64,000 bases of DNA from Cavenderia fasciculata (Eukaryota > Evosea > Eumycetozoa > Acytosteliales > Cavenderiaceae), in contig NW_004457723.1 in NCBI RefSeq assembly GCF_000203815.1, positions 744,001 through 808,000 on the forward strand, read 5' to 3'. This document shows positions 1 through 64,000 of this stretch, piece by piece. How positions within the stretch are numbered: position 1 is the stretch's first letter; each line of letters begins with the position of its first letter. The notes under the pieces were generated by a model that was not told the origin of the DNA, did not search any database, and was given only the letters and a program-made list of their open reading frames with translations. A program made the position numbers and the translations under genes.

Positions 1-59
1 TAAATAAATTAAAAAGGGTGAACTTCACAATAGAGTGCTTTTGAAAAGAATTGACAAAA

Positions 60-3000
60 ATGAGGTGGGGTACATTATGTTCACCGCCCTTTTCTTTTGC
101 ACTATTATTGTTTAATATAGTTATATTATTATCAATAACAAATGTAAATGCACGTATGTAATCAAAGTCGGTTGAAGAATGTATTATTATTATTAACTTA
201 CTCTGTTCTTATCATTTGAAGAAATCAAATGTATATCACCTGGTGGAGACAAGGTAACATGGTGGTTAGCAAGAAAACTACCGTTTACACAAAAGTATAT
301 CTATTGGAGTAGTGCCAGCAATGATATTCAGGTGTACAACTCGATTAGTGATGATGACAGTTGTCTCGGACGTACACTCGACCAGCTGACAAACACTGTC
401 ATTGCAAACACTTCGTCTACAGGGACCGCCTATTTGGCATTCAATAATGAACCATACTATGACGACGGCTCGGGTGACATTGCACCTGCAATGATGGGTG
501 TTCTACCCTTAGATACACAACAATGGGGAAAGGGTCTACTCATCTACCGAAAGGAGCAAGGTGGAGGTGTCTTTATCAAACATTCTCTGCCATCGTTTCC
601 CATCCCTATCAGAGGGTCTATCACATCTGTCAAGAAACCATCAGATAATCCTAATGGATTATGGTACCCTAAAGAGTATTTAGTCGGTACACCACCACTA
701 GAGTTTGATCAACAAGATGATGTATCTCTTGGTCACTCGTTTATGTGTGCACCCAGTGCCCCGATTGCCGATATGGCCGATATCATCAAGTATGGGTATC
801 CACATGTCTATGCCTCTAATCTCGGGCTGGCACCTACCGCCATTCCAGAACTAGACACTATTATTCGAAATGATCCAATCAACTCTTATTCAAGAGCAAC
901 GTCGACTGTCCAATTCTATTATATTGGTGCACTTGGGTTCCCAGGATTCTATAGTACTGCTCCAAACTTTAATGTTACTATTCCAGTATGTTTAGGTTAT
1001 AAACTCCTCAAAATATAAATATACATATATGTTATAAATATACTTACCACTATCTATTATCTAACTAATTTAGAGCAGATATAATATTAAAAGTAGTATT
1101 AATGCAATCACTGAAATAAGATTACCAGAGGATTTTATCAAACAATACAATATATCAAGATCACTGGCTCATTGGAGTATGGATGTTGATATGTCACGTC
1201 TAATGTTTTCAAAGGATCAAATTTGTATTATGGATTATACAAATGAAGGTGTAAGTTAAGTTAATCATATAAACCAACAAGATCGATATTAATATTTCTA
1301 TTTTTATTTTTCTTTTAGAATGGAAATTATATGCTTTGTGTAATTGGGTTACCATTTAATGATAAAGGAAAACCTTGGTCACAGTTTATTCAACGATCAA
1401 CTGTCAGGTATATTACTGGTTGTGTGGGTACATCATGTTCAACCAATCAATTGCTAGTCAACTTTTTAACAACGTTTAGTGGAAAGGTATTGTTTGATAT
1501 TAGTGCATTCACCACCAACTCTGATGCCGAGCAAATTGGTGATATTAGATCATATGCAAGACTTGTAGAAACCACCTTTTTACCAAATACAACCATTACC
1601 ATTGGTAGTAGTGATGTGCAAGCATGTGACGAAACATGTTTGAGTAGATTCTCTGAAAGATATATCTACCAAACAGACTCTACCGGTTTATTGCATTTTG
1701 AAAAAGCAATGGAGAAATCAATACTCTTTTCATTACAATTGTCAAGTAGTAGTAATGGTGGTACTGGTAGTGTCAGTGTCTACTGGAATGATAATAGAGA
1801 ATCTCCACAACTCGTATCAATTCCAATCGATCGTTCAACAGGAGTTGCCATAGTTGGCAGTCAATCGTCGTTGACCTATGCCATATTTATTTACAAGGTA
1901 TTATGTATCTTTGAACCAATTCGTCAACAATGGTTAAGTACTAGTAGTGGTGTTGGTATTAATATATCAACTGTTCAAGTTCATCTTGACCGTATCAATC
2001 ATATTGGCTATTTTGTTGATGAATCAGTTTGTCCATCGTTTAGTATTGCCGAACCATACTCTATCGAATCGTTTATGCGGTCATACTCTTGCCAACTTAT
2101 TGTCGCTGCATTGGTTGGCAATCAAGGAGCACTGACATCCCAACCCATTACTTTTCCTCCAACTGACCCAGTCGATACACTATCACCAAACAAACAAATG
2201 GCATTGATCAAAGCTCTTGTAAACGTTGTCACTATGAAACTTCGAGAACTTTCATTCCCAACCATCAGTCAATCAACAAGACTATCATTAATTTATAATT
2301 CAGAATCAATCAATTTTGAATCATTTAATCAATTGTATGTAGCTAGCTAGTACCATACTTTAAACAAATAGATATTATTATATTCTTATTAAATATATTT
2401 TAACAAACTTAAATATTTAAAGAAAAAAAGATAAAACATTATATTCTGAAGGATGGATAACAGCTTATCTTTGGGATTTATTGGATGAAAATAATGAAGA
2501 TATTCAAGATGGGTATCTCAAGAGATCACCTTTTTATGATGGCAATAGAGGTAAGACTATCTCATTGGAATTGTTGTTAGCAACATTGAGTAGTTTTTCA
2601 TCATCATCCTCTTCATCTTTATCAACGATTGATATTTTATCATTTACCGATCGATTAATTGAAATGGTTCCACACAATGATAAATCAACGGTCATCCCAT
2701 TAATCAAACGTAATATGGTTTACAATTACATTTATGAATGTCATTGGTGTAAACAAACCAATTATACTGGGTTGACAACAGGTGGTGGTACCAACATTAT
2801 TGACCCAGTCACCAAGATTCTATTGGAAAAGGGTGTTTGTGAAAACCAATTGGTCGATGATGAAGCTGCCGAGTTATCTTTGACTCGGTTGAAAAAGACA
2901 TTAATGAATTGGGTATCCAACCAAAGTAATACTAATACTGTCCTCGAATGGTCAACCAATCGAGGATTGGTATTCCTCTACTCTGAAACATTCAAACAAA

Positions 3001-5715
3001 TGTTAAAGACTAGTCCATTGCTCCAATCACTTGTTCAGGCTGTCGACCCTACTCTGTGTCACTTCCCATTGATTGGTGTGGCTAGTGGTGATGTGTCTGA
3101 CGAACAAGCAGACAGCTACCCACTCACACCAATGGCACTGGATATTATCACAAAGATAATGGTCGCACAGACGAGTATTGCCAATATCGTTCAACACTAC
3201 AACCAAGATGTCACCTCTTACTATGTCGAGAGAACTGAATCTGACAATGGCCAAGGTCTAGGTATTATCACATACAAGAAACGTCTCTGTAGCTTTGCCA
3301 TCATGACTCGTCAAGAATTTGACATGGGAACGTTTATATCTACTTGTCCAACCGGTTCACTAGTTAGAACAATCCAAGTTTTGAATAATGGATCTATACC
3401 AACTTGGTCAGAAAATAATAGTGTCATTATTACAGGTCGTAATTTGGATGATCTTATTGTCCAATTATCACAAGATTATATCAAAACTAATTATATTGGT
3501 ATTAGACCGTCGACCGATGATGCAATTATCGTCGACCAAGAAACTGGCGAACAAACACTGACTGTGTCGTTTGGTTCTGGTGTTGGTATAAATGACATTA
3601 TTTTAATAGAAGGTGGTGCAGATAGAGTATTACCAGAAGAATCACGTCTTCATCTTGCAGTTGGTGACCAATTAAAATTTAAATATGCTCCACCTACCAT
3701 TGACTCTGTATCAAATATCAATAGTAAATTGGATGCATTTGGACAACTCATCACAATCGTTGGCAATAACCTTCTCACTAGTAATGGTGACAATATCAAC
3801 TATACCTATATTTATCTCTATGTTGATAATGTTCAAATGGAAATTAACCAAGTTTCACACAGCGTTGATACTAAAGATACAATTATTTTTAAAACAAATA
3901 ATACTGGTTTAAATAGGTAAATATTTAAAATCATATTATAGATATGATCATCTTTTAATTAATTCTTATTTATTTATTTATTTTATTTATTTTTTTTTTA
4001 GAAAATTAAAATTAATAATTGGAAATCAAAAAGATAATCAATTGATTGAATATATTTTAAATTTTAATGAACCAATTATCAATTCAATTTCAGTGACTAG
4101 TGGTATGACAAGAGGTGGTTACGATGTAACAATTTATGGTAAACATTTTGGTGTTGTTGATGAAAGTGCTCAAATCAGTATTGGTAATCCCAACACTACC
4201 TTTACCGAGTGTGATGATATGTTTATCATTGATGATCAAACCATTGTATGTGTTACACCTGGAATTGCTTCAAAGGACATGCAATTTGTCATTGTAGTGG
4301 CCAACCAAACAAATGACCCATCCCTCTATCCCCCATCAGCCCTCTTTTCAGCATACAGACCAGTTGTCGATCACATCATTTATTTGCCAACCAACACGTC
4401 CAATGTTGATGCCAAGTTTTGGATATTTGGTCGTGATATTGGTGTCTACTCTGGTATTTTCCCAAATATTACCATTTTTGGTGAAATTGATAGCGCCGTG
4501 TTGACATGTGAACCTGATGCAACTCAGTACATGAACAAACAATACTACACTGACGATGACCCAGAGAATCTAATTGAAACACCAACCAATACAAGCCATC
4601 CATACGACCCAATCAATGGCGAGTATGAACCATACCTCCAACTCGATGTTACCTACCGTACAACCGTGGATTTTGAAAGTATTGTTTGTTATTTTGGTCC
4701 AGGTTACAGTAACATGATCCGTGTTCAAGTTCAAGCTGAAAATCAAATATCCGATCCCTCATTGGAACCATTTACCTATTTACCACCAGTTCTATTGAAT
4801 GTTACAAAAAGTATTGTCAATGACACATATTATAATGTGGAATATAGTACTGATGGAGGTGAAAATATTACATTTATTGGATACAACTATATTCCAATGG
4901 AATACTTTACAAACGATGAAACCTATATCGACTTTTACAACATTCAAGCCGAGGAATATGGATCGTGGGTTGAAAGTATTTGGAATCATACATTGTCCAA
5001 TGTAACCATTGGACATACCCTACTCGACAATATCACATTCCATAATAGTACCGAAATTTATGGTATCGTTCCACTTGGTATTGGAGCCAATCTACCTATT
5101 CAAATTATGATTGGTAATCAGTCTCTTGTAGGAGACCACAGTATTACATTTAGTTATAGTAAACCAAATGTTTCACTTGTCAACTCGGTCGATACTATCG
5201 GTGGAAATGTAACGATTTTAGGATCAAACTTTGTGCCACTTGGATACAACTTGTCAACACTCGATAGCAATACCACCTTTATCATGATAAATGGAACCAT
5301 TAGATGTGCTTTGGAGCAATGGGTATCATCAAACCAAGTCATATGCCAAGTGTCACCAGGTCTTGGAAAAGATTTGAGTCTATTGGTTATGATTGGTAAT
5401 CAATCAAACAGCGAGAGCGGTGTAGACTTGTTCTCTTTCAATGCACCAAATGTCACATCGCCAATTGACAATGTTTCAACCGATGGATCTTCTGTTATTA
5501 CAATCAAAGGCAATAACTTTGTTCCTCAAAATGTTGATCCTCTAGACTCTACCATATTAATTGATAACGCTACCCATGTGCAATGCCAATCAATCGAATG
5601 GGTTGATCATCAAACCATCGTTTGTCAAATACCCTATGGTGTTGGATTAAATCATCCTCTAACTATTCACATTTCAAATCAATCCACTATAGTTTATTTT
5701 AATTATGCCAGTAAG

Positions 5716-5778
<63 letters not shown>

Positions 5779-7478
5779 GTCATTTTAATTATTAATTAAT
5801 AATAATATTCTATTCTCTTTTAGAACCCACTTTAAATGAGATTTATTTTGAAGGAAAACAAGGTGATAAGATTACAGTTCTTGGTAATCATTTTGTACCT
5901 ATTGAAATGGTTGCAGAAATGAATTCACTATTGAATGGACAAAATGATAGTTATTCAGTTACGATCAATGGCCAAATCTGCAATAATGTTATTTGGATTG
6001 ATTCTCACTCATTGGAATGTACCGTACCAGATGGTTCGGGTGAAGGATTGTCAATTGATGTTACAGTGGCAACCCAAAAGAATGATGTAAATCAATACTT
6101 CTCCTACAAACAAGATTCAAGTAGCAGTCAGGAAGGTAGTAGTGATAGTGGTGAGGACTCAACTACAACCACTACAACGACAACATCGGATGGATCCTCG
6201 ACTACAGGTGGATCTCAATCCACAACTACTACATCTGGTGGTGCTACAACTGCCGGAGGTGCCACTACTGCTGGAGGTGCTACAACCACAACCACTGGAG
6301 GTGCTACAACTGCTGGAGGTGCCACTACTGCTGGGGGTGCTACAACTACTACATCCGCTGGGGCAACAACCGCTGGAGGTGCCACTACTGCTGGAGGTGC
6401 TACAACCACTACAACCACTGGAGGTGCTACAACTACTACAACCACTGGAGGTGCTACAACCACTACAACCACTGGAGGTGCTACAACTGCTGGAGGTGCC
6501 ACTACTGCTGGAGGTGCTACAACCACTACAACCGCTGGAGGTTCTACAACCACTACATCAGTTGGCGCCACAACCGCTGGTGCTACAACTGCTGGTGGTG
6601 CCACTACCGCTGGAGGCGCTACGACAGGAGGAGGTGATGGTGGAGGTGACGGTGGAGGTGACGGTGGAGGTGATGGTGGAGGCGATGGTGGAGGTGACGG
6701 TGGAGGTGATGGTGGAGGCGATGGTGGTGCCACTACCACTGGAGGTGTTACGACAGGAGGTGGTGATGGCGGAGGCGATGGCGGAGGCGACGGTGGAGGC
6801 GATGGCGGAGGTGATGGTGGTGACGGAGGTGATGGTGGCGGTGACGGAGGTGGTGATGGAAGTGGAAATACGACAGGTGGCAGCGATACAACTGGAGGTT
6901 CTGCCACAACCTCTGGTGCTACAACTGCTGGTGCTACAACTGGAGGCACTGCAACAACCGCTGGTGCTACAACTGGGGGCACTGCAACAACTGCTGGTGC
7001 TACAACTGATGGAGGCTCTACCACGACTACTGCTGGAGGTGCCACAACTGCTGGAGGTGCTACAACTGCTGGAGGTGCCACAACTGCTGGAGGTGCCACA
7101 ACTGCTGGAGGCGCTACGACAGCTGGATCCACAACAGGAGCAACTACAACAGGATCCCAAACAACTGGAGGAAGTGGTGAACCAATTGGAAAAATTCAAG
7201 GTGTTCTTTTCCATGATGCCATTCCAAATGGAATATATGATGTAGGAGAACTAACATTTAGAGGCATCCAAATTATCTTGTCAGGTGCCATAGACTCAAC
7301 AACCACCACAGATCATAATGGAAGGTACGATTTTGAATTACTACCAACTGGACAATACACCATTACGATCTCACAATCACTATATCCATACACCAATGTG
7401 AATGTTCCTTTATCAGCCACAATCTCCTTTACAGGTGAGACTGTCACTCGAGATATTGCAGTAACAGCAAATTGCTAA
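60..7478 (+). CDS. Secreted DNase II-like / TIG-repeat / SdrD-B-domain protein, 7 exons, ~2302 aa
   Basis: Exons 60-153, 222-985, 1074-1250, 1319-2334, 2423-3916, 4002-5710 and 5824-7478 join in frame throughout. The chosen ATG gives a signal peptide ending ...NVNA. Residues ~33-400 follow the DNase II layout: TWWLARKLP, LAFNNEPY, a WGKG then HSLPSFP block, GHSFMC and a C-terminal Cys pair. HSLPSFP keeps the first catalytic His. At the second HxK site (family HSKW) the protein reads MSRL, so it is probably not an active nuclease (inference). Residues ~1080-1870 hold several IPT/TIG-type beta repeats. Next come a Thr/Ala/Gly-rich and Asp-Gly-rich mucin-like stalk and, from ~2206, a SdrD/Cna-B-like domain (GVLFHD..PNGIYDVGE). 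No GPI signal or C-terminal membrane segment is visible, so it is likely secreted or matrix-associated. Residues ~400-1080 are not recognised. The neighbour at 7618 is convergent. Confidence 0.8.
5716..5776 (+). repeat. (ATT)n microsatellite in intron 6 of the DNase II-like/TIG gene
   Basis: About 20 ATT units fill most of the intron at 5711-5823. The GTAAGA donor lies just before the repeat and a TTTTAG acceptor lies after it, so the run is intronic and not coding. Confidence 0.9.
6163..7170 (+). repeat. Tandem coding repeat for Thr/Ala/Gly and Asp-Gly stalk
   Basis: Degenerate repeats of GGTGCTACAACTGCTGGA-like units encode GGATTA/GGATTTTT modules. Two blocks (about 6630-6730 and 6765-6860) encode DGGG repeats, and a Thr-rich block follows. 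Potential O-glycosylation sites are abundant. GC is far above the flanks, and the repeats also make long open frames on the other strand and frames, which I regard as shadows. Confidence 0.9.
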
Positions 7479-7617
7479 TAAATAAATCTATTTCCCCATT
7501 CTTTTCAAACTCTTTTTTTCTAATCTCTTACATTTATAAATAATATTGGTTATTTTATTAATAATTTAATTATGGATTGTCGTTGTACTATTACTATTAC
7601 TACTATTATTCCCATTT

Positions 7618-10600
7618 CTATTTGAATCCAAGATTCATGTTTAATTTTTTCATAAAGTTTAGTTCCTCTTCTGATACATCCTCTTCTAAATGTTTCAAAC
7701 TCTTGTTTGCACCATTACTGCCAGGAGGTGTAATAGATTCTGAATAAACCTCGACCAAGTCATCATCGTAGATTGGCATTTGTGGTACATTGAAATGTTG
7801 CAATTCTTTGGGTTGCGATGGACGTTGCTTTTCGGGTTTTTGTAATATGATTGGTTGTACAATTGGCTGTTGTTGCACTACCACTACTGATGGTGCTTGT
7901 TGTTCGAATTGTGGTGATTGGTGCTGTTGGCGTTTAACTTGATGATTATGAATGATTTCATTGTTTCTATAAATCTCTTGTTGTTTTTCTCTTTGGAGTT
8001 GTGATAATTGTCCAGTTGGATTTAACAATTTTTGAATACCATTCATTTCACTTTGAACTGATTTAATAATATCTCCATTTTCAGATCTAAATAAATAAAA
8101 AGAATTCAATTAATAAATTATAATTAAAAATGATCATGTGACTCTTACGATTTAATAGAATCCAATACCAAAATTAATCTTTCTAATTTGTTGGCAGCAA
8201 ATATTTGATTTTCTCTCAACTTTTCAATTTCTCTTGATGGATCCATTTCATTCAATTCATTGATCATTTGTTTTACAGTTGATGTAATAGATGAAAATAT
8301 ACCAAATGATGATTGTTGTTGTTGTTGTTGACTCTGTTGATTTTGCTGAACTGGTTGTTGACCTTGATATTGTTGTTGTTGTTTTTGTTGTTGATATTGT
8401 TGTTTTTGTTGTTGGTATTGTTGTTGTTGTAATATTTTTTGTTGTTGTTGATGATGGTGATGTTGTGGCAATGGTTGAGAGGTAAGTGGCACAGGTGATT
8501 CATTTGAAGCCAGTGGGGTTGGAGCAATTATTTTGGTTGGTTGTTGTGATTGTTGTGGTGGTGAGTATGATGAAGAAGATTGTTGCTGTTGTTGTTGTTG
8601 TTGTTGATCAAATGTGTAATGTGTTTTAGTTTGTGCAGATGGTTTAACAACTCGCTTGTGCGTGTTGATAATCTCACTGTCCACATCCTTGCTATAGTTT
8701 GTAAGATTCGATGATAAGTCCTCACTCGACAACATTTTTAATTTCTCTTGTACCGTATAGGCCGTATGAAGTGTTCCCTTTGGATCATTCACCATTGGGA
8801 AATTAAATAATATTTGTAAACAATCTGAATAATCTCTTCCAATTACTAAAAAATAGAACAAGGAGACAAAATAAATAAATAATTAAAAAATATTTTTGTT
8901 ATTTTTTTGTAACATACTTGCATCTTTTATACTTAACATCATAGCAATACAAATATAATCTAATAATTCAATACCATGTTTAAATATGGCATCCCAAAGA
9001 ATCATTAGACTGTTGAGAGGGAAGATTTGAGCCAGGATGATACGAACCCATCGCAATGAATAGAGGTGTGGTTCGATATTGAGGTCTTTGAGGTAGGCGT
9101 GGAGATGTGCGTCGACAATACCCAACGTTTGGAAGATGCTGTGGCACTTGTTGACAACTTGAATGTTTGCAGCGGCATCGGATGCCTCACGCTCTGAAAT
9201 ATCATACAACTCTTTGCGAATACCACTGAGTCGTGGGGGTGGCAGCGGAGACGAAGGTGGTGAGGTGAACCACTGTCCGACCAGAGTCATCAAGGCATCG
9301 AAAATAAAGTAAGTGTCGTGTTCAAAGTATCTAGGGTCACGCAACACAATCGACAAATCAGAGGTGTTGTCATAGTGATCGATGGGTTTGTATGGGACAG
9401 GAGATTCTGGATAGAATGGAACGATGAGTTTGTCACGCTTGGTTGGTGACTGTCTGTGAGAGTAACGGAAATCACCCCAATGAGAATCGGTAAATGTAGA
9501 GAATAACACAGGTGCAAGAATCTCATTCATTCCTTGCAAGTATTTGATCTTTGGATACTGACGTGAAAAGATAAACAAAATACGTGTCATGCAATCCTGG
9601 ATATCCTTTCTTTCGAAAAATGCCAAATCTGGATACGTTCTACTAACATCATGTCCAATCTCTCTTTGAGTTGTTTCATTCTCAAAAAATTGATTCCATA
9701 TACTCTAACAAAATAAAATAAAATAAATAAAAAGTATTAATATCTATCTATCTATCTATCTTTTTGTATATATATATCTATATCGACTTACATCTTTGTT
9801 TTGAGATAATGGATCATCTACAACATCCTTTGTAGAACGTGGATCGATGATATAACCACGTTTAAGAGTATCATATTTTTGACGTTGTTTTTTGGTTTGT
9901 TCAATCCATTGGTCAGTCGAGGTCTTTGATAGTACACCAAGTGACACCTTCCAAAATACACCACGAATTGTTGATTGAATGGGAAGACCATAAATAGCAG
10001 ATTCAAAGTCAATGATTTGACTTGGTGTCTCTGTAAGCAATAGATTCTTAAAATCTTTTTCCCATTGTTCCAATACTATATTTGGTATACCATCAATTAA
10101 TTCAATTTTTATATCTTCTTCTTCTTCTTCCGATTCCTCTTCCTCTTCGACATGTGGAGGTGGTGATTGTTGTTCAATCACTTCTTCTTCTTTTGGTGGT
10201 ACAATTACAATATCTTCTTCGAAGACTTGATTTTCTTGAACTATAGTTTCTTGTACTATAAGTGTTACAGTTTGTTGTTCTTCGGTTGGTACTTGGTCTA
10301 CTTCTTCTACTACTACTTGTTCAACTTGTTCAACTTGTTGTTGTTGTTGTTGTTGTTGTACCTGGTCATCCTGGTGATTTACTTGTTGTACAACATCTTC
10401 GAATGGAGGTGGTGTTGGTGTATTATCACTATTACTATTACTATTACTAATATGTTGTTCTTTTTCTTCTTCTTCTTCTTCTTCTTGAAGAGGAGGTGGA
10501 GTAGCCAGGAAGAAATCATCTTTAAACAAGTCATCATGATTTGTGTTTGTCAATACAGTTGACTTTGGAGATTCATCAAGTGCTACACCTCCCTCTTCTT

Positions 10601-10640
10601 GTTCATGACCATGGTCATCACCAAAAACATCTGTCTCCAT
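7618..10640 (-). CDS. TBC1D5-like Rab GTPase-activating protein, 4 exons, 933 aa
   Basis: Exons in coding order are 10640-9792, 9704-8918, 8845-8149 and 8086-7618, all in phase. The first ~190 residues are acidic and Gln-rich. The TBC domain spans ~225-545. It has RGVFWKVSLGVL, DPLSQN, the Arg-finger motif IGHDVSRTYP, the Gln-finger YLQGMNEI and the late motifs YSLRWVRIILAQIFP and ILWDAIFKHG. Order and wording match TBC1D5, which in animals is a retromer-associated GAP for Rab7. Both catalytic fingers are intact, so GAP activity is expected. The C-terminal third is Gln-rich with long polyGln/polyAsn runs and a predicted coiled segment near LEKLRENQIFAANKLERL-like sequence. The start is the only ATG before the acidic region. 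Rab7 as substrate is an inference from family membership. Confidence 0.9.
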
Positions 10641-11590
10641 TCTATCTATACTATACACCTATACTACACTACACTACTAATATATATATATATATAAAAT
10701 ATAGATCTATGTTTTAGGTACTACTTTATCACTCAGGTGGATGATTAAAACAAAAAAGGTAGTTGTAAAAAAATAAAAATCAAGGGGTGCCCCTGAAAAA
10801 TCCAATGACCACCTCGAAAACTCTAATGAACTTTGCAGGTTGTCTCGGCATAAGCTTAACACGGAAACTCTATTATGTACTCAAAGCAACAACTTGTCCT
10901 CACTGCAGATAGTGTTCACTTTCGAGCCACAACGTTTCACAGTTGACAATTTGTCACCTAAAAAACATAGTTCATTAGTTTTAAACACACAACAATTTTA
11001 CTTTAAAAATATCTTGGTGTTTGTAGTTGTTGTTGGTAGTAGTATTGATATTTGTTGGGAAATACGAGCATTTAATTTACAACAAACAAAGTGCCGAGTC
11101 AATCCCTCAAAGTTGATTCTTGTTGAATTCGTTGTTGTTAGATATTAAGTAAGTTTTACACTTGTTATTTCAATCCGGATGATTTTCGTTTCAATTTTGA
11201 TATTATTGTGGTTGTTGTTGACAACACTGGTCGCACCTCTCTCTGTTAAGTTTTTCAAAAGTTGTTTTTTTTTTAACAAAACCTCATTTTTACATCAAAC
11301 TGCAAACAAACAACAAATAATAATAATAATATTAGACAAGAGTGGAGTGATAGAGAAGAGAGAGAGAGAGAGAGAAGAAAGAGACGATAGGCAAAAAAAT
11401 CAAGAAACAAAGAAGATAAACAACACAGTTCAACATTAACTGAGAGTCTTGTTTCACTAGTAAAAGACATGAAGATTGATATCGTCATCTTGAGTAGATA
11501 GATTAGATAGATTAGATAGTAGTAATAATAGTAATAATAGTAATAATAATAATAATAATATTATTAGTATTAGTATAGTACCATTAAAAT
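10641..11590. other. Divergent intergenic region (TBC gene / PX-VPS9 gene)
   Basis: This is the shared upstream region of two divergently transcribed genes. It holds TATA repeats near 10680-10696, a GA-dinucleotide run at about 11357-11374 and, just before the downstream ATG, (TAGTAA)n-type repeats. A GC-richer stretch at 10830-10940 has no convincing coding potential. No RNA gene is recognised. Confidence 0.6.
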
Positions 11591-14500
11591 ATGAAACGTC
11601 CATCTTCAATAAACAACATCTTCAAAAAGAAGGAAAAGGAGAAGGATAAGAACAAAAAAGAAGAGAATACAACAACGCCGGGAGAACCTACTTCTCCCGA
11701 ACAACAACAAGAGAATGATCAGTCTTCAGTTCCCCAAACAGATGTAGTGGTGGTAGTTGAAAAGACAGAGTCGTCAACTTTGGCAAAGACTGAACCAGTT
11801 CCAACAGACATACATCCGCTCCTTCAAAGTGGTGGAGCAAGTCCAAGTAGTAGCAGTAGTAGTGTTGAAACATCACCACCATTGATTAGTAGTAGCAGTA
11901 GTAGTATTAGTAGTAGTAGCAGTAGTATGAGTAGTATTAAAAGAAATGGATCAGATAGTAATCAATCAAGTATCACCAATTATTCAAGTATAATTAATAG
12001 TATAAAGAATAACAATAACAATAATAATAATAGTAACAATAATAATAATAATAATCAACAACAACAACAACAATCTAATAATAATAATAATAATAATAAT
12101 ATTAATGGAATAATTAAAAGTGCTTTAATCATTTCAACAGAGACTGTATCACCTGATAGAAAGCCATATACAGTGTACAAGATACAGGTAGAGACAAGTA
12201 CGCACGCCATCTACAACATTATAAGAAGATACAGTGAGTTTTTAGAGTTGGATCTCAAACTGCACAGCAAGTATCCGTTGGCACGTCTACCATTCCCGCC
12301 GAAAAAGACATTTGGCAAGATGAACAATGAGTTTATTGTGCAGCGTAGAGAGCATCTGCAGCTGTTTATGAACGCTATCTACGAGCACAAGGAACTGCCC
12401 TTTGACGGACTGGTCGTCGACTTTTTCACACAGCGTCCAGAAGACACACGTGCCATGTTGTTGGCCTCTGGTGCCGGCAACTCGCAGCAAGGAGGTGACA
12501 GCAACACGTCAAATCAAGTCATTCGATACATCATATCGACGCTACCCTTTTGGTCAGACTATTTGGACTATGAGTCGTTGCTGTCACTCACCGAGACATG
12601 CAACTACCTCTACAACACCGTGTCGTATTATAGCGATGTCTGGAAAGAGCTGTATTGGCGTCAACACCGTCTGTTGCACTGGGGGTCTCCCAAACCGGTC
12701 GTTTGCATATGTACAGTCGAGCTGCACAACTACCACACCGAGCGATCCAAAGGACTCAAGCGAGACATGAGTACTGCCAACCTCAACCAACTCCTCACTT
12801 CCTCCCCCACCACCCTATCCACATTGATGGGTGCATTGGAAGAAGAGACCAACAACTCAACATCATCTTCACCAAAGATTGGAAATAATATTGCAATTCA
12901 ACAAAAACAACAGGGTACAACAGGATCAGACCATCCAGTCAATTCTTCTTATACAAGTGATACATCTGCAGCATCTCCATCTTCATCACCTGGTGGATTG
13001 GCTTTTGGTGCTGCTGGTAAGAGTATAACCTCGTCGAAACCAACAAGAACAACAGAGACAAAGTTGGAATCGATGGAATATTCGAGACAAGTATTTTTAC
13101 AATTATTGGCAGCACATTCATTACTCAGAACTTCAATAGAGAGTCATCTAACACAATCCTATTGTGATTGTTTGGTTCCAAAGTTTAAAGGGTGTATCAT
13201 TGGTCCACCAAATCTTTCACAATCTTTTCTTTTATCTTTTAAAACAACTTTTACAAACATTAATAATCAAAATAATCAAAGTAATAATAATAATAATCAA
13301 AATAATAATAGTTTAAGTAATAGTACAAATTCAAGTAATACTTCATCACCTTTAAATCCAACTATTGGTTCAACATTGTCGGCTAGTGATTTGGAATCAT
13401 TGACAACGATGGAAAATTTAAATATTAGTGCTCAGACTTCAGATACTGCAGCCGCTGCAGCTGCTGTCCTTGCACCCACCTCATCTTTGTCATCTTCTAC
13501 CACTTCATTACCACAAAAGAATGTTGTATCACATATAGTATCAACCAATAGAATGTTTTGTGTTGGTATAACAGACACTTCAAACGATGAAACCAAGGAA
13601 GAACAAAGATTCCACCTATCACAATGTCATTTTGTAATGATTACCTTTTCTCTGATCGATCAGAGCACCTTTGCAATGATTGATAAATGGGCAGAAGACG
13701 TTAAATTAATGTGTCCAGAAGCACCAGTCGTACTAGTTGGACTTGAACGTCATCTAAGAGATGCATCCAATACTACCACCTCGGTATCCTATCAAGACGG
13801 ACTCGAGAAGAGTAAACTCTTGTACAATTGTGTTGGCTATATCGAAAGTCCAAGTGCTAGTGATGGTGTTGGAGGTTATCGTAGAAGTGTCCTAACTGAA
13901 ATGGCTTCAAATTTATATAATCATTATCGTCCATTATTTACTCGTAAGTAGTAGAAAGAATAGAAAAGAAAAAAAGAAATAATAATATATTTATTTATTT
14001 GATTTATTAATTTTGATTTATTTAATTTTTAATTTTTATAGACCCAACAAAAAGAAACAAATATGAAATTAAGATTAGTTTCTTGGCAAAGATATTTCCA
14101 AAATATACAGATGAAATTATTTTTAGAGGGTTGTCTAGTTATGAGGGAGATGTAGAAAAGACAATTGAATTGTTGGCAATGGATTACGCTAGTTATAACA
14201 ATGTCGAAGGTGAAGGTCAAATATTAAGAAACTCACGTCAATCGATGCACAGTCGTAGTCAGAGCAACGATCATTCACGTAACCCTTCGGCTGCAAGTTG
14301 GTCACTCAGACAAAGTTGGAATCAAGAGATATCAAAGATGGACAAGGAACAAAGAGACCAATTGATCGATGGATACTTAAACCTCGATCGTTCAACATCA
14401 CCTCCCAACAATGGTACCAATAATAATAATAATAATAATAACAACAATAGCAGCAGTTATCATCGTCGATCAATTGCTCTTTCATCGTCAAGTGTAGAGT

Positions 14501-16034
14501 TGCAAGTCAATCAATTGGTAGAGAAACTTAAAAAGAGTTCTGTCGATAATTTCATAAAGGCATTTTTAAAGAAAAAGAACCTCAACCAAGACCAACAGGC
14601 CGAGATGGTACTATCGTTCCTCAGAGAGATGAAAATCCAACTACAGTCGAGTCAACTATTCAACAATCCACAAAATAGCGAAGAGGATCTAACAGGTCCA
14701 CCACTATCGGAAATTGAAAATTATCTATATCAAAACGTTTACAAGTCAGTCTTTTCAACTACAGAGTCACTTCAAACCGATGTAATTCTCTCTGATAGAA
14801 TGTCAAAATTGGTATTTGTCGAACCTCAACATTTAGAGATTCGTCATGACCACTGGAACAAGGATTTGTGGGCAGCCGCCGAAAAAGAGTTGCTCTCTGT
14901 AAATGATCTATACTCACCTTCTCAAAAATTGGAATGTATTTTAAATTGTTGTAAAATAATTTTATGTATGTAAAAAGTGGAAGGAGAAGTTAAGAGGAGA
15001 AACAAATTAAAATTAAAAAACTTTTAATTAAAAAACTTTTTTTGTTTATTTAGTTTTATTATCAAATTCTGATAGTCCAGGAGGAGCAGATGATTTTTTA
15101 CCTCATCTTATTTATGTAGTTATTCACGCAAATATTCCAAATTTATATTCAAATTTTGAGTATGTACAAAGAAAAAAAAAGAGAATAATATAATATTTGT
15201 TTTTCTTTATTTATTTATTTTTATTTTTATTTTTATTTTAGGTTTACTTCAAAATTTTGTAATACAGAACTTTTAAAAATGGAAAGATTTTATTATTTTA
15301 CAACTTTTGGAATTGCAGTGACATTTATTGAAAATATTGATGGCAAACATTTAAAGATTGATGCCGATGAATATAATGCTTACATGTCTGGAAAGAAGAA
15401 ATATGTAAAGCAAAACGACGACGATGATATCGAGCCAATCAACGAAGATCCACCAACACTGGGAGAGGTGTCACGTGCAAAGATTATGCAAAAACTTGGC
15501 ATTGACAATGACACTGCGACCAAGATCATTACAATGAGTCCCAAGAAGGGCCCGTTGCGCGACAGCAACGAAGACATTGACAAGTTGGTTTCAGAGAGAA
15601 ACAGTCATAGTGAGGATATCCCCAACAGCTCGTCGTTTAAGAGTGGTGCCACCCCAACCACACAAAACCCATTCACTGATGTGTCCGAGTTGGACTCTCC
15701 ACTTTTACCAGCTGCTGCCTGGACTCATTCCTCAATTCCACAAGCCACCGCCAATGGAAGTGACTCCTCAGCAAAACGTAATAGTTTCAAGCAGCATCAT
15801 CTATCCCGAACACCACCCCTACCACATCAACAACCACCAACAACCTCAGACTCTACAAGTTCATCTTTGGAGAGTACACACGTTGAAGAGCATCCTCTGT
15901 CGGCCTCCAAACCAAAGGTCAGACGTCAATCGGTTCTTGAAGAGAGTGAAGATTATTCATTGGACGATAATACAGCCATCGATGACCCTTTGAAACTTCA
16001 ATTCGTTGAAAAGGATCCTTCATCTTCCCCATAA
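11591..16034 (+). CDS. PX / F-box-like / Rho-pseudoGTPase / CUE / VPS9 protein (Rab5-GEF-like), 4 exons, 1391 aa
   Basis: Exons 11591-13943, 14042-14965, 15054-15159 and 15242-16034 join in frame. The N-terminus is Lys-rich with Ser and Asn tracts. A PX domain lies at ~172-280 (YSEFLELDLKLHSKYP, PPKKTFG). Residues ~310-365 resemble an F-box-like helical bundle (SLLSLTETCNYLYNTV, WKELYWR). Residues ~530-780 align with Rho GTPases: GCIIGPPNLSQS at the P-loop, CHFVMITFSLIDQSTF, and a VVLVGLERHLRD block. The GKS/T, the DTAG motif and the NKxD/TKxD motif are all missing, so it is a pseudoGTPase. A CUE-like ubiquitin-binding helix set spans ~790-840 (AKIFPKYTDEIIFRGL). VPS9 spans ~1044-1175 (QKLECILNCCKIIL, ADDFLPHLIYVVIHANIPNL). 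The tail holds an NPF motif. VPS9 proteins activate Rab5-class GTPases on endosomes, and PX would bind phosphoinositides. The combination is unusual. Confidence 0.85.
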
Positions 16035-16325
16035 TAATAAAGCGATGAATAAAAAAAAGAAAACTTGTGAAAGTTTTAGTATATTTATTAATTAATGCCC
16101 TATCGAATTGATATGAAGTTCAGTCATTGAGGTTTAATCCAAACATCGTATCAAAAATCAAATTTGAGAAAAATACTGGAATTTTTTTGATACAAGAGAG
16201 AAACAATGTTGTTTAAATACCCTCAGTTGACACTACATTATATTTACAAAAACCAAAACAATTTTTATTTATCTATTTATCTATTTAACATTTAATTTAC
16301 TATCTAGTATTTTTTTTTCAGGAAA

Positions 16326-16874
16326 ATGAGTCTTTACAACAATTGCTCCGAAACTACCGCGTCCGTACCAACACAAGCTTCTACTTTACGTATTGGAGGC
16401 TATGTTTTAGTGGGACTAAATCCATGCAAGGTAGTTGAATATTCATCTTCCGGAACTGGTATATTATCAAACCTAAAATAACAACCATTTTATCTCTTTT
16501 TTTTTTTCTAATGTTTTGTTTTTTTTCTTTTTCTTTTTATCATAGGTAAACATGGAAAGTGTAAAATTCACTTTATTTGCCAAGATTTATTCTCAACCAA
16601 GAAACGCCATGAGTTTGCAGTCTCATCCACCAAGAACATTGAAGTGCCTGTAGTTGAAGTAGTCGACTATCAATTGATCAATATTGACGAGGAAGGATAC
16701 TTGTCATTATTAGATAAAAAAGGAGTTTTGTACACATCGCTTGCCCTCCCTGGTAACAAAGACCTATCCCAAACCATCACCAACTATTTCAATCTAGACA
16801 AGACATTGCAATTATCAGTATTGAAATCCATGGGAATGGAAGAGGTAATCCAATTTAAAGTATTAGACGGATAA
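16326..16874 (+). CDS. eif5a: Translation factor eIF5A, 2 exons, 153 aa
   Basis: Exons 16326-16458 and 16546-16874 join within the codon before the hypusine loop. The SH3-like N-terminal domain reads RIGGYVLVGLNPCKVVE, followed by TGKHGK, whose first Lys is the hypusination site. The C-terminal OB fold contains VPVVEVVDYQLINI and GYLSLLDKKG. eIF5A relieves ribosome stalling and promotes termination. Length matches the family. The middle (FICQDLFSTKKRHEF) is more divergent than usual, so a paralog is possible, but the hypusine loop is intact. Confidence 0.93.
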
Positions 16875-17183
16875 ATTACATTTGATTACCTCTAGGATTT
16901 TCAATTATTCCAATCGAGTTCCTCTGTAAAGAAAAAATAGTAAAAAATAATAACAAAAAACAAAAAAAATAATTAATCTTTTATGGAAATCGAGATAAAA
17001 AATAGTTGGAAACTGGGAACTCCTAGAGACGAATTCTAATGATTTTGGTAAATCATTAGAATTATTAATACATCATGATGTATTAATCATTTAAAACCTT
17101 TTTTTTTTTTTTTACAAAAATAAATTAAATTAAAAATATATATAAATATAAAAAATACATCTTCTGTTTTATTTATTCTTTGT
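16875..17183. other. Convergent 3' intergenic region with two adjacent palindromes
   Basis: This region separates the eIF5A gene from the convergent small gene. It is AT-rich apart from two inverted repeats at 17032-17087, listed separately, followed by a T tract at 17099-17114. No coding sequence is seen. Confidence 0.6.
17032..17087. repeat. Two back-to-back inverted repeats
   Basis: A 14-bp stem (AATTCTAATGATTT / AAATCATTAGAATT) with a TGGT loop occupies 17032-17063. It is followed at once by a perfect 24-bp palindrome at 17064-17087 (half-site ATTAATACATCA). A long T run begins a few bases later. The arrangement could form two RNA hairpins in the eIF5A 3' region and may help 3'-end formation (inference). 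Confidence 0.8.
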
Positions 17184-17569
17184 TTATGTATTTGTTGGAA
17201 TGAAAAAACTTGCTACAATTGGCAAAAGCCACTTTGGAGAAAAATTAAAAGTTAATTAAATTGAATGACGGGGAATGAAAAGTTTAAGGTACTTACAATA
17301 AAATATAAATATGGTTTACAAGGTTGAGAAGAGAAATCTGTTACACTGGGTTTAACAGAATTATTCTCTGACTTTGAACTTGTCATAAATTGATTGAATT
17401 TACAAGATTTACTTTCTTGATTCTTTACCATGTGCAATAAAGAGTTTGATTGGAATATCGATGTTGAAGATTGAAGACATTTAAGATTGACAGGTGTTAA
17501 GAGAGGAGAGGAACTTTTGATCGCTGCTGAGGGACTAGAAACTTTGGAAAACATTTGAATTGAAGACAT
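17184..17569 (-). CDS. Small unknown protein with hydrophobic C-terminus, 2 exons, 106 aa
   Basis: Exon 1 is 17569-17297 and exon 2 is 17231-17184, joined in phase after a GTAAGT donor. The start is an ATG giving MSSIQMFSKVSSP. The body is Ser/Lys-rich and basic. The last 20 residues (FIWLLPIVASFFIPTNT) form one hydrophobic segment created only by splicing, which suggests a tail anchor. I do not recognise the family. The second exon is short and its acceptor (TCTCCAAAG) is weaker than most here, so the end is the least certain part. Confidence 0.5.
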
Positions 17570-17682
17570 TATTTGATTGATAATATAAGAAAGTGAAAAA
17601 AGCAATCCATTTGCTAGAGTTTAGTTTCTTTCTTTTTTTTTTTTTTTTTTTGATACAAATGTTTATTGATTTATTAATTTAT

Positions 17683-20512
17683 TTATTTAGATAATTGAGC
17701 TCTCATTTGATCAATAATATTAGAAGCTTCTGGATTTGTACATCTATAGAGAGAGAGAGAGAAAAAAAAATAGATTAGACAAAAATGTATTATTAATTTT
17801 AATCTCTTTTGTACATACTTTCTAGCAATAAAATTTAATAAATCTAAATTCTTTTCTTTGAATGCAGTTTCAGCAGCCTCTCTAAAGTAATTGATTTGAA
17901 GATAAGCTTGGGCTCTATTGACATGATCTTGAATTTTTGGAATATATCTAAGTGCCTCTACTGGATTACTAAAGTCCATACAGACTTCGACAAAAGGTTC
18001 ATAACCGACGGGTGATTTCTTTTCCTTGGCAAAGTTGTGCAATTCTTCCCAATCACCAACTTGTGACAGGGCCTTGATTTTAATCCACCAGAATCGACGA
18101 TCACTAACCTTGAATTCTGATTTAATCTTTGACACACGCTTATGTTCGCCGAGAAGGATCAATTGATAGATGGTATCGCTCAAAGAGATACCCAAAAACT
18201 CCTTGCCTTCGTGTTGGTTTTCCAGTTCCTTTTGCAAGAGCTCAAGCTTGGCTTGATCCTCGCACAATTTGGCATAGACCAAATCATCCTTGTCTTTTGA
18301 TTGTGAGTATGCAGATCCTGCCATCGCAAGATGCTTGTGACGAATATCAAATTCGTCAGTGCTAAATGCTTCAGAGAGATGCAAGTGACCAGTTTCCTTG
18401 ACTTGTCCTCTAATACTATAAATTTTCTTTAACATTACAACATCTCCTTTTTGTTTACAAAATGAAATCAATAAATCCAACGCAACTGGTCTTGAGAATA
18501 CAATCTCTAAAAATCCATCAGTTAATCCAGATTGTCTCTTTAATTCTAATAATACTAAATATACAAGATCTAAAAATAAAAATAAATAAATAGTTAATTA
18601 ATAATCAATTTTGATTTCTTTTTTTTTTTTTGTTTCTATTTTTACCAGTATCACCAGATTCAATAGCTTTGTTTAAAGCCATTTCATGTTGACCAATTGT
18701 AATGAGAGGAGGAACTTGATCGGCAGCTCTTGGTTCATAATCTAATAATTTGATGGCTAGATTTGGACGACGAGCATTGTGAGCGGCAGAAGCAATGTTG
18801 GCATAAGAGATACCTGGGACAGCTTCAAGCTTTTCAATGATGACCTGGGACAAGACATCTTCTGGCAAGTTGGTACGCACCTTGGTGCAAGCCCAGTGAT
18901 TGAGAACAAAGTCAGACTTGATCTTTAGATAATCGCAGATTCTCCACGCCAACAGATGTTTACGACGTTCAATGAGACATCGAATGACAGTCTCTGGTCC
19001 CAAAAAGTTGTATTGACGCATGGTCATTGGAATACCAATTTCAAAGTGTCTGATGGCATTGAGTACACGCAACGAACGACATGTTGCGACAAAAGCGTCG
19101 GGGTTGTAAGAGTCGAGGAAACATTTACCAAAACTAGCTGCCTTGAGGAGACGACTTTGTTCGGCACGACTAAACTCGTATCCGGCCGCTGAAATACAAG
19201 TCCCAACAGCAATATCTAAATTTGCACGAATCTGACGGATAGCTTCGTCGGCTTTTGGATCGTGGTTGGCAAAATCGGCAGCAGCCGAATAGAGAAAGCT
19301 CGATGGAGCACCACTACCAAAGTCGAAAATATCACGAAGCTCGCTTGGAACACGTTGGAAAAACTCGGATATGCCTTCGCTGATGATACGAAGACCGTCA
19401 ATCTCGGTGACGACAAACACTGGTGCACGACTCTCTGGGTCGTGTGATGGGACGACGATCGATTCGCCAGCCTCAAAATATCGCATCGAATGGTTCCAAG
19501 TCATCATGACACCCTCGCTTCCTACCCATTTGAGGGCGTGTGGTGTACGCTTTGCAACACCCATGTACTTGGCCAATTGACTTGAAAAGTCAGTCTTGTA
19601 AATGTACAAATCATATTGCTCGCCGTTTGGGTTGGGTGACAGACACGCCATCTTTTTGCCACATGGACTAACGACAATACGTACATAGTGTTGAGCTGTC
19701 AATTGATTGTCGGCACGACTGGCATCGACATTATAGACAGAGTTTCTAGTTGCTACAATCAACTCTGCTCCCAATGATCCATGTTGTGTACTATACACAG
19801 ATTCCACCACTGCCCATGCTGAAGGTCCCTCTCTATCCAATTCTTCTTTATATTGATCTGCCATTTTTGTTGGTCTTTCACCTACAAATATATAAAACAA
19901 AAAAGAAAAAGTAGAAAAGAAAGTATAAGTAATCTACTCTAATCAACATTCATGTTTGTTTACATACTCTTAAATAATTCAATATGATAAAAGTTGAATT
20001 GATTTGTTAATACTACTATACCACTATTACTAATTCTACAGTCGATAATATCTTCGTGATCAATTAAATCATAATAATTGTTTTGTGATAATGTCTCTCC
20101 AAATATATTGTAAACTGATATAGTTCCATTTGAAGTAACTGTAACCAATCTTTCATTCTCTATCCAATCCATTGCTATAATATTACCATCATACTATTAA
20201 CAAAAAGAAATAACAATATTGATTAGTTTGTTTGTTGATCATCAAATCAATCTCTCCTCCTCCTTGTTGTTGACATACGATTAATTGTGAAACAGGTTGA
20301 CCTGATGCAGTATATAAAAAGATAAGTGGCTTTGAAGTTTGAATGTTTGCTTCTACAATTTTAGTTCTATCTCTAGTCACAGCGATAGGTCCTCCATTAG
20401 GTGCTGCAATCACTATATTCTTTTGAAGATCAACATCCCACGACATTGTGTAAATCTCTTTCTTTGAGACATACCATTCACCTATACTAATCCAACTACT
20501 AGTTACTTCCAT
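17683..20512 (-). CDS. vps16: VPS16, core subunit of HOPS/CORVET tethering complexes, 5 exons, 835 aa
   Basis: Exons are 20512-20279, 20193-19968, 19881-18646, 18569-17819 and 17743-17683, all in phase. The N-terminal ~400 residues match the Vps16 beta-propeller. The alpha-solenoid has clear family signatures: LLKAASFGKCFLD, LRVLNAIRHFEIGIP, ANIASAAHNARRPNLAIKLL, ESGDTDLVYLVL, RRFWWIKIKAL and WEELHNFAKEKKSPVGYEPF. Length equals the human protein (about 839). VPS16 scaffolds the class C core (with VPS11, VPS18 and VPS33) for endosome and lysosome tethering. The gene lies ~200 bp from the CWC27 3' end, head to tail. Confidence 0.97.
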
Positions 20513-20709
20513 TTCTCTCTATCTCTATCTCTATCTATCTATCTCTTTTCGAAAAGAATAGATTGCTTTAAACAACAAAAAACTAAAGTAATAAGAAAAT
20601 ATGAAGTGTTGGTGAGAGGGCAAACTAGATTTTTAATCAGCTTTTTCAAAGTCATCAGACAGGACAAGAAGACTAAAATTTAATCTTTTACCAACATTTA
20701 TTTAATTTA

Positions 20710-22046
20710 TTACATATAATGTGATTGACCAGAAGGATCATATTTAAATTCAAGTTTGTGATCACGCCATTCACCATCTTCATCTTTTGGTTTCTCTTTC
20801 ATTACATTTTTAAATTTGTTGAGTCGGTCTAATATGGCTTGTTCTCCGCCTCCCTTTTTTGATACTCTTGGTACAGTAGACTCTGCTCCTTTTCTAGTTG
20901 GTTTGAATGATAAACTACCTATCACCTTTTTCTCTGGTTTGGCTTTTTTAATTGCCACTGTTGCGTTTGGTAAATCGGTAGACTGCTGCTGCTGTGGTCC
21001 AGTTGTTCCATCTGCCTGTTGTACTGATGCAGTAGCTGCACCTTCTCTTTCTCTTTTATATTGTGATGCCTTTTGTAACATTGATTCTCTCATTTTATCT
21101 TCAAATACTTTAGGATTATGTTGTTCATTATTTGTTCCAATATCTTGAAAATTAATCGGTGTCTTTGTTGTTGTTGTACTACTACTATTTTTTGTTATCT
21201 CTTTAGATGTATCATTATTATTACTATTATCTTTTTCAATTTCCTTTGATTGTTTTGGTTGTTGCTTTGGTTTTGGTGCTGGTTTTGGTTTAGATACTGG
21301 TACACTACCACTATCATTATCTTCATCATCATCATCCTCGCCAAATGATAATAATCCTTTATTTCTATAGAATATAATATAATTATTAGTAAATGTATTA
21401 TCTTGTCTAAATCTATTGTATTGTCTTTCTTTTCTTACTTTGTTGTAGCGGCAGCTGGTTTCTTTTTCTTTTCAATTGGAGATGATAGAGTAGAAGGTTT
21501 GACGGTTGTGACCTTTTTTTGTCTAGGTTCAATATCTTCAAATGGATTTGATATAACATCTGAAGAGATGATCTTTGGTGGATCAAGAGGCATATCATTT
21601 TCACCAATCTCCAATTCATTAGCTTTGAGTATATTAAAGAGCGAGTCACCAATGACACGACCAAATACAGTGTGTCGTCGATTGAGTTGTTCTGCAGCAT
21701 CGAGTGTAATAAAGAATTGTGATTGATTGCTATTAGGATCTTTGCCAGATGCCATACCAACTATACCTCTTCGACTGAACCTTAGACGACTGTGAAACTC
21801 GTCTTTAAAAGGTTTACCATCGTATATTGATTCTCCACCATCACCAGTGTTTGTAGGATCACCAGTCTGTGCAATAAACTTTGGTATCACTCTATGAAAT
21901 ATAGATCCATCATAGTACCCTTCCATACACAATTGCATGAAATTACGTGTTGTCAGCGGTGCTTCTTTTGTCCATAACTCTATCTCTAAATCTCCCAACG
22001 TAGTCTTTAATATAACCTTTCCATGTGTTGTTGGTTCACTTGACAT
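20710..22046 (-). CDS. cwc27: CWC27-type cyclophilin, spliceosome-associated, 2 exons, 420 aa
   Basis: Exons are 22046-21439 and 21364-20710. The cyclophilin domain (~10-175) has FHRVIPKFIAQTGDPT, SQFFITL and RRHTVFGRV. The Trp that contacts cyclosporin in CypA is replaced by Gln at EQLNRR; the same position is changed in other CWC27 proteins, which are thought to lack isomerase activity. The charged C-terminal half carries the family motif LLSFGED followed by an acidic run. The end is Lys/Glu-rich and probably helical. CWC27 joins the activated spliceosome with CWC22/eIF4A3 in other eukaryotes. Confidence 0.93.
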
Positions 22047-22360
22047 GTTCTATGATCTATCTATCTATCTATTTAATCTACAAATAGATTAAAGTTGTTG
22101 TATCTGTAGTTCTTGAAAATGAATGAATGAATGATCGATTTGTTAAATTAAATTTGTTTTTGTGAAAATCGATGAATGAGCTTGAGATAATATTATTAAT
22201 TTGATTTATTATTATTATTATTATTTGATTTTATGTTTTCAAAAGATTACAACAATGAAATTGAATCAATCCAACGATTCTTTTCTTTTCTTTTTTTTGT
22301 TTTGTTTTGTTTTTGTTTGTACTACTATTATTAGATTTGATTGTTGATTTGTTTTGTTTT
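22047..22360. other. Intergenic region upstream of cwc27 and downstream of csn2
   Basis: AT-rich spacer with CTAT repeats just upstream of the cwc27 ATG (22056-22072) and an (ATT)n run near 22208-22225. T-rich DNA follows toward the csn2 stop codon. No gene seen. Confidence 0.6.
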
Positions 22361-24084
22361 TTAAGCACTCAATTTACCAGCAACGGTATTTGTGACAGAG
22401 CCAAGTTGGGAAGCCCATTTGTGAATGGAACGGTATTTCCAGTAGCCAGCAGACTTGGCAGTATCGAGTTCGAGTTGTTGGTTGACTTGATCGATGGCAC
22501 CACGAATCTTGTTGTCGAGGATGAGAGAGACGAGCAAGGCTTCGACTTCGTTGGATGGGATATTGAGCTCCTTGGAGATGAATGGAATACGGATACGGGT
22601 GTATGGCTCGAGCAACTTTAATAATACTTGTGTACGGATATTCTTTAACAAATCTTCAATGTACATACGGATGAATGGATCCTCCATAATGGTCTTTCTA
22701 TTGTCTCTCAAAATCTTTTCAAATGCATAAATGTCGTTTCTCTCGTAGGCACTGACAAGATTGGTCATTGCCAAAATATCTGGATCATTTTTGTAGGGTT
22801 TGGCTTCGGTAGAATCAAATGGATTGATCGAGGAAAGCATCAACATATTAGCCAAAACCAAGTATTTGAGACATTGGATTCTTCTAGGGTTACCGGCTTC
22901 ATCATAGTTTTTGAAAGCTTCAAAAAAGTCAGAGTGTGCCTTTTCCCATTCCTTCTCTGCCATGTGCATCTTACCACCACATTCTCTAATAATACCCATA
23001 ATACGTGGATGTGGAATTGCACTTTTAATCTAAAAATAAAAATCAAATCAAATCAAAATAAAATGTATTAATATCTATATATCTATATCATATTATTATT
23101 TGATCATTTATACATACATCTAAAGCCTTTTTATATAATTCCTTAAGTTTCTTATTGTTTTTAGTGGCAGTGTACATTTGAATTTCCAAGGCATAAATAT
23201 CAACAAGTTGACTTCCCTTCTTTTGATCATCGGAACCATCTTCATTTTGACAAGACTTTTGCAACTCTCTAAGAATCTTTGCCAATCTACTGTATTCCTC
23301 CTTTTCAAATAATAATTTACATAATTTGAGATTAGTTCTAAACCAAACTCTCTAGAAAATAGAAAAATAAGAAAAAAATAGGATAATAATCAATGATATG
23401 TTAGAAACTTGAAATAGTAGTAGTAGTTTTGGTTTGGGATTGAATTCATAGTCTTTCTATCTTTTTGTCAAAACATACTTCATTCTTGGCTTCCAATAAA
23501 GTCTTGAGTGTCAAATCATAGATTTGTTGGACGAGATCCAAATCGATATTGGTATTTGATGCTGAAACGAGATCTAGAATTGAATTGATACCCTTTTCAG
23601 AGGTATTACTTGTTACTGCAGACTTGGTGTAACTAAGGAATTGTTTATAGATACTAATCATCTTTTCATATTTCTGAATTTGAAAGTTTAATTTAGTAAT
23701 CTTTTTTAATGCTTTGAAACCCCTGTGATATTATATAATAGTTAATCATTATCATCGATCAATGAGAAAGAAAGAGATAAATATATAAGATTGTTTTGTT
23801 AGCTTTTAATTTAATTGATTTTCTTGGAATGTTATTATTATTATCTTCTTGTCTTGTTGTCTTGTTGTCTTGACATACCATTCACCTTTTTCACCATTCT
23901 CCAATTCTATAACTCTTTCGTATGATTCTATAGCCTCTGGAACTGAATCTTCAATGAGACCTTTTGAGTTGTAGTATTGATTTTCAATTTCTACCGATGG
24001 ATCTTCATCATCGTTGTTGTCATCTCCATCATCATCGTCATAGTATTCATCGTCGTCATAAATCATATCTTCATCGTCTGACAT
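22361..24084 (-). CDS. csn2: COP9 signalosome subunit 2 (CSN2), 4 exons, 450 aa
   Basis: Exons are 24084-23879, 23722-23479, 23351-23118 and 23029-22361, all in phase. The acidic start ([16 protein letters not shown]) runs into [10 protein letters not shown], the CSN2 hallmark. The helical-repeat region has [31 protein letters not shown] and [19 protein letters not shown]. The C-terminal PCI domain has [28 protein letters not shown]. Length fits the family (human 443). The CSN complex removes NEDD8 from cullins, and CSN2 contacts cullin/RBX. Confidence 0.97.
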
Positions 24085-24368
24085 CTTGTTCTACTTTCTA
24101 TCTATTCTAGTTACTATTAACTACAACAACAATAAATAATCTCTACAAAGATGATGGGTAAGGAGGGTTTGGTAGTTCATCATCACAAAAATTTAATTTA
24201 CAAGCCTGTTGGCTCACCAAAGGAAAAAAAAAAGAAATTAATAAAAATCAAATTTTTTTTTAGATTTTTCATCCACTCTGATGTTCCTCACTGTGTCCTC
24301 TGATTTTTTTATCCTTTATTAATTTATATTCATTACATAAATAATTTATAAAGTATAATATAACAACA

Positions 24369-24751
24369 ATGGCATTAGGAGGAGTCTCACAAGAAATCAA
24401 GCAAGCTGATAACGAAATCAGAGAAATCGTCAACAAGGTCAAGTCTGAAATCGCTGAAAAGCTCGGAAAGACTGCTGAAGTTGAACCAATCTCATACAAG
24501 ACTCAAGTATGTGTTATACTCTTATATTTATTTGATCATGTGATGAATAATGATTATTAACCAACAAACACTTCACTCTTTATTAATTATTATCAACTAT
24601 TTAGACTGTTGCTGGTACCAACTACTTTGTCAAGGTCAAGGTTGCTGATTCATTTGCCCATCTCAGAATCTACAAGGATCTCTCCCAAGCCGTCTCTCTC
24701 CACTCTGTCCAAGATGGCAAGACCTCTGAAGACAACATTGAATACTTCTAA
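24369..24751 (+). CDS. Stefin-type cystatin (cysteine protease inhibitor), 2 exons, 94 aa
   Basis: Exons 24369-24506 and 24605-24751 are in phase. The N-terminus (MALGGVSQEIKQADNEI) has the Gly used for protease-cleft binding. The central QTVAGT, formed across the splice junction, is the cystatin QxVxG loop. TNYFVKVKVADSFAHLRIYKDL is the following strand pair. No signal peptide or disulfide-forming Cys is present, so it is a cytosolic stefin that should inhibit papain-like cathepsins. Confidence 0.93.
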
Positions 24752-25194
24752 ATAATTTATTAAAAATGTATTTTCATCATCAAACATATATTATAGTGCT
24801 TATCATTGTTGTCTTGTTTCTTTGCGTCTTTGAGGAAATTTCGATGTCTTTTTTTTTGAGCCTGTCCTTTCGACTGGGGCATGCCCTCAAACTATCAATA
24901 TGAGAATAATAGAAAAGACAAACCTATTAAAATAATTTAAACTTTAAAATCAAAATGGGTTGGTTTATTTTAGTAATGTAAAGTTGAAAATTGGTATTAT
25001 TATTATATGATTATTATTATTGTTGTTGATGTTGATTGTTGATTGTCGTTGTTGTTATTAGTACTATTTATTTATTATTACTATGAATATATATGATTAT
25101 AAATATTATATATTGTTTGTTTGTTTGGGTTGGAAAAAAATGTGGTGGGATATATATAAATATATAAAAGTAATAAATATTTTGTTTCAATTAA
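24752..25194. other. Convergent intergenic region between stefin and hAT-derived gene
   Basis: AT-rich spacer. A short GC island at 24863-24895 contains the 10-bp palindrome GGGCATGCCC. No open frame or RNA gene is supported. Confidence 0.5.
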
Positions 25195-28100
25195 TTATTG
25201 TAATATATTACTATCAACAGAGATGATAGGAATTGATAATAAATTGGTAGCAATTTTAAATAAACATGGATATTCTCTTTTGTGATCGATCCACCATTTC
25301 AAAGGTGACATGTCTGAGAATTTAGCGTCTTTGTTGTCCGACCGTTGGAGAGAGGTGAGTTCGTCCATCAACGAGGTTGATTGGTCCGAGTCGTCGTCGT
25401 CGTCGTCAATGATGGAATGATGATGATGATCGTCATCAATGTCGCCAAGACCATGGTTGTGAAGTGATGGAGTGTCACAGATGACCAAGAGTTTGGTGGA
25501 CTTGATTTGGGTGTAGTGGGCTCTGACCATTTGGTCAAAGTGTTGTAAAAGCGTGGGTGTGAGGTGGGGAACGACGTATTGTTGGCGATGCGTGTGGTTG
25601 AGGTAAGTGGCCAAAAGGTGGATCGACGCCATCGAGCTTGTGTATCGGCTGACAAGGTTGCCAACTATATGATTGGCATTGATGAGATTGGGGGCATCCT
25701 GTTCGTAGTGTGCCAGCTCTTGGGCAATCGTATTGACCACTGGGATCACATCTCCCAAGGCAACAGTCTTTTGCTTGTCCTTGAGCATACTAATCTGTCC
25801 TTCAAATACCTTGCTCACTCGATACACCATCTCAATGTCATCCAAACTTTCTTTTGTTACCTTGAAATTTGGTTGAAGTTCTTGTTGTTCTTTATCATCT
25901 TGAATTTGTTGGAAATAATTTATTAAAGTATCTTTTAATAATATTATTCTTTCCAACTAGAAATAAATAAATAGAAATATAGTTAGTGTTTTGTTATTAT
26001 TATTTTACTTTTGTTTTCTACTTTTCAAGTTTACATACAATATTACATAAATCTAAAGTTGAAATACCTTTCCAATTTTTTAATTTCTTTGGAGTTTCTT
26101 TTGGATTGGTTTCAAGTTGATATTTGATAAATGACAATTGATTGAATTGAGATTGATGAAAGTAACTAGAAATATCGTGACAGAGTTGGAGGAGTTGACA
26201 GACTTGTTCAGACTCGATAAACTTGGCGTGACATTGATTCAAGAGGTGAATAAAGCACACGTCACTTCCAACAATTGGATCAATCGTTGATCCTACAAGA
26301 CAATCACTGTCAGAGTTGGTAATATAATATAATATTCGATTTGTAAGTCCATAATCTGACAATGTAGATTCAACCAATTGTTGTGTAGTTGTTGGATCTC
26401 TATTACTTAATGTTAAATCACATGTAAGAAAATATGTTTTAATCTAAAAATAAAAAAGAGAAAGAGAAAATAGGTAAATAAAAAGAAGTAATAGTAGTGA
26501 TTATCTTTGACTTACAGAATTTGTAGTATTTGTAAAACCTCTAACTGTAATAGTACTAAATTTATCGTTTGTATTCCAACCATCAGAAGTGACTGAAAGC
26601 CAATCATAAATATCCAATTCCTTTTGGAGATCGCGTATTCTCCATCTATATCTTTGGTTAATTTCATCTTTTAATTCACTTTTGGTTAACTTTAATATTG
26701 GTCCTCTATATTGAGATGATGATTGTAATAATTCCCTAAAAATTAAATAAAAAACCAATTAATTAATCAAAATAACAATCTTGATAATAATTTGATATAA
26801 AACTTACAAGAATGATTTAGATTCAACAATGGCCAATGGTAATTCATGTTCGACAATTAAGTCAACCAATTTACCATAGATTTCTTCCATATCTTTTGAT
26901 TTTGGTAATTGATTTTGAATCATTTGATTTGATTTGGATAATGTTTGTTGTTGTTGTTGTTGAGTTTGTTGAGGTTGTTGTTGTTGTTGTTGTGGGTATT
27001 GTGGATATTGATATTGTTGAAGTGGTTGTAGTTGTTGTTGGATTGGTTGTTGTTGTGGTTGTTGTAATGGTAAAGGTGGTAATGATTGAAGTTGTTGAGA
27101 TGTTTGTTGTTGTGGTTGTAATGGTGGTGAAGATAATGGATGTTGTAATTGTTCCTTGACAGTCTTTGTTGTTATGGTTGTCATGGTCGTATCATGGCTT
27201 GGACTAACACTGAATTGACCAAATAGTGGGGAACGGTTACCACCATTATTAATGTTTGGACTATTGGCACCGCTACTCATATGGTCACTATCAGTATCCA
27301 TGGTGTTACCATTACCGTTACCAATACCGTTAGAAGAACCATTCAAGATATTGTTGAGTTGACTTGGCGAGGTATTTATTATATTGTTACCACTGGTTGT
27401 CAACTTGACAGGTGTGTTGGATCCCGATCCACTTGCACTTCCACTTCCATTGCTACCACCAGTACTACTTCTAGATTGACGACTACCCTTACAAAAATGC
27501 TTGTTGAGATTCGATTTACTCTTTCCGTTGAGAGCTACTCCGCACTTGTCGCACATGTGGGTTTTCGACTCATCCAATTGTTGCTTGGCCTTGGTGTTGG
27601 GTGTCAGCGGACTAAAGATACGTGGCGATCCACCTGGTGTGAGGTACTTGACGACTTGAGGGGCATCCGATTGTGCAGACTTTCTCTTTTTGTTTCCTTT
27701 TTTGTCGGCGTCGGTCGGTGACAATTGACCTTGTTGTTGACTTTGTTGACTTTGTTGTTGTTGGCTCATAAAGTTGACACTACTAAGAGAGGGTAGGGTG
27801 GGAACGGGTGGACGGTGTGCCAAGGGAGTGGAGAGTGACTGGGTTGGCTGATACTGATGGTGGGTACCATTTCCGATGCCATTTCCATTGATAGTATTGT
27901 GGATGATGGCATTGAGGGTCATTGGCGAGGTGGGGGACGAGTCGAGTGGTGGCGTGGAGATGGGAGTTTGAATGGCACTGTTTCCATTGGCAATACCATT
28001 GCTACTGCTGTGCAAACTATTGCTGTGTAGACTATTGCTGCTACTGCTCAAACTGTTGTTGATCAAGTTGTTTATACTGCTGATTTGTGGTTGTGGTGAT

Positions 28101-28417
28101 GTGCATCGTTGCTCGACAATGATGTCTAGACTTGCGCTGCTGTTGGTCAAACCATTATTGCCAGTATTCTTGAATGGTGAGCCGGGAATGGGAGCAGCAG
28201 CAACCACGGCAGCAACACCGCTATTCAACAATGCCAAAGGTGGGAGAAGAGGTGGAGGAGAAGAAGAAGAAGAAGTGGATTGTTGGTTATTGTTGTTATT
28301 GGAAAAAGAAAAGATTGGAGTAGATGTGGATGATGTGGATGTTGATGAAGGTGAAGTAGAAGTAGAAGAAGAGGTGGGGACTATTTCACCCTCACCTTCA
28401 TTGTTGTCGATTTCCAT
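25195..28417 (-). CDS. hAT-transposase-derived zinc-finger protein (domesticated), 4 exons, 998 aa
   Basis: Exons are 28417-26808, 26735-26516, 26443-26039 and 25956-25195, all in phase. The first ~500 residues are Ser, Asn and Gln-rich with one C2HC, BED-like finger (CDKCGVALNGKSKSNLNKHFC). From ~500 the protein follows hAT transposases: ELPLAIVESKSF, WLSVTSDGW (first catalytic-Asp position), then DVCFIHLLNQ matching the hAT CxxH motif. The end, PLKWWIDHKREYP..ATNLLSIP, starts the hAT dimerisation domain, but the protein stops at SVDSNILQ, before the usual SER/FS motif. Host-style introns and low-complexity N-terminus, with no terminal repeats noticed, suggest a co-opted gene rather than a mobile copy (inference). 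Possible role: DNA-binding regulator. Confidence 0.8.
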
Positions 28418-29888
28418 GTTGACCCAATTCAATTATAAATTGATATAGATATAGATATATAGATATAGATATATAGATATATATATATAGATAAATATAT
28501 AGATATGATATATAATAGATATATCGAATGAATAACAATGATGATATTTATGATGGGTGGGTAGTGGGGGGCGTGGGTAGGAAGGGGAACGAAACGACAA
28601 ACGAACGAAACGATTCTTTTTTTTTTTGGTATTATTAAATTAAAATAGTTCTACTACTAATACTACTCTCTGCTGCTACTACTACTACTAACTACACAAA
28701 ATATTAAAAGCGTCGTGCGTATGTTATTCAATTGAAAGTTCTTCCTCTGCCCCTCAAAAGTACCAATATTCAAAACAAACAAAAAAATATGCATAAATTC
28801 TCGGTCGATAAATTTTATGTTTTTTATTACTTCGTCTCTGTGGTGGCTTGTTTGACACCCCCACAAAGCTTTTGTTGGCTCCCAGTCCTTGGTCAACAAA
28901 AAAATTCTACTTTTTCTTTTTTTTTACGAACAATTTAATAGATTTTGTTTGAAGGGATATATGTACTCCAAAGGGACAGGTACCTGTATACTTGAAATAT
29001 AAATAAATTATTTGTATTTAGACAACAATCTTGCTTGTCCCCCACCACTTATGAACAACCAACAACCTCACTTTTGGCATAATTGGTCAAAAGATTAATA
29101 TTAAGTTCCAAGGAATTGCCGCATTTTTAAGGAGGGAAAAAAATTGTGGTGTTAAGTTATAAATATTTATAAAATATTGTTGTTCTCATCTTTGCATTGA
29201 AAATTAATATCTGTCCCCCACATCCACCACAATTCAATTTCTTTATAGTAAAATATCTTTTTCATTAATGGTAATTAATTTATTTATTGTTATTTTCACA
29301 TTTCGATAGTTGTTGATGTGACAATAATATAATAATCGTTTATAATAATAATAATTAATTGTTTCTATTTATTATTATTTGATAGAGGTAGCTAGCGAAG
29401 TGTAGTGTCGTGTAGCGGAGTAGGTCATGAGAGTACTGAACAGGGTGTGTCGGCATTGATTTTTGTATCCCTCTTCAAGAACTAGACATCTGTCTCCTCC
29501 CCAATGAATAAACATTCATTCTTAAAGAGGAGGAGTGTCCTTGTTGTTGGAGTTTCAAAAAAACACTCACAAGATCTAGAGATCCAAAAAAGGAAAAATA
29601 ATAATGTCATTGACCTCCCCTTCACTTTGAGTGGCGGCATGGTCTTGAGAGATTAAAAAAAACAAATGTTTAAAATAATTAAATTTACAAAAAGGACTGT
29701 TGTTCAATTCAAACTACGCAAATAATAAAATCACTTCCATTCCATTCATTTACACAAACTTATTTTATTTATAAAACAGATATAATAATAATAATTATAA
29801 TTTTAACCACTGACCAACCAACCAACAAACAACTTTTTATAAAAAGTATCAAATATATCAAACAAACAAACAAACAAAATCATAAAAA
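28418..29888. other. 1.5-kb divergent intergenic region
   Basis: This lies upstream of both the hAT-derived gene and the small helical-protein gene. It contains ATAG/ATAT repeats (28440-28510), a C/G-rich patch near 28550-28600, the 12-bp palindrome ACAGGTACCTGT near 28979 and a GC-richer block at 29390-29640 with a stem-loop (listed separately). Open frames here look random. No RNA gene is identified. Confidence 0.55.
29494..29535. repeat. Nested stem-loop in intergenic GC-richer block
   Basis: CTCCTCC (29494-29500) pairs with GGAGGAG (29529-29535). Inside it, AATGAAT (29503-29509) pairs with ATTCATT (29514-29520). This makes a compact hairpin with a small internal loop. Function is unknown. 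Confidence 0.55.
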
Positions 29889-30278
29889 ATGACATTCATT
29901 AAAGGAGCAGTTTACGACCCAGAAAGAGCAAGAGACAGTGTTCTTCAAACCAAAGAGCACTTGGAAAACATTGAGGGTGCTCTCAAGGAATCGGATGCAC
30001 TCAACAAGGAAAAGGCCAAGGATCTCTTTGAACAATATCAAAAGTTACCAATTACCTTTCAAATTAATTGGTCTTTAGCAAGTATGTTATAAAAATACAT
30101 GTATATTATAAATCTAATATATTATATACTAACCATTCATTTTTCTTTAAAAGATGAAGACCCCTCTGAAAATCAAAAAAAGGCTGATTTTTGTAGAGAC
30201 AAGTTAAATGAATTAAACCATGAGTTTAGATTCACTCAATCAAAAATTCCACGTGCTTTTAATGCTGATAATTATTAA
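29889..30278 (+). CDS. Small charged helical protein, 2 exons, 105 aa, unknown
   Basis: Exons 29889-30081 and 30154-30278 are in phase. The ATG follows an A-rich leader (AAAAAATGACA), typical for dictyostelid starts. The protein is rich in Glu, Lys and Gln with heptad-like spacing (SVLQTKEHLENIEGALKESD, KAKDLFEQYQKL), so it is probably alpha-helical and soluble. There is no signal peptide. I do not recognise the family. Confidence 0.75.
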
Positions 30279-30623
30279 ACATTTTAACAACATGTTTACA
30301 TGTTTCAACTATCAACAAAAACAAAAATTAACAAAAAATAATCAAATAACCTCAAACAAATCATAACAACAACATTAACAACACTGGAAATATGGAATAT
30401 GTATAAATCAGTTTTAAAAAAAATAATAATAATAACCAAAATAATAATATTGTAGGCAAACACAATAATAACAAATGTAAATTTAATATACCCTCACGTT
30501 TTTTTTTTTGTAAATATCACATAATAAATAATTATATATATAGAGACAATTAATATTGTCTCATTTTCACATTCAATATATAGTTACAATACATTATTTA
30601 AAAATTAATTTAATTATCTTTTT
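30279..30623. other. Convergent 3' intergenic region
   Basis: Very AT-rich with CAACAA/AATAAT tracts, lying between the stop codons of the small helical-protein gene and the FHA-kinase gene. Nothing else seen. Confidence 0.6.
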
Positions 30624-33616
30624 TTAGGATGAATTTGAGTTTGAGTTGGGAGAACTCAATTTCTCTTTTTGTTCTTTTAATATAGCAATGATACGTTCAG
30701 TATCAGGTCTCTGTTGAGGATCAGAATCCCAACAAGATTTTAATAATTTAACTAATCCTTGTGGTATTTTATCATCCAATAATGGTCTTTTGTTCTATTT
30801 CATAAATAAAAAATAATTAGTAATTAATATTATTATTATTATTTTTTTAATAACGTACAAATTTACTAGTTTGATGAATAATTTGAAAATCATAATCCAA
30901 TTTAATATCAGAGAATGGAGTTTGATAACTACCCTTTAAACATCTTTCAATGAGTTCCCACAATACAATTGAAAAACTATAAATATCTGATTTTATACTA
31001 TATTTAACTGACCTAAAAATAAAATAAAACAAATTAATATTAAATAGATAGATGGATAGTTTTGTTTAAATAATTTACTTGAATAATTCAGGTGGAGAAT
31101 AAATATAACTTCCTTTAATTTGAGCAAGTGAAAGTAGATTTTCATGAGTATTAAATCTTGAAAGACCAAAATCACCAATGGCAAGCATGTGTTGTTCTTG
31201 ACTATTGGATTTGAATACAAAGCATTCGCTAGTAATGCCTCTGTGTAAAATAGCAGGTTTAAATTGATGCAGTGTGTGTAGACATTCTGCAACTTGAATG
31301 GCAAGGTCAATAGTATGTTGCCAATTGAATACAATGTCAGGGGTGGTGTCGGTCATATGTTGGAGTAGTGATTGACCATAGGTACTAGTGACAAGAGCAT
31401 ATTCATCTTCATTGTACACTACACCATGAAATGATAGAATCCTCGGTGATTGAAGATTGGCCAATACAGACAGTTCCTTTCTTTCAAAATCCTGTACACT
31501 CTGTTGAAATGTTTTGAGTGCTACCAATTCACCCTTGTACATACCAGAAAACAATGTATAGGTTTCTGTCTTTTTGATAAATGTTAATTGTGATATTTCA
31601 CTATTATCAATCTTCCATTCATATAATTTTTGATTCTTTACTTCTTCCTTTTCCTTATTATTATTATTATTATTATTACTATTATTATTTTCATCTTGAC
31701 TATTATTTGATTTGTTTTCATTTTCCTTTTTAATTACAAACATTGATTTTAATCTATTTATAATTTGTGTAAAGTTTGGTCTTTGTTCTGGTGATTTTGA
31801 ACAACTAAAAATTAAATTAAATTAAATTTAGTATTGATATTATGTCTTTTCTTTATAAATATTTAAATATTTACCAATCTTTAATTAATTGAGCAAAAGG
31901 TATTGGACAATCAGGTGGAATATCAGGATGACCATTGGTAGAACCAGCAATATTACCAGATGGTGTTTGTCTTGTTAAAACTTCCCATAAAACTACACCA
32001 AAACTAAATACATCTGCTTTTGTTGAATATCCTGATCTTGTAAATACTTCCTACAAAATAAAAATTATACATTAGTACTTTATATTTTTGATTTGTAATT
32101 TTTATATCTTTCTTTCTTTCTTTCTTACAGGAGCAATCCAAGGTAACGTACCACAAAAAGTACGAGCTTCATTACCAGTTGAAAAACGGGATAAACCAAA
32201 ATCACTAACTTTAACGTTATAGTTATTATCTACCAAGAGGTTGAGTGATTTGAGATCACGATGAATGATTTTTGGATTGTAAGAATGAAGATAGTTCATT
32301 CCTTGAGCAACATCCAACATCATTTTGATTTTAGTGTTCCATGACAAATGTGATTTTGAGTTTAGTACATCGCGGAGTGATCCCTTGTTTAGGTACTCTG
32401 TGATGATGGCAAGATTACCCTTGAGCAAACAAGTACCCATAAAGAGTACGACATTTGGATGTCTGAGACACTTTAATATTTGAGTCTCCTTTTCAAACTC
32501 TCCATTCTTTTCCTTGTGAATCAATGATCTGAAAATGATCTTGACAGCCACTTGTGTACCTCTCCATTCATATTGACTAACCTCTCCACATGAACCTTGT
32601 CCAAGTCTACGAATATATACCAATTCATCTTCAGATAAATTAACTCTTGTATCATCTGCAATATAAATTGGTGAACTATTTGGTTTACTTTGAGGTGCAA
32701 CCATTTGTTGTTGTTTTTGTGGTGTTTGTTGTTGTTGAACAGTTGTATTAATTTGAATTGTATTATTGTTATTTGTAGTTGTAGTAGTAGTAGTTGTTGT
32801 AACTGTTGTTGCTATTTGTACATCTCCGGGATTGTTTGCATTGACAGCAGGTCGTGTTGCATATTTAATCTTTTTTAATCGGTCTTTTGTTACTCTACCT
32901 TGTTGTTCATAATCACCTCTATCTCTTTTCTTTAATAATTGATCATCTTGATCCCCTTCACCATCACCATCACCATCATCACCATCGTCTCCATCTTCAC
33001 CATTATCGGCAGATGCAGCTTGAAAGTCATCATCATGGAATAAATCTAAATCATCTACTTGAGTAGCTTGATCATCTTCAATACCAGTTTCCATTGGTTG
33101 TATTTGATCGTCTTCAATGATGACGGTCAATATGATATCAGTGTGATCGCAAAGATAGATAGTATCACCATTGGCCAGTAATGTTGCAGGTTGACCCTTG
33201 ACCAGTTTGATTGGTTTGTCACTACTTGTTCCATTAGAGCTACCACCACTACCAACACATCCACCACTTCCACCACCACTACCATTATTATTAGCAGCCG
33301 TAGTGCTATTACTTCTAAACAACTTTCCAATATTCTGACCCAATTGAAGGTATGTCACAGTCGATGTTTCTTGAGACACTATGATTTCTGCATGTTTTCG
33401 ACTACACATAAATATATACATATTCACATGTTAGACATTCATCTCAAATAATAATATTATTTCATTTAAATTAAATTAGAATGCAAACCTTATTCTTGAA
33501 TCGGCGATGATCGGAGGACATGTTCTTCCGATTGAATTGGTTGTATCTTCAAGAGGATGATAGTACTCTGATCCATCCTTTGTATTATTAACTCTTAGTC
33601 TAACATTGATTGTCAT
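30624..33616 (-). CDS. FHA domain protein with tandem TKL kinase and pseudokinase, 6 exons, 875 aa
   Basis: Exons are 33616-33489, 33401-32129, 32050-31875, 31804-31079, 31012-30859 and 30794-30624, all in phase. An FHA domain (~1-110) is completed by splicing: SIGRTCPPII..DSRISRKHAEIIV, then GDTIYL. An acidic and low-complexity linker follows. Kinase 1 (~303-545) is complete: GQGSCGEV, AVKII, HRDLKSLNLL, SDFGLSR, GTLPWIAPE and DVFSFGVVLWE. Kinase 2 (~595-850) keeps VALKTF and GDFGLSR but has HRGITSECF where HRDxxxxN belongs, so the catalytic Asp and the Mg-binding Asn are lost. That makes it a likely pseudokinase. The arrangement resembles JAK-type regulation, with the order reversed. The FHA domain should bind phospho-Thr peptides. 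Confidence 0.88.
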
Positions 33617-33863
33617 CTCTATCTCTATCTATCTATATCTATCTGTCTGTACATGTACAATGAAGGCACTACAGGTTGACAATCTATATCTTTTTAAAAA
33701 TTAATTGTTTTTAAAAAATTTAGTCGAACTTCTGGTGGGGTCAAATTCGAAGTATTATCTTTTCAATATCTTTGCGCAAGGTGGCACATTAAACATGTTG
33801 AAGTATTTCTATTAGATATCTAATACAAATAATTATAACAAATATTATTCATTCATCAACACA

Positions 33864-34717
33864 ATGCGATCATCAATCTATGGAACTGGTCGATCAAGCA
33901 CACCTGAAGCAACCATGATCAAAAGAGTTGTAAAGTCGGTCGGTGGTTCAAGTGTCTCAGCTAAAGGTGTTGCTGTTCTCGTTAGTATGATTCGGTATGT
34001 AATAATAATAATAATAATACACATCTCTATCTCTCTAGACATATTACATTACATGATTCTTATTCTTCTTCTTCTTTTTATTGACCTTTTTGTTTTATTA
34101 CTATAGTCATGTTTTTGTTGAGATTACATTGATGACATCAACCTTTAAGGAAAGAGCACCCAAACAAACTCTTACAGCTAGAGACATCCAATTTGCAGTT
34201 AGACTTGTACTCGGAGGTACTGAATTGGCCAAACATGCCATCGTACAAGGTATGGCTGCTGTCCAAAGGGGTATGTAGTACAAATCATATTAATATATAA
34301 TATATAATTAATTAACTGTGTCTTTACTTTAAAGGATCAACCCAAGGACCAATGATTAAAGTTTCATATGTCAAGAGATGTCTAAAGAGTAGTATGCTTT
34401 ATGCTAGAATGGGTAGAGGTACACCCATCTATTTGGCAGCTGTCCTTGAATACATCCTTGCAGAGGTACTTGAACTCTCTTTAAATGTTGCCAGAGAACA
34501 GAAAAAGACAATCATTGCTCCAAATCACATTAGAACCGCCATTCAAAACGACAATGAACTCTTTGGTTTGTTTGATAAGGTTATCATTGCTGGTGCTGGT
34601 GCTGTTAGTCATATGCCACTCAATGGTAGAGACCATTTTGTTTCATCCCATCCTTCTATTCCTCCACCAAATGATCCATCAGACTCTTTTAGCAAACTTT
34701 CTATTCAAAACTATTAA
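33864..34717 (+). CDS. Histone H2B-H2A doublet (fused histone folds), 3 exons, 225 aa
   Basis: Exons 33864-33994, 34107-34270 and 34335-34717 are in phase. The first fold (~18-98) is H2B: IKRVVKSVGGSSVSAKGVAV, TARDIQFAVRLVLGGTELAKHA and GMAAVQRG. The second (~105-200) is H2A: GRGTPIYLAAVLEYILAEVL, ELSLNVAREQKKTIIAPNHI and AIQNDNELFGLF. Acidic-patch positions of H2A are mostly kept (LEY, AE, LEL, ND-EL), with one Glu changed to Asn. The Lys-rich H2B tail is missing and a 25-residue Pro/Ser tail ends the protein. The second intron sits exactly between the two folds. Such a chain could replace an H2A-H2B dimer in a variant nucleosome (inference). Confidence 0.92.
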
Positions 34718-34983
34718 ATCAATCACACAAAATCATCCCCAAAAAAATGATTTAAATGGAATATATCAATATATATGTAAAATATATATATGAATATATA
34801 TGTATGTATACAAACATTCATGAACAATAATAATCAATACTTTTTGGAATTCACAACAATGTAAATAAACCAACTTGTCCAAATATGTTTGGTTGATCCA
34901 GTTCATCCATCAAAGATCATCATCAAAAAAAAAAAAAGTATTAAAATCAATTTAGATTGTACAAAACTGATGAGATAGAGAGT

Positions 34984-37472
34984 TTATATATTTTGATCAC
35001 GACGACCAAATGTTCGAATTTGGTCCAATCTAAACATGACCTCTTCGGCTGATGGACGGTCTCTGTAGTTTTCATGTGTACAGTGTTGGTACAACGATGA
35101 AATCTCGTTCCATTGTGGCCATTCTCCAATATAAGGTAGCTTGGGTAACATTGGTGTTTTTAATTGCGAGCGTGGATTATAAGCACTTAAATTCTGTTCG
35201 ATATTAAGTGTTAAAACATTATACATTGTTATTCCAAAATTATAAACTAAAAGGAAAATGGAAAGGGTGGATTAATATTTGATACAAATATTTGTATTTG
35301 TAATATTGTGTTTTTTTTTTGTTGGTACATACTATCTAATTTAAAATAGGGATCATAATCATTACAATTATCTATTGGATTGATTATTCCATTTTGATAA
35401 ATATTATTATTATTATTACTGGAATGATTTCGATTGATTTTATCGTCAATATAAAAAGATGTAAACATTCCATTTTCAATTGTACAGTTTTCCTTATTAT
35501 TATTATTATTGTTACTATTATTACCATTCGTATAATTATTATTACTATTATTACTGTTATTATTATTGCTGTTTCCGCCGCCAAGTAGTTTACTATAACT
35601 TCCACCACCACTACCATAACTATTATTTTGATAACTTCCACTACCATTACCACCACCACCTCCACTAACGCTACTGAGGAGACTGTTGGTTGGCAGTTTA
35701 GTGCTATTGTCGAAATCACCAATCTTGCACTCTGAAAGTTGCGACGACGCAGTGAGCGACACAAATATATTGCCTGGTTTGACATCACGATGAATGATAT
35801 TACATTTGTGAAGATAGTTGAGTGCCATCGATATAGAGTGGAATAGTTGAATGAATTCAGTAAAGGTGAGGTAGTATGGTCTGCCAGGCGCATTGGCAGA
35901 ATTACTAGCGTATCGATCAATATGTGTCAAGAATGATTCCAGACCAACCCTGTTTTCACATACCGATCTAGCAATGATATACTGTTCGAGTGTGTATGGC
36001 ATGTACTCCAAATACAATACAAGTTCTTCTTGGTCTTGGTAAGAGTAGTATCTAAGGATATGTGAACAGTGCACAGTCTGATAAATAGCAATCTCATTGC
36101 GAATCTTTTGAATTTCAATTGGTTGTGAATCTCTCTTTGACATTACCTTGGCTGCCAAATTCTCTATTCTACCATCATTCAATGTTAATCTACATTGATA
36201 AACAATAGCTCCACTACCACCATTATTAATCTTTCTAATCTTTTGCATACTTTTAACTTTCCATGATTCTACACAAACAATAAATAAAAAATAAAAGAAA
36301 AAATATATAAAAGTTAGATTTCTTTCTTTTTTTAAAAATATTATCTTTTTCTTTTAATTTACATACCTTCATTATTACCAAGTGGAGTATAAGATTCATC
36401 ATGATATGGTAGTAAGAATTCAATGGTTAGAATGGATAGTGATGGCATGATCTCACCGATCAAATAATAGACAAATGATAAGATTGCTTTGGTACGACTA
36501 GCATGTACCAATGTAAAAGATATATTGATACTACTTGGATTCAATAATAATAATATACTTCTTGCTGCCAATAATAAAATTAATGATATATGTAATATAT
36601 TTAACTAAAATGAAAAATACAAACAATCGTTAATAATAGTCTCTCTTGCTTGTTGTTCTCTGCAAATTCTTTTACTTACTTTTAAACCAAAAATATTTTG
36701 AAATCTCCAAAATGTTTTGTAGAGTACAAGACAATGACAAAAGAGGACGATTAAAAGATTGGAAAAGAAAAAGTATTCCAACAACTCGACGACGACACCC
36801 GATGATTTAGAGGTGGCATTGTTTCGTTCGGCAATACCAAACAATAGAAACGCTGTAAAATACATGACCAAATTGAGTGTAATCAAAATGTTTGATCCCC
36901 ATTTAACCCAAAACCAATTGTTTTCTCTAAATCTACCATCTGGATGTGTTAAACTAACTGTATCACTTGTTGAAAATTGAATCCTTTAAAAGTAATTAGT
37001 AAATTAATAAAATAAATAAATGATTATATATATGTACATTTGTAGTGCAATTAAACCAACATAACTAATAAAGATTAAAGCTGGAAAGTTTGTATAGAAT
37101 TGTATACCACCACTATTATCCAACAATGCAGTAGATGATGATGACGCTGCTGCCGACGATGACACTGATATGGAAGAGAATTCATCCGATTCTACTTGAT
37201 TCATATCCCAACCCAATACGATAGCTCTGCAAAGATTGTGTAAAAAGAAGATCGAGTAGAAAAACATTTTAAGAGAATTCCATTTGGCTCGATGATAGAT
37301 TAATTCGATGCATACCGATGTCAATGCTAATAACCCCATAAATGCATATGCTATCATTAATAATAATGTTACTAATAAGTAATAATAATAAGTAAAAACA
37401 ATATGATTAATAGATCTACATGTGATTAAATGTGCAAAGTATTTGATGACAACAACACATACATATATCCAT
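34984..37472 (-). CDS. Seven-transmembrane protein kinase (7TM-kinase fusion), 6 exons, 694 aa
   Basis: Exons are 37472-37463 (10 nt), 37371-37038, 36983-36680, 36604-36367, 36268-35333 and 35246-34984, all in phase. Seven hydrophobic segments occupy residues ~4-285, resembling the THH1/TOM1/TOM3 7TM group. A kinase domain follows (~305-680): INNGGSGAIVYQ, AAKVM, HRDVKPGNIF and LDIYNFGITMYNVL, the last created by splicing. DFG is replaced by GDFDNS, and the activation segment carries a ~100-residue Gly/Asn insert with no APE. The catalytic Asp of HRD and the ATP Lys are present, so activity is possible but uncertain. D. discoideum has named 7TM tyrosine kinases (7TMK1/2); this is probably the same family (from memory). 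The tiny first exon adds the first TM residues. Confidence 0.8.
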
Positions 37473-38225
37473 TGTTGTTTTTGTTCTTCTTTTCTTTTTG
37501 TTATTTCTATCTCTATCTTCTCTCTATCTCTCTATCTCTCTATCTTTCTAAAGTAGAACTAGTAGTAGTAGTATAAGTTTAAAGTTGAAGTTGAAGCTGT
37601 TGTTGTTGTTGTTGTTGTTGTGTTCATATGTTATGTTTTTTGCAAAGAAGGGGTATGAGAGAGTGATTGAATTGAATTGAGTAGAGGGTGTGGGTGAGAG
37701 AGTAAACAATTAATATTTAAACTTAAAAGCACTATGAAGAACGTGTGCGTATAAAAGAATGAATGAATGAACAGAAAACTAATAATAAATAATTATAAAT
37801 AAAGATGTGTGATTGATTGATTGGTTTGTTTATAGTTAGTTTTGTCCTTTGCGCTACTAGAAGCCAATGTTGTTGTGTTGTGATTATTGTCGTGCTAAAA
37901 CGGAATTCATGATCCCACCTTTTTGAGAGAGCGCAAAGATTCGTTGCTAGTTTCATTTTTAGAGATCCAAGTGGTGAAATCGACCCTTGCACCACCTTCC
38001 ATTCGTTTTAATTTGGTTGCGAGCTCATAATAATAATAATATTAATAATAACCCTTCTATCTATCCTATCTCCCCATTAACCACCATACTTATAATAATA
38101 ATAATACACAAACATTACTTACTTACTTACTTATGTTGTGTTATATTTCTTAGCAAGACGAGAAAGAGAGGCAGGCAGTGTGTAACTTCACAACACGTTA
38201 TAACATTACATAGAAAGAGAGAGGA

Positions 38226-38260
<35 letters not shown>

Positions 38261-38317
38261 CTTTAGAGTAGTTGGAGGAAGAGTAGTAGTAGTTTGGAAG
38301 GGAAGAGAGGAAGAGAG
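37473..38317. other. Divergent intergenic region (7TM-kinase / polytopic membrane protein)
   Basis: Contains a (TTG)n run near 37600-37620, a GC-richer patch at 37850-37990 with a weak minus-strand open frame that I do not accept, and a (GA)n run at about 38227-38252 just upstream of the + strand gene. No RNA gene is recognised. Confidence 0.55.
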
Positions 38318-40478
38318 ATGAACAACTTTTACCACAATACCTTTAATAATAATGGAGGAGGACATTACTTACACAACCATTCGAATAGTACAAACTCATC
38401 TCCTGTAACTAGAAAGACGAATGGAAAGACTTCTTCTTCTTCTTCTTCTTCTTCTTCTAGTACAAGTAAAGGAAAGCATAATCATAAATACTACCAACAA
38501 CAGCAACAACAACATGTTGCACTTGACGACGACGATGATGACGACGATTCAGATGTAATGACAGATTCTTTAGATGAATACTATAAAAAGAATAATAATA
38601 ATAATAATAATAATAATAAGAAAAGGACAATATATACTAATAATAATAATAATAATAATAACAACACCGATAAACCAACAACAACAACAACAACAACCAA
38701 TGTACATTCAAAGTTAAAAAAGAACAAGAGTTTAGATTCCATCGTCAACAATATAACACTATCCATCAATACAAACCCAAACTTTTATTCAAGTGACGAT
38801 GATAATATAAACTTGAATCTAAATAATAATAATACAAATAATAATACAAATACAAATAATAATAATATAATATCAACTGATAATAGTAATAATACAAATA
38901 ATAATAATAGTAATAATAATAATGAAAGTAGTATAAATATTAATATTAATATTGATAATATTCAACAACAATCAATTATTGATATACCAACGACATTACC
39001 AATATCACCAAGATCACCATCAATATCTGTTAATACACCAAGAGGTGGAGTCAGCGGTGGTGAAAATACAAATGGAGGAGTAGATAATAGTATGATAGAC
39101 TATGAAGCAGATGATGAATTTGAGGAGGGAGGTGAAGGAGATGGTGATGGAAACAATGAATCAGATGAAGAAGATGCCAAAGAATTTAAAAGAAAGTTAT
39201 TGGCTGCTATTGCATCACCAAAGAAATTGGGAAGAGGTGGTAGTGGTGGAAATTTCAAAGGATCCTATGGATATGGATACGAAGAAGATGAAGATGGTGT
39301 TAATGTTAGAATTACCAATAGTACAAGTACCACCATGTTTAATCAACATTTTGATCATATGATGGAGGAGGGAGACCAAATGGATTGTGATGAAGTAGAG
39401 GATTTGCAACCACAAGAATCAAGACTCAAACATATCTTGACTATGGATGCACTCTACTTGATCATTTTCATTCCAGTTTGTTATTTCTCTTATTACCTAC
39501 CATCCATCTATTTGGGTTCCTCTGACGCACTAGTCTATTGGGATTATAACTTTCAATGGAGTAAATATATACTTTGGATTTCATCTATTATTTTGGGTTT
39601 CTCTTATGTATCGCTGGTTACAGAAGCAAGATCTTATCCATTTCATTGTAGATATCAAAGACATAGAGTATGTAGACATAAAAACAAAACAAAAACAAAC
39701 AAATAGAATAGACTAATAATACTTTTATTTTGATTTATTTTCAATTTGATTTAGGATTTCTTTCAATTATTATTTGCAGTTTCATTATTATATTTAATTG
39801 CACCAAGTCGTACTTTAATGGGACCAAGTGATGGTACAACCATACAAGAACGTAGTGGAAGTAGCAGTAGTCAAGAGACGATTACACCAGGTCAACCAGT
39901 CAACCACAACCAAAAGACCATCTATGAGGCATTTGTTTTCAACTACTTTTCATTTATCATCCCATTTGTAGTGGCGTTGCACTATACATACTTGGACCAT
40001 AACCTTTTCCTTCGTAGTGTTGGTGATAAATTTGGAACACCTTCACTTTGGAAAACATATACATTCAAAGAGGTCATTGTTATAATCCCAATCGTCCTAT
40101 TTATCATTTCACTTGTAGTTTGGCATGTATTTTTAATTGTATGTTTAAAAAAAAAACAAAATAGAAAAAAAAAAAGAATACTAATATTATTATCTCTGTC
40201 TTTTTTAGATTAAGGATCATTTATGGATATATTATTTAATTGCATATGGACTATTTTTTGGAATATTAATATCAGTGAGTTGCGCAATTCACAAAAACTA
40301 CTATCTTCATCTTCACCATTATTTCATATTTGGATCATTGATCCCATTTGCAACATTTAATAATCCTCTAACATCTATATCTCTTGGTCTCATCTCTGGT
40401 ATCACAGTTGAAGGTTGTGCACGTTGGAGTATGGGCTGGATTTGGTATCGTGCTCCTGATGGTGTACGTATTTTATAA
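38318..40478 (+). CDS. Polytopic membrane protein with long low-complexity N-terminus, 3 exons, 667 aa
   Basis: Exons 38318-39667, 39755-40138 and 40209-40478 are in phase. About 370 residues of Asn, Ser and Asp-rich sequence precede six to eight hydrophobic segments, starting at DALYLIIFIPVCYFSYYL. The C-terminal core HLHHYFIFGSLIP...LGLISGITVEGCARW resembles the membrane half of fungal LCCL-domain proteins, but no LCCL domain is present. The start chosen is the first ATG (MNNFYHNTF). Function is unknown; the likely location is an internal membrane. Confidence 0.8.
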
Positions 40479-40926
40479 ACAATAATTAAACAAAATAAAT
40501 CGAATTTACAAATTGGAAACTTGGAAATCGAATCCAAATGTTTCATATATATATATCTTATAAATATGCGTGTTTAAATTAGTTCAATTTATTATTATTA
40601 TTATGTGTACAAAAAAAAGGGGTGTGGAAATCATAGATATATGTATCTCCATTTCTATTTTTACTAATATCTATTATTATTAATGGATGATGAATATTGG
40701 TTTGATTTGATTTGATTTAGGTAGGGTGTTATGTTATTAATTATTATTATTATTATTATTATTATTATTTACAAAAAAAAAAAAGGAAAAATATAGAAAG
40801 ATTATCAAACAAATTGTTTAACAATCCATCCAACCATCTAATATAACTGTATATATATATGGAGGGATAACAAGTTGATATTCTTTTTTCTATGTTCTAT
40901 TATTATTATTATTATTATTAGTGTTA
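40479..40926. other. Convergent 3' intergenic region with ATT repeats
   Basis: AT-rich, with (ATT)n runs at about 40739-40769 and 40899-40919 and an A tract at 40772-40784. No gene seen. Confidence 0.6.
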
Positions 40927-41794
40927 CTATAAAAATACAAAATCATCAATTTCCTTTTTCAAATGTTCTTCCATGAATATTGGTGATGGAGGTGCATATT
41001 GGTATGTTGGTGGAGGATATGGTGAAGGTGGTGAGTTTTTGTTGTTGCTGTTGTTGTTGGTTTCATTTGTAGAAGCATCAATTATTGATTGTTGATCAAT
41101 CTTTGTGTATTCATCGATATCGATATTGGCAGCATACTGCTCCAACTCTTTAATTTGTTCACTCGATAGTTTGATATCGTCGTCTTTTTCTCCGTTGGCC
41201 AACCCAGGTTTCTCGATAAATACCCATTCCTCCATCTCTTCTTCTTTGTGTTCCAATGCATTTGCACCTCCTCTCATACCATTGTACGTTGCTTTACATA
41301 TATATTTTATACCTTGGAATGACCGACTAGCAGCTTCTCTCACAACCATCATACAAACAGCTAAAATAAAAATAAAAAAAAAAAGTAAGTAAAATGTGTA
41401 AATATTATGCATATATATAGTTGTTGTTTTGTTACATACTCTCAGAGATTTGAATTAATATATAATAGGTTATTGAGGTTACTAGAGATGTACCTCCTGT
41501 ACCCATCACCACAGCCAGTGGTGCATATGATAAAGATGTTCTCAATACTCTAACCGCTCTAACCGGTACATATCCCTTGGTTGCTACATTTACAGCTTGA
41601 TCTATAATCTTTGGTCCTGTATATTTACCAAAAGGTTAGTTTCTTTCTTAATTATATATCACATACTATCATGTGTAGTGCATATGTATGCATGTATACA
41701 TACCTATTGACAAAGCTACATAGTTTGCAAGTCTCTTTACACCAACAACTTTAACTATGTTGTTGGCTACAAATCTCAACAAGTAATTACTCAT
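40927..41794 (-). CDS. Unknown membrane-associated protein, 3 exons, 233 aa
   Basis: Exons are 41794-41704, 41616-41440 and 41360-40927, all in phase. The first ATG gives MSNYLLRFVANNIVKVVGVK. One probable membrane segment lies at ~50-80 (YAPLAVVMGTGGTSLVTSI then TYYILIQI). A conserved-looking WVFIEKPG precedes an acidic, Pro-rich tail (PPSPYPPPTYQYAPPSP). No family is recognised. The N-terminal amphipathic stretch could also be an organelle signal, but this is not established. Confidence 0.7.
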
Positions 41795-42799
41795 TTATCA
41801 AATCTCTCTTCTTTCAGCTCTACTAAGCTCTCTTCTCTCTCTTCTCTTCTTCTCTTCTCTTGTCTTTCTAGTTTAATTAATATCGATGATGGTGATGATA
41901 AATATGTATACAAATATTCTATTATTATTATTTTTTCTATCTCTTTTTCATTATATAAAACTTTTGAAACTAGGCATACCCAATTTTGTGCGAATACTGT
42001 GTTGAGTCATTTTATTATCAATAAATCATTAAAAATTAAATAATTTTCAAATTATTTAGGTTTTCGAGATTGGGAATACAATAATAATAATTTTAATAAA
42101 ATAGGATCCTGAATTGATCAAATATTCCAAACACCAACAACTATCCAACTATTTTGTTTATAAATTTAAATTATATTATATTATATTATGATTGATCATT
42201 CTTAATTTCTTAACAAATTAATATGGATAATAATATATATAAAAGATTGAAAAAGTTCGATTATAATGAAATTATTAATAATCATAATAAATATAATAAT
42301 CATAATATTAATAATAATTATTTATATAGTTTTGGTGGTCCACCAAACAAAATCATCTCTCTTTATTAATATGCATCCACAATCGATTTTTCCATCAAAC
42401 GCAAAAAAAAAAAACAAAAAACATTTTTTTTAAACAACGAAGACCTGAACCCCGCTTTTCTCTCATACAACTGCCCACCCACATACTTGACACGTCCACC
42501 ACCCACTCACTCACTCTCATTGTAGTAGTATCATCACCATCAAAAATATATCATACACATAGATATTGAACACAAACACAACAAAATAGATTTCATTCTC
42601 TCTCCTTTCTTCTCCTCCTCCTCCTTTTTCTAGAAAAAAGAAATATCAATACACACAAAGACGAACGAGTAGGAGTGAGTGTAGACAGCGTGCACCAGAC
42701 AACCAACAGAGACTATAGTACAATAATATATATATATATAACGGCGGTGGTATAGATTATAATACATACCTCGCCGTAGCTGGAGAAGAGAGAGAAATA
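41795..42799. other. 1-kb divergent intergenic region upstream of the EVE-PHD gene
   Basis: The left half (41880-42360) is nearly pure AT. The right half (42420-42790) is a C-rich leader region with CACTCACTCACTC and CTCCTCCTC runs, ending in a TATATATATA stretch at 42730-42740 close to the ATG. No gene recognised. Confidence 0.6.
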
Positions 42800-45700
42800 A
42801 TGTCTCACGAAACTATTAGCAACAGTAGTTTGGTCACCGAGTCCTCTTCTTCTTCCTCAACTCCTCCTCCTCCTCCTCCTCCTCCTCTTGCATGTGGTGA
42901 TACAACAACAACGACAAAGCAGCAGCAGCATGAACAACAACAACAACAACAAGATATAGATTCAACATCCACTACGACCAATATTGCAGAAACAGTAGTA
43001 GTATTAGTAGTAGATGAAGCGGAAAAATCAAATGGCACCAAATCAGGTCAAGAAGGTGAACAGGTAACAACCCCTTCAGCATCACCATCTACCTCTACCT
43101 CTACCACCATTGATAAACCAACCTTGACAACTTCAACGACCACCACCATGATCGTTGATGAACCAGAAACAAAAATGATTATTGAATCAACCTCGGCAAC
43201 CTCGACAACTTCAACATCAACATCAACATCGACAACCTCAACAATGACTACTACCATGATTGTTGAAGAAGAGGAAGAAGAACCAACCTCTACATCAACA
43301 ACTTCAACAACAACAACAACCAATGACAATAGTAATAATAACAATAATATTAGTAATAATAATAACAATAATAATATTAATAATAATAATAATAATAATA
43401 GTAATAATATTCAAACACCATTACAAGGATCTTCACACAAAAGAGATAGAGAAATTGAAAATGATAATAATGGATTTAGTTTTATATTTCATGTTGGACC
43501 AAAAGTGAAACCAGACAAGACTCAAAAGAAACAAAAGAGAGATAGTCTGTTATCATTGTCCACCACGGTTTTGGCAACTCCGACACCCGCCACCAACAAA
43601 AAGAATCCAGCTTACAATCTATTGGCATCACGACAAGCACATCAACCTCGAACTCAATCATTGTCTAGTAAAAGACAAAACCAAGTGACAGACGCAAATG
43701 TTGGTGCAATGGCAGATCAACTTGGTGAGATTGGTGGAACTGACTTTTTCATCTCTTTGTTTAGTGGATCGACAAACTGCTCAAAATTACTCAAAGATTG
43801 TTTCAGAGTATCTTCTACCAATGTACCAACAACTCCTTTTGGATCAATGGATAATATTAGTATTGGTAAATCATACGACTCTCTTCATCTTGATAATGAT
43901 TATTATGATCAAGATGGATTCCATTTACAAAATGGTGGTGGTGTTGGTGGTGGTAGTGATGATGAGTTTGAAGATAAACCACTCACAACATCAACAACAT
44001 CAACAACAACCAACAATCATTATGGTCTTCAAAGATTTGAATCAATTATTGCAGAAGAAGATGAATCCTCTAGTGATGAAGAAAAGAGTTATATTAAAAG
44101 TTTAAAAGAAAGAAAGAATTTAGAAGAATCTGAAAAAGGTTTTAATAGAGTAATAAGAGAGAAAATTGAACAAGTAAATATGAATGGAAAAAAAGAGAGA
44201 GACAATGATTAGAGAGAGTATTAATATCATTTAATTTAATTTATTCTAGGCACATGTAAATAGATTGTTTTTCGAACCAAATAGAAAAAGGGTACCGGTT
44301 AAAGACCAACAATTACAAGATTTTTTGGAACAAAATATTTTTACACAAACTCCCATTCCAAGGGGGTTCAACGAGGGTGATTGTACCGACGGACCATACG
44401 ACACGCTCTTTTACACCATCCATCCACTGCGACTGATGGGTGAGAGTGTGGACGGCCTGATGAAAAAGAATGCAGAGGATGTGATCAAGGACGGTGTGCC
44501 AACTCCCACCTACAAAGAGGTGCAACCATACGTTCCCTACAACATTAATATTAGCAGACGATTTCAAACTGCCTATAACCAAGGTTACATTGTTTACAAT
44601 GGTACCAACAATACATTGGCTTCTTCATTATCATCCATGACTCCTGCCAAACAACAATCACCACCACTACCAAATGTAAAAGGTGGCTCAGTTATCTCTT
44701 CTCCACCATCTACACCTTTGACATTATCTTCCAGCAACAACAATAATGTAAACAGTGCATTATCACTAGTACATCAATCATCGTATCCTTGGAAACGTGT
44801 ATCAGAGATGTTTAATACAATTACATGGTTGCCCGAAGAAACAGCGATGCTATGTGAACTATACTTTATCTATGGTTCAGATTGGTCAGAGATTTCAAGG
44901 ATATTGAGTGGTTCCAAATCACCTCTTCAAATCTATCAAGCCATCACCAAACAAAAAGATTTGATGTCGATGAAACCACATACCACCTTGGCTCAAGACC
45001 TAGAAGAAATCAAAAAGCAATGTGTCATTTGTTTCCTTTCAACCAGCGGTGGAAACAAAAAATTCTATCATCAAAAGACTAAAAAGAATCAGAATACAAC
45101 TCTAGTCACTTGTTTTGCATGTGAACGTTCATTTCATCAAGATTGTATTACTGATCAACCAAATAGTAATAACAACAATTCAGAATGGTATTGTTCAATT
45201 GATTGTTCAATGACTTGTCAAGTTGTAAGTAGAATTATATATATATATATATATATATTAAATCATCAATCACAATCAATATATTAACCATTATAATTTT
45301 GATTTATTTATTTATTTGTAGAGATGTAATGTTTGTCAAAAAGGGGATCATGAAGATTCATTTGTATTATGTGACAAGTGTTCAGATGGTTATCATATTT
45401 ATTGTTTATCACCACAACTTTCAGAGGTTCCTTATGATCCTTGGGAATGTTCAAATTGTTGTGAAAACAACAATACCTCTAAAAGTATAGGTAAAATTGT
45501 GGAATCACCTTCTCCTCTTACTGCTGCAGTAGAAGATACTTTGTCACCAATGAACTTGGAAGATGTACCAAAATTAGAAAGAGTTTCTAAAGATGCATCA
45601 CCAAACGGTACAACAACAGAATCAGTAGCTGCAGAGGGTAACCATTCATTAATTAATTCACCTAGATCAAAAGAGGAAACTAACGGTCATAATGATAGTA

Positions 45701-48700
45701 GTAGTAGTACTACGACTGCTACTGTAGTTGTAGTTGTTGATACTTTGAATCAATCAAATACAACAACACCTATTATGGAACCAACAACTATGATGGTTGT
45801 TACATCAACTGCAACTACAACATCAACATGTCAAGCAATGGCACCAATTCCAACAACTCCATCATTATCAGAGGCTAGTACACCGGCAATGATTAAAACA
45901 CCACTTGCTTTGGGTTTGAAAAAGTCTACTGCAAATGCACCAATGTCTCCTGCAGCACCACCAGCATTATCATTGGGTTTACAAGTATATCAACATCCAA
46001 AACTCCATTTCCAACACATCAAGGGGTGTCAGAATGCATCAGACAGCTCATCAGCAGACAACAATACTACCGCACACAAGGACAATGGTGGAGAGGAATA
46101 CAGTTCATCATTTGCAAGAGTACTTGGAAAGGAAGGAACAAGATTGGCAAGCTCTGCCACGTCCAAGCCATTCCATACACTCAAAGCTATCAGTTCAGTG
46201 TGTTTGGCGTGTCTGACGTCGGTTAGTATCTTTGATGATTCAGATTATAGTCTTGGCAATACAGAGATTACCAATTACAAGGATATGATATCATCGGAAG
46301 ACATTGGAGAAGATGACTATGAGCTTGAAGCAGTTATGGCTAAAAAGTTTGATTTCATTTTGGCTGCCATCCCAATTGCCGTTCAAAAAATGATCGATGA
46401 ACCACTTCTTATGGGTTCTGAATTACAACAACAACAACAACATCAACAACAGGAATCAAACAACTCTTTGTTGAGTGCATTTGTAGCTGCTTCCTCATCC
46501 TCTTCACCACAGACAACAAACGAGAACGATACTATTGTATCATTGGCAGGATCAAAACGAAAGAGAAAACAAAAATTACAAGATTTACAAGACCTTCCAG
46601 ATGTACAAGTTAAAATTCAATTGGATGATCAAATAACACCACCTACCATTACCAATACATCACATGATGAACAAATTGATACTACTATGGATAATAATAA
46701 TAATAGCGCATTAAAAGAATCACAAGAATTTTCCACTCAATCTGCCATTGATATATTGTCAACACATATGGAAACTGAATCACCAATACAACCATTACAA
46801 CCATTACAACTCAACTCTTCAGGAACTCTGGAGGGATCAAAAATACTTTTACAAATGGCCAATGGCGACCATGAACAAAATGGGTTGGAATCACCATCTA
46901 CACCACCACCTATTACTACTTCTACTACTACTATGACGCATACAACACCACCACCAACTATACCAACTTCACCACTCATTCCATCATCCATTTTAAATGC
47001 AGACAATATTATTCAAAAGACGACTGGATTGGCTCAATCTACCATTGTTGCACCACCACCCAGTCTGCCATTGTCGATCACTCCGCCAATGGTACCAGCT
47101 ATTCCTCAGCTAGTGACAGCGTCTGAAGTGCCTGTTGGCGTCGCACCCACGTACGATTATGGTGCTTCGGCCATCGCATTGCAACAACAGATGCTCGCCA
47201 GACAGCAGTATTCGATGATGGTCGAGGGAGGTGTTATACCGCCAACCGATCCAACCGCAACCAATCTTGTAAATTTACCAACTTATATCCAGCAACCACA
47301 ACTTTTATCCAGTCTTAATAATACGCCAATAGCCAATAGTACCATTATCACTACCACCATGACTACACCCTCTAAACCAACCAAACGAAACACCCGAAAA
47401 GCCAAAATACCAGCTACTGAAAAGCCACCTCAACCCACCTCACCCGCCACCTTCACCACCTCGACTCGAACCATTGTTCAAGCCAACCCACCCTCCGAAG
47501 ACACTTCGCCACCAACCTCGTCGCGCAAAAAGAAGCGGTCGACCATCAGCGAGACGATCGGTATTGCCCGAGGTCGCCGCAGCAGGCTGACCGACGGCAT
47601 GGCCGGCTCGGCGCGTTGGTGGATCTTCTCTGGTAATCCCAAGAACCGTCCCGAGCTCAACGCAATGCAAGAGGGTAAGCAGCTCGAATGGGGCGTACGT
47701 CAACACGCCGACAATATCCGCAAGAACGATCTAATCTACGTGTGGTTGTGCGGAAAGTACGCGGGTATCTCTGCCACGGCCATCGCACTCGAAGACCCCG
47801 TGCGTGTCGATGCGCCGTCTGGAGACGCTGTCTTTGTCCCTTCTTCCAAACCCAACTTGATCCACAATGTTCAAATCCAGATCACCAAGATCTTACCCAA
47901 CATCCTTCCCAAAAAGACAATGGCAGAGAACAAATTATTGTCACGAATGACCATTATCCGTGCACCACTTGCCACCAACTTTTGGGTGACTGATGAAGAA
48001 TCTGAAATGTTGTCAACAATGGTCAGTCAATTGGAAAAGGGTGAGTTGGATACTTTAATCGTTCCCAATCCATCAGCTTCATCTTTTAACAATAATAATA
48101 ATAATAATAATGGAGATGATTCAAATGATGATGATTCTATATCAACTACTAGTACTACTAGTACGACTACTACTACCACCTCTTCTTCATCTACTTCAAT
48201 AGTATCATACTCTTCTACCAAAAGAGGAGGAAAGCATCAACAAAATGATCAAGATGATGCAGATGATGAAGATGATAGTGATGATGACGATGATGATATG
48301 GCTATTGTGACACCTTCCAAACCAAGATCCAAAGCATCTGCCAAATCCAAACCAAAAGCTGCTCGTGGCAAGAAAGCAGCAGCCAAACCAATGCACAAAT
48401 GTACAATGTGTGATGAACAACAAACAGTCTCTAAACATTTCTTTAGTTGTGATTCATGTGGTCGTTATTACCACAATCATTGTTTGTCTGATCCAGTTGA
48501 TAAATCACTTTATTCTTATTGGATTTGTTATTTATGTTGTATGACTGAACAACAAGTATGTAGAAAATCAAAATCAAAAAAGAGGAAAGGAATCAAATGA
48601 ATATTAATTTATTTTTAATTTTTTTATTTAGATTATCAATTGTAAATTAGTTATTGGATGGTTAGAATTAAGAAGCAAGTGTAGAAAGATATTACATGAC

Positions 48701-48916
48701 ATGTGTGAATCATTTTACATATCACACAAGAAAAATATTTATTCTGGAAACAAGAAAAAGGCATTGAATAAGATGACCCAGGCAACATGTCAATTAAACA
48801 CCATAAGAGTATTATTAAGCAAGGTTGTAAATCAAAGATTCTCTATTTGGTATCAACATTTACTGCAACAACAACAACAACAACAACAACAAGGCAATAA
48901 TCAAACAAACCAATAA
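42800..48916 (+). CDS. SANT/PHD/PHD/EVE/PHD nuclear protein, 4 exons, 1955 aa
   Basis: Exons 42800-44173, 44250-45224, 45322-48555 and 48632-48916 are in phase. A long Thr/Ser/Asn-rich N-terminus comes first. A SANT/Myb-like domain lies at ~650-700 (LPEETAMLCELYFIYGSDW, EISRILSG). A PHD-like zinc module spans ~716-780 (CVICFLS...CFACERSFHQDC...WYCSIDC). A canonical PHD spans ~784-835 (CNVCQKGD, LCDKCSDGYHIYC, WECSNCC). An EVE domain of the PUA/YTH-related clan spans ~1545-1690 (GSARWWIFSGNPKN, LEWGVRQHADNI, NDLIYVWLCGKYAGI). A third PHD spans ~1811-1862 (CTMCDEQQ, SCDSCGRYYHNHC, WICYLC), then a basic helical end. PHD and SANT read histones; EVE domains bind modified nucleotides in nucleic acid. 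Nuclear action is inferred. Confidence 0.85.
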
Positions 48917-49336
48917 GTGGGGGGAAAGAATAGGAAATAGGAAAAAACAAACGTATATAATATAATAATATAATTTCCTTTTAAAACTAAATAAATACTT
49001 TTTTTTTATTTATTTTCAATCAACACCACTACTAAGTCTTCATATGATACATATCTATCATTCATTTCGATCATATTGAACATTGTGGTAAATCTACCCC
49101 CTCTCACAATGACAATCATTGTGTTAAAACCACATTACCACAATGATTTCAAATCGAATGAATATGCAGGAGGAAGTGGAAAATGATGGAATCACACCCA
49201 CTGATCCTCCTCATCCCTCCTTTTTCCTAATCCTCTTTTTACAAAGAGTTGATATCAACAATCATCATAATCATATTTTTCATACATCATTTTTTTATTT
49301 TCTTTAGTCTCTATTTTTTTTGTAACTAAATAAAAA
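48917..49336. other. Intergenic region with a long imperfect hairpin
   Basis: This lies between the EVE-PHD gene and the PA14-like gene, same orientation. It contains the inverted repeat at 49060-49163 (listed separately) and otherwise AT-rich DNA with a C/T-rich patch at 49195-49235. Confidence 0.6.
49060..49163. repeat. Imperfect ~30-bp inverted repeat with internal hairpin
   Basis: The left arm (49060-49091) and right arm (49135-49163) pair with few mismatches, including the perfect CATTGTGGTAA / TTACCACAATG. Inside, CACAATGA (49105-49112) and TCATTGTG (49116-49123) form a second stem. It could be a structured 3' element, a small-RNA precursor or a tiny MITE-like element. None of these is proven. 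Confidence 0.7.
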
Positions 49337-51035
49337 ATGATAATAAGAAATTGTTATATTTTATTATTTATTCTAGTAGTAAATATCTTGAATAGAATAA
49401 ATGGACAAATTCCTTTTAGTAAGTTGGCAAATTAATGTTACCCAATCCATCTTACCCTTAAAAATATTTTTCTTTTTAAAAAGCATTAAAGCAACATTTT
49501 ATGATACAACTGCATCGAGAAATGTTGATTTTGGACATTTATCTACAGGATCGGGTATAATCGAAGATGTATCAACAGGTGCTACTATATTTAATGATCA
49601 ACTGGGTGCTGATGGGAGACCAGATTACTGTTGTGGTGAGACACCAACTCTTGATCCCAATACTGGAGAGGTTGTGATTCAAAGTGCTCACACTTATTGG
49701 GACTGGATCAACCCATCTGGCTGTAATAGTTATATGGAGCATTTGGATATTGAGTGGACTGAAGATGGAGGTGGTGGGTTCAACATGCAAATGGATGACC
49801 CAACCCAATTCAGTGGTCATGGATTTGACAACCCTGTCTTGTTCCCTAACGAACCTACCCAAGCACTCAACGTTGACTGGTGTCTCGATATAAGATTCTC
49901 GCTGCTTGCCATTACACCCGATCCAGACTTCCATCTGTTTTCCAACCAAGACTACATCATGTACCTGAATGGTACGTTGTTGGGTTACGGTTTGTTGATG
50001 GAACGTCCAGAAAATCTCAATTCAGCCCTGTTGCTTGGAACTTTGCAAGCAGGAGATGTGGTAGATGTCAACCTGGTGCTTTGTAACAGAGTGCAGGATA
50101 CGTTGGACTATTTCTACGTCATCATCTCGACGATGGGGTTCCAGCCATACTGTAGATTCACCGATGTATGTGGTGTGTGTAACGGCGATGGTTCGACCTG
50201 CGTTGCTCCAGCTGCTGTCAATTGTGACGACGATCTGTGCCATACCGCCGTTTGTACTATTGGTGCAGGATGTGTACGTACCCCAATCAACCCCGATGAC
50301 GGTAACCCTTGCACCATTGACACTTGCGATATCCTCGTCGGGCCCGTCCACACTGACATCCTCAACTGCTCGGCATGTAACGACATCCCATGTATCTCGG
50401 TTGATCCATGTGCACCTGCTTCATGCTCGATGGACGGCTTGACATGCCAAGAAATCCCATTGATCTGTGACTCGGCCGACTCGTGTATCGACTCGTTTTG
50501 TCAGGATGGAGAGTGCAAGTTTACCATCATATGTGATGAGCCAGCTACCACAGGCGTCGTTTCAACCACCATTGGTGATATAACTACCACCGCTGAAATA
50601 ACAACCACTGCCTCTACCACTGCCTCCACGACCGCTTCCACCATCGCGTCCACTACTGGAGCTCTAACCACGGGTACCCCCACAACTACCACCACCACTG
50701 CCGGCACAACTGCATCCTCCACCTCTACCACCGCAATCTCTACGATTGGCACGACCATTGCAACGACCACTGCAACCACTACGGCAACGACCACTGCAAC
50801 CACAACAGCTGAAATCACGACCACTGGTGACACTACATGGGAAATTACAACTGGACATGTGACCAATACTCTTGGTATCATTACAGGCCATACTATTGGC
50901 GGTCATACGAATGGCCACACTATCGGCGGGCATACCATCGGTGCCATCACTGGATGCGATCCAATATGTCCACCCATTAAATGTAGTGATAAACAACCTC
51001 CTGGTTGTCCACCCATCCAATGCAGTAAACAGTAA
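49337..51035 (+). CDS. PA14/fibro-slime-type secreted glycoprotein (prespore-inducing-factor-like), 2 exons, 541 aa
   Basis: Exons 49337-49418 and 49492-51035 are in phase. The ATG gives a signal peptide (NCYILLFILVVNILNRINGQ). The N-terminal ~230 residues match the PA14/fibro-slime region of dictyostelid psi proteins: TTFYDTTASRNVDF, DYIMYLNGTLLGYG and LDYFYVIISTMG. Next comes the diagnostic DVCGVCNGDGSTC and further Cys-rich Dictyostelium-type repeats (CTIDTCD, ICDSADSCIDSFC). A Thr/Ala-rich mucin-like stretch and a Cys/Pro tail (CPPIKCSDKQPPGCPPIQC) end the protein. No GPI signal is seen. It is likely an extracellular carbohydrate-binding or signalling protein. The acceptor used (ATTAAAG) is the one that keeps the PA14 frame. 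Confidence 0.87.
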
Positions 51036-52860
51036 ATAGAATAGAATAGAAATATATTTATAATAATAATAATCAAATACCATTTTATATAAAATGAAGC
51101 CAAACCTATATTAAATAAATAAACCTTTTATGATGTAAATAATAATATTATTTTAACGACTTTCTTTAATACAACTTGTGGCATTGATACAACTTACCAA
51201 GCTTGGTTGGTTGAAGAGAGTTAAAGAACCAATCTCTTGTTTGTTATGTTGGAGAGAGTATGATGATAGTAGTAGCAGTAGTGAATGACTTGTACAACAC
51301 CAACCAACAAACAAGAGACTGTGAACCAAACATACTCGAAAATAGAACTATTTGATGATTATCACTAGAAGACTTGCTTTGCAATGATTTGAAAAGGAGA
51401 ATTTTTGTGTATCTTTGTCTCACCAAAACCAATCCATAACCTTAGCTAAGGAGTCCAGAGGAACATATTTTGATGGATCGAGACAGAGAGTCCGTTCCAC
51501 TGCCAGTCCTTTGTTCTCTGACAATAGCATCATTCGTCTTAACATCAATAATGTAGGTTATCCTCCTCCTTCCATTTACTGACTCTCAGCAAATTCATAC
51601 CATCAACTCCAGTTCCACTCACATGCGAATCATGCAACACTGCACCTGCGCCAAGTACTGCACCCCCTGCCCTAGCTGTGGATACGCAGGCTCTTCAGCC
51701 AATACTGGTGCCTGCGACACTTGCAGTGGTCGCTGATGCTGCTGATGCTGCTGCTCCTCCTGTGGCAAATGAAATACACAATTGAAAGAAATCCTGTGCT
51801 GAAAAGAATGAAGCTTGGAAATTTTGGTGTTGTAACTGTTACTACAAACAACAACAAATAAAATAAAATACTCGATAGCAAACAGATGCTATGATATACT
51901 TTAATTAATAACTTTTGTTTAGAAAACTTTATTTACTATTGATAAATAAATATAATTAATTGATTAGATAATTTGATTTATATTTTTATTAGTGATTTAT
52001 TCACTTGTAAAACCAAACGTTTGTCATTTTTCCCAACTGTAAACAGTAAAACCTCTTCACAAAAAAAAAAAAAAAAAGTGGGTTGGGTTCTATAGAGCTG
52101 CCCTTAGCTTGATGATGTGGATTTCCTCTTTCTCATCATGTTTTTTGACAAGATATTTCCCAAACGACTGTTCTTCGGTGAATCACGAGCTCACATAGCC
52201 ACCGAAAACAAACAAAGGGGTGTCCCTTGGTTTTACTCTTTCCATGGAACTATTAGACATCTATTCCTTTCTTGTTTCCATCCCCCCCATCTTGGGTCAT
52301 AGGTCGAAATTTACCATTGTGTTTCGAATAATCACCTACACAGACACACACCCAGTACTTGATTTAAATCAACAAGGAGATTATAGACAGATACGAAATA
52401 TAGAAAGCATACTGATAAACACCTATCAACCAAACCAACCACCCCAACGAACACCAAAATTATTACTTCAAACAAAAAAAAAAATAAAAAAAATTATAGG
52501 TCTGCGCCTATAGAATCCCCAATCGCAACAAACAAACAAAAGATTTAAATATAACCTCTTAAAATCAAAGTCGGACAATCATTCATCGCAAAGTCAATCA
52601 CCGCCATCACCAGCAGGGAAGGAAAAATCTGCTGCTCCTTGTACTTGCCCACAAAATATTTTGTTTTGACAGTTGAAATTCTGCAGAAAAGAACGGGTCC
52701 TCATACCACGCATTGATTGGTCTGTTGAGGGGCATGAAAATTGAACGTTAGAGAAGAGTAATCAATCAAGGAAACCACCCTTCCCCTTCCATCCCCACAT
52801 TACAAAAAAAAAACAAACCAAACCTAGTTTTAGTTTCTAAACTTTATATATTTCTTTTAA

Positions 52861-52891
<31 letters not shown>

Positions 52892-53156
52892 ACACGTAGC
52901 AGCATAACAATCAACAAATCAAAAGAAAAGAAGAAATAGTTTAGATATAACAATAATAACTAGTAATAATAATCATAATAATAATTGCAATAACAATAAT
53001 AATATAACAGATATCATTAGAGCCCAAATCCCTCTCCTCTTGTTGTCAACAATCATAGATTATTAGAAGAATCTTCGATAAGTAGAACTAATAGAAAGGG
53101 AAAGGGCATACAATAGTAGTAGTCGATCTATCTATCTATCTATCAATCTATTAAAA
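51036..53156. other. 2.1-kb intergenic region
   Basis: The longest gene-free stretch. The first 350 bases are AT-rich. A higher-GC island at about 51390-51870 looks like a decayed gene (separate entry). The rest holds A tracts (52060-52077), a C-rich patch near 52280, a (TA)n run at 52868-52890 and CTAT repeats just before the kinase ATG. Open frames at 52117-52513 do not look protein-like. Confidence 0.55.
51393..51870 (+). pseudogene. Probable decayed Cys-rich gene
   Basis: GC rises well above the flanks and protein-like sequence appears in turn in all three + frames. One frame ends in ...SIIRLNINNVGYPPPSIY then stop. The next has QHCTCAKYCTPCPSCG with seven Cys in CxC and CxxC spacing. 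A third has ATG at ~51472 and a hydrophobic stretch (VLCSLTIASFVLTSI). A last piece reads AWKFWCCNCYY. No canonical intron joins them; the only candidate is 37 nt, shorter than any other here. A broken gene with at least two frame breaks is the simplest reading. No family is named. Confidence 0.35.
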
Positions 53157-56100
53157 ATGAGGTATCAATTAGAGATAGTTGGAGATGAGACTAGACTTGA
53201 CCCAGTTTCATTCAGTGCTTTTACAGTGTACATGGTCAATGTTACTACTCAATACAAACAATGGAATATCTATAGGAGATATAGTCAATTTCATGAATTC
53301 GATTTACAAGTATGTATATCAACAATCAAATCAATGATCAATTATCAATTATTATCATCCAAAACAACAATCAAAGAGTAGTAGAAGAAGAAGAGAGAGA
53401 AAGAGAGACAAGAGAAACAAGATATTCATTGTTGATGGTTGACCATGAATAAATAGATATTTTCAAATGTGACTCACACCCACCCCCACAGACACACACA
53501 ACAAACAAATCTTTTTTTTTGATTAGATTACTAACAGACACCCTTACCCTTACCTCTTTATATCATAATCTATAGATTAAACTAGAGTTTCCAAAGATTA
53601 AATTATCAAAACTACCAAAGAAATATATATTTAAAGCAAGCACAGACAGAAGTTTGGTAGATGATCGTAGGAAATTATTACAAAAATATCTAAGTGATCT
53701 AACAAAGAATGAATGTATCAATGATAGTGAGGTTTTAGCTCAATGGTTAACTCCAAAGAATGACGTATGTAGAAAATGATAGATATTTATATTTTAGATT
53801 CAAAAGGTCGACTAATTCTCAATTATTTCTATATCTATCTATATATCAATATGTAGCCCGCATTTACATCATTAAACAATCCTGATAAAGCAGGCTTTTT
53901 AATTAAAGAAGGACATGTGATTAGAAGTTGGAAGAAAAGATATTTTGTTTTAAAAGATGGAGTATTATATTATTTTAAACATCAATCTGTATGTAGTCAA
54001 GATATATAGAGATATATAGAGATATATATATATATATATGTATATTGTATGTTTGAATATTAATATATGTTTGTTATGTTTGTTTGTTTTTAAATTGAAT
54101 TTAGGATCCAGAACCAACTGGTATGATACCAGTAATTGGAAGTACGTTAAAAAGATTAGGAGAGACGGACAAGAAATATGCATTCCAAATTGTATCAAAG
54201 TATGAGGTGTTTCCTACGTTTTCGATACAGGGACGCGATCAAGAAGACTGCGAGGAATGGATCGATGCCATTGAGCAGACACAGAAGCGATTTGAAATTG
54301 CAGAGCGAAAGAGACGTGAACAACAACTCTTGGAAGAGGAGCAACACAAACGAAACAATGGAACTATTATTAAAAAGTCGGGATCATTTGAATTCTCGAC
54401 ATTGACGAGTGCCTCGGCACCCCTGCAGTCTGGGACACAGTCGTCGTCAGTGCCAACACATTTTGCACGCGGGCCACCTCAAAAGAGCAAGAGCGATTTA
54501 AATCTTCCAAGTGTCACAATCACACTGCGTAACAAGAAGCCTGCGACGGGCAGCCAAGACGACCTCAACAGCATATTGACAGGCAAGACTGTTATTGTCG
54601 AGGAGGACTATATTGGCAGCAGCGCCACGACACCATACGATCACCAACAGTACCTTCAAAACAAGGTCAATGGTATAAAGTCGGTGCCGACCTCCCCCAA
54701 ATCCTCCCCAACCATATCACCAACACCCATCCCTTCACCATCCAACGGTGGACACTACATGTCGCGGTCATCGTCTACATCGTCGACGTCGTCATCATCG
54801 TCGTCTATTTCATCGTCTGTTTCATCGTCATTTTTATCTGCTATCAATCATTACCTCAATCCCCAAAAACAATCATAGTAATAGTATTGGTAATAGTAAT
54901 AGTAGCTCGTCAGCTGCATCTACTCCACAAGCCAACCCCCCTCCTCCAGCTGCAACAGCTGCATCCAACACACTTGTACAACCATCATCATCATCATCAT
55001 TGGCATCTTCAACGAATAATAATACAGGGTCACCTAAAACATCACCTATTCAACATACACGTAACCGTTCATCACCATTGGTGACTGGTTTGCCACTCCC
55101 CAATTTCCTACAACAAATTACTGGTACCAAGTCGGACCAGCAAAAAGATAATACAAATACAACAACAACACTACCACCACTTTCACTGAGTGGTAGTGGA
55201 GGTATGGTTGCACGATCAAACAGCACGAATAGTATCAATACTACTAGTAGTGCAAGCAGCACACCTACGACGACCAGTCCTACACTCACACCAGCTCCAC
55301 GTCCAACCAGCCCCATCTCTGTTAAAAAAGACAAAAACAAAAAGGAGACCAAGACAATATCAGAGTTTATCAGTAACCAACCTGCGAAAAAGAGTGGTAG
55401 TGGCAGCAAAAACAGACTACGTGCATTGACGTTGCCAGTCAAACCAAATGAATCGATTCTACAGAATGCCAGTTGTGCAGGTGACAGCAAGTCCATGTCA
55501 AAGGATCCACGCAAATACAGTTCGTCGCGAGCAACGCGATTCTCTTCAGACGGACGACCAACATTTGATATCAACCACAAACTCTTTTCGACCAAGGAAA
55601 ATGTCGACAAGAAAATACAAGCATTTTTGGATTCAATCGACTCTTCATCACTGGTATTTCATCAAAATAGTGACGAGTCACAAAAGAATGAACAGGCATT
55701 GACGGCGATTAAAGCCATTTCACAACAGATTTTGACCATGACAGTATCAGAGATGCGCGAGCAGTGCACGCAGATTGTCCATTCGATCCAGGACTTGTTC
55801 CCCAAGTGCACCAAGCAGACTTCGTCGTTGGCGTCCAAACTGCTGTTTATCTTTTCAGAATTTTCGCGTGTTGTCGATGTGCTCAACCCAGTTTCGGCAA
55901 GCAACTCGGTTGGACGTGGCAGCGAGGGTGGTGCCGGTCACCACCACGGCATGACCAACTCGTTTGATCTCAATGACCCGGGTGCCATGACGCGGTCAAT
56001 GTTGTCGATTAGTACAGACGTGTTCCAACCCAAACGCATGTCACGCAGTCTCCAAAACTTTGACAATATCTCGCCACCCACATCTATCCTCTTTTCGCCA

Positions 56101-59025
56101 GCCTCTACCACGCCCCCCACCTTTTCCTCTACACCCACCACCACCGACAACTCGCCACTCTCCTCATCCTCGTCATCACTCGTTTTATCATCCTATTCAA
56201 CCACCTCTTCTTCAACTACTAATCCCAACGATTTTAGTAGTAGCATCAACAATCATCATCATCATCATCAACATCCAAACACCACGCTCAATTTGAGCCT
56301 AGGCAGTATAAATAGTATCCCATCCTATTCTGAAGATGAGATACTATCTCATAGTAATCATAGTAGTAGTAATAGTATTCATTTGTTATATAATCAACAA
56401 CAACAACAACATAATCATAGTAATAATCATAATCACCTTCTCAACCAACTCGAAAATTCCAGTAGTATTAATATTAAATCCGGCATCAACCCTCCAACCA
56501 ATTCTCCAAATAGACATCATCAACATCATGACACCATCAACACCCATTTATTTATTGACCCCACCATCACCACCACCTCTGCACAAAGACCATCAACTCC
56601 TCCCAATACGATCGTTGTAGATAACCAAGTCCATCAATTGGCATCGGTCGTTGAACAAAAACGATCTCAGCTATCAGAGATGTTTGGTCATTCATCGGTA
56701 CCAGCTAGTTCAATTAATGTTGACAACATACCATTAAGTCCAATTCAACATGTAGTACAACAACAACAACCAACTGAAGAGGACAATGTGGAAAACAGAC
56801 AATTATTAGTTTGTAGAATCTGCGAGGATACATTTACAAAATATCAACTAAAGAAACACACTCATCTCTGTGTACTCACCAACAAACATGATTTCAAACA
56901 CAGCTCACATGATGAACGTCTCTATGTCATGTTGAATCTGTGTAAGGGTATTTTGATGGATTCGTTGGCATCTCCAGACTCGCGGTCAATTTGCTCATAC
57001 TATATTGACGATGAAATGATTGGTCAGTTGGAGCAGATTGTCGAAGACGTGGTCTCGCTGCAGTACGGTAGCAAGGAATCAGTCGAACAGTGTCAGTTGG
57101 CTATTGACCGTGTCGTCAATATCATCTCACACAATATTGAAGATATGGCATTAGTTACATTTGGCAAGCGTATATGCAAGGTTCTCGAAGAGAAAAAGTC
57201 GTCGTTTATTCAGTACAGCGAGATCCAGTCGGCTGCCATCCAACAGCAACAACATGTACCTGCAGGCTCTAAACGTCCCAAATGGTCCATGTGGGGTTTG
57301 CTTCCATTTATCAAGTCAATGTCACCCAGCACACAGACTATCATCACCAAAGAGGTGCCATCACCCGTCACAATCACCCCTCAGAAAAAGGAAGGTCTGT
57401 CAATATCCGACTTTGAAATTCTCAAGCCCATTAGCAGGGGTGCATTCGGCAGAGTGTATCTTGCACAAAAGAAAAAGACTGGCGATCTCTATGCTATCAA
57501 GGTGCTCAAGAAACTCGACACTATACGTAAAAACATGGTTGATCACGTGCTCATTGAACGTAATATCTTGGCGACTGTTCAGAACCCATTTGTTGTCAAG
57601 TTGTTTTATGCGTTTCAATCGGCCGACAAGCTCTATCTCGTCATGGAGTATTTGATTGGCGGTGATTGCGCATCGCTGCTCCGCGCACTAGGCTGCTTTG
57701 ACGAACAAATGGCGCGTATGTATATTGCTGAAACCGCGCTCTGTCTCGAGTACCTCCACAAGAACTTTGTCACACATCGTGACCTCAAGCCCGACAATAT
57801 GCTCATCGACTCCAAAGGTCACATCAAACTGACTGATTTTGGGTTGTCCAAGATTGGTATCATTGACGATGCGATTAAACAAGCCGGTCAACAACCTCCC
57901 TCTCCCACAACCACTCCCATCCCCATGGCTACCAGTATTCGAAACAATCATTTTAATTTTATGACTGATCCTCAACAACAACCACCAACATCCCAACAAT
58001 CTCAACAACAAGTACAACCAGTTTCATTAAGAAAATCTACATTGTTGCGTAAAAAACATACACCTCCTAAAAAGGTGGTTGGAACACCTGATTATCTGAG
58101 TCCAGAGATTCTCTTGGGTACAGGTCACGGTTGCGAGGTTGATTGGTGGGCACTTGGGATCATCCTCTACGAGTTTTTAACTGGCGTGCCACCATTCAAC
58201 GACGACACACCCGAACTCATCTTTGAAAAGATTCTCAACTCTTCCAACCAGGAACTAGAGTGGCCCGAGGAGATTACACCCGAAGCAAAGGATTTAATCA
58301 TTCGTCTGCTCAATCCCAACCCACAACTACGTCTTGGTGCCAACGGCGCGTTTGAAGTCAAACAACACCCCTTTTTCAAAGGTATCAATTGGGATACACT
58401 GATTGAACGTGACATGTCTGATATCTTTGTACCCAAACCAGAAAATGAATTGGATACAGATTATTTTTGGGATCGTCATTCAATGTACAACGATGATAGT
58501 GTCGGTGGTCGTAGTCGCGAAGACATTCAATCCACTAGCAATGTATCAGGTGTTGGTGGAGTTGGTTCTGAACACCAGTTTGTCGGAGGTGGCTCTGGCA
58601 GCTCTCTAGTTGGTGCTTGTTCCTCTCCCACCCTAAACTCTTCATCACATCTAAACAACAAAGACCATCATCCAACCAATGGAATGTTGATCGATCCAAA
58701 TGGTAATGCAGTTGGTTACCCCATCGTCATCAACGAACGATCTCTACTCCACTCGTCAATGGAAGATTTGGAACATGCTCAAAGAGATCCAATCACATTT
58801 GGCAATTTCTCATTTACCAATCTCAATCATCTAAAAGATATGAATAATTTATTTTTAAACAAAGAAAAAGATAAAGATAAACTTTTAATGATGGAAAAAG
58901 AAAAAGAGAAATTAGAGAAATTAGAGAAATTGGAAAAAGAAAAAGAAAGTTTACAAGTAAATGGTAAATCAATACCAATATCAACTAGTATTAGTAGTAG
59001 TAGTAGTAATGGAGGAGGAATGTAA
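53157..59025 (+). CDS. PX-PH AGC kinase of the IRE/Rim15/Greatwall type, 4 exons, ~1797 aa, one apparent frameshift
   Basis: Exons 53157-53309, 53576-53764, 53857-53988 and 54105-59025. A PX domain (~1-114: [34 protein letters not shown]) precedes a PH domain (~125-225: [32 protein letters not shown]). After a long Ser/Thr/Asn-rich region comes the IRE-type C2HC motif ([20 protein letters not shown], ~1062). The kinase (~1257-1584) has [35 protein letters not shown], a ~80-residue insert typical of this group, then [12 protein letters not shown]. It is complete. The frame changes by +1 at CCCCAAAAA near 54860-54875. Removing one base restores an unbroken Asn/Ser-rich frame, so an assembly error or recent indel is likely. 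Relatives act in nutrient and cell-cycle control. Confidence 0.85.
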
Positions 59026-59784
59026 AAAATCAAATAAGCAGCCACAATATTAACAATAACCAACAACAACAATAACAACAACGGTCGGTACATTTTAAAA
59101 CACAAAAAAAGGTGTATTTTTTTCACAATAACAAATTTTAAATAAAATGTGTATAATCACACATGTATTATAGAATAAAAACTAAAACTAAATTAAATAA
59201 TATAGAGATATTTTATTTATTATTATATTATTTAATTCTTATTATATTTTCCCGCCAAGCACTTATTTTGAAACCTTTGTCCAAAGATTGAATAAAAACA
59301 ATTTTCTTTTGTTTTTTGAAAACCGAGAGAGACGAGTGTGGCCCTTTATAAAAAAAATGGTTCATCATATGATTTCTTTATGCAAGCATTTTATCACGGA
59401 ATTGCCTAGTTTAGTCGGTACTATCTGTCATTGTAACTTGCTATAAAGACGTGGAAATAATTAGCAACTGCTGATGATCGTCAGTTCGGGGGTATTCTCT
59501 GGCTGATGGTTAAAGGATTCTGTTGTCAGTGTTCATCACTACACTCTTATACATACATACCTTTAATTTAATTAAAAAAAAAAGACATAAACCATTTGAG
59601 CTGATATTATATAATATAATCAAGTCACACCTTGTTAATTGACAACAATAATAAATCTTCACCTAAAGATTTTTTCATTCAAAATCGTTCACTCTGTTTT
59701 TTTTTTGAACACAAATCTGTTTGTTATCAAAAAGATGTGGATGATCGCAAACCATTTTTAGTTGTTAGAAAAAAGGTTAACGAA
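59026..59784. other. Intergenic region between kinase and TPR-DUF4470 gene
   Basis: AT-rich ends flank a GC-richer patch at 59400-59530 that includes TGATGATCGT and CTGA (see rejected snoRNA idea). The frame leading into the next gene is open from 59632 but has no ATG before 59785. Nothing else is supported. Confidence 0.55.
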
Positions 59785-62696
59785 ATGATACTCAATAATA
59801 TTAATTCAGTTGAACAACTGAGAGCATCAGGAAATAAAGTATGTTATATTGTATTATACTCTATAGAGTAGAGTCTGCCCTCATATAATATATTACTTAG
59901 GCACTGATATTTTCTTCTTGCTCGTTTGTCTTAGAAATACAGTGAAAAAAGATATATAGAAGCAATCGATATCTATAAACAAGCTATTGAATTATCAAGA
60001 GATGCAACATTTCCATCAAACATGTCTGCATGTTGTTTTGAATTGGGTCGTTATGAAGATGCATTAGAGTTGTCTAAAAAGGTGATAGACATGATTAAAG
60101 TGCAAGGAGAAGATCCCAAACAACTTGCTAAAAAGAATCTAGCACATATTGCAAGAATTGTACATTTAAAGAAATCAAAGGAAGAATTGGTACAATTGGT
60201 CAATCAATTCACAGACAGCGATCTTCAAGACAAATCATTTGATTTTGAAAAGATCAAGAAATCGGTTGATACTTTAGTTCAAGAAGATTGGACTAAAAAG
60301 AATGGTTCTGGTAATGTCGATGCCTCTACTTTGCCAGTTCGTTTGCCATCAAGATTACCAAATGTGAACGAATACTTTGTTGTCGGTCATGACATTCCAA
60401 AAAGTGCATTGAGTCCACACATCGATGGAGACAGAGTCGACTCATATGAAAACGATCCAATCATCACCCCTCGAATCAAAGAGATTGAATCCAAATGTAT
60501 CCGTTTACGTGATAATCCATCATTATCATTCTTCTACGGTGGTATTGGAGATTGCCGTAATGCATTTGTCACACTCGCCGATTTGAATCGTCAACTCCTA
60601 GACAGTCCCATCTCACCAAAGACCAAGATTCACTTTACGCTCAACGATCATATATCTTCTACCATTGCTAGAGATATATTACTCTTCTCATTATTGGAAG
60701 AGATTGGAAGATATGAATCGATTGAAAAGGTGTATAAAGAAAGAGAAGCAGCCAACGCAGCAGTCATTCTCTACTATACCTATATTGGTATCGGTATGCC
60801 AGAGGCTATATACAAGATGTTGATAGCTAGATTCCACAAGCTCATTGCACTTGGGGACAAGGGTCAACTCCCCAAATGGATGTCAATCGAAACTGCCGAT
60901 TGGCCAGGTATCAGAGATGCATTCGAGTATTGGACCACTGCAGAACCACTGACATGGGCAGAAGTAAAAAAGAAAGCAGGTGTGGACTTTACCGTACCCA
61001 CCACGAAAGAATCTACTGGGAAGCCATTCCAACAGATGGAAGAATTAAACAAACAATTTAGCAACCCAGAGTTTCTAAAGAAGTATGGTATTGACGTAAA
61101 CGATGAAGCTAAAAAGAAGATGTTAATGGAGTGTTTTACAGAAGCTGACATGTCAAAGACACTGGACGACGATGAAACCTCGTTGATGCGTTTGCCTGGA
61201 GAAATCCTCTGGACTCATGGCTATAGATACCCTCTGCTCCCCATGGTCAATGCCGACTATGACGAGCACATGACACCTGCCAAGGCACATCAGTGCATGC
61301 GAACATTGCGTGGCAAGTCTAAACAAAAAAGCAATGATTTTAATCAAGAGGAATCAGAGCTTATGAAAAGCTTTGCCAAAGCTGACAAGATCAAGGTCAA
61401 TCCAACCTTTTTCGATTCCGTATCAGCCAACTAAAAGGTGATATGACATCAGAGTTGTCCTTTAAACCAATGAATGTTGTGGCACAATTCTATCAATATA
61501 TATGGATGGGTAATCCAAAGCTCAAAAAGACATCGTTTGACTATTTTATTTATGCATTTTATCAAACTGCACGTGCTATAGTCAGATTGTCATCGAGCGA
61601 TGCATTGACCATTGAAATGCGTGTTGGTGATTTTCAATCAGTTTTGGACAATGTACGTGACAACAAGGAAGAAAGAAAGGCTCGTGGAATGGCTGTTGAA
61701 TACGATAGTATTGACCTTAGCAACGTACCTGATTACACTGGATTCTTGAATGAATTTTCAGAATCGATTGAAATGTTAAAACCAGTCAAACATTCATACA
61801 TTGGATTCAGTGTTTTTCTCAACGTTGTAGTTTGGAAATCACTCAACGATGTCATCCACTCTTATCTCCTCGTGCCAGGTGAAAACGCATTACCAAGATA
61901 CTTGGGTGTCAAATCGGTCGGTGAAGATGATTTGTGGGAAGGCTTCCGATTCTCTCGAATTGAAGGACCCATCCCATTGGATCAATTACTCGGTCGTGAT
62001 GAATTAATTGCTTGGCTGTCTAGATTATTCGTCACTATTGTCACTCCATCGGCTGTCGAACCTGGTACATTCCCTATTCACAGTCCCAACAATATAACAA
62101 TGTTTTTCAAACTCCTTGGTCGTCTGCTTCGTATTGGATACCCAACACATTGGATCACTGGTGTAGTCGAATTATTATTAAGTGGATCATTAACAACTGT
62201 TGAACCAACTCGTAAAAACAGAATGATACCTCTATCTCGTGTAGCTCCTCCTCTTTTAAAAATGTTATCAATCACACCATGGTTGATTGAAATTCGTACA
62301 CAAGCTGCATTGTGGATGGACAAGTATCAAATTAGATTGTTGGCAGGAAGTATAATTCCTAGTGTGTCTGATATCAAGAGATATGATATTTCAATCAGAG
62401 GAACTAGGTCATACTCTGGTCCACCATTCTCATCGGTCATCATGATGGCCATTGAATATCCATCCAATCAAATCTTCTCGCCTTCAAACGGTGCAGACGA
62501 TAACCTTAGATTCCAACTTCTTGATGCAACTCGCAACAAAACAACCATTATCACAACCATCTTGTTTGATGGAAAGACAGTATCATTTTGGATGTCTGAA
62601 ACAGATTATAACAATCTATTGTCTCAAAATGTCACCATTAAACTATTTAGAAATGATACTTGGAAACCATTTACTGAACCTAAAAGTTTACAATAA
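59785..62696 (+). CDS. TPR and DUF4470-domain protein, 2 exons, apparent frameshift at 61428-61445
   Basis: Exons 59785-59838 and 59935-62696. The first exon ends EQLRASGNK, also found in the partial copy downstream. Splicing gives TPR-like helices (YSEKRYIEAIDIYKQAIELS, LGRYEDALELSKKVI). DUF4470 follows at ~190-300 (FFYGGIGDCRNAFVTLADLN, LNDHISSTIARDILL). DUF4470 is often next to MYND fingers, but none is seen here. The frame ends at TAA (61432-61434), and the same protein continues from 61443 in another frame to 62696 (TSELSFKPMNVVAQF ... LFRNDTWKPF). One base seems to be missing; no intron fits the gap. It is either an assembly error or a recently broken gene. Biochemical role unknown. Confidence 0.72.
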
Positions 62697-62850
62697 ATAA
62701 TTAATTAAAAAAAAAACAGTAAAAACAATTAAATATATCTTTTATATTAATATAATTTTTAATTTATTTTTCTCTCACTAACTTTTTTTTTCATTATTTA
62801 TGAACAGAAGATCATTCGTTTAAATTAAGATATCTTTGTTTATCGAAGAA

Positions 62851-63978
62851 ATGTCAAGCAGCGGTAGTAGTAATAATTCAATCGAACAACTGAGAGCATC
62901 AGGAAATAAAGTATGTATTATACTTGAATATAATAGCTAGCGATTACTTACTCCTCCTTAATTACAATTGGTCAATCAATTCACAGACAATGATCTTCAA
63001 GACAAATCATTTGATTTTGAAAAGATTAAGAAATCGGTTGATACTTTGGCTCAAGAAGATTGGACTAAAAAGAATGGTTCTGGAAAGGTGAATGCATTGA
63101 CATTACCAAGTCTTATGCCATCAAGATTATCAAATGTAAACGAATACTATGTTGTTGGTCACGACACTCCAAAAAGTGCAATGAGTCCACATGTTGATGG
63201 AGCCGAAGTCAGACCAAACGAAAACGATCCATTGATTATCCCAAGATTAAAAGAGATTGAATCTCAACGTATCCGTTTACGTGACAATCCATCATTATCT
63301 GATTAGCAGTATTGGATAGTGTACGTGACAACAGGGATGAAAGAAAGGCTAGAGGAATGATTTGATTGGATGGATATTCAATGGCCATCATAATGACCGA
63401 TGAGAATACTGAACCAGAGTGTGACAGAGTTCCCGTGATTGAATCTGTGAGTTTGTTTATTTTTATATCGTATCTCTTGATGGCCGCAGCACTAGGTACA
63501 TTAGCACCCAACAATCTAATTTGATACTTGTCCATCCACAATGCAGCTTGTGTACGAATTTCAACCATCCATGGTGTGATTGATAACTTTTTAAATACAG
63601 GAGCGACACGAGAAACTGGCATGATTCTCTTTTTAGGTGTTGGTTCGACAGTTGTTAATGATCCTGTGAGCAGCAACTCGACCATACCAGAGATCCAAGG
63701 AACTAGGTACAATCCCCATCAACAGTCCAAGCAATATAGCAATGTTTTTCAAACTCCTTGGTCGTCTGCTTCGTGTTGGATACAGGTGGCTTAGATTCCA
63801 TCTTCTCGACCCAGCTCGCAACCAAGTTACCATTCTCACTACCATCTTTTTTGATGGAAAAAATGCATCTTTTTGGATGTCTGAATCTGATTATATCATA
63901 CTTTCATCTCTAAATGCAACTATCAGATTATTTAGAAGTGATTCTTGGAAACCATTTAGTCAAGCTCAAAATTTTTAA
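62851..63978 (+). pseudogene. Rearranged partial copy of the TPR-DUF4470 gene
   Basis: Starts with ATG and a first exon (62851-62910) ending EQLRASGNK before a GTATGT, like the gene upstream. It then jumps to LVNQFTDNDLQDKSFDF (62970 on), so the TPR part is missing. After NPSLSD and a stop it jumps again to VLDSVRDNRDERKARG. A segment at about 63360-63710 is homologous to the parent but lies on the minus strand. The + strand resumes with SPSNIAMFFKLLGRLLRVGY and finishes LFRSDSWKPF. Several deletions and one inverted displaced block make it non-functional. Sequence similarity to the parent is high, so the duplication is fairly recent. Confidence 0.85.
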
Positions 63979-64000
63979 ATAAATAAATAAATAATATTAC

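What the first reader, a model, noticed from the sequence alone, without database searches (positions are those of the whole stretch)
33864..34717. Histone H2B-H2A doublet with an intron exactly at the fold boundary
One spliced gene encodes an H2B fold followed by an H2A fold with a linker of only about ten residues. The order matches the H2B-H2A doublets of Marseillevirus-type giant viruses. Here the gene is clearly cellular: three exons and a dictyostelid leader. The second intron (34271-34334) separates the two folds, as expected if neighbouring H2B and H2A genes were joined. The H2A acidic patch is mostly kept, and the H2B Lys-rich tail is gone. I recall that a D. discoideum H2B variant entry may hold both folds, but cannot verify it.
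Basis: partly seen in the sequence, partly recalled or inferred. Interest (0 to 1): 0.82.

Follow-up and report, generated by a model that had tools for sequence, protein, structure and literature searches.

The report
Slime-mould single-chain H2B–H2A histone family
A social amoeba carries a gene in which two histones that normally work as separate partners, H2B and H2A, are joined in one chain; relatives of it occur elsewhere in its genome and in other social amoebae, and in one case the joined pair is fused to a DNA-repair enzyme, although recent papers say that fused histones have not been confirmed in cells with a nucleus.

Summary

It is not alone. Acytostelium has two such doublets, Heterostelium one, and an environmental protein a further one. 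The C. fasciculata genome holds four more readable copies and three that look broken. In one, the doublet runs through an acidic stretch, within one exon, into the repair enzyme PNKP. Nine family members form one group (96/97). A viral origin is disfavoured, not excluded.

The fold-boundary intron is real, but two copies lack it, so it need not be a fusion scar. H2A Arg29 is replaced in 9 of 9 members, Arg77 in 6 of 7 readable ones. I propose a pre-paired H2A-H2B dimer that docks on chromatin and grips DNA weakly. No RNA or protein evidence was available.

The parts
33864..33994 (+). exon 1: short N-terminus, H2B alpha1 and first part of alpha2
   Evidence: spliced frame identical to DFA_07149
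33995..34106 (+). intron 1, phase 2 in codon 44, inside H2B alpha2; an intron of this phase at the matching place is in all five readable C. fasciculata copies
34107..34270 (+). exon 2: rest of H2B alpha2, alpha3 and alphaC (residues 83-98)
34222..34263 (+). 42-nt tract coding ELAKHAIVQGMAAV in H2B alphaC; 39 of 42 bases as in host singlet H2B L004
34271..34334 (+). intron 2, phase 1 in codon 99, at the fold boundary; if kept in the RNA, an in-frame TAG at 34276-34278 would end an H2B-only product
34335..34717 (+). exon 3: linker, H2A fold (alpha1 108-117, alpha2 127-153, alpha3 161-170), remnant of the docking segment, C-terminal tail and TAA stop

Best explanation
The gene encodes a true H2B-H2A doublet histone: one chain that folds on itself into what is normally an H2A-H2B dimer. 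It belongs to a family present in at least three dictyostelid genera (shown, at the level of sequence). The family most likely arose by fusion of dictyostelid-type H2B and H2A and then diverged fast (inferred; trees favour but do not prove it). Most likely mechanism (inferred): the pre-paired unit is handled by H2A-H2B chaperones and docks on H3-H4 or on nucleosomes in place of an ordinary dimer. Because two DNA-gripping arginines of H2A and the basic tails are gone, such particles would be looser, while most of the acidic patch stays readable in the window copy. In copy E the same unit sits at the N-terminus of PNKP, where another PNKP of this genome has a weakly matched SAP-like region. There it would tether a break-repair enzyme to chromatin, which is the best hint that the unit is a chromatin-docking module.
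For: Sequence and fold of both halves. Doublets in Acytostelium and Heterostelium; P0016 of Acytostelium is predicted with the helix pattern of two histone folds (pLDDT 80.5). Linker read as protein: P0016, P0018 and P0019 share linker elements (an Asn-Gly stretch, a Pro-Pro pair, then PSYV), and in 7 of 9 family members (all but the window copy and P0018) there is no Met between alphaC and the start of H2A alpha1, so H2A could not start separately. One group: 94/92 for H2B halves, 94/94 for H2A halves, 99/97 joined for five members, 96/97 for nine. Adding the host's own singlets gives the next larger group, 91/92, not starred. PNKP fusion: PF00125 with two stretches, PNK3P E 2.5e-48, no Met from 144 to 319. 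A 39/42-base tract shared with host H2B (33.9 expected, P 0.005) suggests exchange with a host gene.
Against: No transcript, protein or localisation data. H2A docking segment altered; H2B Y83 and E76 (contacts to H4, recalled) changed, though Y83 is also changed in the host's singlet H2B. H2B E105 of the acidic patch is kept in 5 of 9 members and lost in E, F, A and G. Copies A and G are barely or not seen by Pfam, so some members may have left chromatin. Three copies look broken. Net charge is +12 against +33 for host H2B plus H2A.X, so DNA wrapping may be weak or absent. In the H2B-half tree all 22 doublets lie together against singlets, though without support (41/0).
Confidence: 0.55

Rival explanations
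1. The doublet is a histone-fold scaffold that no longer works in nucleosomes, like the tandem histone domain of the Ras activator Son of Sevenless; it serves protein-protein contacts.
Confidence: 0.3
2. The doublet was taken up from a giant virus of the Marseillevirus type and kept.
Against: Nearest group in the joined trees is the host's own singlets (86/68; 91/92; not starred); H2A R77 is kept in 17 of 17 other doublets but replaced in 6 of 7 here; spliceosomal introns. Two viral-contig scans confirmed no relative, but they found no doublet of any kind, so they carry little weight.
Confidence: 0.1
3. Annotation artefact: two adjacent histone genes wrongly spliced together, as Talbert and others found in animals (passage).
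For: Reading into intron 2 gives a plausible H2B end (QRGM then TAG), and Met105 could start an H2A.
Against: Only 64 bp separate the folds; an H2A from Met105 would lack its N-terminal tail; 7 of 9 members lack a Met between alphaC and H2A alpha1; linker elements shared by P0016, P0018, P0019; copies A and G join the folds inside one exon.
Confidence: 0.03
4. A decaying, non-functional copy.
For: Copies B, C, D look broken and the family turns over fast.
Against: The window copy has an intact frame, normal codon bias and intact splice sites.
Confidence: 0.07

Closest known systems
H2B-H2A doublets of Marseilleviridae and other giant viruses
   Same: Two full folds in one chain, H2B first; reduced tails
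   Different: Cellular gene with introns; lacks VLKQVHPD in H2B and FPVGR in H2A, which many of the comparison doublets keep; not shown to share an origin
Dictyostelid singlet H2B and H2A.X
   Same: Dictyostelid-type alphaC (HAIVQGM) in the window copy and P0016; H2A-type rather than H2A.Z-type match
   Different: Fused, no long Lys-rich tail, R29 and R77 of H2A lost
Histone domain of Son of Sevenless (SOS)
   Same: Tandem histone folds in one eukaryotic protein, same overall shape
   Different: About 21% identity; part of a Ras regulator; no other SOS domain here
Engineered single-chain H2B-H2A used in structural biology
   Same: Same fold, order and a short linker
   Different: Man-made

Membership tests
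Core histones H2B and H2A | Histone fold plus H2B alphaC | tested here: met
   Pfam and AlphaFold model; H2A half alone is 1.7 bits under the Pfam cut-off
Core histones H2B and H2A | DNA-contacting H2A Arg29 and Arg77 (roles recalled) | tested here: not met
   Tyr and Ile in the window copy; so it is filed as a divergent doublet, not as a canonical H2A or H2B
Core histones H2B and H2A | Incorporation into nucleosomes | not testable with these tools
   needs an experiment
H2B-H2A doublets (architecture) | Both folds in one coding chain, H2B first | tested here: met
   no RNA evidence
Viral H2B-H2A doublets (lineage) | Common descent with viral doublets | tested here: inconclusive
   not favoured in the joined trees, not rejected; 15 of the 17 comparison doublets come from sources listed only as lgn, jgi, ena or tara and are not proven viral
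H2A.Z | H2A.Z-type sequence | tested here: not met
   better match to host H2A.X-like gene (5.1e-16) than to host H2A.Z-like gene (8.8e-11)
SOS histone domain | followed by DH-PH and RasGEF domains | tested here: not met
   225-aa chain; Pfam lists only histone-fold families for it

The most novel reading that the evidence does not exclude
Social amoebae use H2B-H2A doublets as working chromatin proteins: a pre-paired dimer that makes open nucleosomes, and, fused to PNKP, carries a DNA-break repair enzyme into chromatin as a built-in histone dimer.
Probability: 0.35. Interest if true: 0.92.

Novelty: new variant of a known kind. Interest (0 to 1): 0.82.

Why it matters
[quoted passage not shown] The 2024 trees left out Dictyostelium among fast-evolving taxa (passage). 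A conserved dictyostelid family would speak against a strict ratchet and make it testable in amoebae for which editing is reported (PMC13046832, search listing only). A histone dimer fused to PNKP would be a new way to bring a repair enzyme to chromatin.

Tried and rejected
Two scans of viral contigs confirmed no relative; as no doublet of any kind was found, they say little. The C3 hit (L017) shows no histone-like frame and is taken as chance. A deep root of the family stayed unresolved: holding it with dictyostelid singlet H2B is not rejected (p-AU 0.51; 0.29 without alphaC). A P0045 search was meant to show a viral doublet among solved chains; none is in its 60 listed rows. D. discoideum doublets: none named, and those searches are not exhaustive. 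Papers: Hsu 2012 is not held; Stevense 2011 is known to me only from a reference list.

Searches for prior mention, rows listed of papers found: 20 of 99, 20 of 198, 9 of 9, 2 of 2, 13 of 13, 8 of 8, 10 of 1,959. No listed title or abstract start describes this family; this covers one open library and mostly listings. Passages were read in PMC9145170, PMC5333086, PMC3380720, PMC11222145, PMC8094536, PMC11827605, PMC10919886 and PMC5087659; no whole paper was read.

Rows left out: of the doublet-like proteins whose sequence I read, P0024, P0025, P0046 and P0057 were not put in the trees (truncated or of odd build); 17 others were. Several hits were not read. P0018 and P0030 have disturbed H2A halves; they stay in the trees but are not counted for R77 (P0018 reads V and R, depending on the alignment).

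Full report

Family in other species. A search with the H2B half found an Acytostelium subglobosum protein, P0016, alike over both folds (37% over 212 residues). A two-row profile then found a second Acytostelium copy, P0018, a Heterostelium album copy, P0030, and an environmental protein, P0019, of unknown organism. P0018 is disturbed in the H2A half, and P0030 seems to hold an unspliced intron there (my reading). AlphaFold2 gives P0016 the helix pattern of two histone folds.

Family in this genome. Pfam's histone model found 11 places, of which one (L011) is the doublet. By eye, the others are three H3 genes, two H2B genes, one H2A.X-like gene (ends SQTY), one H2A.Z-like gene and three NF-Y-like frames. 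Searching with the doublet itself revealed more. Reading them: A on C15 (205 aa, readable), B and C beside it (frame breaks), D on C2 (stops), E on C2 (682 aa, readable), F on C2 (readable doublet, 246 aa), G on C20 (223 aa, readable). So I count five readable copies with the window's, and three that look broken; stops inside B, C and D are also listed. Counts from this tool are lower bounds.

Fusion to PNKP. In E the last H2A exon runs without a stop into an acidic stretch (42 Asp or Glu of 67 residues) and then into the PNKP phosphatase domain (PNK3P E 2.5e-48) and a kinase-type domain (AAA_33 1.4e-16). There is no Met between residues 143 and 320, and 320 lies in the phosphatase motif, so PNKP could hardly start by itself. 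F lies upstream of a second, very similar PNKP copy, but its frame is one base out of phase with it at an A-run; I cannot say whether that is real or an assembly error, and did not mend it. A third PNKP, on C7, has a weak SAP-like N-terminus (SAP E 0.0098, 16 bits against a cut-off of 23.9) and no histone match.

Introns. All five readable copies have a phase-2 intron in H2B alpha2. Intron 2, at the fold boundary (phase 1), is in the window copy, E and F, not in A or G. A phase-0 intron in H2A loop 2 is in E, F, A and G, and missing from the window copy. The Heterostelium model goes astray at about that place. Shared introns support common descent of the copies and remove the need to read intron 2 as a fusion scar.

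Trees. Five family members are one side of a branch in the H2B tree (94/92), the H2A tree (94/94) and the joined tree (99/97); nine in the joined tree with the paralogues (96/97). In the first joined tree Cavenderia lies outside Acytostelium plus Heterostelium, which I recall as the species order. The next larger group adds the host's singlets (86/68; 91/92). Against this reading: the H2B tree puts all 22 doublets together against singlets (41/0), and holding all doublets together is not rejected elsewhere (p-AU 0.14, H2A; 0.20, joined; 0.21, with paralogues). A and G are very long branches and their place is unsure.

An alphaC puzzle. The window copy and P0016 have the alphaC of dictyostelid H2B (HAIVQGM), P0019 and P0030 the general one (HAVSEG). 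In the window copy, 42 bases coding this helix match host H2B L004 in 39 places (L005 in 36), where codon usage predicts 33.9 (P 0.005 for 39), while identical residues elsewhere in the H2B half match L004 in 39 of 57 bases. I read this as a small gene conversion; it is one uncorrected test. Without alphaC the H2B tree no longer joins Cavenderia with Acytostelium, but joins it with Heterostelium (88/61), so the tree neither proves nor disproves it.

Residues. H2A Arg29 is replaced in 9 of 9 family members (Lys in P0030) and kept in 13 of 17 other doublets; Arg77 is replaced in 6 of 7 readable family rows (G keeps it) and kept in 17 of 17 others. H2A E56, E61 and E64 are all kept in 7 of 9 members (not A, G); H2B E105 in 5 of 9. 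H2B K120 is Arg in the window copy.

Mechanism. Shown: one coding frame, two folds, a family, a fusion to PNKP. Inferred: chromatin docking, looser DNA grip, repair tethering in E. I put 0.55 on a chromatin-docking dimer and 0.30 on a non-nucleosomal scaffold.

Literature. A review and a research paper state that eukaryotic histone fusions are unconfirmed or unobserved (PMC9145170, PMC11222145; passages read). PMC10919886 discusses archaeal, bacterial and viral doublets (passages). PMC5333086 calls H2Bv3 the principal H2B variant of vegetative Dictyostelium (passages). No listed row of searches describes this family.

Noticed in passing
P0031 (Pelomyxa schiedti, 284 aa), P0002, P0033: H2B fused to an H2A.Z-like half; in the H2A tree these three group with the Cavenderia H2A.Z-like gene (99/97). 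Whether the Pelomyxa one is cellular or viral is open.
   Followed up: partly
P0022 (EukProt transcript, 285 aa), P0024, P0026: H2B-H2A doublets with phenylalanine-glycine-rich repeats, in the tail or between the folds; organism unknown to me.
   Followed up: no
window 34271-34278: If intron 2 is retained, a TAG two codons after alphaC would give an H2B-only protein of 100 residues; possible alternative product.
   Followed up: no
L016, C7 PNKP: PNKP with a weak SAP-like N-terminus and a long acidic region; on C2 a histone doublet stands there instead (copy E).
   Followed up: partly
window 45322-48600: Open frame with two PHD-finger stretches and an EVE domain.
   Followed up: partly
window 61386-62696 (+) and 63236-63718 (-): Two open frames on opposite strands that look very similar by eye and have no Pfam match at E 0.01: perhaps an inverted duplicated pair.
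   Followed up: partly
window 34700-34714: The doublet ends SIQNY and P0019 ends PIQSF, where the host H2A.X-like gene ends GSQTY: reminiscent of the SQ motif without its serine.
   Followed up: no
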